Shown in pieces: positions 1 to 64,000 of a stretch of 64,000 nucleotides of DNA. This DNA is from Desulfovibrio aminophilus. GTDB taxonomy: Bacteria; Desulfobacterota; Desulfovibrionia; Desulfovibrionales; Desulfovibrionaceae. The notes below the pieces were generated by a model. The model had not been told where the DNA came from. It worked only from the letters and a program-made list of their open reading frames with translations, and did not search any database. Where the stretch lies: positions 310,001 to 374,000 of the forward strand of contig NZ_JAMHGA010000012.1 of assembly GCF_023660105.1 (NCBI RefSeq), read 5' to 3'. Each line of letters opens with the position of its first letter. Within the stretch, counting starts at the first letter, position 1. Made by a program: the position numbers and the translations under genes.

Positions 1-1191
1 GGACCAGCGGTAGACGAGGTTCTCCTCCACCTTGACGAGCTTGGTGCCGGAGCGGTCGTCCTCGTAGACGATCTTGCGCTCCTTGCAGCCCATGTAGCGG
101 ACCACGACCTCGGAGCCGTCGTCGCGCTGGAAGACATAGAACTTGTCCGGGGTGACCATGCCGCCCACGACGGCCTCGCCCAGGCCGTAGCTGGCGTCGA
201 TGGAGACCAGGTCATTGCGGTCGGTGCCCCGGCAGCCGGTGGCCGTGTCGGCGGAGAAGGCCGTGCCGGAGATCACCGGGTTGATCATGCGCATGATGCA
301 CACCGAGAGCGAGGTGCCCTCGATGGCCCATTCCTTCTTGGCCTGCTCGGCCAGCTCGTCGTTGCCGGTGGCCTCGGCCTGGATCACGGCGTCCAGGATG
401 GCCTCGCGGCGGTAGGTCATGCTGCGCAGGTTGTAGGCCGAGGAGCAGTCCCAGTGGTAGGCTTCCACCACCTGGTCCTCGCCCACGATGTTCAGGTAGG
501 TGTCCTGCAGGCCCGCGAAGGCCTTCTTGCGGCTGTCCTCGCCCGCCGCCGAGGAGCGCACGGCCACGGGCTCGTTCTCCATGGCCGCTTCCTTGCAGAT
601 GGCCTGGTAGGCCTGGCGCACGGCGTCGGCCACGTCCTTGGGCAGCTCGACGGAGAGGATGGCCGCCTGCACGAGCACGGAGCGCTTGCGCAGCTGGTCG
701 ATGCCCTCGGGTGAGGTGGCGAAGCCCTCGACCACGTTGTTGATGAAGGTGCGCAGCTTGATGGGCGTGCCCTTCTGCTTCACGGACTCGGCGCGGATCT
801 TGCCGGCCACGATGCGCACGAACTTGCGCAGATATTCCGGATCCTTGTTGATCTCCTCGTTGCTCCAGTCCGTGGCGTTGTATTCCTTGTCCACCAGGGA
901 GCGGACCACCGAGGCGTTCACCCGGGTCTCGTCGAGCATCTTATGGAAGGCGATGGAGGAGATGGCGCGGAACTGGGGAGCCCGGATATGGCCTACCTGG
1001 CTGATGATGGCGGTATTGTAGTTCTTGCCGCCGACGAGCAGTTCGGCATCCTCGCCGATGGCCACGATTTCGGGGCCCGTCAGGACCATCCGCCGCATGA
1101 GTTCGTCCTTTTCGGCAACCGGTTTGGCGGGCGTCGAGGCGTCCTTCTGGGCGTCCTTTTTGGCGGCCGCCTTCTTCTGTACCGTGGCCAT
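1..1191 (-). CDS. ppsA: PEP synthase-like protein, PPDK N-terminal domain (3' end cut by window edge)
   Basis: The minus strand is open from an ATG at 1191 to the window edge, giving 397 codons without a stop. The product starts MATVQKKAAAKKDAQ with a Lys/Ala-rich leader, then matches the PEP synthase / pyruvate phosphate dikinase N-terminal nucleotide-binding domain. The family motif VAVRSSAAGEDS followed by AFAGLQDTYLN is visible at about residues 200-225, with the downstream SYGLGEAVVGG block. Enzymes of this family make phosphoenolpyruvate from pyruvate and ATP. The central His domain and the PEP-binding barrel lie outside the window, so a full-length enzyme cannot be confirmed; shorter PEP-synthase-related proteins also exist. 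The start is supported by AAGGAGGAG just upstream. It lies downstream of pyc in the same direction, which fits a role in pyruvate/PEP/oxaloacetate interconversion. Confidence 0.8.
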   Translation of the reverse strand, partial: MATVQKKAAAKKDAQKDASTPAKPVAEKDELMRRMVLTGPEIVAIGEDAELLVGGKNYNTAIISQVGHIRAPQFRAISSIAFHKMLDETRVNASVVRSLVDKEYNATDWSNEEINKDPEYLRKFVRIVAGKIRAESVKQKGTPIKLRTFINNVVEGFATSPEGIDQLRKRSVLVQAAILSVELPKDVADAVRQAYQAICKEAAMENEPVAVRSSAAGEDSRKKAFAGLQDTYLNIVGEDQVVEAYHWDCSSAYNLRSMTYRREAILDAVIQAEATGNDELAEQAKKEWAIEGTSLSVCIMRMINPVISGTAFSADTATGCRGTDRNDLVSIDASYGLGEAVVGGMVTPDKFYVFQRDDGSEVVVRYMGCKERKIVYEDDRSGTKLVKVEENLVYRWS

Positions 1192-1242
1192 GCACTCCTC
1201 CTTGACGTGGTCGATGTCGGTATCCCGGTCGTGCCGGAGCGG

Positions 1243-1294
1243 AACCCCTGGCCGAGGGGTTAACAATTTATCCCTTTGGACCCATTTTCGTCAA
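1243..1294 (-). promoter_or_regulatory. Candidate sigma-70 promoter and hairpin upstream of the PEP-synthase-like gene
   Basis: On the minus strand a TTGACG (1294-1289) is followed after 18 nt by TAAATT (1270-1265), a plausible -35/-10 pair. The -35 is half of a CGTCAA-CGA-TTGACG inverted repeat (1289-1303). A hairpin AACCCCT/AGGGGTT (1243-1261) lies just downstream of the -10 and has no T-tract, so it could be a leader structure or a weak end for pyc transcription. Confidence 0.4.
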
Positions 1295-1307
1295 CGATTG
1301 ACGCCGG

Positions 1308-4300
1308 TCATCCCTTGCGGGCGGCGGCCTCAAGCTTCTGCCCGCATCTCGGGCAGTACTTGCAATCCTCCAGGGGGATGAAACCCTTGCAGGTCGGGCA
1401 GGTGCGGGGACTGGGCCCCAGCTCCACGAGCAGCTCGCCCTCCTTCACCGGGACCATCTTGCGGTCCTCCTGGAAGTTGGCGACCTTGAGCACGCGGCGC
1501 ACCACGCCGTCCACCGGCGCGATGATCGCCTTCTCCTGCTTCATGATGGAGATGTTGAAGATCTCCTCGCCCTTCTTCACCACGTCGCCGGGGCGCACGT
1601 GCATGACCCAGAGGTCGCCGTTGGAGGGCGAACCGACGTGGCAGGGATTGCCCGGGTCGGCCATCTCCTCGGCGTCCTTGTCCATGTGCAGCGGTTCGCG
1701 CACCTTGACCATGTGGCTCATGATCTCGGAGTCCATGACGTAGCGCACGGTGCTCATGCCGTGCTCGTCGGGCTCGGAGATGTCCAGGATGCGCATGGTG
1801 TGCGGCTTGCCGCAATCGCCCTGGAAGTGCAGGGGTCGGTTCTTCTCCAGGCCCTCGAACCAGACGTCCAGCGGCAGGTTGTTGGCGTTGCCGTACTTCT
1901 CGTAGAAGTCGATGGTCTTGATGGCGTCGGCCGGGTGGTTCAGGTAGAGCACGAACTCCTCGGCCGAGGGATCGCGGCCGATGCGCTGGGAGATGACCCG
2001 GTGCTCGGCGTCCAGATCCACGTCCGGGAGGCTGGCCAGGGGCGAGTCCTCGGTGCGTTCGGCCAGGGCCTTCTCCCAGTCCTTGCCGAAGGCGCTCTGG
2101 TAGACCCAGTCCGCGGGGAAGCCCAGGGGCAGCTTGCCGAACTTGCCCATGAGCAGGTTGCGGAAGGCGTCGTTGCTGTCGCGGTAGAGGTCCAGGCGGG
2201 CTTCCTTCTCCAGGCTCGTGAGATCCTTCTCGGGCACCAGGTTCACGATGTCCAGGATGTTCAGCAGGCGGCGGACCTCGATGTTGCCGCCGCGCTTGTA
2301 GGCCCCGGTCACGGCCAGGAAGGCCGTGTTCCAGGTGATCTGCGAGCCCGGGGTCACGTCGTGGTAGCGCACGATCTTGCGCGTGCCCGCCAGGAACTTG
2401 AGCATGTAGGGCAGCAGATGGATGTAGCCCTGCTTGAGCGCGCCCTCCTGCGAGGAGGACGTGGCGCCGCCGGGCATGCCGTGCTGGACCACGTCGTGGT
2501 CGATGCCCTGGAAATACGGCGCGGTGTAGCGGTCGTAATAGGGCATGATCTGTTTCAGGGCGAAGCCCGTGGCCCGGATCATGTCCTTGTCCAGGTGACT
2601 CTTCAGGCCCAACTCGTCCTCGATGTAGGCCGCCGTGGAGAGCACCTCACCCTGGCCGTACCAGCGCACGGCCGCGCCGATGGCCACGTCCACCACGTGG
2701 GCCCCGGCCTCGGCGGCCGCGCCCATGGTCGGCACGAACAGGCCGTCGGTGTAGTGCCGGTGGGAGTGCAGCACCAGCTCGGGGTACTTCTTGCGGATGG
2801 AGCCGATGACCTCGCGCATGAACCGGGGCGGGCAGACGCCGCCCATGTCCTTGAGCCCGAGGGAGATCAGGCGCTGGGCCTTCTTCTTGCTCACTCCGGC
2901 CACGTCGGCGCACATGGACAGGATCTCTTCGGTCACTTCCAGGTAGTACTTGGCGTCGAAGCCCTTGGCCCAGGACATGGACAGCGCGGGCTCGAAGATG
3001 TGCCGCCTGGAGGACAGGACCACCTCGGCGAAGGGCCGCATGTTCTCCACGTGGTTCAGGAAGTCGAAGCAGCGGATGACGTCGTAGTGCTCGCAGACCA
3101 TCTCGCCGGTGAGCAGCATGAGGTTCTTGGGCTGCGGCTTGTAGCCCAGGACGTTGGTCGAGCGGATGAGGATCTGCTTCAGGGTCTTGGGCGCGAACTT
3201 GTTCCACTCCGCCGCCTCGGAGAAAGGGTAGGTCATGTTCGCCAGCATGGCCACGTGGAAGTGCGCGCCGCCGCCGTTCTCCAGCGAGAAGAAGCCGCAG
3301 CGGTCGAGATAGGGCCCCACGAGCCGGTCCTCGGCCAGACGGAAGCGGTTGCCGCTGTTGGACTGAGTGATGTCGCGGGTGGTCGTGTCCGTGAAGTGGA
3401 TGACGCCCTGTTCCCGGTCCTCGCGCAGGGCGTCCAGGATGGCGTCGCGGGTCATGCCCCTGGTGATGCGGGGCTCGAACCAGGAGGCGGTCTCCGGCGG
3501 ACGCACGAACTTGAAGGAACCCAGGCGATGGTCCTCGCGGCCGCGGTACTCCCCGAGCTGGACGAAGGGATTGTAGCCCCGGGCCGAAACCTCGCAGATC
3601 AGGCGGGACAGGCGCAGGGAATCCGGTTCCTTGTCCCGGTAGGCCATGAGCTCGTGGCGCTTGTCGCGCACGAAGTTCGTGTCGTAGTCCCCGCTGATGA
3701 AGTCGGGATTCTTGATCACCTGGCGGTGGAAGGTGATGGTCGTCTTGAGCCCGCCGATCATGTACTCGCGCAGGGCCCGGCGCATGAGCTGCACGACCTT
3801 GATCCAGTTGCGGCCGTAGGTGATGAGCAGCGAGGCGGCCGAGTCGTACTGGGCCGGGAAGTTGTATCCCGCGCAGATGCAGGAGTCGATGCGCACGCCC
3901 TGGCCGCCGGGGGAGACGTAGCGCGTGATGCGGCCCGCGTTGGGCGAGAAGTCCTTTTGCGGGTCCTCGCAGTTGACGCGCACCTGCATGGCCCATTGGA
4001 AGGGTTTCGTGTTTTCCTCGTTGAACCGCAGCTTCGCACCGAAGGCGATGGCGATCTGCTCCTCCACAAGGTCGATGCCGTAGCGGCATTCGGTGATGCC
4101 GTGCTCCACCTGGAGGCGGGTGTTGACCTCGATGAGGTACGGCGTGGCGTCCTTGTCCACCAGGAATTCCACGGTGCACAGGGAGTGGTAGCCCACGGCC
4201 GAGACCAGGCGCCGGGAATACTCCTTGAGGCGCTCCCGCAGCTCCGGGGTCATCTTGGACCAGGGCGAGGGCGTGATCTCGATGAGCTTCTGGTGGTTGC

Positions 4301-5030
4301 GCTGCACCGTGCAGTCGCGTTCGTCGAAGGCGAAGACGTTGCCGTGCTTGTCGGCCGCAACCTGGATCTCGATGTGGCGCACCGAGGTGAGCAGCTTCTC
4401 CACGTACAGGCGCGGGTTGCCGAAGGACGCCTGGGCCAGGGCCGAGGCCTTGGAGAAGGCCGACTCCAGCTGGTCCTCGGAAAAGACCTCGTAGATGCCG
4501 CGTCCGCCGCCGCCGCCCTCGGCCTTGAGCATGATCGGGAAGCCGATCTTCTTGGCGATCTCGCGGGCCTCGGGCACGCTCACCGCCTCGGGCGAACCGG
4601 GCACCACCGGGATTCCCAGCTCCTCGGCCAGCTTGCGCACGGCCACCTTGTTGCCCAGGGTGTGCATGGCCTCGCGGGTGGGGCCGATGAAGGTGATGCC
4701 CGCCTCTGCGCACTTGGCCGGGAAGGTGTCGTCCTCGGCCGCGAAGCCCCAGCCGGGATGGATGGCGATCGCGCCGCGGTCGCGGGCCAGCTTGATGATC
4801 AGGTCGAGATTCAGATAGGAGCGCGGGTCCTCGCCTAGGAGGAGAAGTTCATGAGCGCCGGTGGTGGCCGGCGAAGTCTTGTCCGTGTCCGTGGCCGTCA
4901 TCACGGCCACGCCCTCGAACATCTCGGTGATCGACCGGCAGATGCGCCGGGCGGGGATGCCCCGGTTCGCCACGACAATGGGCTTCCCCCGGAGTTCCTT
5001 GAGCACCTCTTCGAACGTCTTGACTCTCAT
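1308..5030 (-). CDS. pyc: Pyruvate carboxylase with C-terminal zinc-ribbon extension
   Basis: Biotin enzyme that carboxylates pyruvate to oxaloacetate using ATP and bicarbonate (anaplerosis, gluconeogenesis). Of 1240 residues, about 1-460 form the biotin carboxylase (KAEGGGGGRGIYEV ATP-grasp loop, EVNTRLQVEHGITE). The carboxyltransferase barrel follows at about 520-1000, and the biotinyl carrier domain is near the end. The biotin lysine is in MKQEKA at about residue 1164, a variant of the usual MKM. After the carrier domain a Cys cluster (CPTC, 8 residues, CKYCPRC; about residues 1211-1229) forms a zinc-ribbon-like tail that classical pyruvate carboxylases lack. I chose the ATG at 5030 because GGGGGA lies 9 nt upstream; an ATG at 5039 and a GTG at 5051 are in frame but poorly spaced. 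It is downstream of birA in the same direction. Confidence 0.95.
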   Translation of the reverse strand: MRVKTFEEVLKELRGKPIVVANRGIPARRICRSITEMFEGVAVMTATDTDKTSPATTGAHELLLLGEDPRSYLNLDLIIKLARDRGAIAIHPGWGFAAEDDTFPAKCAEAGITFIGPTREAMHTLGNKVAVRKLAEELGIPVVPGSPEAVSVPEAREIAKKIGFPIMLKAEGGGGGRGIYEVFSEDQLESAFSKASALAQASFGNPRLYVEKLLTSVRHIEIQVAADKHGNVFAFDERDCTVQRNHQKLIEITPSPWSKMTPELRERLKEYSRRLVSAVGYHSLCTVEFLVDKDATPYLIEVNTRLQVEHGITECRYGIDLVEEQIAIAFGAKLRFNEENTKPFQWAMQVRVNCEDPQKDFSPNAGRITRYVSPGGQGVRIDSCICAGYNFPAQYDSAASLLITYGRNWIKVVQLMRRALREYMIGGLKTTITFHRQVIKNPDFISGDYDTNFVRDKRHELMAYRDKEPDSLRLSRLICEVSARGYNPFVQLGEYRGREDHRLGSFKFVRPPETASWFEPRITRGMTRDAILDALREDREQGVIHFTDTTTRDITQSNSGNRFRLAEDRLVGPYLDRCGFFSLENGGGAHFHVAMLANMTYPFSEAAEWNKFAPKTLKQILIRSTNVLGYKPQPKNLMLLTGEMVCEHYDVIRCFDFLNHVENMRPFAEVVLSSRRHIFEPALSMSWAKGFDAKYYLEVTEEILSMCADVAGVSKKKAQRLISLGLKDMGGVCPPRFMREVIGSIRKKYPELVLHSHRHYTDGLFVPTMGAAAEAGAHVVDVAIGAAVRWYGQGEVLSTAAYIEDELGLKSHLDKDMIRATGFALKQIMPYYDRYTAPYFQGIDHDVVQHGMPGGATSSSQEGALKQGYIHLLPYMLKFLAGTRKIVRYHDVTPGSQITWNTAFLAVTGAYKRGGNIEVRRLLNILDIVNLVPEKDLTSLEKEARLDLYRDSNDAFRNLLMGKFGKLPLGFPADWVYQSAFGKDWEKALAERTEDSPLASLPDVDLDAEHRVISQRIGRDPSAEEFVLYLNHPADAIKTIDFYEKYGNANNLPLDVWFEGLEKNRPLHFQGDCGKPHTMRILDISEPDEHGMSTVRYVMDSEIMSHMVKVREPLHMDKDAEEMADPGNPCHVGSPSNGDLWVMHVRPGDVVKKGEEIFNISIMKQEKAIIAPVDGVVRRVLKVANFQEDRKMVPVKEGELLVELGPSPRTCPTCKGFIPLEDCKYCPRCGQKLEAAARKG

Positions 5031-5078
5031 GGCCCGCATTCCCCCATGCACGGTTGGACCGCGCCGCGACCGCGCCCC

Positions 5079-5984
5079 CTACAACGGGGCCACGCTCCCG
5101 GAATACAAGACGTCCAGCCTGCCGCCGCGCTCGACCAGAAGCCCGCCGGAGGATGAAAGTCCAGCTATTCTCGCCTGATAGGCGACTTCTCCCCCTTCGA
5201 CCACAAGCACTCGCCGGCCCATCCAGGCGAGACGCTCCGTAACGAGGGGAGGAAAACGAGAGGGGTCAACGACATCGGAAGTGTCCGTATAGACCTTTCT
5301 CACGGCGTTTACAAGAGCATTCCAGGCCTCCAGGGGGGTCAGGAAAACCCCTTCCCGGGCCAGCGCCGTGGCCGGAACCGCGTGGTCCCGGCGCAGTTCT
5401 TCCGGGGCCGGGGATTCGGCCAGATTCAGGCCGAAACCCAGCACCAGCCGGTCGCCACGCTCCTCGATGAGCATCCCGGCGACCTTCTGGTCGAGGAAGA
5501 GAAAATCGTTGGGCCACTTGAGCCGCGTGGGCACGCCCAGGCCCTCCAGGGCCAAGCTGAAGCACCAGCCCGCCAGAAGGGGCAGCAGGTCGCTCCAGCC
5601 CGCGCCGGGCCGTGGCAGGACAAGACTGGCGTAGAGGTTGCCCGGCGGCGAGACCCAGTGGCGGCGCAGCTGCCCCCGACCGCTCTCCTGGCTCACGGCC
5701 AGCACGCTCCCCCACTCCGGCAGAAAGCCCGCGTCCAGGAGCTTCCAGGCCAGGTCCATGGTCGAGGCGCAGCGGCCCGCGATGAGCATGGGCGCGGCCG
5801 AATTCCGGGCGGCGCGCCAGACCGGGCCGAAGCCGCCGGGCCAGGGCGCGGCGCCAGCCGGAGTCCAGGGACCGAAGGCCTCCATGTCGCGGGCCCAGAA
5901 GGCATGGGAAGAGGCCGACGTCTCCGGGCTCAGCGGCCCGGCCGACGCGTCACCTCCGGCCCAGAGGAGCAAGTCAGCGGTCAT
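5079..5984 (-). CDS. birA: Biotin--protein ligase
   Basis: Attaches biotin to the carrier lysine of biotin enzymes via biotinyl-AMP. The 301-residue protein carries the ligase motifs: GRGQLRRHWVSPPGNLYASL (the GRGRxxR biotinyl-AMP loop), RLKWPNDFLF (KWPND) and KVAGMLIEE. No N-terminal helix-turn-helix repressor domain like that of E. coli BirA is evident. Instead there is about 60 residues of unassigned N-terminal sequence, so it is probably a ligase without regulator function. It lies 48 bp upstream of pyc in the same orientation and is divergent from cca. The obvious partner is the adjacent pyruvate carboxylase, so enzyme and activating ligase are probably co-transcribed. The start at 5984 has an AGGA about 10 nt upstream. 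Confidence 0.93.
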   Translation of the reverse strand: MTADLLLWAGGDASAGPLSPETSASSHAFWARDMEAFGPWTPAGAAPWPGGFGPVWRAARNSAAPMLIAGRCASTMDLAWKLLDAGFLPEWGSVLAVSQESGRGQLRRHWVSPPGNLYASLVLPRPGAGWSDLLPLLAGWCFSLALEGLGVPTRLKWPNDFLFLDQKVAGMLIEERGDRLVLGFGLNLAESPAPEELRRDHAVPATALAREGVFLTPLEAWNALVNAVRKVYTDTSDVVDPSRFPPLVTERLAWMGRRVLVVEGGEVAYQARIAGLSSSGGLLVERGGRLDVLYSGSVAPL

Positions 5985-6034
5985 CGATGATTTCGGTCCT
6001 GGCGTGGAGCGCGGCCCCGTGCTACCTGTGACGC

Positions 6035-7138
6035 ATGCGCATCCTGCTCGTGGGCGGCTCCGTCCGCAACCTCTTACTCGGTGAGCCCCCGGGCGACAAG
6101 GACTTTCTCGTGACCGGAGCCACGGAGGAGGAGTTCCTCCGGCGCTTCCCGAAGGCCCGCAAGGTGGGCAAGGCCTTTCCCGTGTTCTGGCTGGACGGCT
6201 CGGAGTACGCCTTTCCGCGCGGCGGCACGCTGGAATCCGACTTGGCGGCCCGGGACTTCACGGTCAACGCCCTGGCTCTGGACCAGGACGGCGACCTGGC
6301 CTGCCATCCGCTGGCCCTGGCCGACTTGCGCGGCCGCGTGCTGCGTCCCTGCTCCCCGGACTCCCTGGTCGAGGACCCGCTGCGGGTCTTCCGCGCGGCC
6401 CGCTTCCTGGCCGTGCTGCCGGGCTTCATGGCCCACGGAGACCTGTCGGCCGCCATGCGCCAAGCCGCCGGGGACGGGCTCCTGGCCGGTCTCGCGGCCG
6501 AGCGTGTGGGCCGGGAGGCGCTCAAGGCCCTGGCCGGAACCCGCCCGGCGCTCTTCTTCCGCAGCCTGGCGGAGACCGGCTGCCTCCCCCCCTGGTTCGC
6601 GGAGTTGGAGCGCTGCCGGGACGTGCCCGCCGGACCGCCGCCCTTCCACGATTCCGACGTGTTCGGCCACACCCTGGCCGTGCTTGAACGCCTGGACGGA
6701 GAGCCCGTGCGCGGCTGGATGGCGCTCTGCCACGACCTGGGCAAGGCCCTGACTCCGCCCGGGGAATGGCCCCGGCACATCGGCCACGAAAAGGCCGGGG
6801 CGGCCCAGGCCCGGGCCTTGGGAGAACGGCTGCGCCTGCCCGAAGTGTTCATCCGCGCCGGAGAGACGGCCTCGCTCCTGCACATGAAGGCCGCCCGCTA
6901 CGCCGAAATGCGGCCCGGCTCCCGGGTGGATTTCCTCTCCGCGGCCGGAAACCTGCTGGAACCGCTTTTGGACCTGGCCCTGGCCGACCAGGGCGCGGAT
7001 GTCCGGGCCCTGGCCCTGGCCGACCGCGAGGCGGCCGACGCCGTGCGCCTGCCCGAAGGCCTGTGGAATCTCGGCCCGGAATCCGGGCGGAGGTTGCGCG
7101 AACTGCGGGCTCAAGCGATCTCGGCAGTGAATCATTGA
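6035..7138 (+). CDS. cca: CCA-adding tRNA nucleotidyltransferase with HD domain
   Basis: Adds or repairs the 3' CCA end of tRNAs. The 367-residue protein starts with the class II nucleotidyltransferase signature VGGSVRNLLLGEPPGDKDFL, with catalytic Asp21 and Asp23. The RDFTVNALA block and the RNA/nucleotide-recognition segment EDPLRVFRAARFLA follow. An HD phosphohydrolase-type region is visible later (FGHTLAVLERL, then ALCHDLGKAL and HIGHEKAG), as in E. coli Cca, which also has 2',3'-cyclic phosphodiesterase activity. It is about 45 residues shorter than the E. coli enzyme. No strong ribosome binding site precedes the ATG at 6035. The gene is divergent from birA across a 50-bp gap. Confidence 0.93.
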   Translation: MRILLVGGSVRNLLLGEPPGDKDFLVTGATEEEFLRRFPKARKVGKAFPVFWLDGSEYAFPRGGTLESDLAARDFTVNALALDQDGDLACHPLALADLRGRVLRPCSPDSLVEDPLRVFRAARFLAVLPGFMAHGDLSAAMRQAAGDGLLAGLAAERVGREALKALAGTRPALFFRSLAETGCLPPWFAELERCRDVPAGPPPFHDSDVFGHTLAVLERLDGEPVRGWMALCHDLGKALTPPGEWPRHIGHEKAGAAQARALGERLRLPEVFIRAGETASLLHMKAARYAEMRPGSRVDFLSAAGNLLEPLLDLALADQGADVRALALADREAADAVRLPEGLWNLGPESGRRLRELRAQAISAVNH

Positions 7139-7200
7139 CAGCCTTTTTCCCCCCGGGCATACCATAAGGTATCGGACTTCTCTCAACAGGAGAGGACAGG

Positions 7201-7596
7201 ATGAAGTTTCTCGTTGTGGATGACGACGAGCGCGTCGCGCAGCTCCTGAGCAAGAAGCTCGCGCCCTATGGGGAATGCCGGATCGCCACGGACGGGGACC
7301 GGGCCTTGGGCCTGTTCTCCGAGCAGTATGACGGCGGGGAGCCGTTTCAGGCCGTGTTCATGGACATCAAGATGCCCGGCATGGACGGCCACGAGGTGGT
7401 CCGCCGCATGCGCGAGATCGAATCCGAACGGCGCAACGACCTTCTGGAGAGCTTCAAGCTCGTGATGATCTCGGCCTTCTCGGACACCAAAAACGTCTGC
7501 AAATCCTTCTTCGGCGGTCAGGCGGACGCCTTCGTGGCCAAGGCCGAGATCAAGAACCGCCTCGTGCCCGAACTGAAGGCCATCAAGCTCATTTGA
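7201..7596 (+). CDS. Single-domain response regulator (CheY-like receiver)
   Basis: A 131-residue protein made only of a receiver domain. The acidic pocket is VDDDE near the N-terminus, the phospho-acceptor Asp is in FMDIKMPGMDG, the switch Ser is in MISAF and the conserved Lys is in FVAKAEIK. There is no output domain, so it should act through protein-protein contact like CheY or Spo0F. A polar insertion (EQYDGGEPFQ) before the beta strand that holds the Asp is somewhat unusual. The ribosome binding site GGAGAGGACAGG precedes the ATG. No kinase is adjacent, so the partner is unknown. It is convergent with the next minus-strand gene, with only 4 bp between them. Confidence 0.88.
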   Translation: MKFLVVDDDERVAQLLSKKLAPYGECRIATDGDRALGLFSEQYDGGEPFQAVFMDIKMPGMDGHEVVRRMREIESERRNDLLESFKLVMISAFSDTKNVCKSFFGGQADAFVAKAEIKNRLVPELKAIKLI

Positions 7597-7600
7597 TGCC

Positions 7601-8152
7601 TCACTCCGCCAGGAGGTAGGCGAAGCGGCCGGAGATATCGTCGGTGCGCGCGGCCAGGTTCTGGGCCTCGCGCTTGAGGGAGCCCTCGTCGACCACGCCG
7701 AGGCCGGAGTCCAGGAAGTAGGACAGGACGTTGCCGCCCTCGGAAAAGAGCCAGGACACTGCGTAGATCGAGCCCAGGTTCGGGCGGTCCTTGAATTCCG
7801 GCACGGCCCGGAGGCGGAGCCGCAGGCCCTTGTCGCCCGCGCCCGCCGGCCGGAACCCACTGGAGGCGCGGAAGGCCTCGCGCAGCTCGAAGGCCAGGCG
7901 CTGGCCCAGGGCGTCCTCGCCCTCGAAGTCCACCACCACCGGCACGCGCCCCTTGTTCGCCGGATCCTGCTTCTTCTCGGCCTTGTGCTCGGCCTTGGCC
8001 GCCTTGTGCTCGGGCTTGGCCTCGGCCTTCTTCTCCACCGGGTCCTCGACCTTCTGCTCCGCCTTGGGCGCGGCCTGTTGGGCCAGGGCCACGGCGGGAA
8101 CGAGCAGCGACAGCACGATCATCACGGCGACGAATCGACGCACGGAAATCAT
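7601..8152 (-). CDS. Secreted protein of unknown function with charged linker
   Basis: A 183-residue protein with a clear Sec signal peptide (MISVRRFVAVMIVLSLLVPAVALAQQ, quoted in part: cleavage likely after ALA at about residue 24). A Lys/Glu/Ala-rich low-complexity stretch covers about residues 28-70, with repeated KAEHK-type motifs. A folded C-terminal region of about 110 residues follows (VPVVVDFEGEDALGQRLA, then FELREAFRAS). I do not recognise the family. The C-terminal part looks like an envelope or periplasmic domain, possibly for polymer or protein binding. Its ATG overlaps the stop of the upstream gene (8149-8961) by 4 bp, so the two are probably translationally coupled and functionally linked. 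The start is fixed by the signal peptide and the AAGGAGAAG ribosome binding site. Confidence 0.75.
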   Translation of the reverse strand: MISVRRFVAVMIVLSLLVPAVALAQQAAPKAEQKVEDPVEKKAEAKPEHKAAKAEHKAEKKQDPANKGRVPVVVDFEGEDALGQRLAFELREAFRASSGFRPAGAGDKGLRLRLRAVPEFKDRPNLGSIYAVSWLFSEGGNVLSYFLDSGLGVVDEGSLKREAQNLAARTDDISGRFAYLLAE

Positions 8153-8961
8153 TTCTTCTCCTTTTTTCCTGACTGGCGGGCCGAGGCCGCGGCGGCCCCC
8201 AGCTCGGCGAGCACCGCCCGCACCTCGCCTTCCTGTTCCTTGCAGAGCCGGGAGCAGAACACGCGCACGGCCGGGGACACGTCCCCGGGCTCGGGCAACT
8301 CCGGCAACGCCCGCAGGCCCAGGGAGCCGAAGTCCACGGGCTGGTACCGCAGGTCCGTGTCCATGTTCTCGGAATAGCCGTTGCTCGGCACGCCCACCGC
8401 CCGTTCCCTGGACATGCGTTCCGGGTTGAACTTCTTCACGTACTGTATCACGCTGGACGGCTTCAGGTTCTCGTTGACCTTGCGGATCGTCTCGTTGACC
8501 TGGGCGTGCAGCTCCGCGACCTGCGTATAGTGGACCGACAGCTTGCGGCGGCCGCGATCGTGGGTGTCCACGTAGATCCGGCCGTGCATGAAGTCCTGGG
8601 CCTCGGAGCGGGCCTCGGCGTAGGCCGCGAGTACGGTCTTGAAGTAGCGGCCCGAGAGGGTCAGGCCGAAGGCCGGTCCATCCTGGGACGATCCCGGGGA
8701 GGGCTCGGCGAATCCCGTCAGGTCGGGGTCCACGCCGATGGCCTCGTAAAAGGCCCGCGCCTCCCGGCCCCGGAGCAGCAGGTGGTGGAGCACGGCGAAC
8801 CGCGCCTCCGCCTGGCCCTGGATGGCGCGCAACTGTCCGGCGAGGGCCTGGAACCCCTCCAGCAGGGCGTCCAGGCGGCTGCGGGCCCCGAAGAAATTCT
8901 CGGCCATCTCGGCGAGCACTTCCTGGGACAGCGTGTTGGCCAGTTCGTCGAATCCGTTCAT
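8149..8961 (-). CDS. Conserved-looking protein of unknown function, coupled to a secreted partner
   Basis: A 270-residue cytoplasmic-looking protein with no signal peptide or membrane helix. Residues 1-75 are predicted mostly helical (EVLAEMAENFFGARSRLDAL, then LLEGFQALAGQLRAIQGQ) and could form a helical bundle. The centre contains GRIYVDTHDRGRRKLSVHYT and FNPERMSRERAVG. The C-terminus is Lys-rich (SGKKEKK). I cannot assign a family. It overlaps the secreted-protein gene 7601-8152 by 4 bp and is probably the first gene of a two-gene operon. It is divergent from the succinyl-CoA synthetase fusion gene. The start has GGGGAAG upstream at about 9 nt. Confidence 0.7.
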   Translation of the reverse strand: MNGFDELANTLSQEVLAEMAENFFGARSRLDALLEGFQALAGQLRAIQGQAEARFAVLHHLLLRGREARAFYEAIGVDPDLTGFAEPSPGSSQDGPAFGLTLSGRYFKTVLAAYAEARSEAQDFMHGRIYVDTHDRGRRKLSVHYTQVAELHAQVNETIRKVNENLKPSSVIQYVKKFNPERMSRERAVGVPSNGYSENMDTDLRYQPVDFGSLGLRALPELPEPGDVSPAVRVFCSRLCKEQEGEVRAVLAELGAAAASARQSGKKEKK

Positions 8962-9097
8962 CGCGCGCGTCTTCCCCTTTTCCGGGCACCTCCTTGCACT
9001 TGTATGAAATTCTCCCTATGAGAGCAATGCCGTACAGACCGCCGCGGGACAGCCGCCGCCCGCGCCCGGATGCGACCCGGCGGACCACCGGAAGACC

Positions 9098-11179
9098 ATG
9101 CTCCTCGACGAACACCACAGCAAGCTGCTCTTCGCCAAGCACGGCCTGCCCGTTCCCCCGGGCCTGGCCCTGGAACCCGGCCAGGCGGACCACGCGGTTC
9201 CGCCCTTCCCCGCTCCCTGGTGCCTCAAGACCCAGGTCCTGGCCGGAGGCCGGGGCAAGGCCGGGGGCATCCGCCGGGTGGAGCGCCCCGAAGAGCTGGC
9301 CGCAACGGCCGCGAACCTCTTCGACCTGCCCATCAAGGGCTGCCGTCCGCCCTTCCTGCGCCTGGAGCCCGCCGCAAGCGTGGCGCGCGAGTTCTACCTC
9401 TCGCTGTCCGTCTCCCGGGCGGTCCGGGGGCTCGTGCTCAGCGCGGGCCGCCAGGGCGGGGTCGAAATCGAGTCCCAGGCCGGAGACAACCTCCTGCACC
9501 AGATCGTGGACCCGGCCGAGGGCCCGGCCCCCCATCAGATCCGCGCGGCCTTCTTCCATCTGGGGCTTTCCCGCGACCACTGGCCCGCGTTCGAGTCCCT
9601 GCTGGCCTCGCTCGCCAAGGCCGTGCGCGAGGACGGCCTGCTCCTGGCCGAGATCAACCCCCTGGCCCTGACCGGGGACGGCCATCTGCTGGCCCTGGAC
9701 GGCAAGGTCGAGATCGACGACAACGTGGTCGATCTGCGGCCGGACCTGGCGGCCTACCGCCGCGCCGACCACCACGAGCCCGAGGAGAACGCCGCCCGCG
9801 AGGCGGGCCTGGCCTTCGTCAAGCTCGGCGGCTGGGTCGGCCTCATGGGCAACGGCGCGGGCCTGGCCATGGCCAGCATGGACCTGCTCAACCTGGCGGG
9901 CCTGCCCGCGGCCAACTTCCTGGACCTGGGCGGCGGCGCGGACCAGGAGCGCATGGAAACCGCCCTGGCCCTGCTCTTCGGCGACTCCCGCGTGGAGGCC
10001 GTGTTCATCAACCTGTTCGGCGGCATCCTCTCCTGCGAGAAGGTGGCCCTGGCCCTGCGCCAGGCCCTGCACGGGCGGAGGCCCACCAAGCCCGTGGTGG
10101 TGCGCATGTCCGGCAACGGCGCGGCCGCCGGGCTGGCCATCCTGGAGGCCCTGAAGCTGCCGGGCATCATCCTGGTCCGGGACATGGCCGGAGCGATCCG
10201 TGCCCTGGCCGAGCTCAAGCCGGGCACGCCCCCCAACGCGCCCCAGGAGTATTCCCCGGCCCAGCGCCGCGCCGGCCGGGCGGTCCCGCCCTCCGACGGG
10301 CTGGGGCTGAACGCCGAAAGCCGGGTGCTCGTCCAGGGCATCACCGGCCGCGAGGGCCGGCTGCACACCAAGCTCATGCTCGACTACGGCACGCGCGTCG
10401 TGGCCGGAGTCACGCCCTTCAAGGGCGGCCAGGAGGTCCACGGCGTGCCGGTCTACGACTCCGTGGCCCAGGCCGCGCGGGACCAGCGCATCGACGCCTC
10501 GGTGATCTTCGTGCCCGCGCGCGGCGCGGCGGACGCCGTCCTGGAGGCGGCCCAGGCCGGAATCCCGTGGGTGGTCTGCATCACCGAGGGCGTCCCCCAG
10601 CGGGACATGCTCCGGGTCCTGGACCGCCTGCGCGGCGGCGGCACCCGCTTGGTGGGCCCGAACACCCCGGGCCTGCTCGTGCCGAACCAGATCAAGCTCG
10701 GCATCCTCCCGGCCGACCCCTTCACCCCCGGTCCGGTGGCCCTGCTCTCGCGCAGCGGCACCCTGACCTACGAGGCCGCCGCCCGGCTCAGCGCGGCGGG
10801 CATCGGCCAGTCGGCCTGCCTGGGCATCGGCGGCGACCCCTTCGTGGGCACGTCCTTTGTCCAGGCCCTGGACCTGCTGGCCGGGCACGGGCCCACCCGG
10901 GCCGTGCTCGTGCTCGGGGAGATCGGCGGCAGCGCCGAGGAGGAACTGGCCGCATACGTCACGGCCACGGCCTATCCCAAGCCCGTGCTCTCCTTCATCG
11001 CCGGGCGCACCGCCCCTCCGGGCCGCCGCCTGGGCCACGCGGGCGCGATCCTGGAACGGGAGGGCGGAGTGGCCGACAAGCTGGCGGCCCTGGAATCGGC
11101 CGGGATCACCATCTGCCCGAGCCTGCGGGCCATCGCGCCGCTGACCGCCGCGGTCCTGGCCCAGGAAGGGGCCGCGTGA
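9098..11179 (+). CDS. sucCD: Succinyl-CoA synthetase, beta and alpha subunits fused in one chain
   Basis: A 693-residue protein. Residues 1-370 match the beta subunit (ATP-grasp loop LKTQVLAGGRGKAGGIRRV; GNGAGLAMASMDLL; NFLDLGGGADQERM; VFINLFGGILSCEK). Residues about 395-693 match the alpha subunit (VQGITGREGRLHTKLMLDYG; LVGPNTPGLLVPNQ; SRSGTLTYEA). The phospho-histidine is in GRRLGHAGAI at about residue 647. The enzyme converts succinyl-CoA or a related acyl-CoA plus NDP and phosphate to acid, CoA and NTP. The beta-alpha order matches SucC then SucD; fused ADP-forming acetyl-CoA synthetases usually have the opposite order. Substrate preference cannot be read from sequence. The start at 9098 has only a weak GGAAG. 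A glycosyltransferase gene overlaps its stop. Confidence 0.88.
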   Translation: MLLDEHHSKLLFAKHGLPVPPGLALEPGQADHAVPPFPAPWCLKTQVLAGGRGKAGGIRRVERPEELAATAANLFDLPIKGCRPPFLRLEPAASVAREFYLSLSVSRAVRGLVLSAGRQGGVEIESQAGDNLLHQIVDPAEGPAPHQIRAAFFHLGLSRDHWPAFESLLASLAKAVREDGLLLAEINPLALTGDGHLLALDGKVEIDDNVVDLRPDLAAYRRADHHEPEENAAREAGLAFVKLGGWVGLMGNGAGLAMASMDLLNLAGLPAANFLDLGGGADQERMETALALLFGDSRVEAVFINLFGGILSCEKVALALRQALHGRRPTKPVVVRMSGNGAAAGLAILEALKLPGIILVRDMAGAIRALAELKPGTPPNAPQEYSPAQRRAGRAVPPSDGLGLNAESRVLVQGITGREGRLHTKLMLDYGTRVVAGVTPFKGGQEVHGVPVYDSVAQAARDQRIDASVIFVPARGAADAVLEAAQAGIPWVVCITEGVPQRDMLRVLDRLRGGGTRLVGPNTPGLLVPNQIKLGILPADPFTPGPVALLSRSGTLTYEAAARLSAAGIGQSACLGIGGDPFVGTSFVQALDLLAGHGPTRAVLVLGEIGGSAEEELAAYVTATAYPKPVLSFIAGRTAPPGRRLGHAGAILEREGGVADKLAALESAGITICPSLRAIAPLTAAVLAQEGAA

Positions 11180-12267
11180 CGCGTTCCCTCTGCCTGTTCA
11201 ACTCCAACCGGGCCTGGGGCGGAGGGGAGCAGTGGTTCCACACCCACGCCCTGCTCCTGGCCCGGCGCGGCTGGCGGGTCTGCGCCGTGACCAACGAGCC
11301 CTCCGACCTGGGCGGACGCCTGGCCGAAGAACCCGGCATCCAGCTCCTGCGCCTGCCTCTGGGCAACCTGAGCTTCCTCAATCCGACGGCGCTGCGCCGC
11401 CTGGCGGGCTTCTTCCGCGACAACGCGGTGGACACGGTGATCCTGGCCCTGCCCTCGGACGTCAAGGCCGGGGGCTTGGCCGCCAAACTCGCCGGAGTGC
11501 GGCGGATCATCTTCCGCCGGGGCATCGCCCTGCCCACCCGGAACACGTTTCTCAACCGCCTCTATTTCCAGCACGTGCTCACCGGCCTGCTCTGCAATTC
11601 CGAACACACCCGGCGCATGGTCCTGGCCGAGAACCCGGAGCTCATGCCCCTGGAGCGCACGGCCGTGATCCACAACGGCCTGGACCTGCCCGCCTTCGAC
11701 GCCCTGTCCGCCGAACCCCTGGTTTCCCGGACTCCCGGCCGGGTGGTCATCGGCTGCGCCGGGCGGCTCACGGAGCAGAAGGGCCACGTCTACCTGCTCG
11801 AGGCCGCCGCCCTGCTCCGTCGGCGCGGCCTGGACCTGTCCGTGCTCCTGGCCGGGACCGGCGAACTGGAACGCGACCTGCGCGCCCGGACCACGGCCCT
11901 GGGCCTGGACCAGCATGTGCGCTTCCTGGGCTTCGTCAAGGAAATGAAGCGGTTCTATGCCTCCATCGACATCCTGGCCCTGCCCTCGCTCTGGGAGGGC
12001 TTCGGCTACGTGCTCACCGAGGCCATGAGCATGGGCCTGCCCGTGGCCGCCTTCGACACGAGCAACATCCCGGAAGTGGTGGTCCACGGCGAAACCGGCC
12101 TGCTGAGCCCGGCCCGCGACGCCGAGGCCCTGGCCGGGTCCCTGGAGGCCCTGGCCCACGACCCGGACCTGCGCCACCGCCTGGGCGGCGCCGGGCGGCG
12201 GCGCGTGGAAGAGCGCTTCACCCTGGAGCGCACCATCCAGGACCTCGAACGCCTGCTCCTCTCCTGA
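11176..12267 (+). CDS. Glycosyltransferase family 4-like protein
   Basis: A 363-residue GT-B fold glycosyltransferase. The N-terminal Rossmann domain has the acceptor-side loop WGGGEQWFHTHALLLARRGW. The C-terminal nucleotide-sugar domain shows GCAGRLTEQKGHVYLLEA, LLAGTGELERDLR and the retaining-enzyme E-x7-E motif in EGFGYVLTEAMSMGLPVA. It has no membrane helix. Enzymes of this type transfer sugars onto lipopolysaccharide core, capsule or similar surface glycans. The start is a GTG at 11176 that overlaps the sucCD stop (GTGA), preceded by AGGAAGGGG inside sucCD, so its translation is coupled to a central-metabolism gene. The reason for this pairing is unclear. Confidence 0.85.
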   Translation: MTRSLCLFNSNRAWGGGEQWFHTHALLLARRGWRVCAVTNEPSDLGGRLAEEPGIQLLRLPLGNLSFLNPTALRRLAGFFRDNAVDTVILALPSDVKAGGLAAKLAGVRRIIFRRGIALPTRNTFLNRLYFQHVLTGLLCNSEHTRRMVLAENPELMPLERTAVIHNGLDLPAFDALSAEPLVSRTPGRVVIGCAGRLTEQKGHVYLLEAAALLRRRGLDLSVLLAGTGELERDLRARTTALGLDQHVRFLGFVKEMKRFYASIDILALPSLWEGFGYVLTEAMSMGLPVAAFDTSNIPEVVVHGETGLLSPARDAEALAGSLEALAHDPDLRHRLGGAGRRRVEERFTLERTIQDLERLLLS

Positions 12268-12691
12268 TCCGTTCCCGGCCCGCCACAGGCGGGCGCCCCT
12301 GTCCTCCACCCGGTTTTCCCCTCCGAAGCCGCTGAACAGTGCCGCATGTAAAATCAATGGGTTACGTTCAGATCATTTCTTATAGAATTACTTTAGATTT
12401 TATCTAGAAATATAATCAAACCATTAATTTCACAAAGATATTTCTTCAAAATCCAAGGCCGCGAGCGCTTCACAGTTCCAGGGCCTCGACTCCCTTGGAA
12501 GCATGCCCGCAACGCTTCTTGGACAGGTTGCCCGCGCCCAGCGCCCGGCCCCGCTCCTTCCTTTTCCGACGCGTTCCGCCCCTGGCCGCCTCGCTGGTCG
12601 CTTTAAAATTTTTGTAAATTACAAAAAATTGTTGACGCGAAGGCTCCGACTGGGCCATAGTGCTTGTGCAAACGGTCACAAGGAGCACCGC
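12268..12691. other. 424-bp intergenic region with an AT-rich island
   Basis: No gene is supported here. A GCCCGCC/GGCGGGC hairpin (12278-12294) follows the glycosyltransferase but lacks a T-tract. About 12340-12460 is strikingly AT-rich compared with the flanks, with a perfect TATAAT inside AAATATAATC and a small TAGAT/ATCTA inverted repeat. About 12470-12600 returns to high GC. The 3' end holds the operator and promoter of the next gene. Confidence 0.6.
12609..12661 (+). promoter_or_regulatory. Promoter and 19-bp palindromic operator of the YheO-like regulator cassette
   Basis: A perfect inverted repeat TTTTTGTAA-A-TTACAAAAA spans 12609-12627. Four bases later is a TTGACG (12632-12637), and after 18 bp a CATAGT (12656-12661), forming a credible promoter for the gene that starts at 12692. 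The palindrome touches the -35 region, a position suited to a dimeric regulator. Autoregulation by the adjacent YheO-like protein is an inference. Confidence 0.6.
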
Positions 12692-13396
12692 ATGGCCACG
12701 AAGAAAGACAAGCAGGTCCAGGCAGCCGTCGCCGAAGCGCCCGCCGACTCCGCCGAGCGCGCGGCCATCTTCGCAAACATGAAGGAGGTGGCCCGCACCG
12801 TGGTGCGCACCTTCGGCCGCAACTGCGAGATCGCCCTGCACGACTTCCGGGACCTGGAATGCTCCCTCATCCACCTGGAAGGCACGGTCACGGGCCGCAA
12901 GCTCGGCGCGCCCATCACCAACCTCGTGATCAAGGCTTGGCGCAAGGAAGGCGACGCAGTGCGCGACATCGTGAACTATCCGAGCACCTCGCGCGGCGGC
13001 CACCGCCTGAAGTCCTCCACCAGCTTCCTGCGCGACGGCGCGGGTCGCGTCATCGGCGCGTTCTGCATCAACTTCGACCTCTCGGAGTTCGAGGCCATGC
13101 AGAGCGCCATCGAGGACCTCACCCGCCTGGACTCCCAGGAGGACAAGGGCGTGGGCGAGACCTTCGCGGCCTACATCAATGAGACCAACGACGCGGTCAT
13201 GGAGGCGGCCATCCGCAAGGCGGGCAAGCATCCCTCCGGCATGAGCCGGGAGGAGAAGCTCGAATTCATCCGCATCCTGGACGAAGAGGGCGCGTTCCTC
13301 ATCAAGGGCATGGTCGGCTACGTGGCCCAGGCCATGAACGTGTCCATCTACACGGTCTACAACTACATGCGCCAAATCAAGAACGGCCAGCGCTGA
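12692..13396 (+). CDS. YheO/DauR-like transcriptional regulator (PAS-like domain plus HTH)
   Basis: A 234-residue DNA-binding regulator. The N-terminal part (about 25-145) resembles the YheO-type PAS domain (FGRNCEIALHDFRDLECSLI; GRVIGAFCINFDLSEFE). The C-terminal 60 residues form the family helix-turn-helix (MSREEKLEFIRILDEEGAFL; VAQAMNVSIYTVYNYMRQIK). In Pseudomonas a relative, DauR, controls D-arginine catabolism. Here the gene leads a set containing RidA, a PLP enzyme and a symporter, which suggests a substrate-responsive regulator of amino-acid breakdown. I chose the ATG at 12692 because AGGAG precedes it at 6 nt and the promoter lies just upstream; longer in-frame starts run through the palindrome and promoter. 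Confidence 0.85.
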   Translation: MATKKDKQVQAAVAEAPADSAERAAIFANMKEVARTVVRTFGRNCEIALHDFRDLECSLIHLEGTVTGRKLGAPITNLVIKAWRKEGDAVRDIVNYPSTSRGGHRLKSSTSFLRDGAGRVIGAFCINFDLSEFEAMQSAIEDLTRLDSQEDKGVGETFAAYINETNDAVMEAAIRKAGKHPSGMSREEKLEFIRILDEEGAFLIKGMVGYVAQAMNVSIYTVYNYMRQIKNGQR

Positions 13397-13425
13397 CGCC
13401 GCCGTCACAACAAAAGGAGCTGCAT

Positions 13426-13809
13426 ATGAAGGAAGTCGTCGTCACCAAACAGGCCCCCGCGGCCATCGGCCCCTACTCCCAGGCCATCAGGGCCGGCGGA
13501 TTCGTCTTCGCCTCGGGCCAGATTCCGCTCGTCCCCGAGTCCGGGGAAGTGGACGGCGCGGACGTGAAGACCCAGGCCCGCCGCAGCCTGGAGAACCTGA
13601 CCGCCGTGCTCAAGGCCGCCGGGGCTTCCCTGGAGGACGTGGTCAAGACCACGGTCTTCATCACGGACATGGCCGAATTCCCGGCCGTGAACGAAGTCTA
13701 CGCCACCTACTTCCCGGCCAACGCCCCGGCCCGCTCCTGCGTGGCCGTGGCCGCCCTGCCGCGCGGGGTCAAGGTCGAGGTCGAAGCCATCGCCCTGCTG
13801 AAATCCTGA
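13426..13809 (+). CDS. ridA: RidA family enamine/imine deaminase
   Basis: Hydrolyses reactive enamine/imine intermediates such as 2-aminoacrylate, released by PLP-dependent dehydratases, to 2-keto acids and ammonia. At 127 residues it has the normal family length and shows the hallmark motifs IGPYSQAI, FASGQIPL, VVKTTVFITDM and the C-terminal ARSCVAVAALPRGVKVEVEA. The catalytic arginine is Arg103, equivalent to Arg105 of E. coli RidA. The ribosome binding site AAAAGGAG is well placed. It sits 29 bp after the regulator gene and 11 bp before a PLP enzyme gene, consistent with clearing that enzyme's unstable product. Confidence 0.93.
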   Translation: MKEVVVTKQAPAAIGPYSQAIRAGGFVFASGQIPLVPESGEVDGADVKTQARRSLENLTAVLKAAGASLEDVVKTTVFITDMAEFPAVNEVYATYFPANAPARSCVAVAALPRGVKVEVEAIALLKS

Positions 13810-13820
13810 GGAGGTACGAG

Positions 13821-15020
<1,200 letters not shown>

Positions 15021-15090
15021 GGCGCGGGACAGACGGGAAGGAGGATCGGAACACGAACCGCAGGAGTCCGTGAGAGGCATGTGCCCCGGG

Positions 15091-15147
15091 CCGGGCGGCC
15101 GCGGCTGCCACCGCGCCGCCCGGCGTAATGGGGATCGAGACCCCCAT
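15091..15147 (+). promoter_or_regulatory. Two hairpins between the PLP enzyme and symporter genes
   Basis: A GC-rich stem CCGGGCGGC/GCCGCCCGG (15091-15099 and 15115-15123) is followed by a second stem ATGGGG/CCCCAT (15128-15133 and 15142-15147). Neither has a T-tract. They may attenuate or stabilise transcript between ridA-PLP enzyme and the symporter. Function is unproven. Confidence 0.35.
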
Positions 15148-15173
15148 CACACTGAAGCCAGAGGAGCATCCCC

Positions 15174-16418
15174 ATGTCGAGAGGAGTCCGCAAGCTCAGT
15201 CTCCCGACGCAAATGGCCATCGGAATGGCCGCCGGTCTGTTGGCCGGCATGGTGGCCCCGTCCTTACACCTGGAGGCGGCGTTCTTCAAGCCCCTGGGTC
15301 AGCTGTTCATCAACCTGGTGCGCATGGTGGTCGTGCCCCTGGTCTTCGCCACCCTGGTGGCCGGGGCGGCGGGCATCGACGACGCCCGCAAGCTCGGCCG
15401 CGTGGCCACCAAGACCCTCGTCTACTACTTCGCCACCACCGGCATCGCCGTGGCCATCGGCCTGTTCATGGCCAACATGGTCGAGCCCGGAACCGGCCTG
15501 GACCTCGCCACCACCGGCCTGAAGGCCAAGGAGGTCACGCCGCCGAGCATGGTCGACACCCTGCTCAACATCGTGCCCATCAACCCCGTGGAGGCCATGG
15601 CCAAGGGCAACATGCTCCAGGTCATCTTCTTCGCGGTGGTCTTCGGCTTCGCGCTGAGCTCCATGGGCGAGACCGGCCGCCCGCTGCTGCGCTTCTTCGA
15701 ACAGGTGGCCGACGTCATGGTCCGGGTCACCAACCTCGTCATGATCTACGCCCCCATCGGCGTGTTCGGCCTCATGGCCTACGCCGTGAGCCTGCACGGC
15801 CTCAAGGTCCTGCTGCCCCTGGGCAAGATCATCGTGGTCATGTACGTGGCCAGCCTGGCGCACGTCTGCATCACCTACCTGCCCAGCGTACGCTTCATCG
15901 GCGGCATGTCGCCCTTGAAGTTCCTGCGCGGCGTGATCGAGCCGGTCCTGGTTGCCTTCACCACCTGTTCCAGCGCCGCGGCCCTGCCCTCCAACCTGCG
16001 CTCGGTGCAGAAGCTCGGCGCGTCCAAGTCCGTGTCCAGCTTCTCCATCCCCCTGGGCAACACGGTGAACATGGACGGCGCGGCCATCTACATGGGCGTG
16101 GCCGCGGTCTTCGTGGCCGAGGTCTACGGCATTCCCATGCCCCTGGACAAGCAGATCACCGTCCTGCTCATGGCCATGCTGGCCTCCGTGGGCTCGGTGG
16201 GCGTGCCCGGCGCGGCCCTGATCATGATCACCATGGTCTTCACCCAGGTGGGCATCCCCCTGGAGGGCATCGCCCTGGTGGCCGGCGTGGACCGCGTCAT
16301 GGACATGGCCCGCACCACCCTGAACGTCCTGGGCGACGCCACCGGCGCGGTGGTGGTCTCCCGCCTCGAAGGCGAACTGTCCAACGGAGACGAGGCCGCC
16401 GCTACGGAAAGCGCCTGA
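15174..16418 (+). CDS. Dicarboxylate/amino acid:cation symporter (DAACS family)
   Basis: A 414-residue inner-membrane transporter of the glutamate/aspartate-serine symporter family, which imports acidic or small neutral amino acids or dicarboxylates with Na+ or H+. About eight hydrophobic segments are visible. The family signatures are present: the Ser-rich re-entrant loop (TTCSSAAALPSNL), PLGNTVNMDGAAIYMG (the NMDG cation/substrate motif) and the C-terminal GVDRVMDMARTTLNVLGD. It has GAGGAG as ribosome binding site and lies 153 bp after the PLP enzyme in the same direction. It probably supplies that enzyme's substrate. Confidence 0.9.
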   Translation: MSRGVRKLSLPTQMAIGMAAGLLAGMVAPSLHLEAAFFKPLGQLFINLVRMVVVPLVFATLVAGAAGIDDARKLGRVATKTLVYYFATTGIAVAIGLFMANMVEPGTGLDLATTGLKAKEVTPPSMVDTLLNIVPINPVEAMAKGNMLQVIFFAVVFGFALSSMGETGRPLLRFFEQVADVMVRVTNLVMIYAPIGVFGLMAYAVSLHGLKVLLPLGKIIVVMYVASLAHVCITYLPSVRFIGGMSPLKFLRGVIEPVLVAFTTCSSAAALPSNLRSVQKLGASKSVSSFSIPLGNTVNMDGAAIYMGVAAVFVAEVYGIPMPLDKQITVLLMAMLASVGSVGVPGAALIMITMVFTQVGIPLEGIALVAGVDRVMDMARTTLNVLGDATGAVVVSRLEGELSNGDEAAATESA

Positions 16419-16447
16419 TACCCGCCCCCCACGTCGCACGCCTCGCA

Positions 16448-16477
16448 CGGCCCCCGGTTTCCGCCGGGGGCCGTTTT
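16448..16477. terminator. Rho-independent terminator after the symporter gene
   Basis: Perfect 10-bp stem CGGCCCCCGG (16448-16457) / CCGGGGGCCG (16464-16473) with a 6-nt loop and TTTT on the plus strand. It lies between the convergent symporter and YdjM-like genes and touches the stop of the latter. Confidence 0.8.
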
Positions 16478-16953
16478 CATTTCGCGCGGCGTCCGCCCCG
16501 CTGGAAGAGTTCGCCGTCCAGGAGCAGATGGGAAAAGTAACCCAGCCCCAGGGCCAGGGCGTAGGGCAGGAAGTCGGCGGCCGGGCGGTCGTACAGAAAG
16601 ACCGGCACGGCCCAGACCGCCTGGGGGATGAGCAGCATGGACCAGACCGAGTGGGTCCAGCCCCGGTGCGGGGTCACGCCGGGAATGATCGCGGCCAGCC
16701 CGAGGTAGGCGGCCCATTCGTAGCGCTTCTGCAGCAGCAGGCCAGCGTCCACGGCCAGCAGGGCGGCATAGAACAGATACTGGCCCTTGGACTTGGTGTC
16801 GATGTCCGGGAACAGGGCCCCCACGAGGCAGAAGCCGGTGAGCCCGGCCAGGGTCAGCCAGTCCCGGGGCAGCAGGCCCAGGAACCAGAGCCCCAGCCCC
16901 AGCAACCCGGCGGCGCAGAGCGCCCCGGCGATGTGTCCCTTGTAGCCCGGCAT
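16477..16953 (-). CDS. YdjM-like membrane-bound metal-dependent hydrolase family protein
   Basis: A 158-residue multi-pass membrane protein of the YdjM/DUF457 type. It starts MPGYKGHIAGALCA and has about four hydrophobic segments. The His/Asp motifs are GALFPDIDTKSKGQ, TPHRGWTHSVW and GYFSHLLLDGELF; their pattern (Asp, His-x4-His, His-x3-Asp) is what led the family to be called metal-dependent hydrolases. The biochemical role of the family is poorly defined, with membrane or lipid-related functions proposed. It is monocistronic, flanked by terminators on both sides. Confidence 0.8.
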   Translation of the reverse strand: MPGYKGHIAGALCAAGLLGLGLWFLGLLPRDWLTLAGLTGFCLVGALFPDIDTKSKGQYLFYAALLAVDAGLLLQKRYEWAAYLGLAAIIPGVTPHRGWTHSVWSMLLIPQAVWAVPVFLYDRPAADFLPYALALGLGYFSHLLLDGELFQRGGRRAK

Positions 16954-16964
16954 GACGTCACCTG

Positions 16965-16996
16965 AAAAAAACGGCCCGGACTCTCGCCCGGGCCGT
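16965..16996 (-). terminator. Rho-independent terminator of the suf operon
   Basis: On the minus strand a 9-bp stem ACGGCCCGG/CCGGGCCGT (arms 16988-16996 and 16971-16979) is followed by TTTTTT (16970-16965). It lies 27 bp past the sufB stop codon and just upstream of the YdjM-like gene start. Confidence 0.85.
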
Positions 16997-17022
16997 CCGC
17001 GTTTCCGAAGGCCCGCTGGGGC

Positions 17023-18180
17023 CTAGAACATGTCCTTCTCGGACTCGGCGATGGTCTTCTGGATGGTGTCCTGGAGCTTCTTGGGCAGGCCCATGATCTC
17101 CACGTTCAGGAAGCCGCGCACGATGGTCGAGGTGGCCTCCTCCACGTCCATGCCCCGGGCCATGAGATACTCGATCTCCTCCTGGGCGATCTTGCCCACG
17201 GCGGCCTCGTGGGACAGCTCCACGCCCGCAACCGCGCCCTTGAGCTCGGGAATGGCGTGGATCACGCCCTTGCCCAGGATGAGGCCCTTGCACTCCAGGT
17301 GGCCGCGCGCGGGCACGGCGTTGGCCTCGATCATGGCCGGGACGATCATGGTGCCGCCGGTGGTGATGGTCCGCGAGATGATCTCGGCCCGGGTCTCGGG
17401 CGCGTCCATGATCACCCGGTTGCCCATGTTCAAGTTCGAGCCCTCCGGGGCCACCACCACGGAATTGAAGCGGGCCACGGCCCCGCGTCCGGCCAGCCGG
17501 ATGGTGGGGTACATCTGGAGGTCGTGCACCGGCTTCATGAGCACGTAGTTGCTCAGGTACACGCCGCCCTCTTCCACCAGGCCGTAGGAGCGCGGCCGCA
17601 CCGTGACCTTCTCGCCCCAGTTGTGGATCATGGTGAAGGTCAGCTTGCCGCCCTTCTTGACGTAGAATTCGGAGATGCCGAGGTGCGCGCCCTCGGTGTG
17701 CTGGTCCGAGACGAGGCAGCCGGTGATGATGTGGACCTCGGAGTCCTCCTCCACCACCACGATGTTGTGCACGTTCTGCCCGGCCTTGTCGGCCTTGATG
17801 AGCAGGCAGGACTGCACCGGCTTCTCGATCTTGGCGCCCTTCCTCGTGCGGATGAAGTAGCCGCCGTGGAGGTTGTCGGCCGCCGCGCGGGTGAACTCGT
17901 CCTTGTCCTTGTCGATGAGCTTCCAGAAGTATTCGGGCAGCCCGTCGTACTTGGCCAGGGCCTTCTTGATGTCCATGATCTCCACGGCCGGATCGTTGGA
18001 CTCGCAGTGCACGTTGGAGTGGTCCATGTGCAGAAAGGAGGCGCTGCGCTCCCGCTCCTCCACGTCCACCCCGGCCATGACGAGCTGCTCCTTGTCGGCC
18101 TCGGAGAGGACGCGCAGGTCGGGAATGGCCTCGTGGTCCAGGCCCTGGAAGGTGAAGTTCGTGAGATCGACTTTGCTCAT
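17023..18180 (-). CDS. sufB: SufB/SufD-family Fe-S cluster assembly scaffold (SmsB-like)
   Basis: Scaffold partner of SufC in iron-sulfur cluster assembly. At 385 residues it is shorter than E. coli SufB (about 495). The second half shows the SufBD beta-helix core: GRGAVARFNSVVVAPEGSNL, SRTITTGGTMIVPAMIEAN, GHLECKGLILG and the C-terminal ELSHEAAVGKIAQEEIEYLM with MARGMDVEEATSTIVRGFL. The HECKG-like cysteine is present in GHLECKG, and the conserved SHEAA motif is intact. No SufD, SufS or SufE homologue is in the window, so this is the compact two-component SUF (SmsCB) found in methanogens and many anaerobes. It lies 10 bp downstream of sufC. Confidence 0.9.
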   Translation of the reverse strand: MSKVDLTNFTFQGLDHEAIPDLRVLSEADKEQLVMAGVDVEERERSASFLHMDHSNVHCESNDPAVEIMDIKKALAKYDGLPEYFWKLIDKDKDEFTRAAADNLHGGYFIRTRKGAKIEKPVQSCLLIKADKAGQNVHNIVVVEEDSEVHIITGCLVSDQHTEGAHLGISEFYVKKGGKLTFTMIHNWGEKVTVRPRSYGLVEEGGVYLSNYVLMKPVHDLQMYPTIRLAGRGAVARFNSVVVAPEGSNLNMGNRVIMDAPETRAEIISRTITTGGTMIVPAMIEANAVPARGHLECKGLILGKGVIHAIPELKGAVAGVELSHEAAVGKIAQEEIEYLMARGMDVEEATSTIVRGFLNVEIMGLPKKLQDTIQKTIAESEKDMF

Positions 18181-18190
18181 GGCTTGCTCC

Positions 18191-18949
18191 TCAATTCAGG
18201 CAACGCACGCATTGCTGGTAGCCGTAGGAGCGGATGTGCTCCAGGATGTCCCGGGGCCGGGCCTCGCAGCAGAGATGCCCGTTGTAGAGCACCTGTCCCC
18301 GGTCGGCGTTGACGTAGTCCAGGATGTAGCCGGTGTGGGTGATGATCAGGCCGGAACGCGCGGTGCGCGACTTCTGCTCCTTCATGGACAGGGGGGCCTG
18401 GGGCGAAAGCTCGCCCGAGAGCAGGGAGCGGACCACCTTGCCGATGAGCTGCATGTTCTCCAGGTCCACGCCGGACTCGGGCTCGTCGAAGAGCACGAGC
18501 TTGGGGTTCTGGGCCATGAGCTGGAGAAGTTCCGAGCGCTTGATCTCGCCGCCGGAGAACCCGGCGTTGATGTCGCGCTCCAGGAAATCCGTGAAGTTGA
18601 CCTTTTCGGCCAGGGCGTCCACGTCCACCGGGCGGCCCTGGCCGCACATCTGCACGAGGTGGCGGGTCTTCAGGCCGTGGATGGTCGGAGGCCGCTGGAA
18701 GGACATGCCCAGGCCGAGGCGCGCGCGCTCGTAGGACGGGGCGTGGGTCACGTCCTCGCCCCGGAAGATGATCCGGCCGCCGGTCACGTTGTAGCCGGAA
18801 AAGCCCATCAGGGTCATGAGCAGGGAGGTCTTGCCCGAGCCGTTGGGTCCGAACAGGATGAAGGTCTCTCCCTCGCGGATATGCAGGTTGATCCCCTTGA
18901 GGACCTCCCGCTCGCCGATTGAGACGTGCAGGTCTTCGATCTTGAGCAT
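18191..18949 (-). CDS. sufC: SufC-like ABC ATPase of Fe-S cluster assembly
   Basis: Cytosolic ABC-type ATPase that drives the SufB scaffold. It has 252 residues with Walker A FGPNGSGKTSLL, Q-loop MSFQRPPTIHGL, ABC signature AGFSGGEIKRSELLQLM, Walker B LVLFDEPESGVD and the switch His in IITHTGYILDY. These match SufC rather than transporter ATPases. The C-terminus ends in YGYQQCVRCLN, a CxxC pair not present in E. coli SufC. It is the first gene of the sufC-sufB operon, with ribosome binding site GAGGAA close to the ATG at 18949. Confidence 0.93.
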   Translation of the reverse strand: MLKIEDLHVSIGEREVLKGINLHIREGETFILFGPNGSGKTSLLMTLMGFSGYNVTGGRIIFRGEDVTHAPSYERARLGLGMSFQRPPTIHGLKTRHLVQMCGQGRPVDVDALAEKVNFTDFLERDINAGFSGGEIKRSELLQLMAQNPKLVLFDEPESGVDLENMQLIGKVVRSLLSGELSPQAPLSMKEQKSRTARSGLIITHTGYILDYVNADRGQVLYNGHLCCEARPRDILEHIRSYGYQQCVRCLN

Positions 18950-19062
18950 GCCGTTCCTCGCTCTGAAGTCAGGATGGCCTCGGCGGAACAGGTCCGCGCG
19001 GCCTGCCGGTTGTACAGAAGCCCGGGCGCGAAGTCCAGGGAATCCCGGACGGCGCAGAGTCC

Positions 19063-19134
19063 TAAGATGCGTCCGGGGACGGCGATGTCAAGGGCGGCGC
19101 CCCCCTTGACTCCACGGCGCCGCGGCCTCATCTT
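19063..19134. promoter_or_regulatory. Back-to-back promoter region for sufC and the Smr gene
   Basis: An inverted repeat GTCAAGGG/CCCTTGAC (19087-19094 and 19103-19110) contains a minus-strand -35 TTGACA (19091-19086) facing sufC and a plus-strand -35 TTGACT (19106-19111) facing the Smr gene. The matching -10 boxes are weak, so the start sites are uncertain. The symmetric arrangement could also bind a regulator. Confidence 0.4.
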
Positions 19135-19161
19135 CATGCCGACGAAACGCCCGGAGCCCAC

Positions 19162-19941
19162 ATGACCAAACGCATGAAATCCCTCTCGGACCTCAAGTCC
19201 CTGACCCTTGAGAGCAAGGACGACAAACCCGCGCCCATCACGGCCCGCTCGGTCAAGGCCGCGCTCAAGGCGGCCGGCGGCAAGCCGATCCACGTGACGC
19301 CGCCCAAGCCCAAGGAGGCCCCGGCCCCGGTCGCCGATCCCGCCGAGGACGAGGCGGACCTCTTCCTCAACGCCATGCGGGGGGTGGACCGCATCCATGA
19401 GGAACCGGGCCGCCAAGTGGCGGCCCGGCCCGCCGCGCCCGAGCCGGCGGCCGCGCCCGAGCCGGACGACGAGGCCCAGGCCCTGGCCCGCTTCCTGCGC
19501 GGGGAGATCGACTTCGAGCTGGAGTTTTCCGAGGAGTACATGCACGGGGTCGTGCGCGGGCTGGATCGAAAGATCTTCCAGATGCTCAAGAACGGGCGGC
19601 TCTCGCACGAGGCCCATCTGGACATGCACGGGCTCAACGCGGACCAGGCCTACGACGGCCTGCTCTTCTTCCTGCGCGAGAGCTATCTCCAGGGACGGCG
19701 CTGCGTGCTGCTCATCACCGGCCGGGGCAAGAACTCCCCGGGCGGCCAGAGCATTCTCAAACGGGAAATCCAGACCTGGCTCACCCGCGAGCCCCTGCGC
19801 CGGGCGGTGCTGGCCTTCTGCACGGCCCAGCCCAAGGACGGCGGCGCGGGAGCGCTCTACGTGCTTCTGCGCAAGGTGAAGAAGAGCCAGGGCAAGGTGC
19901 GCTGGGACACCCTGACCAACTGGGAGCCCGACGACCGCTAG
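19162..19941 (+). CDS. Smr-domain protein
   Basis: A 259-residue protein. Residues 1-110 are a disordered-looking Ala/Pro/Lys/Glu-rich region. About 155-245 is an Smr domain, the small MutS-related nuclease-type fold: LDMHGLNADQAYDGLLFFLR carries the LDxHG motif, and VLLITGRGKNSPGG gives the GxGxxS/G-type loop. Smr domains cut or bind branched DNA or, in SmrB-type proteins, cleave mRNA at collided ribosomes. Which applies here cannot be told from sequence. The ribosome binding site GGAG precedes the ATG. It is convergent with cheW, overlapping its stop by 4 bp. Confidence 0.85.
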   Translation: MTKRMKSLSDLKSLTLESKDDKPAPITARSVKAALKAAGGKPIHVTPPKPKEAPAPVADPAEDEADLFLNAMRGVDRIHEEPGRQVAARPAAPEPAAAPEPDDEAQALARFLRGEIDFELEFSEEYMHGVVRGLDRKIFQMLKNGRLSHEAHLDMHGLNADQAYDGLLFFLRESYLQGRRCVLLITGRGKNSPGGQSILKREIQTWLTREPLRRAVLAFCTAQPKDGGAGALYVLLRKVKKSQGKVRWDTLTNWEPDDR

Positions 19942-20453
19942 GCCGCCGCCTCGCGGGGCGCGGCGTCCTTCTGGCCCATGCCGCGCACCAGGGCCAGTTC
20001 CTCGGCCGAGAAGATGCGGCCGATGTCCAGGATGATGATGAAATTCTCGTCCTGGCGGCCCATGCCTCGGATGTACTCGGCGTTTACGGCCGCCCCCATT
20101 CTCGGCGCGGGCTCGATGGCCTCGGGAGCCATCTCGAAGACCTCCCGCACCGAATCCACCAAGGCGCCCATGACCGTGCGCTCGCCGTCGAAGTCGATCT
20201 CCACGATGATGATGCAGGTGTCCACGGTGTCAGCGCCCTTGGACATGCCGAGCTTGAGCCGCATGTCCACCACGGGCACGGCGTGGCCGCGCAGGTTGAT
20301 GACCCCGCGCATGTAGGCCGGAGTGCGGGGAATCTTCGTGATGGTCGTCAGTTCCAGCACCTCGCGCACGGTGCCGATGTCCAGGGCGAAGATTTCCTTT
20401 CCCAGGGTGAAGGTCAGGAATTGGTTGATGTCTTTGGCGGCGTTCTCGTCCAT
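19938..20453 (-). CDS. cheW: CheW chemotaxis coupling protein
   Basis: Links methyl-accepting chemoreceptors to the CheA kinase. The 171-residue protein shows the CheW fold from FLTFTLGKEIFALDIGTVRE through RTPAYMRGVINLRGHAVPVV (the conserved NLRG segment) to LVDSVREVFEM and DENFIIILDIGRIF. I chose the ATG at 20453 (MDENAAKDINQF) because GGGAGGA lies just upstream; an upstream in-frame extension to 20612 would run through the promoter region and is unlikely. No CheA or receptor gene is adjacent, so it probably belongs to a dispersed chemotaxis set. It is divergent from tRNA-Pro. Confidence 0.92.
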   Translation of the reverse strand: MDENAAKDINQFLTFTLGKEIFALDIGTVREVLELTTITKIPRTPAYMRGVINLRGHAVPVVDMRLKLGMSKGADTVDTCIIIVEIDFDGERTVMGALVDSVREVFEMAPEAIEPAPRMGAAVNAEYIRGMGRQDENFIIILDIGRIFSAEELALVRGMGQKDAAPREAAA

Positions 20454-20549
20454 GCGTCCTCCCGGCCCCCGGGGCCCGTGCTTGCCGGAATAATCTCGCC
20501 TGGAACGAGGGTGCCTCCGGCGGGCCGCGCTGTCAACGAAAAGCCCGAG

Positions 20550-20608
20550 ATTATAACGAAGGCCTCCCGCTTTTCCTGGTTGACAATCGCCAGGGCGGAG
20601 GGTATCAA
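20550..20608. promoter_or_regulatory. Divergent promoters for cheW and tRNA-Pro
   Basis: On the plus strand TTGACA (20580-20585), a 17-bp spacer and TATCAA (20603-20608) sit 20 bp before the tRNA, as expected for its promoter. On the minus strand a perfect TATAAT (20555-20550) faces cheW, with a weak -35. Confidence 0.6.
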
Positions 20609-20627
20609 CCATCCCTCGCGACGACGT

Positions 20628-20704
20628 CGGGATGTAGCGCAGCCTGGAAGCGCACTTGAATGGGGTTCAAGGGGTCGGAGGTTCAAATCCTCTCATCCCG
20701 ACCA
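20628..20704 (+). tRNA. tRNA-Pro(GGG)
   Basis: The sequence folds as a complete tRNA: acceptor CGGGATG/CATCCCG, D-arm GCGC-AGCCTGGAA-GCGC, anticodon stem CTTGA/TCAAG with loop ATGGGGT, T-arm GGAGG/CCTCT with loop TTCAAAT, discriminator A and encoded CCA. The loop places GGG at positions 34-36, so it reads CCC/CCT proline codons. The C1-G72 pair and GTAGCGCAGCCTGG are typical of tRNA-Pro. Its 3' 49 nt form the left attachment site of the integrated element, and the gene remains intact. Confidence 0.96.
20656..20704 (+). repeat. attL: 49-bp direct repeat within the tRNA-Pro 3' end
   Basis: Bases 20656-20704 (from TTGAATGGGG to ATCCCGACCA) are repeated exactly at 27332-27380. They cover the anticodon loop through the CCA end. 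This is the classic attachment-site duplication left by a tyrosine integrase. Confidence 0.95.
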
Positions 20705-20723
20705 TTAAAAAGACTTGGACCCG

Positions 20724-20760
20724 AAGGGGGTTACGGCAAAAACCGTAGCCCCCTTCTCTT
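20724..20760 (+). terminator. Terminator inside the element's left end, downstream of tRNA-Pro
   Basis: A 13-bp nearly perfect stem AAGGGGGTTACGG (20724-20736) / CCGTAGCCCCCTT (20743-20755) with a CAAAAA loop is followed by CTCTTT. It lies 20 bp after the tRNA, within the element, and probably replaces the host terminator now found beyond attR. Confidence 0.7.
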
Positions 20761-20786
20761 TCCCTCTTCCCCGAAAGTCGCCATTC

Positions 20787-20832
20787 TCTCCCCCGCCTCT
20801 CCCCCGCTGGTGCGTTAAGCAGTGTGAAAATG
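20787..20832 (+). repeat. Candidate integrase arm-type sites, left end
   Basis: Two TCTCCCCC boxes (20787-20794 and 20798-20805) lie 11 bp apart, followed by GTGAAAATG (20824-20832). The same boxes with the same 11-bp spacing and orientation occur near the right end at 27196-27231. This is what paired arm-binding sites of a lambda-type integrase would look like. Confidence 0.5.
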
Positions 20833-20850
20833 CCTCGCAACCTCCAGGAC

Positions 20851-20913
20851 AAAAAAGGGGGCCAGCCTCTCGGCCAGCCCCCGAACACCGCCGGGCATCG
20901 GGAACCCGGCGGG
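20851..20913 (-). terminator. Terminator of the element's leftward transcription unit
   Basis: On the minus strand a hairpin (arms ending GGGGGC/GCCCCC, with two mismatches and a GAGA loop; 20857-20882) is followed by TTTTTT (20856-20851). A second strong stem CCGCCGGG/CCCGGCGG (20888-20895 and 20905-20912) precedes it. Together they end the gene series that starts at the integrase. Confidence 0.7.
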
Positions 20914-20918
20914 CGCTC

Positions 20919-21158
20919 CTACTCGGCAGCGGCAAGGGCCTCAGCGTCCCAGACTTCCTTTTGGTCCGGGCCAGGACACAGCCAAGCCGTATTCTGGCCC
21001 GTGCTGGCGAGGGCCTCGGCCATGTCCAGGATGCGGCCTTCGCGGACGTGCGCGTTGAAGGCGGTCAGGTTGGGCTCAGCGCCATTGTTCTGGAAGAAGT
21101 GGCGGCGGCCCGCTTCAAGGGTGTTCCAGGCGGCGCGGCGGTCGGTCAGTTCGGACAT
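20919..21158 (-). CDS. Small element protein of unknown function (79 aa)
   Basis: The last gene of the element's leftward series. The 79-residue protein is acidic at its C-terminus (KEVWDAEALAAAE), has a Trp/His/Arg-rich N-terminal half (RRAAWNTLEAGRRHFFQNNG), and no membrane segment or motif that I recognise. The ribosome binding site AGGAG lies at good spacing from the ATG at 21158. It is 21 bp downstream of the 281-aa gene and probably co-transcribed with it. Confidence 0.6.
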   Translation of the reverse strand: MSELTDRRAAWNTLEAGRRHFFQNNGAEPNLTAFNAHVREGRILDMAEALASTGQNTAWLCPGPDQKEVWDAEALAAAE

Positions 21159-21179
21159 TTTCGTCTCCTCTCTTTTGGG

Positions 21180-22025
21180 TTAGGCAGCCAAAGCCTCGTT
21201 GGCGATGGCCTGCAAGGGCTTGACGTTGTAGGGCAATTCCATCGGTTCGCCCGGCACGGCTCTGAGGATCGAGCCCCGGCAGACCTCGGCCAGTGCGGCA
21301 ATGTGCGTCAAGGTTTCGTGCGCATCTTCGCGCCAGTCGTCGAGCCAGCCCAGCCCGGCCGCCTTGAGGGCCTGGGTTTCAGCTTTGGCCATGACGCGAT
21401 CGGGGAGTTGCGACAGGAGCCCAAACGGGTCATCCTGGATCGCTCCGAGGGCCTGAAGCATCCCGCGATTGCCGAGGCCAAGAACCGCCTGGACGCGCTC
21501 AGCCTCGGACATGGCCCGCAGCACGTCGCGGACCTCGCGGCCCTTGAGGTAGGCGTCTTTGTCCGTCGGGTCCGGGGTCCAAGCCTCGCGGCGGATTTGG
21601 TCCACGACACGCGCCTCTTGGGCGGTCTCGATCACGATTTTTTCCAGGCTCGGGTTCAAGGCCGGGATGGCCTTGGTTAGCACTTCACGGGCACGCTGGG
21701 CCACGATCTCGGGCCGCAGGTCGCGATTGCCAAGAATTTTTTTCGCCTCGCCCCAGGGTTTAGCTAGGGGCAGCAAGGCTTCGCACAGGGCATCATAGCG
21801 GGGCGCGCGGCGCTCTCGGCTCCATGCGCTGTCCCGCGAGATGATGTTGTTCAGACGCACGTCCAAAGAGTCCAGGCCGATGACGGAGCCCATCCGGCTA
21901 ATGGCGTGATCCGTAGCGGGCTTAAAATCCATCGCCTCGGCCCGGCCCCGGAAGTCCGGGATCGGTTGCCGCTTTCCGTCCAGGTCAACGAACGTGTAGG
22001 AATCGCTTTTCGTGATCTTCAGCAT
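21180..22025 (-). CDS. Element protein of unknown function (281 aa)
   Basis: A soluble protein of 281 residues without signal peptide, membrane helix or recognised catalytic motif. It opens MLKITKSDSYTFVDLDGKRQ and is rich in Arg, Ala and acidic residues, with long predicted helices (ILTKAIPALNPSLEKIVIET region; ALGAIQDDPFGLLSQLPDRV). The ribosome binding site AAGGAG is well placed before the ATG at 22025. It is the second largest protein of the element after the integrase, in the block of accessory genes between the replication region and the left end. That is where satellites often keep interference or helper-interaction genes; this is position-based inference only. Confidence 0.65.
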   Translation of the reverse strand: MLKITKSDSYTFVDLDGKRQPIPDFRGRAEAMDFKPATDHAISRMGSVIGLDSLDVRLNNIISRDSAWSRERRAPRYDALCEALLPLAKPWGEAKKILGNRDLRPEIVAQRAREVLTKAIPALNPSLEKIVIETAQEARVVDQIRREAWTPDPTDKDAYLKGREVRDVLRAMSEAERVQAVLGLGNRGMLQALGAIQDDPFGLLSQLPDRVMAKAETQALKAAGLGWLDDWREDAHETLTHIAALAEVCRGSILRAVPGEPMELPYNVKPLQAIANEALAA

Positions 22026-22051
22026 GTCTTTTCTCCTTATATTCCCGATGG

Positions 22052-22303
22052 TTAAAGTGTTTCAACCAAATTGGCGGCTGCAAACTCGGCCTCAGCGGCC
22101 ACAATGAGCGGGGCAGACGTGCAAGCTTCCACCCTGGCCCGGAACGTCTCCCAGGGCTCCCCTGGTTGCCGGGTGAAGACTTGGCCCTCAGCCTGTACCG
22201 TCAGGGGCTCATGCGTGCTCGGCACGATCCAGAAACGCGGAACCCGACGGTTCGCGCGGCCAGCCTCCAGAGCCTCCACGCGGGCGGCGATGCTACGCGG
22301 CAT
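22052..22303 (-). CDS. Small element protein of unknown function (83 aa)
   Basis: The 83-residue protein begins MPRSIAARVEALEAGRANRR, a short basic/helical segment of the kind seen in small phage proteins (xxRVxxLE heptads), then has a beta-rich middle (FWIVPSTHEPLTVQAEGQVF). The ATG at 22303 is chosen for its GGAGGTG ribosome binding site; a longer in-frame version overlaps two upstream genes and is unlikely. It overlaps the 76-aa gene by 11 bp. No function is recognised. Confidence 0.6.
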   Translation of the reverse strand: MPRSIAARVEALEAGRANRRVPRFWIVPSTHEPLTVQAEGQVFTRQPGEPWETFRARVEACTSAPLIVAAEAEFAAANLVETL

Positions 22304-22523
22304 GATCCACCTCCGGCTCAAGGCGGCAGTCCACCACTTGCATGACGACAAAAACCCCGCTGGGGCTCGGGTTCGCCTCTTGCGCGGCGGCCACGCTCGG
22401 ATACCGCACACCGTCAACGACGGCCGTGCCGTCCATGTCCGCGAGGATGCACGTGGTTGGAAGAGGCGGTCGGCGGTCTTCGGCGTCCCGCTCAAGCCGG
22501 GCAAGGCGGTTCCTGATGTTCAT
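22293..22523 (-). CDS. Small element protein of unknown function (76 aa)
   Basis: The 76-residue protein starts MNIRNRLARLERDAEDRRPP, resembling the N-terminus of its 83-aa neighbour (a short helical RLARLE motif). Beta-type sequence follows (TCILADMDGTAVVDGVRYPS). The two genes may be distant duplicates or share a small-phage-protein fold. The ribosome binding site AAGGAG precedes the ATG. It overlaps its upstream neighbour by 4 bp (22520-22523) and its downstream neighbour by 11 bp, so translation is probably coupled. Confidence 0.6.
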   Translation of the reverse strand: MNIRNRLARLERDAEDRRPPLPTTCILADMDGTAVVDGVRYPSVAAAQEANPSPSGVFVVMQVVDCRLEPEVDHAA

Positions 22524-22789
22524 CGGGTCTTCTCCTTTTGCTGGGCGGCCTCCAGGGCCTCCAGGCGGGCTTCCAGATCGCTTGTGGCGATGAGCCCGGC
22601 CAGCACTTGGCCGAGGTAGCCGAGACAGCGGGCAAGGGACGGGTCCACTTCGCCACGGTTCACCTTGTTCATGAGGTCGCCCAGGAACAACCGCAGGTCT
22701 TGGGCGGTCTTGAGACGGCGGCGCGGGGGCAGGCGGGGGGTGCTGGCCCGATTTCCGCGCGGGGCCTTGGCTGCGGGTTTTTTTCTCAT
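22520..22789 (-). CDS. Small basic element protein of unknown function (89 aa)
   Basis: The 89-residue protein has a strongly basic start (MRKKPAAKAPRGNRASTPRL) followed by a helical segment (TAQDLRLFLGDLMNKVNRGE) and a C-terminal coiled-coil-like LEARLEALEAAQQKEKTR. The basic N-terminus suggests nucleic-acid contact. It could be a small terminase-like or regulatory protein, but no motif is diagnostic. The ATG at 22789 has AGGAG upstream. Confidence 0.55.
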   Translation of the reverse strand: MRKKPAAKAPRGNRASTPRLPPRRRLKTAQDLRLFLGDLMNKVNRGEVDPSLARCLGYLGQVLAGLIATSDLEARLEALEAAQQKEKTR

Positions 22790-22833
22790 GCAAAAACTCC
22801 TGTCTTCTGTGTGAGATTCGCGCAGAAATGGCC

Positions 22834-23328
22834 CTACGCCGCGTCCTGGCACCCCGGGGTGAAATCTGCCTCGCCGTGGGCCTTCAAAATGGCCTGTAGC
22901 CCTTCCTGGCGCTCCCGGAGGTACTTACCCAGGAGGGAGCGGACGGCGTAGGCGGCCCCGGCCCGGTCCCCGGCCCATATGGTGGGCACCCCGTAGCGGG
23001 CCTGATAGGTAAACAAGGATTGGAGCACGGCGTGGGGCAGCATCCGGCTCCGGTAGCGGTGCTTGGCCACGTCCTGCATGGAGCACTCGGCCACGATAGC
23101 GAACAGGTCATAGCCCCGGGCGCGGCATAGCTCGGCCTCGAACCGATCCCGCCCGGCGGACAGGGAGCCCACGAGGTCGTCAATACTCTTGCGCTCACAG
23201 GCGGCCAGCGTCTCCAGGCCCTTCAAGGCGTAGTCGCCGGAGGGGAGCCCGGCCACCTCAACCGCCACGTCAGGCCAGCGGCGGAAATCCAGGGGGCATT
23301 GCTCCCGGGTGTCAACGATGATCCGCAC
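22834..23328 (-). CDS. ERCC4-domain nuclease (XPF/MUS81-type)
   Basis: A 164-residue single-domain protein. It begins VRIIVDTREQCPLDF and contains LPSGDYALKGLETLAACERK, followed by SIDDLVGSL. These are the ERCC4 nuclease motifs: the Asp of VDTREQ, the GD pair, and ERKS-x2-D that closes the metal site. Such domains cut branched or flap DNA; stand-alone versions are common in phages and mobile elements. No helix-hairpin-helix domain is attached. The start is taken at the GTG of 23328 because GGAGGTG lies 4 nt upstream; a GTG at 23346 is in frame but lacks a site. It follows the origin-like region, which fits a role in replication or recombination of the element. Confidence 0.85.
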   Translation of the reverse strand: MRIIVDTREQCPLDFRRWPDVAVEVAGLPSGDYALKGLETLAACERKSIDDLVGSLSAGRDRFEAELCRARGYDLFAIVAECSMQDVAKHRYRSRMLPHAVLQSLFTYQARYGVPTIWAGDRAGAAYAVRSLLGKYLRERQEGLQAILKAHGEADFTPGCQDAA

Positions 23329-23455
23329 GACGCACCTCCAGCCCACGGCGTTTGCGCTGAATCTTCCGATAAAGGGCGAGGCACCAAGCCAACCCCTCGG
23401 CCTCGGTGTCCGGCTTCCGGCTTTTGCCTTTGGCCTCTCGCGTCTCTTCCTTCAT
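23312..23455 (-). CDS. Small basic protein (47 aa), first gene after the origin-like region
   Basis: A 47-codon reading frame from ATG 23455 with GAGGAA 9 nt upstream: starts MKEETREAKGKSRKPDTEAE, then GLAWCLALYRKIQRKRRGLE, ending RRADHR. It is rich in Lys, Arg and Glu. Its end overlaps the start of the ERCC4 nuclease gene by 17 bp, suggesting translational coupling. No family is recognised. Confidence 0.5.
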   Translation of the reverse strand: MKEETREAKGKSRKPDTEAEGLAWCLALYRKIQRKRRGLEVRRADHR

Positions 23456-23498
23456 GGCCGCATTTCCTCTTCTGGTTCACAACTGCGATATAGGCCAA

Positions 23499-23674
23499 CA
23501 CACGGACGTGTGATCCGGTCCCCAGGATCACACTTGTCCTTTTAAGAGTCCTTCTAAGAGTCCTTCTAAAGTCCTTACGGGGTACTGGTTGCCCACTTTT
23601 GGAACCGTTGCGGAGGTACCTTTTGCCCACCCTCTGTTGGGTACTGGTTGCGCATATGGGGTACTGGTTGCCCA
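23499..23674. other. Candidate iteron-type replication origin
   Basis: Directly after the rep-like stop codon come four copies of a 16-bp sequence (plus-strand GGGTACTGGTTGCCCA) at 23659-23674, 23639-23654 (one mismatch), 23614-23629 (degenerate) and 23580-23595. A weaker fifth copy may lie near 23602-23615. Next is a 12-bp tandem repeat TCCTTCTAAGAG (about 3.7 copies, 23537-23580), AT-richer than the flanks. A GTGTGATCC/GGATCACAC inverted repeat (23508-23516 and 23525-23533) and a CACACG/CGTGTG dyad (23499-23512) follow. Iterons, short tandem AT-rich repeats and dyads next to a rep gene are the standard parts of a Rep-dependent origin. Confidence 0.7.
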
Positions 23675-24403
23675 TCATCTAGACTCGCCGCTCAGTCGAG
23701 AATTGAGCCAAGACACCTTCCGAATCTTCGGCGGCCAGATCAGGACGCGCCAATGCATTTCATCGTGAGGCTCTATGACGTAGCTGGCTTGCAAGGACTC
23801 GATAGCCGCAAGGTAGATTCGACGGCAGACCCCTGAAAACTCACGCAATACTGAGGGTTCAGCCCCGCAGATGTCGTACTTGCGCCTGTTCAAGTACTCG
23901 GTGAAATCGTCACCCTCCAACCATCCCTCTTCATCGGGGTCCAGGTCGGGGCGGGGCTTGGCAAAATATCGGAAGGCCACGGCCAGGGCCTTGCCGGTGG
24001 GCGTCAGATCAGACCACAAGCCCCCGTCGATGAATATGCTCGGCATGCATATGCCCTCCGGCGAAGTGCAGTCATTCAGGAGGTTGTAGAGCTTGGCCCG
24101 GCGGCCGTTGCGCGTGGTGACTTTCTTGGTGGACAGGAGCCCGGCCATTTCAAGCTCAAGCACCCCGGCGCGGACCCCTTTGCGGGTCAAGCCACTCATG
24201 GCGGCAAGCCGGTCTTCGGCCGGGAAACAGACCCCGTGGTCATCGGCGTGGCGCAAGAGCACGGGGTACACGGCTTGGGCGGCGCGGGTCAGGACAGACC
24301 ACGTGTTAGGGTACAAGTCCCCGCCGTTGTCTACGGCCACAACGCCCCGATCCAATGTGCGGAAGTGGCGGTCACAGGTGGGAGCAGTCCAGCGGAAGCC
24401 CAT
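23675..24403 (-). CDS. Putative replication initiator (winged-helix Rep-like protein)
   Basis: A 242-residue protein. Residues 25-105 form a winged-helix domain like those of phage and plasmid replication proteins: AAQAVYPVLLRHADDHGVCF, then FPAEDRLAAMSGLTRKGVRA and LELEMAGLLSTKKVT. The remainder is unassigned, with no helicase or primase motif visible. The assignment as Rep rests on this domain, on the iteron array that begins one base past the stop codon, and on its place after AlpA in a mobile element. A transcriptional regulator is the alternative. The ATG at 24403 has AAGGGG upstream and overlaps the stop of a 43-codon frame (TGATG). Confidence 0.65.
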   Translation of the reverse strand: MGFRWTAPTCDRHFRTLDRGVVAVDNGGDLYPNTWSVLTRAAQAVYPVLLRHADDHGVCFPAEDRLAAMSGLTRKGVRAGVLELEMAGLLSTKKVTTRNGRRAKLYNLLNDCTSPEGICMPSIFIDGGLWSDLTPTGKALAVAFRYFAKPRPDLDPDEEGWLEGDDFTEYLNRRKYDICGAEPSVLREFSGVCRRIYLAAIESLQASYVIEPHDEMHWRVLIWPPKIRKVSWLNSRLSGESR

Positions 24404-24534
24404 CACGCGCCCCTTGGCACTTGACCAAGGCGGCGGCTTCGGGTATTGTCAACCCGCATGTCGCGCCTCAGCCAGGCCGCAGTTTTCAGGAGCCCCGCCC
24501 TCGCCCGGCGGGGTTTCGCTTTTCGAGGGGTCAT
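24403..24534 (-). CDS. Possible small Arg-rich protein (43 aa) between alpA-like and rep-like genes
   Basis: A 43-codon frame starting one base after the alpA-like stop codon (TAG-C-ATG) and ending in TGATG, sharing one base with the rep-like start. It is very basic (MTPRKAKPRRARAGLLKTAA, later RSRRLGQVPRGA). The ribosome binding site is weak, but the exact fit between neighbours argues for coupled translation. The same DNA contains a CCCCGCC/GGCGGGG hairpin (24493-24513) that could instead be a leader structure of rep mRNA. Confidence 0.4.
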   Translation of the reverse strand: MTPRKAKPRRARAGLLKTAAWLRRDMRVDNTRSRRLGQVPRGA

Positions 24535-24535
24535 G

Positions 24536-24757
24536 CTAGGCGGCCTGCCGTTCGCCCCGTGCGGCCAACCAGGCGATGAAGTCGGCGCGGGTGTATCCGG
24601 CCTTACGACCAGGAATCCGGCGCGGCCCCTGGCCCATGCTGTCGAGATTGGCGAGGCGTCCGGCGGAAATGAGGCCGCCGGTCAGGACGGGCACCGCAGT
24701 CCTGGCGACGATGGGCGGCAAGCTCCGCTCCAGTTCGGAAATCTGCTCCTGATCCAT
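24536..24757 (-). CDS. AlpA-like regulator / excisionase
   Basis: A 73-residue protein with a MerR-like winged-helix: PVLTGGLISAGRLANLDSMG followed by GPRRIPGRKAGYTRADFIAW. This matches AlpA/excisionase-type proteins that bind near att sites or activate integrase and replication genes in satellites and integrative elements. The ribosome binding site AAGGAG is well placed. It leads the alpA-(43 aa)-rep block. The 113 bp upstream are AT-rich with a weak TTGAAC-N17-TAATTT promoter on the minus strand. Confidence 0.7.
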   Translation of the reverse strand: MDQEQISELERSLPPIVARTAVPVLTGGLISAGRLANLDSMGQGPRRIPGRKAGYTRADFIAWLAARGERQAA

Positions 24758-24870
24758 AGTTCACTCCTTGCCCCCGTTTTGTCGTGGGCTATGGGGTGAG
24801 ACTAGCGCGCTGGATTAACTGGAAGATAGATGAAGAAATTACGGAGGGTATTTTTTCAGTTCAATTCATT

Positions 24871-25401
24871 TCAATCAGTTATGGTTATGCACTCCCCAGA
24901 TGGCAGAGTGAGCCAGGTATAATGAAGCTGATCCGGGTCGATTTCCCGGGCGCGGGTCACGTAGGCCCGCAAGCAATTCTCAATCCACTCACGACTTGCT
25001 TCTGGCCCACCGGCTTCAATCTTCTCTGTCGTCTCGGCCCATGCTCGGCAAAGGGCTTCCTCGCACTCTACGGCCTTGCGGAACCACGCCAGACGCATGT
25101 GCCCCGCCAGCGTCCGGCCTTCCTGGGCCTCTAGCCCTGCCAATTTGGAAGCTTCAATCTTGGCGTCAGACTTCCGCGAAGCCGCCACCCGCAATCGGCC
25201 ATATTCGCGGGCCAAGCTCAAGGTTGCGGTGTGTTTACGCCCCGCCCTGTGCCTGAGCTTTCCCTCAAAAAAAGAGGCCAAATCATCGAAGCTCTCCGGG
25301 GGTAAAATATCCCGGTGCTTTCGCAGGAAGGCAGCCACCTTGGCTTTGTCTTTTTCGTATAGTAGGGCCAAGAACTGAGCACGAGCATGGCGGGCGTCCA
25401 T
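24871..25401 (-). CDS. Element protein of unknown function (176 aa)
   Basis: A 176-residue, charged, mostly helical protein starting MDARHARAQFLALLYEKDKA. The region 60-110 is basic and Ala/Lys-rich (LRVAASRKSDAKIEASKLAG), suggesting a nucleic-acid-binding helix. The C-terminal half contains two Cys (VECEEALCRAW and IENCLRAYV). No family is recognised. The ribosome binding site is GGAG. It lies between the integrase-side small genes and the alpA-rep block. Confidence 0.6.
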   Translation of the reverse strand: MDARHARAQFLALLYEKDKAKVAAFLRKHRDILPPESFDDLASFFEGKLRHRAGRKHTATLSLAREYGRLRVAASRKSDAKIEASKLAGLEAQEGRTLAGHMRLAWFRKAVECEEALCRAWAETTEKIEAGGPEASREWIENCLRAYVTRAREIDPDQLHYTWLTLPSGECITITD

Positions 25402-25458
25402 ATGTCTCCAGGATGGCCCCCCAGCCGAAGCCAGGGGGCTCTATGTCACTTTGCGAGC

Positions 25459-25749
25459 CTAGGTTGTCGCCAATGTCTTCCCACGCACCCTGGCGGAAGG
25501 GGTCGCCGGATGCTTGACCACCTCCCCCTTAGGACGGGGAGCGACGCCGCATTTTTCCTTAATCTCGGCCTTTTGCTCTTCCCGCAGCGCGGATTCGGCA
25601 AATATCATCAACGACTTGGCGGCCAGCTCAAGCGCACTAGATTTTTTAAGCGCAAGGCGGAAATTGGCTTCTACGCACCGTAGCGCCCCCCAGAACTCGC
25701 GGGGGACTTCGGGACGGCGGTTGATGCACTCGATGCATTGCTTACGCAT
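25459..25749 (-). CDS. Small element protein with N-terminal CxxC (96 aa)
   Basis: A 96-residue protein starting MRKQCIECINRRPEVPREFW, with a CxxC pair and a third Cys in LRCVEANFRL, followed by helices (SALELAAKSLMIFAESALRE) and a basic C-terminus. It could bind zinc with few ligands or simply be a helical adaptor; no family is recognised. The ATG at 25749 is chosen for GGAGGTG upstream. Its start overlaps the end of a 29-codon frame. Confidence 0.55.
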   Translation of the reverse strand: MRKQCIECINRRPEVPREFWGALRCVEANFRLALKKSSALELAAKSLMIFAESALREEQKAEIKEKCGVAPRPKGEVVKHPATPSARVRGKTLATT

Positions 25750-25831
25750 GCCCCACCTCCGACTCAATGGCGAGGTCGCCGCCGTTACCCTTGCTGGCTG
25801 GGTTCGTCTCGGGTACTCCTCGAATAGCCAT
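25742..25831 (-). CDS. Possible 29-aa peptide downstream of the integrase
   Basis: A 29-codon frame (MAIRGVPETNPASKGNGGDL, then AIESEVGHA) with a near-perfect Shine-Dalgarno AGGAGGTTGTC directly before its ATG at 25831. Its stop overlaps the start of the 96-aa gene, so it may be a leader peptide that couples translation. No function is recognised. Confidence 0.4.
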   Translation of the reverse strand: MAIRGVPETNPASKGNGGDLAIESEVGHA

Positions 25832-25865
25832 GACAACCTCCTGTCAGGTTTCGTGGTCAGGCCCT

Positions 25866-25888
25866 CCGGGGTGCTGCAACCACCCCGG
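25866..25888. promoter_or_regulatory. GC-rich inverted repeat after the integrase gene
   Basis: An 8-bp perfect inverted repeat CCGGGGTG/CACCCCGG with a 7-nt loop lies between the integrase stop and the small-gene cluster. There is no T-tract on either strand. It may be a pause hairpin or a protein-binding site. Confidence 0.35.
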
Positions 25889-25924
25889 CCGGGCCGTTCT
25901 ATTGGCAAGCGCCACTATGGCGCA

Positions 25925-27160
25925 TCAGCCCACGTCGAAAACAACCTTGATGACCCCGGGTTCGCGCTTCTCATTAGCCCGCTGCTCCAGCACGTTCACG
26001 GCAGCGCGAAGACCTTCCGGGCTCAAATGGCTATAGCGCTGGGTCATGCTGAAATCAGCGTGGCCCATGAGTTCCTTGACGACGTACAAACTGGTTCCCG
26101 ACTCCACAAGCCAGCTTGCGAATGTATGGCGCAGCGTATGAAAGCACACGGCCTGCCGGGGATCGGCAACATCTTGGTTGAAGAGTTCATCGGCAACGCG
26201 GCGGAACACGTTGGAAATCCGCTTCACCCTGTCCCCGGTGCGGTCAGTAAACACCAGCGGGCCGGGCGCGGCCTTACGGCGGTTGGCTAACATGGTGCGG
26301 ACCCGCTGGGTCATGTAGGCCACGCGGTTTACGCGGGCCTTGGGGTCACGGATGAAAAGTTGCGCGCGCTCAAAATCGCAGTCGTGCCAAGTGAGGGCCG
26401 CGATTTCCCCGAAGCGCAGGCCACAATCTAGGGCCATGAGGGCCATGTCGTGGGCCAGGATAGAGCGGGGTCTAAGCGCGTCCAGGAGTTCCCGCGCCTC
26501 ATCCGGGGTCAGGTAGCGTTGCCGCCGGTTGTCACGCTTGGGCAACGTCACCAACTTTGCCGGGCACGGGCCGGACACGTACCCGTCGCGGACGGCCAGG
26601 GTCCAGACCTGCCCGAACACGGCGAAAGCGTATTTGATCGTGGCCGGGGCCTTTCCTGCCCGGAGCATGGCGGCCTTGACCTTCTCCATGTCGAAAGCCG
26701 CAACACGGGCCAGGGGCTTTTCGGCCAGGGTCGGAGCCAGCCACTTCCGCCAAAGGGCCTGCTCTGCCGTGCGGGCTCCAGGCGACTTGGCACTCTGAAC
26801 CGGCCAGTAATTTTTCGCCCAGAACTCCCCGGCAGTAACGGCGGCTCGTTCGGCCAGCTTGCGGGCCTCTTCTTCGGTTTTGCGCTTGGCCTCGGCTTTG
26901 GCGCGGCGATCCGCCAGGGTCCGCTCCCCTTCCCCTGTCCTGGCGGCCTTGCGCAGTGCAACTAGCTGCTCGTGGGCGTACTCCAACATGGATTGCCCCA
27001 TGTCTCGGTGCTCGGACTCCCAGCCTAGCCCTTCCTCGATACGTAGGCCGTTCACCCGGTAGCGGATGGAGAAATAGCGGTCAGGGCGGAGCCCGTACTT
27101 ACGGGTTGCGTGCTCATAGAACCGGATGCCCCTCGCCGCCGTCTGCCACTTCACCGACAT
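25925..27160 (-). CDS. int: Tyrosine-recombinase integrase of the tRNA-Pro element
   Basis: Site-specific recombinase that inserts and, with a partner, excises the element. At 411 residues, the N-terminal arm-binding part (about 1-95; IRYRVNGLRIEEGLGWESEH) is followed by a Lys/Glu/Ala-rich helix (about 75-115), a core-binding SAM-like domain, and the catalytic domain. The catalytic residues are visible: Arg in LRFGEIAALTW, HTLRHTFASWLV (H-x-x-R), the Met-Gly-His of LMGHADFSM and the nucleophile Tyr in MTQRYSHLS. I chose the ATG at 27160 for its GGGAGG site 8 nt upstream; a TTG at 27166 is too close to it. It lies at the right end, reading inward from attR. Confidence 0.95.
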   Translation of the reverse strand: MSVKWQTAARGIRFYEHATRKYGLRPDRYFSIRYRVNGLRIEEGLGWESEHRDMGQSMLEYAHEQLVALRKAARTGEGERTLADRRAKAEAKRKTEEEARKLAERAAVTAGEFWAKNYWPVQSAKSPGARTAEQALWRKWLAPTLAEKPLARVAAFDMEKVKAAMLRAGKAPATIKYAFAVFGQVWTLAVRDGYVSGPCPAKLVTLPKRDNRRQRYLTPDEARELLDALRPRSILAHDMALMALDCGLRFGEIAALTWHDCDFERAQLFIRDPKARVNRVAYMTQRVRTMLANRRKAAPGPLVFTDRTGDRVKRISNVFRRVADELFNQDVADPRQAVCFHTLRHTFASWLVESGTSLYVVKELMGHADFSMTQRYSHLSPEGLRAAVNVLEQRANEKREPGVIKVVFDVG

Positions 27161-27195
27161 AGCCAACGCCTCCCGACCTACTCAAAAACCGATCT

Positions 27196-27314
27196 TCTCC
27201 CCCATCTCTCCCCCAAAAAGGCGTGAAAATGGGGCCTTCTTCGTGAGGTCATGTGAAGTACACTATGAATCAAGTGTAGGAATGTCAACGTAAAAGTTGC
27301 ACAGCGTGAAAATA
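27196..27314 (+). repeat. Candidate integrase arm-type sites, right end
   Basis: Two TCTCCCCC boxes (27196-27203, 27207-27214; 11 bp apart) and GTGAAAATG (27223-27231) repeat the left-end pattern. A further GTGAAAATA lies at 27306-27314, close to attR. The stretch upstream of int is AT-richer and must also contain the int promoter. Confidence 0.5.
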
Positions 27315-27331
27315 GGTGAAGCTTATATGAA

Positions 27332-27380
27332 TTGAATGGGGTTCAAGGGGTCGGAGGTTCAAATCCTCTCATCCCGACCA
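27332..27380 (+). repeat. attR: 49-bp copy of the tRNA-Pro 3' end
   Basis: Exact copy of 20656-20704. The preceding DNA (ACGTAAAAGTTGCACAGCG) shows no tRNA 5' half, so this is a tRNA fragment marking the right junction of the element. Confidence 0.95.
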
Positions 27381-27395
27381 CGATGACCTTGCCCC

Positions 27396-27430
27396 GGGGC
27401 CGGACAGCCAAGAGCTGACCGGCCCTTTTT
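27396..27430 (+). terminator. Original host terminator of tRNA-Pro, displaced by the element
   Basis: Stem GGGCCGG (27397-27403) / CCGGCCC (27419-27425) followed by TTTTT. It starts 16 bp after attR, where the tRNA terminator would lie in an empty chromosome. Confidence 0.8.
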
Positions 27431-27481
27431 CGTTTCTCCCCCCACCTCCCTTTCTTTATCCCGCGGCCCTCGCGCCGCGTC

Positions 27482-27527
27482 TTGACAACCATGTCCGGGC
27501 CCATTAAATGAATGAACGTTCATTCAT
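27482..27527 (+). promoter_or_regulatory. Promoter and 20-bp palindromic operator of the TetR/exporter operon
   Basis: TTGACA (27482-27487), a 16-bp spacer and TTAAAT (27504-27509) form the promoter. A perfect palindrome ATGAATGAACGTTCATTCAT (27508-27527) overlaps the -10 end and the start point, just before the ribosome binding site. TetR-family dimers bind such sites and block transcription, so autorepression by the first gene is likely. Confidence 0.75.
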
Positions 27528-27542
27528 CAAGAGGAGGACCCA

Positions 27543-28169
27543 ATGGCAGGCAAACGAGACGAACAACTCGCCCGACGCCGGGACCAGATATTGCGGGCGG
27601 CGGCCCAGGTGTTCCGCGCGCGCGGATTCCACGTGGCCTCCATGGCGGAAATCTCGACGGCGGCCGGACTGCTGAGCCCCGGCACCATCTATCGCTACTT
27701 CCAGAACAAGGACGCGCTCATCCAGGCCGTGATCGAGACCCAATACGCCCACTACGCGGCGGACGTGGACGCCCTGCTCGGCGCGCCGGAAGCCTTCGCC
27801 CGCATCTTCCACATGGACGGCGCGCTGCTCCAGGCGATCTGCACGCCCAACGAGTATGACCCCGGGTTGGAGACCGAACTGGAGTTCATCCGCAACCAGC
27901 GCCTGGCCGAGGCCCTGGAGAAGGCGGAGAGCGGGATCATGGAACGCATGGCCGCCGCCGTCCGCATGGCCCAGGAAAACGGCCTCGCCGACCCCGGCCT
28001 GGACACCGAATCCACGGCGCTGCTGCTCTTCAACCTGATCGAGGGGCTGGTGCTCGACGCCAACTATCGGGGCATGCGGGACATGGAGCGCATGGCGCGG
28101 ACCACGCGCACGCTGCTGCGCCGGTTCCTGCGCCCCGAGGCGGTCCCCGGGGAGGACGGCCGGTGCTGA
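27543..28169 (+). CDS. TetR family transcriptional repressor
   Basis: A 208-residue regulator with the N-terminal TetR helix-turn-helix: RDQILRAAAQVFRARGFHVA, SMAEISTAAGLLSPGTIYRY, FQNKDALIQAVIE. The C-terminal ligand domain is helical and not family-specific. AGGAGG precedes the ATG. Its last codons overlap the permease gene by 7 bp, so it is the first cistron of a four-gene operon (regulator, permease, ATPase, membrane fusion protein). It most likely represses the operon via the palindrome at 27508-27527 until an exported compound binds. Confidence 0.9.
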   Translation: MAGKRDEQLARRRDQILRAAAQVFRARGFHVASMAEISTAAGLLSPGTIYRYFQNKDALIQAVIETQYAHYAADVDALLGAPEAFARIFHMDGALLQAICTPNEYDPGLETELEFIRNQRLAEALEKAESGIMERMAAAVRMAQENGLADPGLDTESTALLLFNLIEGLVLDANYRGMRDMERMARTTRTLLRRFLRPEAVPGEDGRC

Positions 28170-29338
28170 AACGCGCCCTCGCCGGGCTCCTGGAGCGGTT
28201 CTCGTCCGTCTCCCTGGCCCGGTCCTCGCTCATCTACGACTGGCGGCGATACCTGGCAGCCCTCCTGGCCGTCTCCTTTTCCGGCCTCCTGGTGGCCATC
28301 CAGCTGGGCCTCCTCTTCGGCATGTTCGGCACGGTGTCCAACTACATAGAGGAATCCGGGGCCGACGTCTGGGTCGGCTACCCGGACACCAAGAGCGTGG
28401 ACCTGGGCCGCAACATCTCCACCAGGAACGAGGTGCATCTGCACATGCACCCCGGCGTCCGGCGGGTGGAGAAGATGCTCCTCGGCATGGGCGACTGGCG
28501 CCGTGACGACGGGGCCATGATCATGACCTACATCACCGGCGTGGACACCAGGCCGGACGGCATGGGCCTGGCCCGCGTCATCCCTCCGGACATGCGGCTG
28601 GCCCTGGACGAGCCGGGGGCCGTCGTGGTGGACGAGAGCGACATCGCGCGCCTCCGCGCCGAGGTGGGCAGTACGGTGGAGATCAACGGAAAGCGGGCCA
28701 AGGTGGTGGGCCTGACATCGGGCATGCGGGCCATCGGCGCGGCCAATGTCTTCTGCTCCCTGTCCACGGCGGAAGATTTCGGCCTCACGACGAGCAAAGG
28801 CGATGTGGAGACCACGTACTATCTGGTCCGCGCCCGCGACCCGCGCGACGTGGACGCCCTGCTCGACGACCTGATCCGCTCCGCCCCTCCGGGCAGCTTC
28901 TCGGCCTGGAAGTCCGACGACTTCGCCGTCCGTTCCCAGCTCTACTGGCTGCTGGAAACCGGCTCCGGCGTGGGTGTGGGATTCTCTTCTCTCCTCGGCC
29001 TCTTGGTGGGAGCGGTGATCACCAGCCAGACCCTGAAGGGCGCCATCATGAGTTCATTGAAGGAATACGCCACGCTGCGCGCCCTGGGCATTCCGCTGAA
29101 CGCGCTGCGGGCCGTGGTCGTGGAGCAGTCCTTCTGGATCGGCGTCGTGGGTCTGGTCCTGACGGCCGCGGGGCTGGCCTTCACCGCCGTGGCCGCGGAA
29201 GCCCTGCACGTGGCCCTGCTCTTCCCTTGGTGGTCGCTGGCCGGAACCGGAGTGCTCGTGCTCGGACTGGCGGTGGGCTCGGGAATGGCCGCCCTGCGCC
29301 CGCTCTATCGCGTCGACCCCGCGGAGCTGCTGCGATGA
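28163..29338 (+). CDS. ABC transporter permease, FtsX/DevC type
   Basis: Inner-membrane permease of 391 residues (GTG start, GGAGGA upstream). It has one N-terminal membrane helix (AALLAVSFSGLLVAIQLGLL), a periplasmic domain of about 220 residues, then three C-terminal helices (GFSSLLGLLVGAVITSQ; VVGLVLTAAGLAFTAVAAEA; LAGTGVLVLGLAVGSGMAAL). This is the MacB/FtsX-like topology. Paired with an ATPase and a membrane fusion protein it matches the DevBCA-type exporter, in which DevC is the permease. Such systems export glycolipids, peptides or other amphiphiles, often with an outer-membrane channel encoded elsewhere. It overlaps both neighbours. Confidence 0.85.
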   Translation: MLKRALAGLLERFSSVSLARSSLIYDWRRYLAALLAVSFSGLLVAIQLGLLFGMFGTVSNYIEESGADVWVGYPDTKSVDLGRNISTRNEVHLHMHPGVRRVEKMLLGMGDWRRDDGAMIMTYITGVDTRPDGMGLARVIPPDMRLALDEPGAVVVDESDIARLRAEVGSTVEINGKRAKVVGLTSGMRAIGAANVFCSLSTAEDFGLTTSKGDVETTYYLVRARDPRDVDALLDDLIRSAPPGSFSAWKSDDFAVRSQLYWLLETGSGVGVGFSSLLGLLVGAVITSQTLKGAIMSSLKEYATLRALGIPLNALRAVVVEQSFWIGVVGLVLTAAGLAFTAVAAEALHVALLFPWWSLAGTGVLVLGLAVGSGMAALRPLYRVDPAELLR

Positions 29339-30045
29339 ACAGGACATCGGAAACGGCCATCGAGGCAGTGGGACTGAACAAGGGATTCCGCACCGGCGCG
29401 GTGCACACCCAGGTGATCCGCGATCTGTCCCTGCGCCTGGAAAAGGGCGCGCTGACCCTGGTGATGGGCCCTTCCGGCTGCGGCAAGAGCACCCTGCTGG
29501 CGCTCATCAGCGGCCTGCTCCGGCCGGATTCCGGCGGGGTCACGGCCCTGGGCGCGGACCTTCTCGCCCTGGACGACGTCCGCCTGAACGCCTTCCGGCA
29601 GCAATACTGCGGTTTCATCTTCCAGGGCTTCAACCTGTTTTCCTCCCTGACCGCGCGCGAACAGGTGCAGCTCATCCTGAAGTACGGCGGCATGGACACC
29701 CACGCGGCCCGCGAGGCGGCGGACGAGGCCCTGTCCTTCGTCGGCCTGGACCACAAGGCCGGCCTGCGGCCCCTGGAACTCTCCGGCGGCGAGAAGCAGC
29801 GCGTGTCCATCGCCCGGGCCCTGGCCAAGGCTCCGGCCCTGCTGTTCGCCGACGAGCCCACCAGCGCGCTGGACGCGGCCAACGGCGAACGGGTGGTCGA
29901 CCTGCTCAAGAACGTGGCCCATGAAAAAGGCGCGGCCGTGGTCTGCGTGACGCACGACCACCGGCTCGAACACCACGCGGACCGCATCGTCCGCCTGGAA
30001 GACGGACAGATCGTAGGCGACGAGGTGCCGAACCATGACGCATGA
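29335..30045 (+). CDS. ABC transporter ATPase (DevA/LolD/MacB type)
   Basis: A 236-residue nucleotide-binding subunit: Walker A MGPSGCGKSTLL, Q-loop FIFQGFNLFSSLT, signature LSGGEKQRVSIARAL, Walker B LLFADEPTSALD and switch His in CVTHDHRLEHHA. The short length and QGFNLF motif match the LolD/MacB/DevA group that works with FtsX-like permeases. The ATG overlaps the permease stop (ATGA), and its own 3' end overlaps the next gene by 11 bp, so all subunits are translationally coupled. Confidence 0.92.
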   Translation: MNRTSETAIEAVGLNKGFRTGAVHTQVIRDLSLRLEKGALTLVMGPSGCGKSTLLALISGLLRPDSGGVTALGADLLALDDVRLNAFRQQYCGFIFQGFNLFSSLTAREQVQLILKYGGMDTHAAREAADEALSFVGLDHKAGLRPLELSGGEKQRVSIARALAKAPALLFADEPTSALDAANGERVVDLLKNVAHEKGAAVVCVTHDHRLEHHADRIVRLEDGQIVGDEVPNHDA

Positions 30046-31024
30046 GGAATCGCGGAACAACGAGGATCTGGCCCGGCCCGTCACCCGGAGCTGGAAGCGA
30101 CGCCTGCTCGGGGCGGCGCTGTTCCTGGCCGGAATGGTGGCGGGCATGCTCCTGCTGAGCGAAGACGGCCAGGAGCAGAAGGCGACGGAAGCGCCCGTGG
30201 CGCGGAAGACCTATGCCGCGGTGGCCAAGGGCCGGGTGGATATCGAGGGCGGCCTGATCAAGCTCGCCGCCGCCCGGGACGGCGTTCTCCGCGACGTCCT
30301 GGTGGAGGAAGGCGCGGCCGTGACCAAGGGGCAGGTGCTGGCGACCCTCACGGACGACGCCCAAAAGCTGGAGGCCGCCGTGGCCCGGGAGGAAATGGCC
30401 CAGGCCCAGGCCGACATGGCCGGGATCGAGGTCCGGCTCAAGGCCGCCGAACGCGACGCCAAACGCTACGGCAGCCTTCTCTCCTCCTCGGCCGTGTCGC
30501 GCATGGAATACGACAAGTCCCAGGACCAGGCCGCGCAGCTCAGGGCCGAGCTGGCCTCGGCCAGGGCCCGCCTGCAGACCGCCCGGGGCCGCCTGGAGCG
30601 CGCGGCCTACGAACTGGAGCGCAGCCAGATCCGCGCCCCGCTGGACGGCATGATCGTCAAGCGCATGGCCCGGCCCGGCGACGGAGTCAGCTCGCTCAAC
30701 GTGACGCCCCTCTTCCTCTTCGCCCCCGAGGCCCCGCGCATCGTCCGGGCCGAGCTGGAAGAACGCTTCGTGCAGGCGGTCAAGGCCGGGATGCGGGCGG
30801 AGATCATTCCCGAGGTGGACGAGAACCGGCGCTACGCGGGAACCGTGCTCCGCGTGGGCAGCGCCTTCACCCAGCGGGAGGGCACGGACGACGCCTCGCA
30901 GCGCAAGGACGTGCGCATGGTGGACTGCGTCCTCACCCTGGAGGACGCGGACCTGATCATCGGTCAGCGGGTTCTGGTCAAGTTCCTGCCCGAGGAAGCT
31001 CCCGCGCCCACGCCGGGCGGTTGA
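30035..31024 (+). CDS. Membrane fusion protein (HlyD/DevB type)
   Basis: Periplasmic adaptor of the exporter, 329 residues. One N-terminal anchor helix (LLGAALFLAGMVAGMLLL, about residues 24-42) is followed by a lipoyl-like half (DGVLRDVLVEEGAAVTKGQV), a helical hairpin of about 110 residues rich in Ala/Arg/Glu, the second lipoyl half (RSQIRAPLDGMIVKRMARPG) and a beta-barrel domain. It links the ABC pump to an outer-membrane channel. No TolC-like gene is adjacent. It is the last gene of the TetR-controlled operon and ends next to the convergent cdaR-like gene. Confidence 0.88.
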   Translation: MTHEESRNNEDLARPVTRSWKRRLLGAALFLAGMVAGMLLLSEDGQEQKATEAPVARKTYAAVAKGRVDIEGGLIKLAAARDGVLRDVLVEEGAAVTKGQVLATLTDDAQKLEAAVAREEMAQAQADMAGIEVRLKAAERDAKRYGSLLSSSAVSRMEYDKSQDQAAQLRAELASARARLQTARGRLERAAYELERSQIRAPLDGMIVKRMARPGDGVSSLNVTPLFLFAPEAPRIVRAELEERFVQAVKAGMRAEIIPEVDENRRYAGTVLRVGSAFTQREGTDDASQRKDVRMVDCVLTLEDADLIIGQRVLVKFLPEEAPAPTPGG

Positions 31025-31025
31025 A

Positions 31026-32210
31026 TCAGCCGTTCCCGGCCGCCTCGCGGGCGAAGGCCAGGCGCAGGGCCAGGGCGTCGTCGGGGCGCCGCAGGGGGTC
31101 GAGCCCGCTGGCCTCGCGGAAGCGGGCCAGGCGATAGGCCAGGGTGTTGCGGTGCACGCCCAGGGCCTCGGCGGCGGCCTCGCTGTCCAGGCCGTGGACC
31201 AGGAGGACGCGCGCGGTCTCGGCCAGGGCGGGCTTGCGCCGGATGGCCGCGTCCAGCGTCTGGAACAGCGGGCCGAGCACCTGGGCCGCCGGGCCGGACA
31301 CGGCCTCGCGCAGCACGTAGCCCACGGCCAACTCCCGTTCGTAGATGGAGCGGCAGGGCCTGGGCCCGGTGGCCCGGCGCAGGCAGTACTCCGCCTGGCC
31401 GTGGGAATGGGCGTAGTCCTCCAGCCGCTCCACCTGGGCCCCGACGCCGCCGAGCACGCGGCTCCCGGTCCACTTCACCAGGGACGCGGCCAGCTCCCGG
31501 AGCCAGTCCTGGGTCACCGCGGAGGGATCTCCGGGACCGAAGGCCTTGAGGCAGATCAGGCGTCCGCCCAGGATCACGGCCGCGTCCCGCCCGTCCACAA
31601 GCCCGGCCCCATTCAGGTGCTGCAGGACCGCCTCGGCCGAGCGCTCCTGGATGAGTTCCGAACTGCCGTAGCGCTCGACAAAGCCCGAGAGCAGCCCCGA
31701 AATGTCGGCCACGGCCACGCAGCGCGGCAGGTCCAGGTCGAAGCCCAGGGGCTTGGCCGCCCGGCGCAGGCGGCCGAGGTTCTCGCCCACGTTCCGGCCG
31801 AGCAGCAGCTCCACCAGCGACTCGGTGTTCTTCATCCGCTGCAGGGCCAGGTTTTGCAGAAGCTCCCGCTCCAGAAAGAGCTCGGTGATCATCTTGATCA
31901 GCCGGGCCGTGCCGCGCACCTCCTCGGGGTCGCCGGTCACGCCGATGACCCCGATGACCCGGTCGTCCAGCACCAGGGGCAGGTTCACGCCCGGCCGCGA
32001 GCCGGGATAGAGCCCGGTCTGGTCCTCGTGGATCTCCACGCCCCGGCCCAGGGCGACCACGTCCCGGGCGCCCTTGTGAAACGTGCCGCGCCGCTGCACC
32101 TGGGCCGTGCCGATGATGATGCCCTCGCGGTTCATGATGTTCACGTTGCGGTGGATGAGCCCCTGGGCCGTGTCCACGATGCGCTGGGCCAGTTCGTCCG
32201 GGATGAGCAT
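31026..32210 (-). CDS. cdaR: CdaR family transcriptional regulator of sugar-acid use
   Basis: A 394-residue regulator with the N-terminal sugar-diacid recognition domain (MLIPDELAQRIVDTAQGLIH; MNREGIIIGTAQVQRRGTFH; VNLPLVLDDRVIGVIGVTGD) and a C-terminal PucR/CdaR helix-turn-helix (TARVLLVHGLDSEAAAEALG; VHRNTLAYRLARFREASGLD). E. coli CdaR activates glucarate, galactarate and glycerate genes. Here it is divergent from a GntP permease and a glycerate 2-kinase, the expected targets. The ATG at 32210 is chosen because GGAGG lies 5 nt upstream; a longer in-frame start crosses a palindrome at 32227-32244. Confidence 0.88.
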   Translation of the reverse strand: MLIPDELAQRIVDTAQGLIHRNVNIMNREGIIIGTAQVQRRGTFHKGARDVVALGRGVEIHEDQTGLYPGSRPGVNLPLVLDDRVIGVIGVTGDPEEVRGTARLIKMITELFLERELLQNLALQRMKNTESLVELLLGRNVGENLGRLRRAAKPLGFDLDLPRCVAVADISGLLSGFVERYGSSELIQERSAEAVLQHLNGAGLVDGRDAAVILGGRLICLKAFGPGDPSAVTQDWLRELAASLVKWTGSRVLGGVGAQVERLEDYAHSHGQAEYCLRRATGPRPCRSIYERELAVGYVLREAVSGPAAQVLGPLFQTLDAAIRRKPALAETARVLLVHGLDSEAAAEALGVHRNTLAYRLARFREASGLDPLRRPDDALALRLAFAREAAGNG

Positions 32211-32226
32211 GCCGCCTCCATGATGC

Positions 32227-32316
32227 TTTGTGCGAATGCACAAAAAAGAGTCCTCTCCGCCTACCCGGTTTTGTCGATCTTTCCAATTGAAATTGTCACG
32301 TGATTTTGAAATTGGA
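32227..32316. promoter_or_regulatory. Divergent control region between cdaR-like and gntP-like genes
   Basis: Two dyads stand out. TTTGTGC-GAAT-GCACAAA (32227-32244) lies 16 bp upstream of the cdaR-like start. An imperfect inverted repeat CCAATT...AATTGG (about 32283-32314) is centred on CACGTG (32297-32302). Either could bind the regulator or a dimeric global factor. The rest of the 273-bp gap shows no clear promoter boxes. Confidence 0.4.
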
Positions 32317-32483
32317 GAGCATCAGCCTTCCCTTTTCCGCATCGCCCGGATCATTTCCCGCCAGGACGGCTTTGGTGAATTGCATAAAGAGTCCTGACGC
32401 GGGAGGGGATCGGACGAAGAAACGGGGAGGCGCGGAGCGAGGGAGTTTTCATTTCACTCATCGTAACCCAGAGGGGGTACGGA

Positions 32484-33815
32484 ATGGTATCGGGTTCGCT
32501 TGCCCTGGTCTTCCTGCTCGTGGCCGTGGCGCTCATCATCCTGGCCACGGGACGCTGGAAGGTCAACGCCTTCGTGGTTCTCATCGGTGTGGCCTTCCTC
32601 TACGGCCTGGCCATCGGCATGCCCGCCCTGGACGTGGTCAAGGCCGTGCGCGACGGCTTCGGCGGCACGCTGGCCAGCATCGGCATCGTGATCATCGCCG
32701 GAACGATCATGGGCTACATCCTGGAAAAGACCGGCGCGGCCCTGGTCATGACCCGGGCCATCCTCGGCCTGGTGGGCCGCAACCGCGCGCCCCTGGCCAT
32801 GAACATGGCCGGATACGTGGTCTCCATCCCGGTCTTCTGCGACTCGGGCTACGTGATCATGAGCCCGCTGAACAAGGCCCTCTCGGCCGAGAGCGGCACC
32901 TCCATGTCGATCATGGGCGTGGCCCTGGCCACCGGCCTCTACGCCACCCACACCATGGTCCCGCCCACCCCCGGCCCGCTGGCCGCCGCGGGCACCCTGA
33001 ACGCCGACGTGGGCATGGTCATCCTCTACGGCCTCATCGTCTCCCTGCCCGCCTCCCTGGTGGGCTTGGCCTGGGCCAAGTTCGCGGGCCGCAAGTACGT
33101 CATCTCCGCCGGAGTCGAGGAGACCTACTCCGACCTGATCAAGAACCACGAACGGCTGCCCGGAACCTTCCTGAGCTTCCTGCCGCTGCTCCTGCCCATC
33201 GTGCTCATCCTGCTCAAGTCCCTGGCCGGATTCCCGTCCAAGCCCTTCGGCTCCGGCGCCCTGGCCGCCGCGCTGAACTTCTTCGGCGACCCGGTGACGG
33301 CCCTCATGCTCGGCGTGCTGGCCAGCCTGCTGCTCGTCCCGGGCAAGAACCTGGGCACGGCCGTGGACAAGTGGATGGGCCAGGGCATCAAGGACGCGGC
33401 CATCATCCTGGCCATCACCGCCGCCGGCGGCTCCTTCGGCAAGGTCCTGGCGGCCTCGCCCATGAAGGTCTTCATCGCCGACAACATGGCCGGGATGAAC
33501 CTGGGCATCCTCCTGCCCTTCCTCATCTCGGCGGCCCTGAAGACCGCCCAGGGCTCGTCCACCGTGGCGATCATCACCACCTCGGCCATCATGGCCCCGC
33601 TCATGACCGCCCTGGGCCTGAACCCGGCCCTGACCGCCGTGACCATCGGCGCGGGCTCCATGGTGGTGTCCCACGCCAACGACTCCTACTTCTGGGTCGT
33701 GTCCCAGTTCGCCAACATCCCGGTGGACGTGGCCTACAAGATCTACACCTCGGCCACGGCCGTGGTGGGCGGGGCCGCCTTCCTGGGCTGCCTGATCCTG
33801 TCCCTGTTCGTCTGA
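32484..33815 (+). CDS. GntP family sugar-acid permease
   Basis: Inner-membrane transporter of 443 residues with about 12 hydrophobic segments. GntP-family features include IVIIAGTIMGYILEKTGAAL, IPVFCDSGYVIMSPLNKAL, HTMVPPTPGPLAAAGTL and SHANDSYFWVVSQF. Members import gluconate, glycerate and related acids with protons. The adjacent glycerate 2-kinase and CdaR-type regulator make glycerate the most likely substrate here, an inference from context. AGAGGGGG precedes the ATG. Confidence 0.9.
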   Translation: MVSGSLALVFLLVAVALIILATGRWKVNAFVVLIGVAFLYGLAIGMPALDVVKAVRDGFGGTLASIGIVIIAGTIMGYILEKTGAALVMTRAILGLVGRNRAPLAMNMAGYVVSIPVFCDSGYVIMSPLNKALSAESGTSMSIMGVALATGLYATHTMVPPTPGPLAAAGTLNADVGMVILYGLIVSLPASLVGLAWAKFAGRKYVISAGVEETYSDLIKNHERLPGTFLSFLPLLLPIVLILLKSLAGFPSKPFGSGALAAALNFFGDPVTALMLGVLASLLLVPGKNLGTAVDKWMGQGIKDAAIILAITAAGGSFGKVLAASPMKVFIADNMAGMNLGILLPFLISAALKTAQGSSTVAIITTSAIMAPLMTALGLNPALTAVTIGAGSMVVSHANDSYFWVVSQFANIPVDVAYKIYTSATAVVGGAAFLGCLILSLFV

Positions 33816-33823
33816 GGAAAACC

Positions 33824-33855
33824 CCGGGCGGCCCGTCGGCGGACGGGCCGCCCGG
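33824..33855 (+). terminator. Perfect 14-bp hairpin after gntP
   Basis: CCGGGCGGCCCGTC (33824-33837) pairs exactly with GACGGGCCGCCCGG (33842-33855) around a 4-nt loop. There is no T-tract, so it may be a partial terminator or an mRNA-protecting hairpin that sets different levels for the permease and the downstream genes. Confidence 0.45.
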
Positions 33856-33872
33856 CATCTAAGGATACGACG

Positions 33873-34535
33873 ATGCGCTCCCTTTTCCTGGCCATCCGCC
33901 AGCGCCTGGGCCTGAACGCCTACATGACCGGGGACTATCCCCGCGCCGAGCGCCATTTCCAGGCCATCGCCCGGGCCGAGGGCGAGAGCCAGCGCGCCCT
34001 GCGCAACCTGGGCCTGGTGCGCATGGCCCTGGGCGACCACGCCGAGGCCGAGCGCCTCTTCGCCCGCGAACTGGAGCTGTACGGGGTCACGCCTTCGCGG
34101 CTCCAGGCCCTGGCCGACGCGGCCTATCTTTCCGGCGACCGCGAAAAGGCCCTGCGCCGCGTCGCGGACGCGCTCGCGCATCCCGACTGCCCCAACCGCG
34201 CCCTGCTCGAACTGCGCCGCCGCGTCTGCGTCGATGCCGGGGCCTACGGCCGGGCCATGCGGGGACAGACATTTCTTCAGGAAGGCGCCGAACTGCTGAA
34301 GGCCGGCGACGCCCAGGCCGCCCTGGCCGCCTTCCAGCGCGCCGCCCAGGCCGATCCGGGCAATTTCGTGGCCCTGAACAACATCGGCGGCATCCAGCTG
34401 AATCACCTGAACGATCCCAAGGCCGCCGCGCGGACCTTCGAACAGGCCCTGGCCCTTGTGGATCTGCCCATGCTGCGCCAGAATCTGGCCCGGGCCCGCG
34501 AGGCCCTGGCCACGGGCGCGACGCGCCCCAAATGA
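33873..34535 (+). CDS. TPR-repeat protein
   Basis: A 220-residue soluble protein made of tetratricopeptide-like repeats: LNAYMTGDYPRAERHFQAIA, LGLVRMALGDHAEAERLFAR, LADAAYLSGDREKALRRVAD, LLKAGDAQAALAAFQRAAQA and LNDPKAAARTFEQAL. No signal peptide or enzyme domain is visible. TPR proteins act as protein-binding scaffolds; the partner is unknown. It lies between the gntP-like permease and glycerate kinase genes, 57 bp after the permease and 26 bp before the kinase, so it is probably co-transcribed with them. Why a TPR scaffold belongs to this cassette is unclear. Confidence 0.8.
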   Translation: MRSLFLAIRQRLGLNAYMTGDYPRAERHFQAIARAEGESQRALRNLGLVRMALGDHAEAERLFARELELYGVTPSRLQALADAAYLSGDREKALRRVADALAHPDCPNRALLELRRRVCVDAGAYGRAMRGQTFLQEGAELLKAGDAQAALAAFQRAAQADPGNFVALNNIGGIQLNHLNDPKAAARTFEQALALVDLPMLRQNLARAREALATGATRPK

Positions 34536-34561
34536 CATTCCCAGTCCAAGGAGACCGGTCC

Positions 34562-35938
34562 ATGCCCGAAGTGTCCCCCCGCGACCAGCTGCGCCAGATA
34601 TTCTCCGCCGCGCTCCAGCGCATCGACCCCTACCGCATGCTGCTCGACCACGTGCGCGTGGAGGACGGACGGCTTCTGGTGGAGATGGAGAACGAGCGCC
34701 ATGAGGTCGACCTCTCGGCCTTCCGGCGCATCCTGGTCCTGGGCGCGGGCAAGGCCTCGGCCCGCATGGGCCGGGCCATCGAGGAGATCCTCGGCGACCG
34801 GGTTTCCGGCGGCTGCATCGTGACCAAGTACGGCCACGCCGAACCCCTGGAGCGCATCGAGGTGCTGGAAGCCGGGCATCCCGTGCCCGACGAGAACGGC
34901 GTGCGCGCGGCCCGCAAGATCGCCGATCTGGCCGACCAGGCCGAGGCCGACACGCTGGTGGTCACGCTCATCTCCGGCGGCGGCTCCGCGCTCCTGCCCT
35001 CCCCCCTGGAAATCGAGACGGACGGGGAACGCATCGCCCTGACCCTGGCGGACAAGCAGCAGGCCACCCGCGAACTCCTGGCCTGCGGCGCGGACATCGG
35101 CGAGATCAACTGCCTGCGCAAGCACCTCTCCGGACTCAAGGGCGGCCGCCTGCTCCAACGCCTGTCCCCGGCGCGGAGCTGCAACTTCATCCTCTCCGAC
35201 GTGGTCGGCGACCACCTGGACACCATCGCCTCGGGCATCACGGCCCACGACCGCTCCACCTTCGCCCAGGCCGCGGCGGTCATCGACAAGTACGGCCTGG
35301 ACGCGCGCGTCTCGCCCAAGATCATGCACGTCCTGCGCCTGGGACTGGCCGGACGCATCCCGGACACGGTGAAGCCCGGCGACCCGGCCCTGGACCTGGC
35401 CCGGAACATCCTCATCGGCACGAACCACGCGGCCATGCTGGCGGCCTGCGAAACCGCCGCCTCCCTGGGCTACAACGTGGCTCCCCTGACCTGCATGCTC
35501 ACCGGCGAGGCCCGCGAGGCCGCCAAGTTCCTCTCCGGCATCGCCCAAGACGTGCGCCGCCGGGAGATGCTCGTGAAACGCCCGGCCTGCGTCATCCTGG
35601 GCGGCGAGACCGTGGTCACGCTCTTCGGCGAGGGCAAGGGCGGCCGGAACCAGGAAATGGCCCTGGCCTTCCTGGCCCAGATGGACCTGGATGAGGAGCG
35701 CGGACGGGGCATCCACTTCCTCTCGGCCTCCACCGACGGCAGCGACGGCCCCACGGACGCGGCCGGGGCCTTCGCCTCCACCGATCTCCTGGAGCGGGCC
35801 AAGAGCGCCGGGCTGTCCATCGCCGACTCCCTGCGCAACAACGATTCCTATCACTTCTTCGAGCGCATCGACGGACTGTTCAAGACCGGGCCGACCATGA
35901 CCAACGTCTGCGACCTGCACATCCTGCTCGTGCCCTGA
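34562..35938 (+). CDS. Glycerate 2-kinase (MOFRL family)
   Basis: Phosphorylates D-glycerate to 2-phosphoglycerate, feeding lower glycolysis. The 458-residue protein shows the N-terminal DUF4147-type domain (ILVLGAGKASARMGRAIEEI; VEVLEAGHPVPDENG-like segment; LISGGGSALLPSPLE; LRKHLSGLKGGRL) and the C-terminal MOFRL domain (CVILGGETVVTLFGEGKGGR, RNQEMALAFL, STDGSDGPTDAAGAF). I chose the ATG at 34562 because AAGGAG lies 8 nt upstream; an ATG at 34532 overlaps the TPR gene. With the GntP permease and CdaR regulator it forms a sugar-acid utilisation cassette. Confidence 0.9.
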   Translation: MPEVSPRDQLRQIFSAALQRIDPYRMLLDHVRVEDGRLLVEMENERHEVDLSAFRRILVLGAGKASARMGRAIEEILGDRVSGGCIVTKYGHAEPLERIEVLEAGHPVPDENGVRAARKIADLADQAEADTLVVTLISGGGSALLPSPLEIETDGERIALTLADKQQATRELLACGADIGEINCLRKHLSGLKGGRLLQRLSPARSCNFILSDVVGDHLDTIASGITAHDRSTFAQAAAVIDKYGLDARVSPKIMHVLRLGLAGRIPDTVKPGDPALDLARNILIGTNHAAMLAACETAASLGYNVAPLTCMLTGEAREAAKFLSGIAQDVRRREMLVKRPACVILGGETVVTLFGEGKGGRNQEMALAFLAQMDLDEERGRGIHFLSASTDGSDGPTDAAGAFASTDLLERAKSAGLSIADSLRNNDSYHFFERIDGLFKTGPTMTNVCDLHILLVP

Positions 35939-35945
35939 CGGGGAA

Positions 35946-35968
35946 TGGAGCGTGATTTTCACGCTCCA
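35946..35968. promoter_or_regulatory. 10-bp perfect hairpin after the glycerate kinase gene
   Basis: TGGAGCGTGA-TTT-TCACGCTCCA lies 7 bp past the stop codon. It has no trailing T-tract. It may act as a terminator-like or mRNA-stabilising structure, or as an operator for the SHOCT gene downstream. Confidence 0.4.
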
Positions 35969-36078
35969 CCTGCTGCATCCGCCGCCCGGGTGATGTATGA
36001 TGGCCTCGAAGTCCTCTCTCCGCTCGGACGTGCCGCGGGGAGACTCTTCCGCGCCGTTCAACCAGCAGGAGGAACATC

Positions 36079-36363
36079 ATGCGCCCCGACTCCCTCGACT
36101 GCCTCCGCCTGTTCGCCCAGTATGGTCCGGGCTCCGGCTCGGGCTTCGGCCCCGGAGGGGGCTACCAGATGATGTCGCCCCTCGGCGGGGGGCTGGTCAT
36201 GCTGCTCGGACTGGCCCTGGTGGTCATCCTCGCGGTCTGGCTGCTGCGCCGTCCCGGAAGCGGCGCGGACGACACGCCCCTGTCCATCCTCAAGACCCGC
36301 TACGCCCGAGGGGAGATCAGCCGGGAGGAATTCGAACGGATGAAGAAGGACATCCAGGGCTGA
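36079..36363 (+). CDS. SHOCT-domain small membrane protein
   Basis: A 94-residue protein with a Gly-rich start, one membrane helix (GLVMLLGLALVVILAVWLL, about 38-57) and a C-terminal SHOCT motif (SILKTRYARGEISREEFERM, then KKDIQG). SHOCT is a short C-terminal helical domain found in many membrane and phage-shock-type proteins, thought to mediate oligomerisation. AGGAGG precedes the ATG. It is a single gene with a terminator right after it. Confidence 0.85.
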   Translation: MRPDSLDCLRLFAQYGPGSGSGFGPGGGYQMMSPLGGGLVMLLGLALVVILAVWLLRRPGSGADDTPLSILKTRYARGEISREEFERMKKDIQG

Positions 36364-36373
36364 AAAAACGAGA

Positions 36374-36408
36374 AAGGCCCCGGCCGGGCCGCAACCCGCC
36401 GGGGCCTT
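36374..36408. terminator. Bidirectional terminator between the SHOCT and TSUP genes
   Basis: An 11-bp stem AAGGCCCCGGC (36374-36384) / GCCGGGGCCTT (36398-36408). On the minus strand it is followed by TCTCGTTTTTT, giving a good terminator for the TSUP operon; on the plus strand the tail is weak. Confidence 0.8.
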
Positions 36409-36434
36409 CGCCAAGGGCATGGGGCAAAAGAGCG

Positions 36435-37487
36435 CTAGGCCCGGGAAGGAACCTCGGCGGCCCGACGGCCCTTCCACATGGCCCCGAGGATGATCACCGC
36501 TCCGGTGGCCAGGGCCAGGCACATGAAGGCGAAGCTCACGCTGCCCATGATCGAGAGGGCGCCCTCGGACACGTTCATGATCCCCAGCTTCACCAGGTAC
36601 TTGGGCACGGCGATGGCCCGGCTCACGGCCACGATGAGCATGATGACGGCCATGACGGACTTGATCATGTGCTCGCGCACGTAGGTGGTGCCGATGGCGC
36701 CGAGCTGCACGCCCATGAGCGATCCGGCCAGGATGATGAGCACGAGGCGGATGTCCACCATGCCGTGCATGGCCCAGTTGACCGTTCCGGCCATGCCCAT
36801 GATGAAGGCCACCACGAGCTCGGAGGCCGAGGCCACGAGGCTGGACGCGCCGACCACATAGATCATGCCGGGCACGCCGATGAAGCCGCCCACGGCGATG
36901 GTGGCGGCCAGCATGCCGGTGGCCAGACCCACGGGAACGGTGAACCACAGGGAGATGCGCAGGCCCGAGGTCTTGAAGGTGATCATGGGCCAGAGCTCGA
37001 TCTTCTGGAGCCGCAGGGCCAGGGAGCTCGGCTTCTCCTCGCCGCCGCAACGCGCGCACTTCAGGGCGTCGATCATGACGAAGCCGCCCACGACGACGAG
37101 CACGGCCACGAAGGACAGGCTGACGTAGAGGTCCGATCCGGCCTGGCCCCAGCGCTCCAGGATGGCGCGCTGGACCTGGATGCCGATCTGCACGCCGACG
37201 CCCGCGGACGCGGCCGTGATGAGGCCGAGCTTGATGTCCACCTGGCCGTAGCGGAAGCGCTTGAGGGCTCCCACCAGGGCCTTGGGGAACTTGTGGCACA
37301 TGTTGCTGGCCACGGCCACGGTGCCGGGCACGCCCAGGCTCATCATGCCCGGGGTGAGCACGAAGGCGCCGCCGGAGCCGATGAAGCCGCTCACCAGGCC
37401 GCCGATGAAGCCCACGATGAAGAGAAAGCCCACGGCCTGGAAGTTCAACTCAATGAACTTGCTGGTATCGAGAAGCAACGTTTCCAT
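36435..37487 (-). CDS. TSUP family anion exporter (TauE/SafE type)
   Basis: A 350-residue membrane protein of the TauE/SafE (sulfite/sulfonate exporter) family. About eight hydrophobic segments include the repeated family motif GLVSGFIGSGGAFVLTPGMM near the N-terminus and ATIAVGGFIGVPGMIYVVGA in the second half. Between the halves a cytoplasmic-type loop carries CARCGGEEKPSS, a CxxC pair uncommon in the family. Members move sulfite, sulfoacetate and similar anions; in a sulfate reducer sulfite or thiosulfate handling is a reasonable guess, but the substrate is not readable. It is the last gene of a four-gene minus-strand operon. Confidence 0.85.
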   Translation of the reverse strand: METLLLDTSKFIELNFQAVGFLFIVGFIGGLVSGFIGSGGAFVLTPGMMSLGVPGTVAVASNMCHKFPKALVGALKRFRYGQVDIKLGLITAASAGVGVQIGIQVQRAILERWGQAGSDLYVSLSFVAVLVVVGGFVMIDALKCARCGGEEKPSSLALRLQKIELWPMITFKTSGLRISLWFTVPVGLATGMLAATIAVGGFIGVPGMIYVVGASSLVASASELVVAFIMGMAGTVNWAMHGMVDIRLVLIILAGSLMGVQLGAIGTTYVREHMIKSVMAVIMLIVAVSRAIAVPKYLVKLGIMNVSEGALSIMGSVSFAFMCLALATGAVIILGAMWKGRRAAEVPSRA

Positions 37488-37514
37488 GATGTCGATCCTT
37501 TCCTGATCCCGATG

Positions 37515-37802
37515 CTAGGCGTTGAGGGTGGCGCGGGGCTGAGGACGGGTGGCGGGGCGCTGGGTCGCGCGCGGCCGGGCCACGACGCCGAGACAGGACC
37601 AGAGGTTCGAGGCGAAGGCCCCGTGGATGTATGAGAACAGGAAAACCGTGGCGATCGGTCCGGCGGCCCAGAACGAGCCCCTGGAGAACAGCGCGGTCAG
37701 GGTGTTCGCCTGGCTGAACGCCGCCGCGTACAGGGCCACGGACAGCACTCCGTAGATGATCGTCTTGACGACGGGCTTCTTGCCCTCGGTCAACTGCGCC
37801 AT
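37515..37802 (-). CDS. Small membrane protein of the TSUP operon (95 aa)
   Basis: A 95-residue protein with two hydrophobic segments (VVKTIIYGVLSVALYAAAFS and AAGPIATVFLFSYIHGAFAS) and a basic, Pro/Arg-rich C-terminal tail (ARPRATQRPATRPQPRATLN). It has an excellent GAGGAGGAAG ribosome binding site. No known domain is recognised. Its place 27 bp upstream of the TSUP gene suggests an accessory subunit or regulator of that exporter. Confidence 0.7.
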   Translation of the reverse strand: MAQLTEGKKPVVKTIIYGVLSVALYAAAFSQANTLTALFSRGSFWAAGPIATVFLFSYIHGAFASNLWSCLGVVARPRATQRPATRPQPRATLNA

Positions 37803-37857
37803 GATGCTCTTCCTCCTCGTGGTTGTATGGCCCGTCCGTCCGGGACGGGATGGTTTC

Positions 37858-38418
37858 CTAATCCACCGTGAACAGGGCCGAGGGCGCCCGGCCTTCCAGC
37901 TTGGCCCCCTCCCCTGGATCGCTCAGAATCAGTTCGACCCGGTGCAGGTCGCGGCAGAGGCCGTCGACCTCCCGGGCCGTGTCGCCGAAACGGACCACAT
38001 GCCCGGCCTCCAGGCCCCGGCCCGTGGCCAGCAGCAGCCAAGGGCGGACCTCCTCGCCGGAGCGGCGGACAAAGCCGTCGCGCAGATAGGCGTTCATCTG
38101 CGGGGTGGACGCGGCGGCCCCGGGGTCGCCGACGCTTAGAAAGACGAGGCCGTATTCCAGCCGCTGGGCCAGGCCCAGGGCGTACTCCGCCAGGCGGGGG
38201 GAAAAGGAGTGGCCGCGGCCCACGACCAGGATGCGCTTGCGGCCGGAACCGCCCCGCCGGAGGACTCCGCCGGCCAGGGCCTGCTCGCCGGCCTCGGCCA
38301 GGGCCAGGGCCTCGGCGTAGTCCGCGAAGCGGTCGCGGCGTCCGGGACCCTTGCGGATCCGGATGCCGCTGGGCCGGGACAACCCGGCCCAGATGCGCCT
38401 GGCGATGTCTCGGGGCAT
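37858..38418 (-). CDS. Universal-stress-protein-like protein
   Basis: A 186-residue protein with a USP-like alpha/beta fold: KRILVVGRGHSFSPRLAEYA, LGLAQRLEYGLVFLSVGDPG and a C-terminal VELILSDPGEG strand. The ATP-binding GxxGxxxxG signature of classical UspA is not clear, so it may be a non-ATP-binding type. A basic N-terminal extension of about 35 residues (ARRIWAGLSRPSGIRIRKGP) precedes the fold. GGAG lies at good spacing. It is the second gene of the TSUP operon, only 3 bp after the small first gene. Confidence 0.65.
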   Translation of the reverse strand: MPRDIARRIWAGLSRPSGIRIRKGPGRRDRFADYAEALALAEAGEQALAGGVLRRGGSGRKRILVVGRGHSFSPRLAEYALGLAQRLEYGLVFLSVGDPGAAASTPQMNAYLRDGFVRRSGEEVRPWLLLATGRGLEAGHVVRFGDTAREVDGLCRDLHRVELILSDPGEGAKLEGRAPSALFTVD

Positions 38419-38421
38419 GTC

Positions 38422-38595
38422 TTACTCCGCCCTCAGCACGACGCGGGGACGCTTGTCCTTGCGCGTGCCGTTCAGGCGGCGTTCCTGCCGCTCCTCGTCG
38501 GCCTTGGCCTGGCGCACGGCCTCTTCCTGCTCGTCGCGCTCGGCGAAGGCCACCGCCACGTAGACGCTCTCCATTTTTTCACGGATGGCCGCCAT
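38422..38595 (-). CDS. Small protein, first gene of the TSUP operon (57 aa)
   Basis: A 57-residue helical, highly charged protein: MAAIREKMESVYVAVAFAER, then a Glu/Lys/Arg-rich helix and a basic end. No family is recognised. I chose the ATG at 38595 because GGGAG lies 8 nt upstream and because the longer in-frame start at 38637 would lie inside the sigma-54-like promoter and has no ribosome binding site. It is the promoter-proximal cistron of the operon with the USP-like, small membrane and TSUP genes. Confidence 0.6.
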   Translation of the reverse strand: MAAIREKMESVYVAVAFAERDEQEEAVRQAKADEERQERRLNGTRKDKRPRVVLRAE

Positions 38596-38616
38596 ATCGG
38601 ATTCTCCCGGTTTGAT

Positions 38617-38653
38617 TGTTGCAAGCGATCTGGCCATACCAATTCGCGTGCCA
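38617..38653 (-). promoter_or_regulatory. Sigma-54-type promoter of the TSUP/USP operon
   Basis: The minus strand reads CTGGCACG-CGAA-TTGG. TGGCACG (38653-38647) matches the -24 consensus exactly, and the 10-bp GG-to-dinucleotide spacing is correct; the -12 box has GG where GC is usual (38642-38639). A second, weaker candidate with a perfect TTGCAA -12 box (38624-38619) and TGGCC -24 (38636-38632) has one extra base of spacing. The neighbouring operon encodes a sigma-54 activator. Confidence 0.65.
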
Positions 38654-38697
38654 GAGTTGTTTATTCACACAAGATATTGAATTTATGTGTTTTTTTG

Positions 38698-38841
38698 ATT
38701 CGTCGCGACAACGGAAAATCCACGGAGTGTTGCAAAAACGAACGACAAGGAATATGATTTACTCTATCATATTGATATTTTAAATTTTAATTAAAAGAAC
38801 AACAGCGTTCGATCCTGCAACAGCAGTTCGATTCCGCAACA
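38698..38841. promoter_or_regulatory. Repeated activator-type sites TGTTGC-N5-CGAAC in the divergent region
   Basis: Three 16-bp sites fit TGTTGC-N5-CGAAC: 38728-38743 on the plus strand, and 38807-38822 and 38826-38841 on the minus strand. A degenerate fourth lies at 38698-38713. Seen from the sigma-54-like promoter, all are upstream at 45-200 bp, the usual range for enhancer sites. The last two lie just before the start of the Lon-like gene. An AATATGAT/ATCATATT inverted repeat (38751-38773) and a possible TTTACT-N17-TAAATT promoter (38758-38786) are also in this gap. Confidence 0.6.
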
Positions 38842-38860
38842 CCGTTCAGGAGAGGGGTCG

Positions 38861-40879
38861 ATGATCTTCTTCCGAAAAAACGAGGAACAGCGTCCCGAGG
38901 AAGTCGAGGGTCTGGACGGGCTCAAGGCCCGGGCCACGGCCGCCGACCTGCCCGAGGCCGCGCGCCGCGCGGTGGACGCCGAGCTGGAACGGCTGGCCAA
39001 GACCGACCCGGCCGTGGCCGAGTACGCCGTGGGCTCCAATTATGTGGATTACCTGTTGGCCCTGCCCTGGAACCTCACGACCCAGGACAATCTGGACCTG
39101 AAGCGGGCCGAGGCCGTGCTCGACGGCAGCCACGCCGGGCTCGGCCAGGTCAAGGACCGCGTCCTGGAATACCTGGCCCAGCGCACCATGATCGCCCGCC
39201 GCCCGGCCTCCATCCTGGTGGTGGACGACGAGCCCATCGCCCGCTCCAACCTCCGCCACATCCTCGGCCGCGAGGGCTATCAGGTGGAGGTGGCGGCCAA
39301 CGGCGAGGAGGCCCTGGAGAAGGTCCGGCGCTGGGAGTTCGACTGCATCGTCACGGACCTCAAGATGGACCGCATGGACGGCATGACCCTCCTGGCCGAG
39401 GCACGCAAGGTCGCGCCCAACACCAAGATCATGATCGTCACCGGCTACGCCACCGTGGACACGGCGGTCCAGGCCATGAAGACCGGCGCGGTGCACTATC
39501 TCTCCAAGCCCATCGAGCTGGACGAGCTGCGCCGGGCGGTCAAGGACATCCTCAAGGACGCCGCGCGGCACTACGGCTCGCGTTCGCCCATCCTCTGCTT
39601 CGTGGGCCCGCCCGGCGTGGGCAAGACCTCGGTGGGCATGGCCGTGGCCGAGGCCCTGGGCCGCAAGTTCTGCCGCCTGTCCCTGGCCGAGCTGCGCGAC
39701 GAGGCCGAGCTGCGCGGACACCGCCGGACCTACGTGGGGGCCCTGCCCGGCCGCATCATCCAGGCCATCCGCTCCGTGGGCGTGAAGAACCCGGTGTTCA
39801 TGCTCGACGAAATGGACAAGATCGCCCAGGACGCCAAGGGCGACCCGGCCTCGGCCCTGCTGGAGATCCTCGACCCGGAGCAGAACGGCCGCTTCCTGGA
39901 CCGCTACCTGGACGTGCCCTTCGACCTCTCCTCGGTGCTCTTCATCGCCACGGCCAACGGCACGGCCCGCCTGGCCGGGCCGGTGCTGGACCGCATGGAG
40001 GTGGTCTCCTTCTCGGGCTACTCCGAGGCCGAGAAGCTCCAGATCGCGGAGCGCTTCCTCGTGCCCCGGCAGCTGCGCGAGCACGGCCTGACCCAGCCCT
40101 TTCCCGCGTTCACCGCCGGGGCCTTGTCCCTGATCATCCGCGAACACACCAACGAGGCCGGGGTGCGCGGCCTGGACCGCGAGATCGGCCGGGTCTGCCG
40201 CAAGCTGGCCCGGTCCTGCCTGGAACAGGGCAAGCCCGGCTTCGAGGGCGAGATCAGCCCGGAGCTGGCGGCCTCCCTGCTGGGACCGGCGCGTTTCAGC
40301 CACGAGGCGGCCGCCGCCGCGCCGCGCGTGGGCGCGGCCACGGGCCTGGTCTGGTCCGACGCGGGCGGCGAGCTCATCTCGGTGGAGGCCTCGCGCATGC
40401 CGGGCGCGGGCCAGCTCCTGCTCACCGGCTCCCTGGGCGAGGTGCTCAAGGAGTCGGCCCAGATCGCCCTGAGCCACATCCGGGGCCGGGCCTCGGAACT
40501 GGGCGTGGACCCCGGCTTCTTCTCCGGCCAGGACATCCACATCCACATCCCGGCCGGGGCCGTGACCAAGGACGGCCCCTCCGCGGGCCTGACCATCGCC
40601 GTGGCCCTGATCTCCCTGCTCACCGGCCGGGCGGCCCACGCCGACGTGGCCCTGTCCGGCGAGATTTCGCTCTCCGGCCGCGTCCTGCGCGTGGCCGGGG
40701 TGCGCGAAAAGCTCCTGGCCGCCGTGCGCGGCGGGGTGCGGCAGGTGATCCTGCCCGCCGAGAACGCCGCCGATGTGGAGCTGCTGCGCCGGAGCACCCC
40801 GGGGCTGCCCGAAATCCTCCTCGCCAGGGACATCGGCGAGGCCCTGTCCTCGGCATTGGAACAAGGAGCGTCCGCATGA
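38861..40879 (+). CDS. Lon-type AAA+ protease with an inserted response-regulator receiver domain
   Basis: A 672-residue protein. Residues 57-107 match the Lon helical segment just before the ATPase (YVDYLLALPWNLTTQDNLDL; HAGLGQVKDRVLEYLAQ). Residues 117-236 are a complete receiver: Asp122/Asp123, phospho-acceptor Asp166 in TDLKMDRMDG, Thr194, Lys216. The Lon AAA+ module resumes with Walker A GPPGVGKTS (Lys255) and Walker B FMLDEMDK (Asp316). The protease domain has the catalytic dyad Ser574 (KDGPSAG) and Lys617 (REKLLAA), spaced 43 residues as in E. coli Lon (Ser679/Lys722). The N-terminal substrate-binding domain of Lon is missing. It should be an ATP-dependent protease gated by phosphorylation, but this is inference. 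It leads an operon with a kinase and a sigma-54 regulator. AGGAGAGGGG precedes the ATG. Confidence 0.9.
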   Translation: MIFFRKNEEQRPEEVEGLDGLKARATAADLPEAARRAVDAELERLAKTDPAVAEYAVGSNYVDYLLALPWNLTTQDNLDLKRAEAVLDGSHAGLGQVKDRVLEYLAQRTMIARRPASILVVDDEPIARSNLRHILGREGYQVEVAANGEEALEKVRRWEFDCIVTDLKMDRMDGMTLLAEARKVAPNTKIMIVTGYATVDTAVQAMKTGAVHYLSKPIELDELRRAVKDILKDAARHYGSRSPILCFVGPPGVGKTSVGMAVAEALGRKFCRLSLAELRDEAELRGHRRTYVGALPGRIIQAIRSVGVKNPVFMLDEMDKIAQDAKGDPASALLEILDPEQNGRFLDRYLDVPFDLSSVLFIATANGTARLAGPVLDRMEVVSFSGYSEAEKLQIAERFLVPRQLREHGLTQPFPAFTAGALSLIIREHTNEAGVRGLDREIGRVCRKLARSCLEQGKPGFEGEISPELAASLLGPARFSHEAAAAAPRVGAATGLVWSDAGGELISVEASRMPGAGQLLLTGSLGEVLKESAQIALSHIRGRASELGVDPGFFSGQDIHIHIPAGAVTKDGPSAGLTIAVALISLLTGRAAHADVALSGEISLSGRVLRVAGVREKLLAAVRGGVRQVILPAENAADVELLRRSTPGLPEILLARDIGEALSSALEQGASA

Positions 40880-42336
40880 GCCTGCCCCGCGGCCGTTTCG
40901 CCCTGACCATCCGCCAGAAGGTCCTCCTCGGCATCATCGTGGGCCTGTTGACCCTGGGCCTGCTGGGCGCGCTGTCCTACCACCACCTCGCGCAGATCGA
41001 CGAGGCCCTGCGCCTGGCCGAGGTGGTGGACGACCTGGCCAACGACATCCTGGAGGTCCGGCGTTACGAGAAGAACTACCTGCTCTACGCCCAGGAGGAG
41101 GACCGCCGCGAGAGCCTGCGCTACGCCGACCTGGGGCTCGAACGCATCCGGCGCATCGCCTCGGCCGAGGCCGAGACCCCCCTGCCCGGCGTCATGGGCT
41201 TCGCCAACCTGCGCGCCCTCCTGGTCCGCTACAAGGAGGGCGTGCTCCGGCTGGCCGCCACCGGCGAGGACAAGGTCCACGCCGAGGCCGCGCGCAACGA
41301 CCTGCGCGAACTGGGCAAGACGCTGGTGGAGACCTCCCAGCGCTTCGTGGCCACCCAGCGGGCCAAGATCCTGGACATCGTCAACAGCCTGAAGCGCCAG
41401 CTCCTGCTCTCCATCTTCGCGGCCCTGGGCCTGGGCCTGGCCTTCGTCTGGTTCGTGGGCCGGGGCATCATCCAGGCCCTGCAGCTCATCGGCCGCTCCA
41501 CGGGCCGCATCGCCCGGGGCGACTTCAGCCCCCTGCCCGTGCCCGCCACCCGGGACGAGACCCGCAACGTGGCCGAGGCCTTCAACCGCATGATCGTGGA
41601 GCTGGAGAAACGCCAGAACCAGCTCGTGCAGGAGAAGAAGCTGGCCTCCCTGGGCGTGCTCACATCGGGGATCGCCCACCAGTTGAACAACCCCCTGAAC
41701 AACATCTCCACCTCCTGCCAGATCCTGCGCGAGGAGGGCGTCATCCGCGAGGACGAGTTCACCCGGGAGCTGCTGGACAACATCTACCACGAGGTCCTGC
41801 GCTCGCGCGACATCGTCAAGGGCCTGCTGGAGTTCTCACGGGTCACGGACTTCTCGCTCAAGCCGGTGTCCCTGGACGCCGTGGTGGAGCGCTCCATGCG
41901 CCTGGTGGCCAGCCAACTGCCCTCCGGGCTGGAGATCAGCCGCGACATCCCCCCCGAACTCATGGCGCCCATGGACGCCCAGCGCATGCAGGAGGTCTTC
42001 CTGAACCTGTTCATCAACGCCACGCAGGCCATCCCCGACCTGCCCGGCCGGATCACGGTCCAGGCCGAGGCCGACGCGGCCGCCAACCAGGCCGTGATCC
42101 GCGTGACCGACACGGGCACGGGCATCGCGCCCGAGAACCTGGGCCGCATCTTCGACCCCTTCTACACCCTCAAGGAGGTGGGCAAGGGCACGGGCCTGGG
42201 CCTGTCCATCGTCTTCGGGATCATCAAGAAGCACGGCGGAACCATCGTGGCCGAGAACCGCCAGGACGGCCGGCGGGGCGCGGTCTTCACCATCCGGCTG
42301 CCGCTGGAGCGGCCCGAGCGGGAGGAGGCCCGATGA
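40876..42336 (+). CDS. Membrane sensor histidine kinase
   Basis: A 486-residue kinase. Two membrane helices (about 15-35 and 174-194) flank a periplasmic helical-bundle sensor of about 140 residues (VVDDLANDILEVRRYEKNYL; YADLGLERIRRIA), similar in style to four-helix/CHASE3 sensors. A HAMP-like linker (about 195-247) follows, then the His box LTSGIAHQLNNPLNNI (phospho-His268) and an ATPase domain with N-box LNLFINATQAI, G1 DTGTGIAPENLG, F-box IFDPFYTLK and G2 GKGTGLGLSI. This NtrB-like H-box is typical of kinases paired with sigma-54 regulators. Its ATG overlaps the Lon-like gene (ATGA), and its own stop overlaps the regulator start (ATGA). Confidence 0.92.
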   Translation: MSLPRGRFALTIRQKVLLGIIVGLLTLGLLGALSYHHLAQIDEALRLAEVVDDLANDILEVRRYEKNYLLYAQEEDRRESLRYADLGLERIRRIASAEAETPLPGVMGFANLRALLVRYKEGVLRLAATGEDKVHAEAARNDLRELGKTLVETSQRFVATQRAKILDIVNSLKRQLLLSIFAALGLGLAFVWFVGRGIIQALQLIGRSTGRIARGDFSPLPVPATRDETRNVAEAFNRMIVELEKRQNQLVQEKKLASLGVLTSGIAHQLNNPLNNISTSCQILREEGVIREDEFTRELLDNIYHEVLRSRDIVKGLLEFSRVTDFSLKPVSLDAVVERSMRLVASQLPSGLEISRDIPPELMAPMDAQRMQEVFLNLFINATQAIPDLPGRITVQAEADAAANQAVIRVTDTGTGIAPENLGRIFDPFYTLKEVGKGTGLGLSIVFGIIKKHGGTIVAENRQDGRRGAVFTIRLPLERPEREEAR

Positions 42337-43691
42337 GCGACATTCCCGCCCTGGTCCTGGTGGTGGACGACGAGCCCATAGCCCGCAAGAACCTGGCCCA
42401 CGTGCTCGGCCGCATGGGCTGCCAGGTGAGCCAGGCCGCCGACGGCCGCCAGGCCCTGGCCGAGTTGGAGAAGAACGAATTCGACCTGGTGCTCACGGAC
42501 CTCATGATGGAGGGGGTGGACGGCCTGGCCGTGCTCCAGCGGACCAAGGAGCTCTGGCCGGACACCGAGGTCCTGATGATCACCGGCTATCCCACCGTGG
42601 AGACGGCCGTGGAGGCCATGCGCCAGGGGGCCTATCACTACCTGGCCAAGCCCTACCAGCTGGAAGAGGCCCGCCTGCTGTCCCAGAAGGCCCTGGAGAA
42701 GCGCCGCCTGCGCCTGGAGGTCCGGGAGCTGCGCGAACGCATGCGCGAACGCTCCGAGCCCCTGCCGATCATCGGCGACTCCCCGCCCGTGCGGCGGCTC
42801 AAGCAGACCATCGCCCAGGTGGCGCCCACGGACTCCACCGTGCTCATCCTGGGCGAGACCGGCACGGGCAAGGAGCTGGTGGCCCGCACCCTGCACCTCC
42901 TGAGCCGCCGCGCCGAGGCCCGCTTCCTGGCCATCAACTGCGGAGCCTTCAACGAGGACCTCCTGGAGAACGAGCTCTTCGGCCACGAGGCCGGGGCCTT
43001 CTCGGGAGCCCAGCGGATGAAGAAGGGCCTGTTCGAGTCCGCGCCCGGCGGCACCCTCTTCCTGGACGAGATGGGCGAGATGTCCATGCCCATGCAGGTC
43101 AAGCTCCTGCGCGCCATCCAGGAGCGGGTCATCCGCCGCGTGGGCGGCACCGAGGACGTGCCCGTGGACGTACGCCTCGTGGCCGCCACCAACCGCGACC
43201 TCAAGCGCGAGGTCGAGGCCGGGCGCTTCCGCCAGGATCTCTATTACCGGCTGAACGTGATCACCCTGCGCGTGCCGCCGCTGTCCGAACGCCCGGAGGA
43301 CATCCCCCTGCTCTGCCAGTTCTTCCTGGCCAAGGCCGCGCGCATGCTGGACAAGTTCCAGCCGAGCCTGGACCCGGAGGTGCCGGAAATCCTCTCACGC
43401 TACGCCTTTCCCGGAAACGTCCGGGAGCTGGAGAACATCATGGAGCGGGCCGTGGTCCTGGCCGAGGATGGCGTGGTGTCGCCCCGGCACCTGCCCGAGG
43501 ACCTGCGCGAGACGGCCGTGCACGTGGCCCGGCCCGGCTTCTCCGAGCCCGTGACCCTGGAGGAGAACGAGAAGCGCTACATCGTCTGGGTCCTGGAGCA
43601 GGCCGGGGGCAACCGCACCCAGGCGGCCCGCATCCTGGGCATCGACCGCGCCTCGCTCTGGCGCAAGATCAAGAAGTTCGAACTGGAATAG
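42333..43691 (+). CDS. Sigma-54-dependent response regulator (NtrC family)
   Basis: A 452-residue regulator: receiver 7-126 (Asp11/Asp12, phospho-acceptor Asp56, Thr84, Lys106), AAA+ sigma-54 activation domain about 145-380 with Walker A GETGTGKE, Walker B TLFLDEMGEM and arginine-finger region, and a Fis-type helix-turn-helix at the end (NRTQAARILGIDRASLWRKI). The sigma-54 contact loop reads GAFSGA instead of GAFTGA (221-226). Its receiver aligns without gaps with the one inside the adjacent Lon-like protease. Likely targets are the TGTTGC-N5-CGAAC sites and the sigma-54-like promoter of the divergent TSUP operon. Confidence 0.93.
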   Translation: MSDIPALVLVVDDEPIARKNLAHVLGRMGCQVSQAADGRQALAELEKNEFDLVLTDLMMEGVDGLAVLQRTKELWPDTEVLMITGYPTVETAVEAMRQGAYHYLAKPYQLEEARLLSQKALEKRRLRLEVRELRERMRERSEPLPIIGDSPPVRRLKQTIAQVAPTDSTVLILGETGTGKELVARTLHLLSRRAEARFLAINCGAFNEDLLENELFGHEAGAFSGAQRMKKGLFESAPGGTLFLDEMGEMSMPMQVKLLRAIQERVIRRVGGTEDVPVDVRLVAATNRDLKREVEAGRFRQDLYYRLNVITLRVPPLSERPEDIPLLCQFFLAKAARMLDKFQPSLDPEVPEILSRYAFPGNVRELENIMERAVVLAEDGVVSPRHLPEDLRETAVHVARPGFSEPVTLEENEKRYIVWVLEQAGGNRTQAARILGIDRASLWRKIKKFELE

Positions 43692-43825
43692 GGTCCGCTC
43701 CGGCGACGGAAAAGGGGCGCGGCATATGCCCGGCCAAGAGCGTGCCTGCCCGCGGTCGGATTTCGCCTTGATCAACCTGTCCGAATTGACATAAGAAAAA
43801 GCACAAGATTCCAAAGCGGCGCACC

Positions 43826-44200
43826 ATGAAGGAGAACACCCCCACCATCCGACTGCACCTCTGGCTGGACACCGAGGGCGGCGTCTTCTTCGGCTCCGGC
43901 CGGGCCCAGCTCCTGGAGGAGATCGACCGCCACGGCTCGCTCAAGGCCGCGGCCGCGGCCATGGGCATCTCCTACCGGGCGGCCTGGGGCAAGCTGAAGC
44001 AGAGCGAGGCGGTCCTCGGCGTGCGCCTGGTCCAGGTGCGCGGCAGCAACAAGGCGGGCTACGAACTCACCGAGGACGGCCGGATGCTCAAGGACCTCTT
44101 CCGCCGCTGGTTCGACGCCGTGGAGCAGGCCGCCCTGGAAAAGGCCCGGGATATCTTCCCCTGGCCCGCCAGGACCTACCGGGACTCCTCCTCGGACTGA
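43826..44200 (+). CDS. ModE N-terminal-type winged-helix regulator without molybdate domain
   Basis: A 124-residue DNA-binding protein matching the LysR-like winged helix of ModE: LHLWLDTEGGVFFGSGRAQL, LLEEIDRHGSLKAAAAAMGI, SYRAAWGKLKQSEAVLGVRL and GGxxGxGxELT-like GSNKAGYELTEDGRML. Full ModE (about 260 residues) carries two molybdate-binding Mop domains, which are absent here. Such short versions are common in sulfate reducers and other anaerobes and may sense metal through a separate protein, or not at all. There is no molybdate transporter nearby. The ATG at 43826 lacks a strong ribosome binding site. Confidence 0.8.
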   Translation: MKENTPTIRLHLWLDTEGGVFFGSGRAQLLEEIDRHGSLKAAAAAMGISYRAAWGKLKQSEAVLGVRLVQVRGSNKAGYELTEDGRMLKDLFRRWFDAVEQAALEKARDIFPWPARTYRDSSSD

Positions 44201-44298
44201 CCGCCGTCCTTTTCCCGCGCCCCGGGGCCCGGCGCACGGGTTCCGCTCCGAAAATTCCTCTGCTATACACCTCCGACCCGTTGAGCGAGGAGGCGCGA

Positions 44299-46149
44299 GT
44301 GCAGGCCACGGAATACCCGACCCTGAGACAGGTTCTCGAACGCAGCGTGGAGCTCCACGCGGACAGGCCCGCCCTGTCCGTGGTGGATGGTCCGGTCATG
44401 ACCTACGCCGAGCTGGGCGAGCGGGTCCGCGAGACGGCCGATCTGCTCGACGAGCACGGCGTCGGCCCAGGAGACCGCGTGGCCCTGCTGTCCGAGAACA
44501 TGCCCAACTGGGGCGTGGCCTACTTCGCCATCGCCCGGATCGGCGCCGTGGCCGTGCCCATCCTGCCGGACTTCCACCAGAGCGCGGTGCACCACATCCT
44601 GCGCCACGCCGAGTGCTCGGCGGTCTTCGTCTCGAAACGGCTGGCCTGCAAACTGGACGACGGAGAATTCGAGGGGCTGCGGGTCCGGGTGCTCGTGGAC
44701 GACCTCTCGCTCATCGGCGATCCCGGACGCGAGCCGCTGAAGGGCCTGGTCAAGCGCGCGGCCAAGGAACTCGGCAGGATCAAGGAGGCCGCCCGTCAGC
44801 ACCGGGCCGAACGGGCGGACAAGGAGCCTCCCGCCGAACCGTCCGAGGCCGCACCAGGGCATTCCAAGGACGCCTTCCGCAAGGTGCTCGACGCCGGGCG
44901 CAAGGAGTTCGACAAGATCAAGGGAGCCGCGCTGCGGGCGGCCAACCGCGCCCTGGAGCCGGACGCCGGGGATTCCCCGGCCGACGAACTGGCGGCGATC
45001 ATCTACACCTCGGGCACCACGGGCAACTCCAAGGGCGTCATGCTCACGCACCGGAACATCGTGTCCAACGCCCTGGGCTCCGCCGAACTGGCGGGGATCA
45101 CCGATCAGGACCGCATGCTCTCCATCCTGCCCCTGTCGCACACCTTCGAGTGCACCCTGGGGCTGGTCCTGCCCATCTCGCGCGGCGCGTCGGTGAGCTA
45201 CCTGGCCAAGCCGCCGACCCCGGCCGTCCTGCTCCCGGCGTTGCAGAAGATCCGCCCCACCTTCCTGCTCTGCGTGCCGCTGGTGATCGAGAAAATCTAC
45301 CGCAACCGCATCCTCCCGGCCCTGACGAAGAACGCGGCCCTGCGCGGTCTGCTCAAGGTGGGCTTCACCCGGCGCAAGCTCTTCCAGGCCGCCGGACAGA
45401 AACTGTTCGAAACCTTCGGCGGGGCCCTGCGCTGCATATGCATCGGCGGCGCGGCCCTGGCTCCCGAGGTTGAGGCCTTCCTGCGCGACGCCCGCTTCCT
45501 CTACAGCGTCGGCTACGGCCTCACGGAATGCTCTCCCCTGGTCTCGGGCGTCATGCCCGACAGGGCCCGCTACCGCCACTGCGGCACGGCCCTGCCCGGC
45601 GTGGAGATCCGCATCGACGCGCCAAGGCCGGGCGAGGTCGGCGAAATCCTCGTGCGCGGCCCCAACGTCATGCGCGGCTACTACAAGGCCCCGGCCCTCA
45701 CCGAGGAGACCTTCACCTCCGACGGCTGGCTGCGCACCGGCGACCTGGGCCTGCTGGACCAGGACGGCTATCTCTCCATCCGGGGACGGCTCAAGAACGT
45801 CATCCTCGGCCCCAGCGGCGAGAACATCTACCCCGAGGAGATCGAGAGCACGCTCTGCCAGTGGCCCTATGTTCTGGAATCCCTTGTCTTCTCCCAGGGC
45901 GACCGGCTCCTGGCTCGGGTGCACCTGGACTACGACCACCTGGACGCCCGCTTCGGGGTGCGGGGCCTCACCGAATCCGAGGCCCGCGAGCGCATCGGGG
46001 AACTGTTGGAAGAGTTGCGCCGGGGCGTGAACGAGAAGGTCTCGTCCTTCTGCCGCCTGCACCGGATCATCGAGCAGCCGGAGCCCTTCGAGAAGACCCC
46101 GACCCAGAAGATCAAGCGCTACCTGTACGTGGACGGCCCGAGCCGTTGA
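44299..46149 (+). CDS. AMP-forming acyl-CoA synthetase (long-chain type)
   Basis: Activates a fatty or other carboxylic acid to acyl-CoA via acyl-AMP. Of 616 residues, the ANL-family motifs are A3 YTSGTTGNSKGVMLTHRN, A5-like YGLTECSPLV, A7/A8 GWLRTGDLGLLDQDGYL with RLKNVILGPSGENIYPEEIE, and the A10 lysine in TPTQKIKRYLY. A charged insertion of about 65 residues (about 150-215, RQHRAERADKEPPAEPSEAA) interrupts the N-terminal domain and is not typical. I chose the GTG at 44299 because AGGAGG lies 5 nt upstream; an in-frame TTG at 44281 has no such site. Its 3' end overlaps the convergent GGDEF-EAL gene by 38 bp. Confidence 0.88.
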   Translation: MQATEYPTLRQVLERSVELHADRPALSVVDGPVMTYAELGERVRETADLLDEHGVGPGDRVALLSENMPNWGVAYFAIARIGAVAVPILPDFHQSAVHHILRHAECSAVFVSKRLACKLDDGEFEGLRVRVLVDDLSLIGDPGREPLKGLVKRAAKELGRIKEAARQHRAERADKEPPAEPSEAAPGHSKDAFRKVLDAGRKEFDKIKGAALRAANRALEPDAGDSPADELAAIIYTSGTTGNSKGVMLTHRNIVSNALGSAELAGITDQDRMLSILPLSHTFECTLGLVLPISRGASVSYLAKPPTPAVLLPALQKIRPTFLLCVPLVIEKIYRNRILPALTKNAALRGLLKVGFTRRKLFQAAGQKLFETFGGALRCICIGGAALAPEVEAFLRDARFLYSVGYGLTECSPLVSGVMPDRARYRHCGTALPGVEIRIDAPRPGEVGEILVRGPNVMRGYYKAPALTEETFTSDGWLRTGDLGLLDQDGYLSIRGRLKNVILGPSGENIYPEEIESTLCQWPYVLESLVFSQGDRLLARVHLDYDHLDARFGVRGLTESEARERIGELLEELRRGVNEKVSSFCRLHRIIEQPEPFEKTPTQKIKRYLYVDGPSR

Positions 46150-48289
46150 AGCGGCCGCTCTTCCGCACCCAGGCCTCGGCCTCGGCCTCCGGCACGGGGC
46201 GCGAGAACAGGTAGCCCTGGCCGTATTCGCAGCCGAGATCAGCCAGGATGTCGCGTTGCGTCTCGCTCTCGATGCCCTCCGCCACCACGGAGAGCCCCAG
46301 GTTGTGGGCCAGGCCGATGATGGTCCGCACGATCTCCAGGTTCTCCGGCGACGACTCCATGACCCGCACGAAGGACAGATCGATCTTCAGGTCGTCCAGG
46401 GGGAACTTCTGCAGGTAGCCCAGCGAGGAATAGCCGGTCCCGAAGTCGTCGATGCTGAAGCGGATGCCGTCCTGGCGCAGCCGGTGCAGCTTCTGCACCG
46501 AGTTGCGCGGGTTGTCCATGATCGCCGTCTCGGTGATCTCCAGCTTGAGGCTCTCGGGCGTGAGCCCCGAGCAGTTCACGGCCCGCAGCACGTCCTCGGC
46601 CAGGCCGGGCTTGGCGAACTGACGCGCCGAGACGTTCACCGCCAGGCTCAGCTCCCCGGCACGGCCACCGGCTTTCTGCCAGCCCCGCATGACCCCGCAG
46701 GCCTGGTCCAGGACCCACTGCCCCAGGTCGATGATCATGCCGGTCTCCTCGGCCACGGGAATGAAATCCGCCGGCGACACCGGCCCGCGCCGGGGATGGG
46801 TCCAGCGCAGCAGGGTCTCGAAGCCGCCCAGGCGGCCGTCGCGCAGGGACACGATGGGCTGGAAGGCGAGATGGAACTCGCCGCGCCGCATGGCCCGCCG
46901 CAGATCGTTCTCCAGCCGCAGCGCGGCCACGGCCTGCTCCAGCATGCGTTCGTTGAAGACGTGGAAGCGGTTCTTGCCCCCCTCCTTGGCCTTGTACATG
47001 GCGATGTTGGCGTGGCGGATGAGCTCCTCCGCGCCGACGCCGTCGCTGTCGGCCAGGGCCAGTCCCAGGCTGGCCGAGGTGGTGATCTCATGGCCGTCGA
47101 TGAGGAAGGGCTTGCGCATGGCGTCGCGCACCCGCTTGGCCACCTGGATGGCTTCCCGAGGCGATTCAAGGTCCTCAAGCAGGAGGATGAACTCGTCCCC
47201 GCCGAAGCGGGCCACCAGATCCATGCCGCGCACGCAGCCCAGGATGCGGCGTCCCACCTCCACCAGCAGGAGGTCGCCCCGGGCGTGGCCCAGGCTGTCG
47301 TTGATGATCTTGAACCGGTCCAGGTCCAGGAATACGAGGCCCGCCACGCGTCCCCGGCCGCGCTTGAGCCGCTCCAGGGCCAGGCCCGCGCGGTCCAGGA
47401 GCAGGGTCCGGTTGGCCAGGCCCGTGAGCGGGTCGTGCAGGGCCAGGTGCCGCAATTGCAGCTCGGCCTCCTTGCGGGCCGTGATGTCGCGCATGGACAG
47501 CCGCCACCCCAGGCTCGCCCCCTTCTCCGGTCCCGGAACCTCGCGGCGGACCACGTTGAGCCAGCGCTGTTCGCCGTCGCTGTTCCTGATGCGGAAGTCC
47601 AGGGTCTCGGCCCGGGAATCACCCAGGAAGCGCCGCACCGTGTCGCGGTCCTCGGCGGCCACGATGCCGTGCAGGAACTCGGGGTCGTCCTGGAACGCCT
47701 GGGGCGGATACCCGGAAATCCTCTCGCAGGAGGGGCTCACGTAGAGCGCCCGGCCGTCGGCGCCGATCCAGGATTCCCAGTCGTGGTTGTAGTCCGCCAC
47801 GGTCCGGTAGCGCAGCTCGGACTCCTCCAGGGCGACCTTGGAGGCCTTCAACTCCTCCACGTTGCGCAGCAGCTTGCGGGAGGCGTCCTCCAGCGCCCGC
47901 CGCTGACGGTGAAGCTCCACGAAGACCCGCACCTTGCCGCAGAGCACCTCGGCCTCCACGGGCTTGAACAGGTAGTCCACCGCGCCCAGCTCGTAACCCC
48001 GGAAGACATGCTGCTGCTCCTTGTTGATGGCCGTGACGAAGATGATCGGAATGTGCCGGGTGGCGGGATCGTCGCGCAGGGCCTCGGCCACCTGGAAACC
48101 GTCCATGCCGGGCATCATGACGTCCAGGAGGATCAGGGCCAGATCCTTGCTCTTGGCAATGGCCAGGGCCTCCGGCCCGGACTGGGCCGAAAGGAACTCC
48201 AGGCCGAAGGGCTTGAGCATGCCCTGCAGCAGGCGCAGGTTCATGCGTTCGTCATCCACCGCCAGGATGGGAGTCTTGTCGTTCGCCAT
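46112..48289 (-). CDS. REC-PAS-GGDEF-EAL cyclic-di-GMP signalling protein
   Basis: A 725-residue response regulator for cyclic-di-GMP turnover. Receiver 1-125 (phospho-acceptor Asp56 in LLDVMMPGMDG); coiled linker; PAS about 155-280; GGDEF about 285-445 with intact RFGGDEFILLL; EAL about 460-700 with FETLLRW (EAL reads ETL), ITETAIM, IDDFGTGYSSLGYL and VVAEGIE, so metal-binding residues look intact. Both activities are therefore possible; EAL-type phosphodiesterases often dominate in such hybrids. There is no membrane segment. No partner kinase is adjacent. The gene is divergent from ileS, and its end overlaps the acyl-CoA synthetase gene. Confidence 0.92.
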   Translation of the reverse strand: MANDKTPILAVDDERMNLRLLQGMLKPFGLEFLSAQSGPEALAIAKSKDLALILLDVMMPGMDGFQVAEALRDDPATRHIPIIFVTAINKEQQHVFRGYELGAVDYLFKPVEAEVLCGKVRVFVELHRQRRALEDASRKLLRNVEELKASKVALEESELRYRTVADYNHDWESWIGADGRALYVSPSCERISGYPPQAFQDDPEFLHGIVAAEDRDTVRRFLGDSRAETLDFRIRNSDGEQRWLNVVRREVPGPEKGASLGWRLSMRDITARKEAELQLRHLALHDPLTGLANRTLLLDRAGLALERLKRGRGRVAGLVFLDLDRFKIINDSLGHARGDLLLVEVGRRILGCVRGMDLVARFGGDEFILLLEDLESPREAIQVAKRVRDAMRKPFLIDGHEITTSASLGLALADSDGVGAEELIRHANIAMYKAKEGGKNRFHVFNERMLEQAVAALRLENDLRRAMRRGEFHLAFQPIVSLRDGRLGGFETLLRWTHPRRGPVSPADFIPVAEETGMIIDLGQWVLDQACGVMRGWQKAGGRAGELSLAVNVSARQFAKPGLAEDVLRAVNCSGLTPESLKLEITETAIMDNPRNSVQKLHRLRQDGIRFSIDDFGTGYSSLGYLQKFPLDDLKIDLSFVRVMESSPENLEIVRTIIGLAHNLGLSVVAEGIESETQRDILADLGCEYGQGYLFSRPVPEAEAEAWVRKSGRFNGSGRPRTGSA

Positions 48290-48549
48290 GACCGCCTCGC
48301 CGTAACGGGAGGAAGAGTGTTTTCCAACCCATCGTTACACGATTTCAATCTATCGGGAAATGATTTTCGAAAAACTTGTCCTTCTTCGCCTCGACGCATA
48401 TCCGCAGGAAACCGGAACGGCGGACGGCCCGGCTTCCGGCCGGTCACGAACGCGCGCATTCTTGACTTCCGGTGCGCCTTGTTCCAATCTATCGCGCTCC
48501 ATGCCCGGCCCGTCCGGGCCATTCCCTCGCCACGGAGGCATGACTCGCC
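48290..48549. other. 260-bp divergent gap upstream of ileS
   Basis: No gene is supported. A TTGACT (48462-48467) followed after 17 bp by CAATCT (48485-48490) is a weak ileS promoter candidate. The 10-mer CAATCTATCG occurs twice in the same orientation (48346-48355 and 48485-48494). No T-box leader or other riboswitch fold is evident. Confidence 0.4.
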
Positions 48550-51360
48550 ATGAGCGATTACAAAGCGACCCTTCGCCTTCCCCAGACCGCCTTTCCCATG
48601 AAGGCCAACCTCAAACAGCGCGAGCCCGAGATGCTCAAACGCTGGGAGGAGCTGGACGCCTACGGCCTCATGCTGGCCGCCAACGAAGGCCGCCCGGAAT
48701 ACGTGCTCCACGACGGTCCGCCCTACGCCAACGGCAACATCCACATGGGCACGGCCCTGAACAAGATTCTCAAGGACATGGTGGTCAAGTCCCGCAACAT
48801 GCAGGGATTCCACGCGGGCTACGTGCCCGGCTGGGACTGCCACGGCCTGCCCATTGAACACAAGGTCGAGCTGGAGCTGAAGAAAAAGAAGAAGGAGCTG
48901 CCCGCCGCGGTGATCCGCAAGCTCTGCCGCGAGTACGCCGCCAGGTGGCTCTCGGTGCAGCGCGGAGAGTTCAAGCGCCTGGGCGTGTTCGGCGTCTGGG
49001 ACCGGCCCTACATGACCATGGACCCGGTCTACGAGGCCGCCACGGCGCGCGAGCTGGGCCGCTTCATGTCCAAGGGCTCGGTCTACCGGGGCAAGAAGCC
49101 CGTGCACTGGTGCTGCTCCTGCCACACCGCCCTGGCCGAGGCCGAGGTGGAGTACGCGGACCACACCTCGCCCTCGGTCTTCGTGCGCTTCCCGCTCACC
49201 GACCCAAAAATCCGTGAAATCCTGCCCGAGGCCGACCCGGCCCGGACCTACGCCGCCATCTGGACCACCACGCCCTGGACCCTGCCGTCGAACATGGCCG
49301 TCGCCGTGCACCCGGAATACGACTACGCCTTCGTCAAGGTCGGCGGCGACGTCTACGTCCTGGCCTCGCGCCTCGTGCCGGTCTGCGCCGAGGCCTTCGG
49401 CTGGACCGAACGCACGGTCCTGGCCGAGGTTCCGGGCAACCGCCTGGACGGCCTGGTCGCCCGACACCCCTTCTATGACCGGCCCTCGCCCGTGGTCACG
49501 GCCGACTACGTGACCCTGGATTCGGGCACGGGCCTCGTGCACACCGCCCCGGGCCACGGCCGCGAGGACTACGAGACCGGCATGCGCCGGGGCCTGGAGG
49601 TGCTCTCGCCCCTGGACGACGGCGGCCGTTTCCTGCCCACGGTGGAGTTCTTCGCCGGGTTGCAGGTCATGGAGGCCAACCCCAAGGTCATCGAAAAGCT
49701 CAAGGAGAACGGCCACCTCCTGCTCCAGGAGAACATCCGCCACTCCTACCCGCACTGCTGGCGCTGCAAGGAGCCGGTCATCTTCCGGGCCACGACCCAG
49801 TGGTTCATCTCCATGCAGGCCAACGACCTCCGGGCCAAGGCCCTGGAGGCCATCCACGATCAGGTGCGCTGGGTTCCCGCCTGGGGCGAGGAGCGCATCT
49901 CGAACATGATCGAATTCCGGCCCGACTGGTGCATCTCCCGCCAGCGCAACTGGGGCGTGCCGATCATGGCCCTGATCTGCGAGGACTGCGACGAGGCCTG
50001 GTTCGGCCCGGAGTGGATCGACAAGGTGGTGGCCCATTTCCAGGCCCACGCCACGGGCTGCGACTGGTGGTTCGAGACCCCGGACTCCGAGGTCGTGCCC
50101 CAGGACCTGAAGTGCCCCAAGTGCGGCGGCTCCCATTGGCGTCGCGAGACCGACATCCTGGACGTCTGGTTCGACTCCGGCACGAGCTTCGCGGCCGTGC
50201 TGGAGACCCGGGACGACACATCCTTCCCGGCCGACCTCTACCTGGAGGGCTCGGACCAGCACCGCGGCTGGTTCCACAGCTCGCTGCTGGCCTCCGTGGG
50301 CACGCGCGGCGTGCCGCCCTACAAGGCCGTGCTGACCCACGGCTACGTGGTGGACGGCGAGGGCCGCAAGATGTCCAAGTCCATCGGCAACACCATCGCG
50401 CCCCAGGAGATCATCGACAAGTACGGCGCGGAAATCCTGCGCCTGTGGACCTCGGCCGTGAACTACCAGGAGGACGTGCGGGTCTCGGACGAAATCCTCT
50501 CCCGCCTGGTGGACGCCTACCGCCGCATCCGCAACACCTGCCGCTTCATCCTCGGCAACCTCGCGGACTTCGAGCCCTCCAAGGCCGTGGCCCCGACGGA
50601 CATGCCCGCCCTGGACCGCTACGCCCTGGACCTCGTGCTCAAGGCCCACCGGACCATGCAGCAGGCCTACGCCGACTACGAATTCCACAAGGTCTACCAC
50701 ACCCTGCACAACCTCTGCGTCACGGACCTCTCGGCCTTCTACCTGGACATCACCAAGGACCGGCTCTACGTGGACGCCCCCGGCGGCCTCGCCCGCCGCT
50801 CGGCCCAGACCGTGCTCTGGCAGGCGCTCATGCTCCTGCTGACCGACATGGCCCCGGTCCTCTCCTTCACCGCCGAAGAGGCCTTCCTGGCCCTGCCCGA
50901 GGCTCTGCGCCCGGGCGTTTCCTCGGTCTTCGCCCTGCGTCACGAACCCCTGGACCCGAACCTGGGCAAGGAGGAGCGCGAGCGCTGGGAGACGCTGCTG
51001 GCGGTCCGCGCCGAGGCCTCCAAGGCCGTGGAGCCGTTGCGCCAGGCGGGCAAGGTCGGCCATTCCCTGAGCACGGCCCTGACCCTGTACGCGCCGGAGA
51101 TGACCCGCCAGGCCCTGGCCGGATTCTCTCAAGCTGAACTTGAGGAAATCTTCATCGTCTCCAAGGTGGCCCTGGCCGACGACGGGCAGGCCCCGGCCGA
51201 CGCCTTCGCCTCCGCCGAGGTGGAGGGGCTGCGGGTCTCCGTGGGGAACGCGCCCGGCGGCAAGTGCGAGCGCTGTTGGAAATACTCCGAGAAACTCGGC
51301 GCGGACGGCCCGGCCGACGTTTGCCCGCGCTGCGCGGCCGTGCTCAAGGCCATCGGCTGA
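48550..51360 (+). CDS. ileS: Isoleucyl-tRNA synthetase
   Basis: Charges tRNA-Ile with isoleucine, with editing of valine. The 936-residue class I enzyme contains the HIGH motif as [11 protein letters not shown], the editing-domain region ([35 protein letters not shown]), the KMSKS motif in [13 protein letters not shown], and a C-terminal zinc finger ([11 protein letters not shown] and CPRCAAVL). Length and domain order are those of the bacterial type I (E. coli-like) enzyme. GGAGG lies 11 nt before the ATG. It is the first gene of the ileS-lspA-lgt cluster. Confidence 0.97.
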
Positions 51361-51362
51361 AC

Positions 51363-51857
51363 ATGAAACGCCGCTATCTCGTCGCCCTGGCCCTGACCCT
51401 CACGGTCCTGATCCCGGACCTGATCACCAAGGCCGTGGTCCAGGCCAAGCTGGAACTCTGGGAGTCGCGCACCGTGATCCCGGGGTTCCTCGACCTCGTG
51501 CACGTGACCAACAAGGGCGCGGCCTTCGGCTTCCTGAACCGGGTGGACATCACTTGGCAGACCGCCTTCCTGGTGGCCGTGACCTTGCTGGCCGTGGGCG
51601 TCATGGTCCATCTCCTGCGCCAGGCCTCGGACCAGGAGACCTTCCTGGTCGCCGGGCTGGGGCTCATCCTGGGCGGGGCCCTGGGCAACCTGGTGGACCG
51701 TCTGCGCTACGGGGAGGTCGTCGACTTCCTGGACTTCTACGTGGGCGACTGGCACTGGCCCGCGTTCAACGTGGCCGACATCGCCATCACCCTGGGCGCG
51801 TTCTGCCTGCTCATCTCCCTGTACCGGAAAAAGCCGCATGCATCCCGTTCTCGTTGA
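51363..51857 (+). CDS. lspA: Lipoprotein signal peptidase
   Basis: Inner-membrane aspartyl protease that removes signal peptides from prolipoproteins. The 164-residue protein has four hydrophobic segments, starting MKRRYLVALALTLTVLIPDL (with the first catalytic-region DLITK). The signatures are VTNKGAAFGFL, LGGALGNLVDRLRYGEVVDF and FNVADIAITLGAF; the catalytic Asp pair lies in NLVDR and NVAD. The ATG at 51363 is 2 bp after the ileS stop; longer in-frame versions would overlap ileS. Its end overlaps lgt by 20 bp. Confidence 0.95.
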   Translation: MKRRYLVALALTLTVLIPDLITKAVVQAKLELWESRTVIPGFLDLVHVTNKGAAFGFLNRVDITWQTAFLVAVTLLAVGVMVHLLRQASDQETFLVAGLGLILGGALGNLVDRLRYGEVVDFLDFYVGDWHWPAFNVADIAITLGAFCLLISLYRKKPHASRSR

Positions 51858-52599
51858 CCTGGGCTTCGTGACCATCCACACATACGGGGTGTTCATCGCC
51901 CTGGCCTTTCTCGGGGGCGTGGGCTGGACCTGGCTGGAGGCCCGGCGCAAGGGGCTCGAGGCCGGCCGCGTCGTGGACCTGGCCTTCGCGGTGTTCGTGG
52001 GCGCGCTGGTGGGCGCGCGGCTGCTCTACGTCCTGCTCTACCTGCCCCACTACCTCGAACATCCCTTGGAAATCCTCATGTTCTGGGAGGGCGGCATGGT
52101 CTTTTCCGGCGGGGCCGCGCTGGGCGGCTGGCTGGGCTGGCGCGTGGCCCGCGGACACGGCATGCCCGTGTCGCCCTGGCTGGACGCCGCGGCCCCGGGC
52201 CTGGCCCTGGGCGAGGCCATCGGCCGCCTGGGCTGCTTCTCGGCCGGCTGCTGCTACGGCCAGCTCTGCGCCATGCCCTGGGCCGTGACCTTCACCGACC
52301 CGCGCTCCCTGGCCGTGCCCCTGAACATGCCCCTGCACCCCACGCAGATCTACCACAGCCTGTCCGGCCTGCTGACCTTCGGCCTGCTCCTGGCCCTGCG
52401 CGGCCGCCTGGAACGGCGTCCGGGCAGCCTCATGGGCCTGTTCCTGGTGCTGTTCTCCCTGGCGCGCTTCGCCGTGGAGTTCTTCCGGGCCGACTTCCGG
52501 GGCGGACTCGGCCCGTTCAGCGTGACCCAGGCGGTCTACGCCGTCTTCCTCTGCCTGGGCCTGTACCTCATGACCCGCAAACATTCCGTACGGAGTTGA
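51838..52599 (+). CDS. lgt: Prolipoprotein diacylglyceryl transferase
   Basis: Inner-membrane enzyme that transfers diacylglycerol from phosphatidylglycerol to the lipobox Cys, the step before LspA. The 253-residue protein has about seven membrane segments. The family motifs are IHTYGVFIALAF (HxYG-like), GGMVFSGGAALGGWLGWRVA, the Lgt signature region AIGRLGCFSAGCCYG and HPTQIYHSLSGLLTF. The start overlaps lspA, so both steps of lipoprotein maturation are coupled. Confidence 0.95.
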   Translation: MHPVLVDLGFVTIHTYGVFIALAFLGGVGWTWLEARRKGLEAGRVVDLAFAVFVGALVGARLLYVLLYLPHYLEHPLEILMFWEGGMVFSGGAALGGWLGWRVARGHGMPVSPWLDAAAPGLALGEAIGRLGCFSAGCCYGQLCAMPWAVTFTDPRSLAVPLNMPLHPTQIYHSLSGLLTFGLLLALRGRLERRPGSLMGLFLVLFSLARFAVEFFRADFRGGLGPFSVTQAVYAVFLCLGLYLMTRKHSVRS

Positions 52600-52602
52600 G
52601 CC

Positions 52603-52827
52603 ATGTTTCCCCTGCCGAACCTGAGCACCGAACAATGGATCATGATCTTCGGCCCGCTGGGGCTCTTCGTCTGCATCAGCCTGTTCTCCATCTGGGACGC
52701 CTTCCGCCGGGAATTCCCGTCCATCCTGGAAAAGATGGCCTGGATCCAGCTTTCCGTGCTGGTTCCCTTTTTGGGCGGAGTGGCGTATTTAATTTTCGGA
52801 AGAAAAAGGGGGCAGAAAATTCGATGA
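52603..52827 (+). CDS. PLDc_N-type small membrane protein
   Basis: A 74-residue protein with two membrane segments (WIMIFGPLGLFVCISLFSIW and WIQLSVLVPFLGGVAYLIFG) ending GRKRGQKIR. This is the short two-helix domain (PLDc_N) that precedes phospholipase-D-like cardiolipin synthases, here as a stand-alone protein. The role of such stand-alone proteins is unknown; an envelope function is suggested by the neighbours. It lies 3 bp after lgt and overlaps the next gene by 4 bp. Confidence 0.8.
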   Translation: MFPLPNLSTEQWIMIFGPLGLFVCISLFSIWDAFRREFPSILEKMAWIQLSVLVPFLGGVAYLIFGRKRGQKIR

Positions 52828-53702
52828 AGACCACCATCCGCACCACCGTCGGCCTGGCCGCCCTGGCCGCCCTCATGACCCTGGCCCCGGGCTGCGCCTC
52901 GCGCCAGGACGTCCAGACCCTGGACCAGCGCAACCGCCAGACCATGCAGGAAGCCCGCGACCTGTACAAACAGCTCGAGGAGCAGATCGCCGTGGCCCGC
53001 GAGGAGGCGCGCAAGAGCAGCGCCCCGATGCAGGCCAAGCAGGCCGACATCTGGGCCGAGGTCGAGTCCCTCAAGACCGAGGTGGCCACCCTCAAGGGCC
53101 AGATGGACACCATGAACATGCGCATGGCCCCCCAGGGCGGCGCGGACCTGGCCCAGCTCGACGAGCGGGTCAAGGCCATCGAGCTGGCCCTGGAATCCCA
53201 GTTCGCCGTGGACCTCGGCAAGGGCGCCAAGGCCGCCGCCACCGCTCCGGCGGCTCCGGCCCAGGCCCAGCAGGAGCAGGCCGCCCCGGCCCAGAACGCC
53301 GAGGCCGCCGCTCCGACCCAGGACCCGGCCGACGCCCTCTACGCCAAGGGGCTCAGCGCCTTCAAGGAACGCAAGTACGACGAGGCCCGCCGCGACTTCG
53401 CCGAGTTCGTGACCACGTTCAAGAAGCACTCCCTGGTGCCCAACGCCATCTTCTGGCAGGGTGAATGCTATTACCAGCTGGGCGACTACGCCAAGGCCGT
53501 GCTCGCCTACCAGGACGTGATCGACAAGCACAAGGACAGCCCGAAGTACCGCTCGGCCCTGCTCAAACAGGGAATCTCCTTCTACAAGATGGGCAAGGAC
53601 AAGCCGGGCAAGATCATCCTCCAGGAGCTCATCGACAAGAATCCCGGCACGGCCGAGGCCAACCGGGCCAAGCAGTTCCTGGCCGATCCGAAGAAGAAGT
53701 AA
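52824..53702 (+). CDS. Tol-Pal system-type lipoprotein, coiled coil plus TPR (CpoB/YbgF-like)
   Basis: A 292-residue exported protein. The signal peptide ends in a lipobox-like LAPGC-ASRQ (Cys at about 24), then comes a coiled-coil region (about 30-130), an Ala/Pro/Gln linker, and three TPR-like repeats (ALYAKGLSAFKERKYDEARR; AIFWQGECYYQLGDYAKAVL; YRSALLKQGISFYKMGKDKP). This is the layout of YbgF/CpoB, which links outer-membrane constriction with peptidoglycan synthesis. No tol or pal gene is adjacent. It could alternatively be a BamD-like or generic TPR lipoprotein. It overlaps the PLDc_N gene (ATGA). Confidence 0.8.
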   Translation: MKTTIRTTVGLAALAALMTLAPGCASRQDVQTLDQRNRQTMQEARDLYKQLEEQIAVAREEARKSSAPMQAKQADIWAEVESLKTEVATLKGQMDTMNMRMAPQGGADLAQLDERVKAIELALESQFAVDLGKGAKAAATAPAAPAQAQQEQAAPAQNAEAAAPTQDPADALYAKGLSAFKERKYDEARRDFAEFVTTFKKHSLVPNAIFWQGECYYQLGDYAKAVLAYQDVIDKHKDSPKYRSALLKQGISFYKMGKDKPGKIILQELIDKNPGTAEANRAKQFLADPKKK

Positions 53703-53750
53703 GCCGGTTCCGGGCGCCCCGCGCGTCGGCGAGCCGCACATAGAGGAATC

Positions 53751-54209
53751 ATGAGCGCCACCGTCAGCTCCGAAGTCCAGAAGGGCTTCCGCAAGATCGT
53801 CTATCTGACCTTCCCCCCGGGGATTTCCAGCCGTCCCGTGGTCTGCAACCTGGCCCGCCTGTTCGACCTCTCCTTCAACATCCTGAAGGCCGAGATCAGC
53901 CCCCGCCAGGAAGGCACCATGACGCTGGAGATCAGCGGGCTGGAGACCGACTTCCACAAGGGCGTCAACTACCTCAAGGAGAACAGCGTCCGCATCACTC
54001 CGGTGGCCCAGAAGATCTTCCGCGACGAAGACTCCTGCATCCACTGCGGCGTGTGCACGGCCATGTGCCCCACCGGGGCCCTGTCCGTGGACAAGGGCAC
54101 CCGCAAGGTGCTCTTCGAGGTGGACAAGTGCTCGGCCTGCGGCCTGTGCACCCGGGTCTGCCCGGTGCGGGCCATGGCCGTGGACCTGGACGAGAACGGA
54201 CGCCAGTAA
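53751..54209 (+). CDS. NIL-domain 2[4Fe-4S] ferredoxin-like protein
   Basis: A 152-residue protein. Residues 10-80 form a NIL domain (RKIVYLTFPPGISSRPVVCN; FDLSFNILKAEISPRQEGTM), a ferredoxin-like fold known from MetN transporters. Two 4Fe-4S motifs follow, CIHCGVCTAMCPTGAL and CSACGLCTRVCPVRAM. NIL-ferredoxins are common in sulfate reducers and methanogens and have been linked to homocysteine/sulfur transfer in sulfide-rich anaerobes. AGAGGAA precedes the ATG. It heads a small group with PilZ and CheZ genes. Confidence 0.9.
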   Translation: MSATVSSEVQKGFRKIVYLTFPPGISSRPVVCNLARLFDLSFNILKAEISPRQEGTMTLEISGLETDFHKGVNYLKENSVRITPVAQKIFRDEDSCIHCGVCTAMCPTGALSVDKGTRKVLFEVDKCSACGLCTRVCPVRAMAVDLDENGRQ

Positions 54210-54219
54210 GGAGAGCCGC

Positions 54220-54735
54220 ATGGAGCAGGAACAGCGCGCCTATTCCCGTGTCGCCGCCCAGCTCAGGGCCCACGGCCGCCGTTGCGATTCGCCGGACGGC
54301 CCGCCGCTGTTCCGCACCGCCACGCGCAGGGACGGCTCCACCCTGGCCGCCCGCCTCTCCACCACCTCCATGCCCGAGGGCCTGGTGGACTTCCTGGTGG
54401 AGATGGACACCAAGCTGGACCAGATCCTCGCCGGACAGCGCCAGGACCTCATCCGCCAGGATTTCCCCCTGGAGCTGGACGTCCGGGAGATATCCGGCGC
54501 GGGCGTGCGGTTCCGCTCCGAGGAGCCCCTGGCCGACGGGCAGATTCTCGAGGTCGTCATCGTGCTCACCCAGTTTCCCCTGCGCCTGGCCTCGGCCATC
54601 GGCCGGGTGCGCGGCATCGAGGACGGGCTGCACCGCTTCGAGTTCACCCATATCCGGGAACACGACCTGGAGAGCATCGTGCAGTTCGTGTTCCAGGAAC
54701 AGCGCGAGGAAATCCGCAACCGCAAGTGGAGTTGA
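54220..54735 (+). CDS. PilZ-domain protein
   Basis: A 171-residue protein whose C-terminal half fits a PilZ or PilZ-like beta-barrel (LELDVREISGAGVRFRSEEP; FPLRLASAIGRVRGIEDGLH; FEFTHIREHDLESIVQFVFQ). The RxxxR and D/NxSxxG cyclic-di-GMP motifs are only partly preserved (DVREISGAG), so nucleotide binding is uncertain. The N-terminal third is Arg-rich and unassigned. AAGGAG precedes the ATG, 10 bp after the ferredoxin gene. The cheZ gene downstream suggests a link to motility control. Confidence 0.75.
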   Translation: MEQEQRAYSRVAAQLRAHGRRCDSPDGPPLFRTATRRDGSTLAARLSTTSMPEGLVDFLVEMDTKLDQILAGQRQDLIRQDFPLELDVREISGAGVRFRSEEPLADGQILEVVIVLTQFPLRLASAIGRVRGIEDGLHRFEFTHIREHDLESIVQFVFQEQREEIRNRKWS

Positions 54736-54812
54736 ACATCTTTCCGCGATCCGTGCGGAGCGCGGGGAACCGTCCGGGTTCCCCGCTGTGTTTTGAGCCA
54801 CGCGAGGTGCCC

Positions 54813-55538
54813 ATGCAGTCCAAGGACGACATTCTCAAATCCCTGCTGGAAAAGGTGTCCGAGCAGATGGCCGCGGACCTCAAGCAGACCATCGCGGCCG
54901 CCGTGGAGAAAGAGATTTCCCGCAGCCTCTCATCGGCCCTCCTGGAAGGCGAATTCTACCGCCGGGTCAACGAGGACCTGCAGGACAGCCTCAAGGACAT
55001 CTACCGCGAGATCAAGACCGCCAAGGAAGCCAAGCCCCTGCCCGCCTCCATGCAGGACCCCGACGCCCTGATCAACAAGGCCTCGGACCAACTGGACGCG
55101 GTGCTGCGCACCACGGAGAAAGCCGCCGAGGAGATCATCGAGATCGTGGAGAAGCTCCAGGACATGCAGGCCTCCCTGGGCCAGGTCATCCGGGCCTTCG
55201 ACTCCGGCGGGGTCAAGAAGGAGGATCGCCAGCGGCTGGTCGAGATCAACGAGACCCTGGGGCAGGACCTGATGCGCATCATGACCACCCTCTCCTTCCA
55301 GGACCTCACGGGCCAGCGCATCAAGATCATCATCGAGACGATCAAGAAGATCGAGGCCATCGTGCTGGACGTGTACATGTCCACCGGGCTCATGATCCAG
55401 GCCCGCGAGCAGCAGCCGGAAAAGGACTTCGACTCCATCGAGGCCGAGGCCAAGGACCGCATGAGCACCCTCAAGGGCCCCCAGGAAGGCACGAACCAGG
55501 GCGCGGTGGACGACCTGTTGGCCCAGCTGGGCATGTAG
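54813..55538 (+). CDS. cheZ: CheZ-like CheY-P phosphatase
   Basis: Dephosphorylates CheY-P to reset flagellar control. The 241-residue, mostly helical protein has the active-site helix LSFQDLTGQRIKIIIETIKK, with Asp164 and Gln168 spaced as in E. coli CheZ (Asp143, Gln147). A long amphipathic helical hairpin (about 90-185) precedes it, and a C-terminal CheY-docking helix (AVDDLLAQLGM) is present after a disordered linker. The start at 54813 has GAGGTG upstream. The likely substrate is a CheY-type receiver encoded elsewhere. Confidence 0.88.
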   Translation: MQSKDDILKSLLEKVSEQMAADLKQTIAAAVEKEISRSLSSALLEGEFYRRVNEDLQDSLKDIYREIKTAKEAKPLPASMQDPDALINKASDQLDAVLRTTEKAAEEIIEIVEKLQDMQASLGQVIRAFDSGGVKKEDRQRLVEINETLGQDLMRIMTTLSFQDLTGQRIKIIIETIKKIEAIVLDVYMSTGLMIQAREQQPEKDFDSIEAEAKDRMSTLKGPQEGTNQGAVDDLLAQLGM

Positions 55539-55564
55539 ACGCCCCTTGGCGGCCAAGCGGATCA

Positions 55565-55597
55565 GGGCCGTTCCGGGAAACCGGGGCGGCCCTTTTT
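55565..55597 (+). terminator. Rho-independent terminator after cheZ
   Basis: GGGCCG (55565-55570) pairs with CGGCCC (55587-55592), extended by TTCC/GGGG pairs, followed by TTTTT. It lies between the convergent cheZ and mgtE genes. Confidence 0.8.
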
Positions 55598-55609
55598 CAT
55601 TGGGGAACG

Positions 55610-56956
55610 CTAGAGCAGGATCACCTGGGCCATGCCCAGGAGAAGCAGGAAGCCCATGGAGTCGGTGATGGTGGTCAGGAAGATGCTCGAGGCCTGGGCC
55701 GGATCGCGGCCCAGGGCGCGCAGCACCAGGGGGATGGAGGCCCCGGCCAGCGCTCCGATGAGCATATCCAGCCCGAGGGCCGCGGACATGATCATGGCCA
55801 GGAGCGGCATGCGCGTCGCCGCGAAGACCACGCCGAAGACCAGGGTGGCGATGAGCACGCCGTTGAGCAGGCCGATGCGGGCCTCGCGCAGCACGGCCAG
55901 CCAGGAGCGCTTGCGGTCGAACCGCTCCGTGGCCAGCTGGCGGATCATGATGGCCAGGGCCTGCTGGCCGGTGTTTCCGGCCTGGTTGGCCACGATGGGC
56001 ATGAGCACGGCCAGGATGGCCATCTGGGCGATGTTGCCCTCGAAGAGGTGCACCACCCAGGCCGAGACCGCCGAGTTGACCATGTTCAGCATGAGCCAGG
56101 GCAGGCGTTTGCGCACGGAATAGAGCCAGGGCGAATCCGCGGTCTCGTCCGGGCCCGCGCCGACCATGGCCTGCATGTCCTCGCTGGCCTCCTCGTGGAT
56201 GATGTCGATGACGTCGTCGACCGTGACCACGCCGAGCAGCCTGCGGCCGTAGTCCACCACGGGCAGGGCCAGGAAATTATAGTGCGAGATGAGCCGGGCG
56301 ACCTCCTCCTTGTCCTCGTTGTAGGTCACGAAGATGAGGTTCTGGCTCTTGATGAGTTCCCTAAGGCAGGTGCCGCGCCGGGCCACCAGCAGATCGCGCA
56401 GGGAGGTGACGCCCACCAGTTCCTTGTCTTCGTTGACGAGGTAGGCGTAGTATGGAATTTCCTTGTCCTCGACCTCGCCGCGCATCTTGGCGATGGCCTG
56501 ATCCACATTCAGATCCTGGTTCAGGACCACCACCTCGGTGTTCATGACGCCGCCGGCGGTGTCCGGATCGAAGGTCAGGAGCGTCCGAAGGCTGGCGCGA
56601 TCCTCGGCCGTGAGCTTGGAGAGCAGGGTCCGGCGCAGATCCTCGTCCAGATTGTTCAGGAGGTCCGTGGCGTCGTCCGGGGACATGTGCTCGATGATGC
56701 GGGCGGCCAAGCCGAGGCTCAGGCTGCGCACGAGCATCGCTTGGTCATGGCTGTCCATCTCAGCGATGGACTCGGCGGCGTCCTCCAGCGGCAACTGCTT
56801 GATGAAGGCCACCTGGTCCTCGATGTCCAGGGCCTCGATATGCTCGGCCGCGTCGGCCGGGTGGGCCAGTTCGAGCTGTTCGTCGTCCGACGGACGCTCG
56901 ACCTGTTCCTCCACCGGCGTCGCCTGCTCCAGAAGGGTGTCCCTTTCCTCGCTCAT
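55610..56956 (-). CDS. mgtE: MgtE magnesium transporter/channel
   Basis: A 448-residue Mg2+-gated channel. The cytosolic N-domain (about 20-135; DQAMLVRSLSLGLAARIIEH, MSPDDATDLLNNL) and paired CBS domains (about 135-265; LVGVTSLRDLLVARRG; LLGVVTVDDVIDIIHEEASE) sense Mg2+. Five C-terminal membrane segments include the conserved AVLMPIVANQAGNTGQQALA pore region. No strong ribosome binding site precedes the ATG at 56956. No magnesium-sensing leader is evident in the short divergent gap to nadC. Confidence 0.93.
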   Translation of the reverse strand: MSEERDTLLEQATPVEEQVERPSDDEQLELAHPADAAEHIEALDIEDQVAFIKQLPLEDAAESIAEMDSHDQAMLVRSLSLGLAARIIEHMSPDDATDLLNNLDEDLRRTLLSKLTAEDRASLRTLLTFDPDTAGGVMNTEVVVLNQDLNVDQAIAKMRGEVEDKEIPYYAYLVNEDKELVGVTSLRDLLVARRGTCLRELIKSQNLIFVTYNEDKEEVARLISHYNFLALPVVDYGRRLLGVVTVDDVIDIIHEEASEDMQAMVGAGPDETADSPWLYSVRKRLPWLMLNMVNSAVSAWVVHLFEGNIAQMAILAVLMPIVANQAGNTGQQALAIMIRQLATERFDRKRSWLAVLREARIGLLNGVLIATLVFGVVFAATRMPLLAMIMSAALGLDMLIGALAGASIPLVLRALGRDPAQASSIFLTTITDSMGFLLLLGMAQVILL

Positions 56957-57100
56957 AGCGGACGATCTCTAGCCTAATTCACTGGTCAGGTCAAAACTCC
57001 CGTGCCCCGGAACGTGTGAAAAAACCGTGACAATGGGCCTGGACTTGACGGGGGGGAGAGGGGTAGCTTACTGCCGAAACACCGCACAAACGGAACCCCG

Positions 57101-57967
57101 ATGGCCGACACACTCTTTGATCGCTTTTTTCAGAACGAGGCCCGCCTCTTCCTGCTCACCACCATCCGCGTGGCCCTCTCCGAGGACGGGCCGGACCTCA
57201 CCTCGGACGGCATCTTCGCCCCCGAGGACATGGCCCAGGCCCACATCGTGGCCAGGCAGTCCTGCGTGGCCGCCGGGCTGCCCATCGCCTCCCTGGTGCT
57301 GGACTTCTGCGGCGGCGGACACCAGGTCCTGCTCAACATGGACGAGGGCGAACGGGTCTCCGACGGCGCGGTCCTGGCCGTGATCCAGGCCCCAGCGGCC
57401 CGGCTGCTCAAGGCCGAACGGGTCATCCTCAACTTCATCTGCCACCTCTCGGGCATCGCCACCCTCACGGCCCGCTACGTGGACGCCCTGGCGGGCAGCC
57501 GCACCCGGCTCCTGGACACGCGCAAGACCCTGCCCGGACTGCGCTATCCGGAAAAATACGCCGTGCTGGCCGGGGGCGGCCTGAACCATCGCCGCAACCT
57601 CACCGAGATGCTCCTGGTCAAGAACAACCACATCGACCGCGCCGGAAGCATCACCGAGGCCGTGAAGCGCCTGCGCGCGGCCCACTCCCCCTGCCCGCCC
57701 CTGGAGGTGGAGTGCCGCACCCTGGACGAGGTGCGCGAGGCTGTGGCATGCTCCGTCGAAAGAATCATGTTCGACAACATGGGCCCGGACGGGATCGCGG
57801 CCGCCCTGCGGCTCGTTCCGAAGGGCATCGAAACCGAGGTCAGCGGCAACGTGACGCTGGAAACCGTGGCCGAGATCGGCCGTCTGGGACCGGATTTCGT
57901 GTCCGTGGGCCGGATCACCCATTCCGCTCCCGTGGCGGACATGAGCCTGCGCATAACCCCACTCTGA
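57101..57967 (+). CDS. nadC: Nicotinate-nucleotide pyrophosphorylase (quinolinate phosphoribosyltransferase)
   Basis: Converts quinolinate and PRPP to nicotinate mononucleotide, the third step of de novo NAD synthesis. The 288-residue protein has the expected length and motifs: ERVILNFICHLSGIATLTAR, LLDTRKTLPGLRYPEKYAV, GGGLNHRRNLTEMLLVKNNH, EVECRTLDEV, FDNMGPDG and EVSGNVTLETV. A TTGACG lies 50 bp upstream as a weak promoter element. It leads nadC-nadA-nadB, an order reversed from the common nadB-A-C. Confidence 0.95.
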   Translation: MADTLFDRFFQNEARLFLLTTIRVALSEDGPDLTSDGIFAPEDMAQAHIVARQSCVAAGLPIASLVLDFCGGGHQVLLNMDEGERVSDGAVLAVIQAPAARLLKAERVILNFICHLSGIATLTARYVDALAGSRTRLLDTRKTLPGLRYPEKYAVLAGGGLNHRRNLTEMLLVKNNHIDRAGSITEAVKRLRAAHSPCPPLEVECRTLDEVREAVACSVERIMFDNMGPDGIAAALRLVPKGIETEVSGNVTLETVAEIGRLGPDFVSVGRITHSAPVADMSLRITPL

Positions 57968-57970
57968 ACC

Positions 57971-59005
57971 ATGAACGACATCCATTCCCGCATTGAAGCC
58001 CTGCGCGCCGCGCTGGGCGGCCGCCTGGCCATCCTCGGCCACCACTACCAATCCGACGAGGTCGTGGCGCACACGGACTACCGGGGCGACTCCCTGGAAC
58101 TCTCCCGCCGGGTGCCGGAGCTCTCCGCCGGGCACATCGTCTTCTGCGGGGTCTTCTTCATGGCCGAGTCCGCCGCCGTGCTGGCGAGGGAAGGCCAGAA
58201 GGTCCACACCCCGGCCCCCGAGGCGGGCTGCACCATGTCCAACATGGCCCCCGCACCGCTGCTGGCGGCCGTGCTGGAGTCCCTCGGCCGCGCCGGCCGC
58301 CGCGTGACGCCCCTGACCTACGTGAACTCCTCGGCCGAGGTGAAGGCCGTCTGCGGCCGCTTCGGCGGCAGCGTCTGCACCTCGGCCAACGCCAAGACCA
58401 TGCTCGCCTGGGCCCTGGGCCAGGGCGAGGCCGTGCTCTTCCTGCCGGACAAGAACCTGGCCGCCAACACCGCCGACACCCTGGGCCTGTCCCGGGACGA
58501 GCGCCACGTCCTGGACATCCGCGCCCTGGGGAGCCGCCTGGACCTGGCGGCCGCGTCCAGGGCCCGGCTCCTCGTCTGGCCCGGCTGCTGCTCCATTCAT
58601 CACCGCTTCCGGGCCCGCCACGTGGCCGAGGCCCGCGCCGCGCATCCCGGCTGTCTGGTGGCCGTGCATCCCGAGTGCCCGGACGAAACCGTGCGCGCCG
58701 CCGACGCCGCCGGTTCCACCTCCTTCCTCATCGATTTCACGGCCAAGGCCCCGGCCGGGTCCACCCTGGTCATCGGCACCGAGGAAGCCCTGGTTCACCG
58801 CCTGGCCAAGCAATACGCGGGCGAAAAGACCGTTCTTCCGCTGAAGGACGTGCGCTGCGGCAACATGGCCAAGACCACGCCCGAGCGCCTGGCCGCCCTG
58901 CTGGAAACCCTGGACCGCGCCGAGCCGGTGCGCGTGGCTCCCGAAATCGCGGAGTCCGCGAACCTGGCCCTGCGGCGGATGCTCGACGCCTGCGCCCGGG
59001 CCTGA
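57971..59005 (+). CDS. nadA: Quinolinate synthase A
   Basis: [4Fe-4S] enzyme that condenses iminoaspartate with dihydroxyacetone phosphate to quinolinate. The 344-residue protein carries the three cluster cysteines in IVFCGVFFMAES, VWPGCCSIHHRF and DVRCGNMAKTTPE, and the substrate motifs HHYQSDEVVAHTDYRGDSLE and YVNSSAEVKA. There is no clear ribosome binding site, but the ATG lies 3 bp after the nadC stop, so coupling is likely. The product is passed to NadC. Confidence 0.95.
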   Translation: MNDIHSRIEALRAALGGRLAILGHHYQSDEVVAHTDYRGDSLELSRRVPELSAGHIVFCGVFFMAESAAVLAREGQKVHTPAPEAGCTMSNMAPAPLLAAVLESLGRAGRRVTPLTYVNSSAEVKAVCGRFGGSVCTSANAKTMLAWALGQGEAVLFLPDKNLAANTADTLGLSRDERHVLDIRALGSRLDLAAASRARLLVWPGCCSIHHRFRARHVAEARAAHPGCLVAVHPECPDETVRAADAAGSTSFLIDFTAKAPAGSTLVIGTEEALVHRLAKQYAGEKTVLPLKDVRCGNMAKTTPERLAALLETLDRAEPVRVAPEIAESANLALRRMLDACARA

Positions 59006-59019
59006 AGGAGCGCCCCGCC

Positions 59020-60609
59020 ATGAACAACCACGTGAAGACCGACGTTCTGGTCATCGGCTCCGGCATCGCCGGAGCCATCGCCGCCCTGACCCTGGCGGCC
59101 TCCGGCCGGGAAGTGACCCTGATCACGGCCGCCGACAACCTCTTCATCGGCAACACCCGGCTGGCCCAGGGCGGCATCGTCTTCCACGCCCTGCAGGACA
59201 ACCCCCGCAAGCTGGAACAGGACATCCTCACCGCGGGCTGGAACCAGAACCTGCTGCGGGCGGTGCGCTATCTTTGCAACAAGGGACCGCGCATCCTCCA
59301 GGAAACGCTCATCGACACCTACCACATCCCCTTCGCCCAAAAGAGCGCGGATTCCTGGTACCTGACCCGCGAGGGCGGCCACTCCCTGGCCCGCATCCTC
59401 TGCGCCGCCGACCACACCGGCCGGACCATCATGGAACGGCTGGTGGAGCACATCGAGAAGACCCCGAACATCCGCGTGCTCACCCAGCGCACGGCCATCG
59501 ACCTGCTCACCACGCACCACCACGCCCAGCACATGGACTTCAAGTTCAGCCTCCAGAACCAGTGCGTGGGGGCGTACGTGTTCAACGCCCAGATGGACAA
59601 GGTGGAGACCATCCTGGCCGACTTCACTGTCCTGGCCACGGGCGGCGTGGGGCAGGTCTACCTGCACACCACCAATTCCCGGGGCTCCATCGGCTCGGGC
59701 CTGAGCATGGCCTCCCGCGCCGGGGCCAAGATCATGAACGCCGAGTACATGCAGTTTCACCCCACGGCGCTTTACGAGGGCTCCAGCAGGGCCGACCGCC
59801 GCTTCCTCATCTCCGAGGCCGTGCGCGGCGAGGGCGCGCGCCTGGTGAACAGCGCGGGCGAGGCCTTCATGCCCCGCCACGACCAGCGCGCCGACCTGGC
59901 TCCCCGCGACATCGTGGCCCGGGCCATCATGGAGGAGCTGCTCCACTCCGGCGAGGACTGCGTGTATCTGGACGCGGCCAATTACGTGGACGCGGACCTC
60001 AGGGAGCGCTTCCCCACGATCTACGAGAAGTGCCTGGAAATCGGCGTGGACATGACCCGCGACCCCATCCCGGTGGTGCCCGTGGCCCACTATTTCTGCG
60101 GCGGCGTACTGGTGGACAACCGGGGCCGGACCACCCTGGAGCGGCTCTACGCCGCCGGGGAGTGCTCCTGCACCGGCCTGCACGGGGCCAACCGCCTGGC
60201 CAGCACCTCGCTGCTGGAAGGACTCGTCTGGGGCCACAGCGCGGCCCAGGACATCATCAAGCGCACGGGCACCCAGTCCCGACTCTCGCGCAAGCTCCAG
60301 TCCGCCATCCCGGACTGGGTCAGCCTGGGCGAGGTCAAGAACGACGACCCCGCGCTCATCGCCCAGGACTGGGCCACCATCCGCCACACCATGTGGAACT
60401 ACGTGGGCATCACCCGGACCACGGCGCGGCTCTCGCGGGCCTTCAGCGAGATGCGCAACCTGTCCAAGAACATCCAGGATTTCTACAAGCAGACCGTGAT
60501 CAGCAAGCCCATCATCGACCTCTTCCACGGCTGCCAGGCGGCCTACCTCATCACCCAGGCCGCGCTGCGCAACAAGAAGAGCCAGGGCTGCCACTACCGC
60601 GTGGACTAG
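59020..60609 (+). CDS. nadB: L-aspartate oxidase
   Basis: FAD enzyme that oxidises L-aspartate to iminoaspartate, the first step of NAD synthesis; in anaerobes fumarate is the electron acceptor. The 529-residue protein has the FAD motif VLVIGSGIAGAIAALTLA, GGIVFHA, the succinate dehydrogenase/fumarate reductase-like MQFHPTAL and EAVRGEGARL, the active-site VVPVAHYFCGGV and FAD-binding GECSCTGLHGANRLASTSLL. I chose the ATG at 59020 because AAGGAG lies 10 nt upstream; longer in-frame versions overlap nadA. A terminator hairpin follows. Confidence 0.95.
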   Translation: MNNHVKTDVLVIGSGIAGAIAALTLAASGREVTLITAADNLFIGNTRLAQGGIVFHALQDNPRKLEQDILTAGWNQNLLRAVRYLCNKGPRILQETLIDTYHIPFAQKSADSWYLTREGGHSLARILCAADHTGRTIMERLVEHIEKTPNIRVLTQRTAIDLLTTHHHAQHMDFKFSLQNQCVGAYVFNAQMDKVETILADFTVLATGGVGQVYLHTTNSRGSIGSGLSMASRAGAKIMNAEYMQFHPTALYEGSSRADRRFLISEAVRGEGARLVNSAGEAFMPRHDQRADLAPRDIVARAIMEELLHSGEDCVYLDAANYVDADLRERFPTIYEKCLEIGVDMTRDPIPVVPVAHYFCGGVLVDNRGRTTLERLYAAGECSCTGLHGANRLASTSLLEGLVWGHSAAQDIIKRTGTQSRLSRKLQSAIPDWVSLGEVKNDDPALIAQDWATIRHTMWNYVGITRTTARLSRAFSEMRNLSKNIQDFYKQTVISKPIIDLFHGCQAAYLITQAALRNKKSQGCHYRVD

Positions 60610-60640
60610 GCCCCGGGCGGGCGACGCAACCAGCCAACGC

Positions 60641-60673
60641 AAAAAGCCCGCCGCGCTCAAGGCGCGGCGGGCT
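60641..60673. terminator. Bidirectional terminator between nadB and rpsT
   Basis: A perfect 12-bp stem AGCCCGCCGCGC (60645-60656) / GCGCGGCGGGCT (60662-60673). On the minus strand it is followed by TTTTT, ending rpsT; on the plus strand it closes nadB with a weaker TCGTCTT tail. Confidence 0.85.
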
Positions 60674-60696
60674 CGTCTTCGCGAAGAAACGCGGAG

Positions 60697-60960
60697 CTAG
60701 GCCAGCTTGTTCAGGGCCTGCTGCAGGCGGGCGATCCGGCGGGCGGCGTTGCGCGCGTGGATCACCTTCTTGGAAGCGGCCTTGTCCAGGGTGGAGGAAG
60801 CCAAGTTCAGAGCGGTCTGGGCCTGTTCCTTGTCCTTGGACTCCAGGGCCTCGTGCACCTTCTTGACCACGTTCTTGATGCGGGTCTTCACGGCGCGGTT
60901 GCGGTCACGACGCTTCAGGCTCTGCCGGTGGCGCTTCAAAGCGGATTCATGATTGGCCAA
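60697..60960 (-). CDS. rpsT: 30S ribosomal protein S20
   Basis: An 87-residue, highly basic helical protein with the S20 hallmark start [39 protein letters not shown] and the C-terminal [18 protein letters not shown]. It binds 16S rRNA at the base of the small subunit. It has its own promoter candidate (TTGACA at 61046-61041, 17 bp, TAAGCA at 61023-61018) and terminator, downstream of glyS in the same direction. Confidence 0.96.
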
Positions 60961-61017
60961 GGTCCTATCTCCTGATCGTTGCGAGTGTCATTCTTGGTGT
61001 GTTGAACCAAGAGAGAT

Positions 61018-61046
61018 TGCTTACAGGCCCGACAAAGCGATGTCAA
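61018..61046 (-). promoter_or_regulatory. Candidate rpsT promoter
   Basis: On the minus strand TTGACA (61046-61041), a 17-bp spacer and TAAGCA (61023-61018), about 60 bp upstream of the rpsT ATG and just past the glyS stop. Confidence 0.5.
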
Positions 61047-61053
61047 GTCATTT

Positions 61054-63138
61054 TCACACCTGCAGGGCGCCGAAATCGGCCAGCCGCCCCAGGCGGTCCA
61101 CCAGGGACTTAAGCAGGTTCAATCGATTTTCCCGCAGGGCCGCGTCCTCACACATGACCATCACGTTGTCGAAGAAGGCGTCCACGGCGGGCCGCAGGTC
61201 GCGCAGCAGCCCGAGCAGGCCGTGGAAGTCGCCGCGTTTCCAGAGCTCGCGGAAGCGGTCCTCGGTCTCGGACAGCTTGGCGGCCAGGGCCTTTTCCTCG
61301 GCGGCCTCGAAGCGCCCGGCCTCGAAGGCCCCGGACAGCTCCACTCCGGCCTCTCCGGCCTGCTTGCGGATGATGTTGGCCGCGCGCTTGAAGGTCAGCA
61401 CGGCCTGTCCGAAGTCGGCCTCGCGGCTGAAGGCGGTCAGGGCCTCCAGGCGTTCGCGCAGGGTCTTCACGTCGGTGAAGCCCGCGCCCAGGGCCGCGTC
61501 CACCACGCGGGTGTCGTGGCCCTGGCCGGTGAACAAGGCGCGCAGGCGCTGGCCGAAGAAGTCCAGGAGCTTCTCCCGGGCCTCGGCCGCGTCCAGCTTC
61601 CAGCTCACCGCGCCGTAGCCCTCCTGGGCCCAGACCACGAGCTGCTCCAGGTCCAGGCGCAGGCCGTGCTCCATGACGATGCGGCAGATGCCCAGGGCCG
61701 CGCGGCGCAGGGCATAGGGATCGTTGGCTCCGGTGGGGATCATGTTCAGGCCGAAGCAGCCCGCCAGGGTGTCGGCCTTCTCGGCCACGGCCAGCAGGGC
61801 GCCGCCCAGGGTGCCCGGCACAGGGGAATCCGGTCCGGCGGGCAGGTACTGCTCGGCCACGGCCCGGGCCACCAGCTCGGACTTGCCCTTGCGCGCGGCG
61901 TAGATGCCGCCCATGACGCCCTGCAGGGTGTCGAACTCGCCGACCATGCCGGAGACGAGGTCGGCCTTGGCCAGACGGCCGGCCTCGGCCAGCTCGGCGG
62001 GAGCGCCGCAGGCGGCGGCCAGCTGGGCGCAGAGGGACTCCAGGCGGCGGGACTTGTCGCCCATGCTGCCCAAGGGCCCCAGGAAGACCACGTTCTCCAA
62101 CGCGGCCAGCCAGGTGTCCAGGTCGGTCTCCAGGTCCGACTCCCAGAAGAAGCGGGCGTCCTCCAGGCGGGCCTTGAGCACCCGCTCCCAGCCCTTCTTC
62201 ACCAGGGCGCGGTCCGGCGGCTGGAGGTTCAGGGTGCAGAGGAAGTGCGGCAGGAGGTTCCCGTCCGGGCCCTCCACGCCGAAGCTCTTCTGATGGCTCT
62301 CCATGCTCGTGAGGAGCACCTCGCGGGGCAGCTCCAGGTACATGGGATGGAAGTCGCCCAGCAGCGGGCACGGATGCTCGGCCAGGTTGCAGACCTCCTC
62401 CAGCAGGGAGTCCTTCCAGATCACCCGGCCGCCGGCCTTGGCCGCGGCCGCGTCGCCCTGCTCGCGGATGATCGCCTTGCGGCGCTCGGAATCCAGGACC
62501 ACCCGGCCCTGCTCCTCCACGGTGCGGACGTAGTCGGCGGCCGAGGCCACCTCGAAGGGGCCGGGACCCATGATGCGGTGGCCCCAGGTGCGGCGGCCGG
62601 AGGCCAATCCGGCCAGTTCGAAGGGCGCCACCTCGGCGTCCAGCAGGGCCAGGAACCAGCGGATGGGACGGCCGAAATGGAAGTCCAGGGAGCCCCAGTG
62701 CATCTTCTTGGGGAAGGAGAGCTTCTTCACGGCCTCCGCGCAAAGGCCGGGCAGGATCTCACGGGTCGCGCCGCCGCCCACGGTCTTGCGCGCGGAGAGG
62801 TACTCGCCCTTGTCCGTGGTGGTCACGAAGAGCGCCTCAAGGCCCACGCCCTGGGTCTTGGCGAAGCCCTCACCCGCCTTGGTCAGCTTGCCCTCGGCGT
62901 CGTAGGCGATGCGCTTGGGCGGGCCGGTGACGACCTCCTCCTCGCGGCGCTGGGCCTCGGCCAGGTCGGCCACCCGGGCGGCGATGCGCCGGGTCGTGGC
63001 CCAGGCGGAGACGCCGCCGTGGTCCAGCCGGGCCTCGGCCAGGGCCTTGCCCAGGATCTCGCGCAGTTCCGCGGCCAGCTTGGGCACGAAACGGGCGGGC
63101 ATCTCCTCGCAACCGATCTCCAGGATGAATTCGGACAT
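61054..63138 (-). CDS. glyS: Glycyl-tRNA synthetase beta subunit
   Basis: Beta subunit of the bacterial alpha2beta2 glycyl-tRNA synthetase, providing tRNA binding and helper functions. The 694-residue protein has the family start MSEFILEIGCEEMPARFVPK and motifs GPPKRIAYDAEG, KKMHWGSLDFHFGRPIRWFL, LLTSMESHQKSFGVEG, GGIYAARKG, GANDPYALRRAALGICRIV and the HD-like/anticodon end FFDNVMVMCED. The start at 63138 lies 2 bp after the glyQ stop, so the subunits are translationally coupled. Longer in-frame versions overlap glyQ and are rejected. Confidence 0.95.
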   Translation of the reverse strand: MSEFILEIGCEEMPARFVPKLAAELREILGKALAEARLDHGGVSAWATTRRIAARVADLAEAQRREEEVVTGPPKRIAYDAEGKLTKAGEGFAKTQGVGLEALFVTTTDKGEYLSARKTVGGGATREILPGLCAEAVKKLSFPKKMHWGSLDFHFGRPIRWFLALLDAEVAPFELAGLASGRRTWGHRIMGPGPFEVASAADYVRTVEEQGRVVLDSERRKAIIREQGDAAAAKAGGRVIWKDSLLEEVCNLAEHPCPLLGDFHPMYLELPREVLLTSMESHQKSFGVEGPDGNLLPHFLCTLNLQPPDRALVKKGWERVLKARLEDARFFWESDLETDLDTWLAALENVVFLGPLGSMGDKSRRLESLCAQLAAACGAPAELAEAGRLAKADLVSGMVGEFDTLQGVMGGIYAARKGKSELVARAVAEQYLPAGPDSPVPGTLGGALLAVAEKADTLAGCFGLNMIPTGANDPYALRRAALGICRIVMEHGLRLDLEQLVVWAQEGYGAVSWKLDAAEAREKLLDFFGQRLRALFTGQGHDTRVVDAALGAGFTDVKTLRERLEALTAFSREADFGQAVLTFKRAANIIRKQAGEAGVELSGAFEAGRFEAAEEKALAAKLSETEDRFRELWKRGDFHGLLGLLRDLRPAVDAFFDNVMVMCEDAALRENRLNLLKSLVDRLGRLADFGALQV

Positions 63139-63140
63139 GG

Positions 63141-64000
63141 CTAGGCCCTCCCCTCGGCGTGGCGGAGCATGGGATGGCCCATCTCCTCGCGCTGGGCCGC
63201 GTAAAGCGCGGCGATGGCCGAGGCCAGGACGCGCACCCGGCCGATGTAGGCCGTGCGCTCGGTGATGGAGATGGCCCCCCGGGCGTCCAGCAGGTTGAAG
63301 GTGTGCGAGCACTTCAGGCAGTAGTCGTAGGCGGGCCAGGGCAGCTTCTCGGCGCAGAGCCGCTTGCTCTCGGCCTCATACATGTTGAACAGGGAGAGGA
63401 GCATCTTGGGATCGCTCTGCTCGAAGTTGTAGGTGGACTGCTCCACCTCGTTGCGGTGGTACACGTCGCCGTAGGTCACCTTGCCGTTCCAGGACAGGTC
63501 GTAGACCGACTCCTTCTCCTGGAGGTACATGGTCAGGCGCTCCAGGCCGTAGGATATCTCCACGCTCACGGGCGCGAGATCGATGCCGCCCACCTGCTGG
63601 AAGTAGGTGAACTGCGTCACCTCCATGCCGTTGAGCCAGACCTCCCAGCCCAGGCCCCAGGCACCCAGGGTCGGGGACTCCCAGTCGTCCTCCACGAAGC
63701 GGATGTCGTGCTTCGCGGCGTCGATGCCGAGCACGGACAGGCTCTTGAGGTAGATGTCCTGCACGTCCGCGGGCGAGGGCTTGAGGATGACCTGGAACTG
63801 GAAATAGTGCTGGAGCCGGTTGGGGTTCTCGCCGTAGCGGCCGTCGGTCGGCCGCCGGGAGGGCTCCACATAGGCCACGTTCCACGGCTCGGGCCCGATG
63901 ACCCGGAAAAAGGTGGAGGGATTGAAGGTGCCCGCCCCCACCTCGATGTCCATAGGCTGGGCCAGCACGCAGCCGCAGTCGGCCCAGAACTTCTGCAGGT
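63141..64000 (-). CDS. glyQ: Glycyl-tRNA synthetase alpha subunit (5' end cut by window edge)
   Basis: Catalytic class II subunit of the tetrameric glycyl-tRNA synthetase. The frame stays open to the window edge: the encoded sequence begins [20 protein letters not shown], which corresponds to about residue 10 of GlyQ, so only the first few codons are missing. Motifs include [53 protein letters not shown], and [12 protein letters not shown]. It is followed directly by glyS; rpsT lies beyond. Confidence 0.95.

Follow-up and report, generated by a model that had tools for sequence, protein, structure and literature searches.

Positions 23499-23674 of the window (by which we mean the whole 64-kb stretch of DNA analyzed here) very probably hold the own replication start of an integrated 6.7-kb element. 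With considerable confidence we regard this candidate region as the oriV of an integrative element that would replicate by the theta mode after excision, its Rep protein binding the iterons and melting the adjacent 12-mers.

The integrated element and its candidate origin

The element spans 6.7 kb and is bounded by an exact 49-bp repeat (20656-20704 versus 27332-27380). The left att copy is the last 49 bp of a tRNA-Pro (ggg) gene that ARAGORN placed at 20628-20704 on the forward strand, and the right att copy, identical to this tRNA-Pro end and on the same strand, lies beside a gene for a tyrosine integrase (25925-27166, reverse strand; PF00589 3.8e-28, phrog_1 3.8e-62). The att repeat and the integrase mark the element as a discrete unit and agree with the preliminary description of this DNA, which had treated it as integrated. 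A search for an empty att site of the window element in relatives found none. In the congener G028 the tRNA-Pro end lies ~18 kb from the right flank of the window site, with a different integrase between them (L101, G028:C2:141500-161000), so another island probably uses the same tRNA-Pro site there; in G060 the match to the window site covers the left flank and the tRNA and leaves out the right flank. This tRNA-Pro seems to be an integration site common to different elements. The host itself we take, as a guess, to be a Desulfovibrio-like sulfate reducer.

All of the predicted genes between the att repeats read from the reverse strand. Nearest to the left repeat is a 79-aa ORF with no convincing family (20922-21158), followed by three left-arm ORFs of 281 aa (21180-22025), 150 aa (22052-22504), and 110 aa (22520-22852), none of which had a family match in Pfam or PHROG, or in NCBIfam for the 281- and 110-aa proteins. 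The 281-aa protein, which had no match in phage records, has relatives in genome G143 and in a second element of the same genome described below; the 150-aa protein is 34% identical over 120 aa to one in L102, and the 110-aa protein has relatives in L102 (54% identity), L015, L089, and L091. The next recognized gene past the origin encodes an ERCC4-type nuclease (22834-23346; PF02732 1.2e-11, phrog_3490 1.5e-18), and on the other side of the origin lies rep (23675-24406). Upstream of rep is a 73-aa ORF (24536-24757) with relatives in L016, L088, and L091 and a weak likeness to AlpA-like neighbors (hhalign probability 19%); it has the position taken by an AlpA/Xis-like gene in L082, L084, L085, and L086. 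A 176-aa ORF with no family match (24871-25401) separates it from the integrase gene. Among the ten window proteins scanned against Pfam and PHROG no separate helicase loader, helicase, or primase was recognized, and no transfer gene was recognized in the 6.7 kb.

Read from the rep stop in the direction of rep (reverse strand), the candidate origin consists of four iterons, a 12-mer array, and a hairpin, in that order. The four 16-bp iterons, given here by their forward-strand letters, comprise two exact copies, one copy with a single mismatch, and one degenerate copy. Iteron 4 (23659-23674), found by mismatch search, is an exact copy of GGGTACTGGTTGCCCA, and since it ends at 23674 and the rep stop codon occupies 23675-23677 on the reverse strand, there are zero bases between them. 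Iteron 3 (23639-23654), found in the same way, differs from GGGTACTGGTTGCCCA by one mismatch, iteron 1 (23580-23595) is again an exact copy, and iteron 2 (23614-23629), recognized from its sequence and from the motif count below, is the degenerate AGGTACCTTTTGCCCA, which keeps the half-sites GGTA-N5-TGC. Allowing up to three mismatches, iterons 1, 3, and 4 were the sole copies in the 64-kb window; when the window was shuffled 100 times it held 0.48 iteron copies on average anywhere and reached three copies in 1 of the 100 shuffles. Across the 3.54 Mb of the genome there are three copies of the core GGTACTGGTTGC, every one at this origin, and the repeat score of the window over the 250 bp from the rep stop exceeded all 200 dinucleotide shuffles (p=0.005, the floor of the test). 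Several direct repeats are found beside their cognate rep gene, the arrangement by which an iteron origin is recognized. With start-to-start spacings of 34, 25, and 20 bp, they are only partly in phase with the helix.

A repeat search placed the 12-bp tandem repeat, the presumed DNA unwinding element, at 23536-23576 (3.5 copies, 93% matches). The A+T content is 59% over 23536-23579 versus 38% for the element, so that by both its composition and its 12-mer array an A+T-rich, unwinding-type region adjoins the iterons. On the far side of the array, hairpin scoring found a 9-bp stem with an 8-nt loop (23508-23533; z=-2.8 as single-stranded DNA over a 42-nt stretch), which was borderline as the strongest hairpin within 260 bp of the rep stop (p=0.049), and the inverted repeat CACACG-GA-CGTGTG (23499-23512) overlaps it. 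We considered a terminator role for this hairpin and set it aside as unlikely, as the hairpin is terminator-like only on the forward strand, opposite to the direction of rep. The preliminary description had listed four 16-bp direct repeats beginning one base past the rep stop, about 3.7 copies of a 12-bp tandem repeat, and two inverted repeats; each of these was recovered, the array at 3.5 copies.

Rep, its relatives, and their gene ends

By similarity, Rep (243 aa) is an O-like/HTH_36 replication initiator, as had been proposed earlier for what was then called a winged-helix protein. It matched Pfam HTH_36 at 2.2e-7 and, in PHROG, the replication-initiation/O-like families phrog_270, phrog_1032, and phrog_391, with best E-values of 2.5e-6 to 2.6e-5. 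To judge from these profiles its nearest annotated families are phage O-like initiators and not Rep_3 plasmid initiators; PF01051 (Rep_3) was absent, and only HTH_36 and DprA_WH appeared among Pfam matches up to E 0.5. When residues 30-112 of Rep were compared with residues 120-226 using profiles from 26 sequences, hhalign gave a probability of 98.6%, in a comparison run without an unrelated winged-helix control. Both halves have W-x2-L-x3-A before the helix-turn-helix, so Rep resembles a duplicated winged helix; it looks like two tandem winged helices, and a single-sequence AlphaFold model of low confidence (pLDDT 45) has two helix-helix-helix-strand-strand units. Weak matches to DnaD-like (loader) families, at E 0.05 for Rep and down to 0.0013 for its relatives, suggest that Rep might recruit the helicase itself. 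A profile search of the PDB, with matches counted up to E 1, gave 58 sequences, most of them regulators of the winged-helix type; the best was PscE (0.0018), followed by the chromosome replication initiation protein 2vn2 (0.068).

None of 72,556 plasmids (PLSDB) matched Rep, and of 50,697 phage records a single one did, weakly (Pseudanabaena phage Pam5); the Rep of L018 had no match in phage records. Searches of IMG/VR and GTDB contigs by peptide patterns found no Rep relatives and, for ERCC4, one short match (L074). The weak match in Pam5 is an O-like open frame that is unannotated in the record (L100:2492-3331). By eye, it holds three palindromic GGGGTCAGAATGTGACCCC repeats (GGGGTCA...TGACCCC), likely a lambda-type origin.

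Matches to Rep as a single sequence were found in 9 of 149 family genomes, the window's own counted, and a nine-row Rep profile at 1e-6 had matches in 63 of the 348 genomes from the order and 20 of the 395 from the phylum, many of these profile matches covering the first winged helix only. We examined 27 Rep loci, including the window (L023), which were chosen for a match across both halves of Rep, with the exception of L056 (second half only, at a contig end; absent from the rank test below). Left out were L039 (one internal stop), L042 (second half unmatched), and the shorter profile matches. The 27 loci are partly dependent, L024/L026 and L059/L071 being close pairs.

The repeat layout at the rep end is conserved among these loci. 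In most of them a locus's own repeats were visible by eye. Counting 12-mers with up to two mismatches from -200 to +150 of the rep stop, we found that 19 of 27 loci outscored each of their 100 dinucleotide shuffles, versus 3 of 149 control windows taken from the same loci; a search for repeats beside related Reps elsewhere had been named beforehand as a check, and its outcome favors the origin. Over the 250 bp from the stop, p≤0.05 was reached in 15 of 27 loci, versus 2 of 26 upstream controls and 1 of 27 in-gene controls. Eight loci (L022, L025, L027, L030, L032, L038, L053, and L054) missed p≤0.01 in the -200 to +150 count; L022 and L032 reached p≤0.05 in the 250-bp score, L054 had p=0.02 in the -200 to +150 count, and L030 and L038 showed no origin-like layout by eye. 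In L035, L040, L059, and L071 the repeats are within rep or straddle its stop, and the count positions add L058 to these; most other relatives have iterons after rep. The position of the origin along the gene end thus varies. In L041 it is 12-mers, not iterons, that give the repeat score, and these are inside rep. The strongest hairpin within 260 bp past the stop had p≤0.05 in 12 of 27 loci versus 16 of 154 controls, a signal weaker than that of the iterons, and such hairpins often lie directly behind an A+T-rich repeat. ERCC4-type genes near rep also recur, in 6 of 21 larger loci (the window, L015, L018, L083, L084, and L091), the gene in L018 being upstream of rep.

The iterons of the window share a bipartite motif, GCA-N5-T[AT]CC (GCA-N5-TWCC), that we picked by eye after viewing these loci. 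Sites of the GCA-N5-TACCC type occur in the window, L024, L026, and L032, with GCA-N5-TACCG in L055 and GCA-N5-TTCCC on the other strand in L029. There are four motif copies each at the origins of the window, L024, and L026, three each in L029 (opposite strand) and L055 (one lying apart from the array, 80 bp before the stop), and two in L032; L031 has one, and the remaining 20 loci have none at this place. Origins held 21 copies in 8.6 kb (2.43 per kb; four of them in the window), compared with 37 in 99.6 kb of flanks (0.37 per kb). The Reps of the five relatives with two or more copies are 52, 50, 34, 33, and 27% identical to the window Rep and are nearer to it than the other 20 that were aligned (rank test p=0.001), yet the L053 Rep is 31% identical and has no motif. 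These comparisons support a motif that goes with Rep similarity; since the motif was chosen by eye first, the association is support and not proof. A close pair of motifs was found in 6 of 348 order genomes, four of these being the Rep origins of G000, G090, G326, and G153, and no Rep locus that was not already known came out of either genome set (348 from the order, 395 from the phylum). Three other pair matches (L105, L106, and L111; two from the order set, one from the phylum set) are inside long open frames with no Rep within 1.5 kb, and a reversed control pattern matched two genomes in each set.

Alternative readings, proposed mechanism, and kind of element

The claim that the 176 bp contain no gene had to be qualified, as the repeats are spanned by the open frame of a 151-aa ORF (23223-23678, reverse strand), whose ATG overlaps the rep stop (ATGA). 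We take this ORF to be non-coding, and in that sense the claim stands; that 23499-23674 is instead part of a protein is very improbable. Among six loci compared an ATG across the rep stop is also found in L024, L026, and L032, and in L040, L041, and L071 the repeats are indeed coding, as the tail of Rep. However, the 151-aa ORF has no Pfam or PHROG match, the peptides of the window, L024, L026, and L032 are dissimilar, the frame is ~35 codons long in L026 and ~44 codons long in L032, and it is missing from L029 and L055. A different use of the same repeats, as operators through which the Rep-like protein would regulate transcription of the downstream ERCC4 and left-arm genes, would fit their position upstream of the ERCC4 gene, and HTH_36 is described as conserved in many transcription regulators (PMC3832669). 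We nevertheless think this unlikely: the named PHROG matches of Rep are replication proteins; the repeats stay at the rep end while the next gene varies, ERCC4 being within 1.6 kb downstream of rep in 5 of 27 loci (for some loci the available sequence is shorter than 1.6 kb); they extend into rep itself in L035, L040, L059, and L071; and an operator would not be expected to have an A+T-richer 12-mer array next to the iterons.

The region might also be a former origin in a decayed element that can no longer excise or replicate, a reading to which we give a small but real chance, as no primase, helicase, or loader was recognized and several ORFs are orphans. Against decay, the frames of Rep and the integrase are intact, the att copies agree at all 49 bp, and between L024 and L026 the 250 bp after rep (78% identity, 22 gap columns) are nearly as conserved as the last 600 bp of rep (81%). 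Integrase arm sites and partition (parS-like) sites are both short repeats, which is what would speak for either here. The repeats of the window are separated from the att repeats by ~2.9 and 3.7 kb, the window proteins scanned included no recognized partition protein, and we see next to no likelihood in an arm-site or partition role.

Under the origin reading, which we prefer, the integrase would first excise the element, using the tRNA-Pro att repeat; several copies of Rep would then bind the four iterons just past their own gene and distort the DNA, and the adjoining A+T-richer 12-mer array would melt. The replicative helicase of the host, or of a helper phage, would be loaded, perhaps by Rep itself, and theta replication would then begin. 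The hairpin beyond the array probably belongs to the origin, as a priming or boundary element.

As to the kind of element, phage satellites are described as small integrated elements of 7-20 kb that lie between att repeats and have integrase and replication functions, without phage structural genes (PMC13376191). The window element has the general traits of such a satellite, with 6.7 kb, a 49-bp att repeat, an integrase, a rep gene, and no phage structural gene; having no recognized packaging gene, it may be a satellite or, equally, a plain, non-phage integrative replicon. In 9 of 21 larger Rep loci we found exact repeats, 17-64 bp long, that overlap a tRNA gene and span 6.0-11.1 kb. We surveyed 72 ORFs with PHROG at 1e-4, i.e., 62 of 100 non-window ORFs (selected by eye as likely genes) and ten window genes, the L085 Rep being left out. 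Among the 25 of 49 families listed, the integrase had 10 members, excisionase/regulator 7, replication initiation 4 (commonest family), and ERCC4 nuclease 3, with one major head protein and one TerS; no portal, tail, or lysis family was among these 25. L086:2678-12410 (G526) is a 9.7-kb tRNA-Arg element with this Rep that has an HK97 major capsid gene (PF05065 1e-45) and a TerS-like ORF (phrog_83 2e-5), and that may be a capsid-forming satellite. In L021:7579-13335 (G097), where no tRNA-linked att repeat was found, a TerS gene (Terminase_2, PF03592 1.1e-15) lies beside a weakly related rep. From the capsid and TerS genes of L086 and the TerS gene of L021, this replicon occurs in elements with satellite traits.

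Alongside the L021 genes are others that, read from their translations only, resemble a type I restriction system. In L016:6825-9052 (G079) a DUF3987 gene (5e-37), of the PICMI-type primase family, lies just upstream of a Rep relative that has no detectable iterons (L030 in the repeat count), possibly reflecting another replication route. In L085:13688-17411 (G326), where the Rep is a close relative, there is a SIR2-like gene and then a 934-aa ORF without a Pfam match, possibly a defense pair.

The same genome contains a second element beside tRNA-Ser(cga) (L079:14600-19230 and L080:768-2266; G000:C12, ~172.6-179.3 kb). It has in common with the window element left-arm DNA stretches at 80-96% identity and relatives of the 110-, 150-, and 281-aa proteins at 62, 51 (over 146 aa), and 29% identity. 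Its replicon has a primase (Zn_Ribbon_Prim 2.2e-9) and an AAA_25 helicase (2.2e-43), and no Rep or ERCC4 match was found in its stretch. With a common left arm and a different replicon in two elements of one genome, the replicons look exchangeable.

Tentatively, and as a proposal that we rate somewhat short of probable, these loci could represent an undescribed family of 6-11 kb, tRNA-integrated phage satellites found across the phylum, some with a capsid or TerS gene. In such a family the initiator would be O-like with tandem winged helices, the origin would slide inside, across, or after the rep end, the iterons would diverge together with Rep, the replicon would be swapped as a cassette within one genome, and the ERCC4 protein encoded beside the origin hairpin would act on replication intermediates.

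Whatever the class of the element, Rep and its iterons offer a cis/trans pair for studying how replication starts without a recognized primase, helicase, or separate loader. The loci also form an evolutionary series, with lambda-type intragenic and island-type downstream origins within one initiator family, and the motif allows related elements to be typed and predicts which Rep serves which origin. Should the elements be satellites, they form a replicon class within a group of bacteria on which the open-access literature gave us prophage surveys and no satellite study. In the titles and abstracts of that literature we did not find this initiator family in integrated elements of the host phylum.

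Comparison with known replication systems

An iteron origin following rep is of a known kind, because SGI1, PICIs, lambda, and the Paracoccus HTH_36 plasmids offer precedents. Closest in layout is SGI1, an integrated island that, like the window, has four iterons right after rep. Its four 17-bp iterons and A+T-rich repeats are directly downstream of rep, and deletion of the oriV, which has a putative DnaA box, abolishes replication (PMC7433901). The SGI1 Rep, however, has a RepA_C domain and the island is mobilized by conjugative plasmids (PMC7433901), whereas the window Rep is HTH_36/O-like and no transfer gene was recognized in the 6.7 kb. PICIs are described with int, xis, rep, and then, immediately 3', an ori with iterons and an A+T-rich region (PMC6092414), and the window ori is likewise 3' of rep with iterons and an A+T-richer region. 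Unlike the PICI ori, in which two iteron sets flank the A+T-rich region, the window has one iteron set on one side and a hairpin on the other; PICIs also have a primase homolog and sometimes TerS (PMC6092414), neither of which was recognized among the ten window proteins.

The window Rep also resembles lambda in its weak O-like profile matches. Lambda O has a winged-helix fold. The iterons that this initiator binds lie beside a 40-bp A+T-rich region (PMC5043065, PMC7466680). They are in the middle of O, whereas those of the window come after the stop, and at least four relatives (L035, L040, L059, and L071) have repeats that reach into the 3' end of rep. Lambda has the replication gene P in the O operon, and in the window no separate loader was matched among the proteins scanned. 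Initiators with HTH_36 and iteron-like direct repeats are also reported for the Paracoccus plasmids pAES7, pMARC3, and pMOS2 (PMC3832669). In pAES7 a partial iteron covers part of the rep start codon, which places at least this plasmid's oriV at the other end of the gene, in contrast to the window oriV at the rep stop, and the window Rep had no match in PLSDB.

Two satellites bear on the size and modularity of the element. PICMI, a satellite of very small size, combines int and alpA with a replication gene; it carries a DUF3987/DUF5906 primase and is defined with fis (PMC10803314). The window element is also very small and has int and a replication gene, but no primase was recognized in it and its site is tRNA-Pro. 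In PLE of Vibrio cholerae, an integrated satellite, RepA binds iterons and RepA and its ori are exchanged as a module (PMC8263062), and the replicon difference between the window element and the second element of the same genome is what such an exchange would produce.
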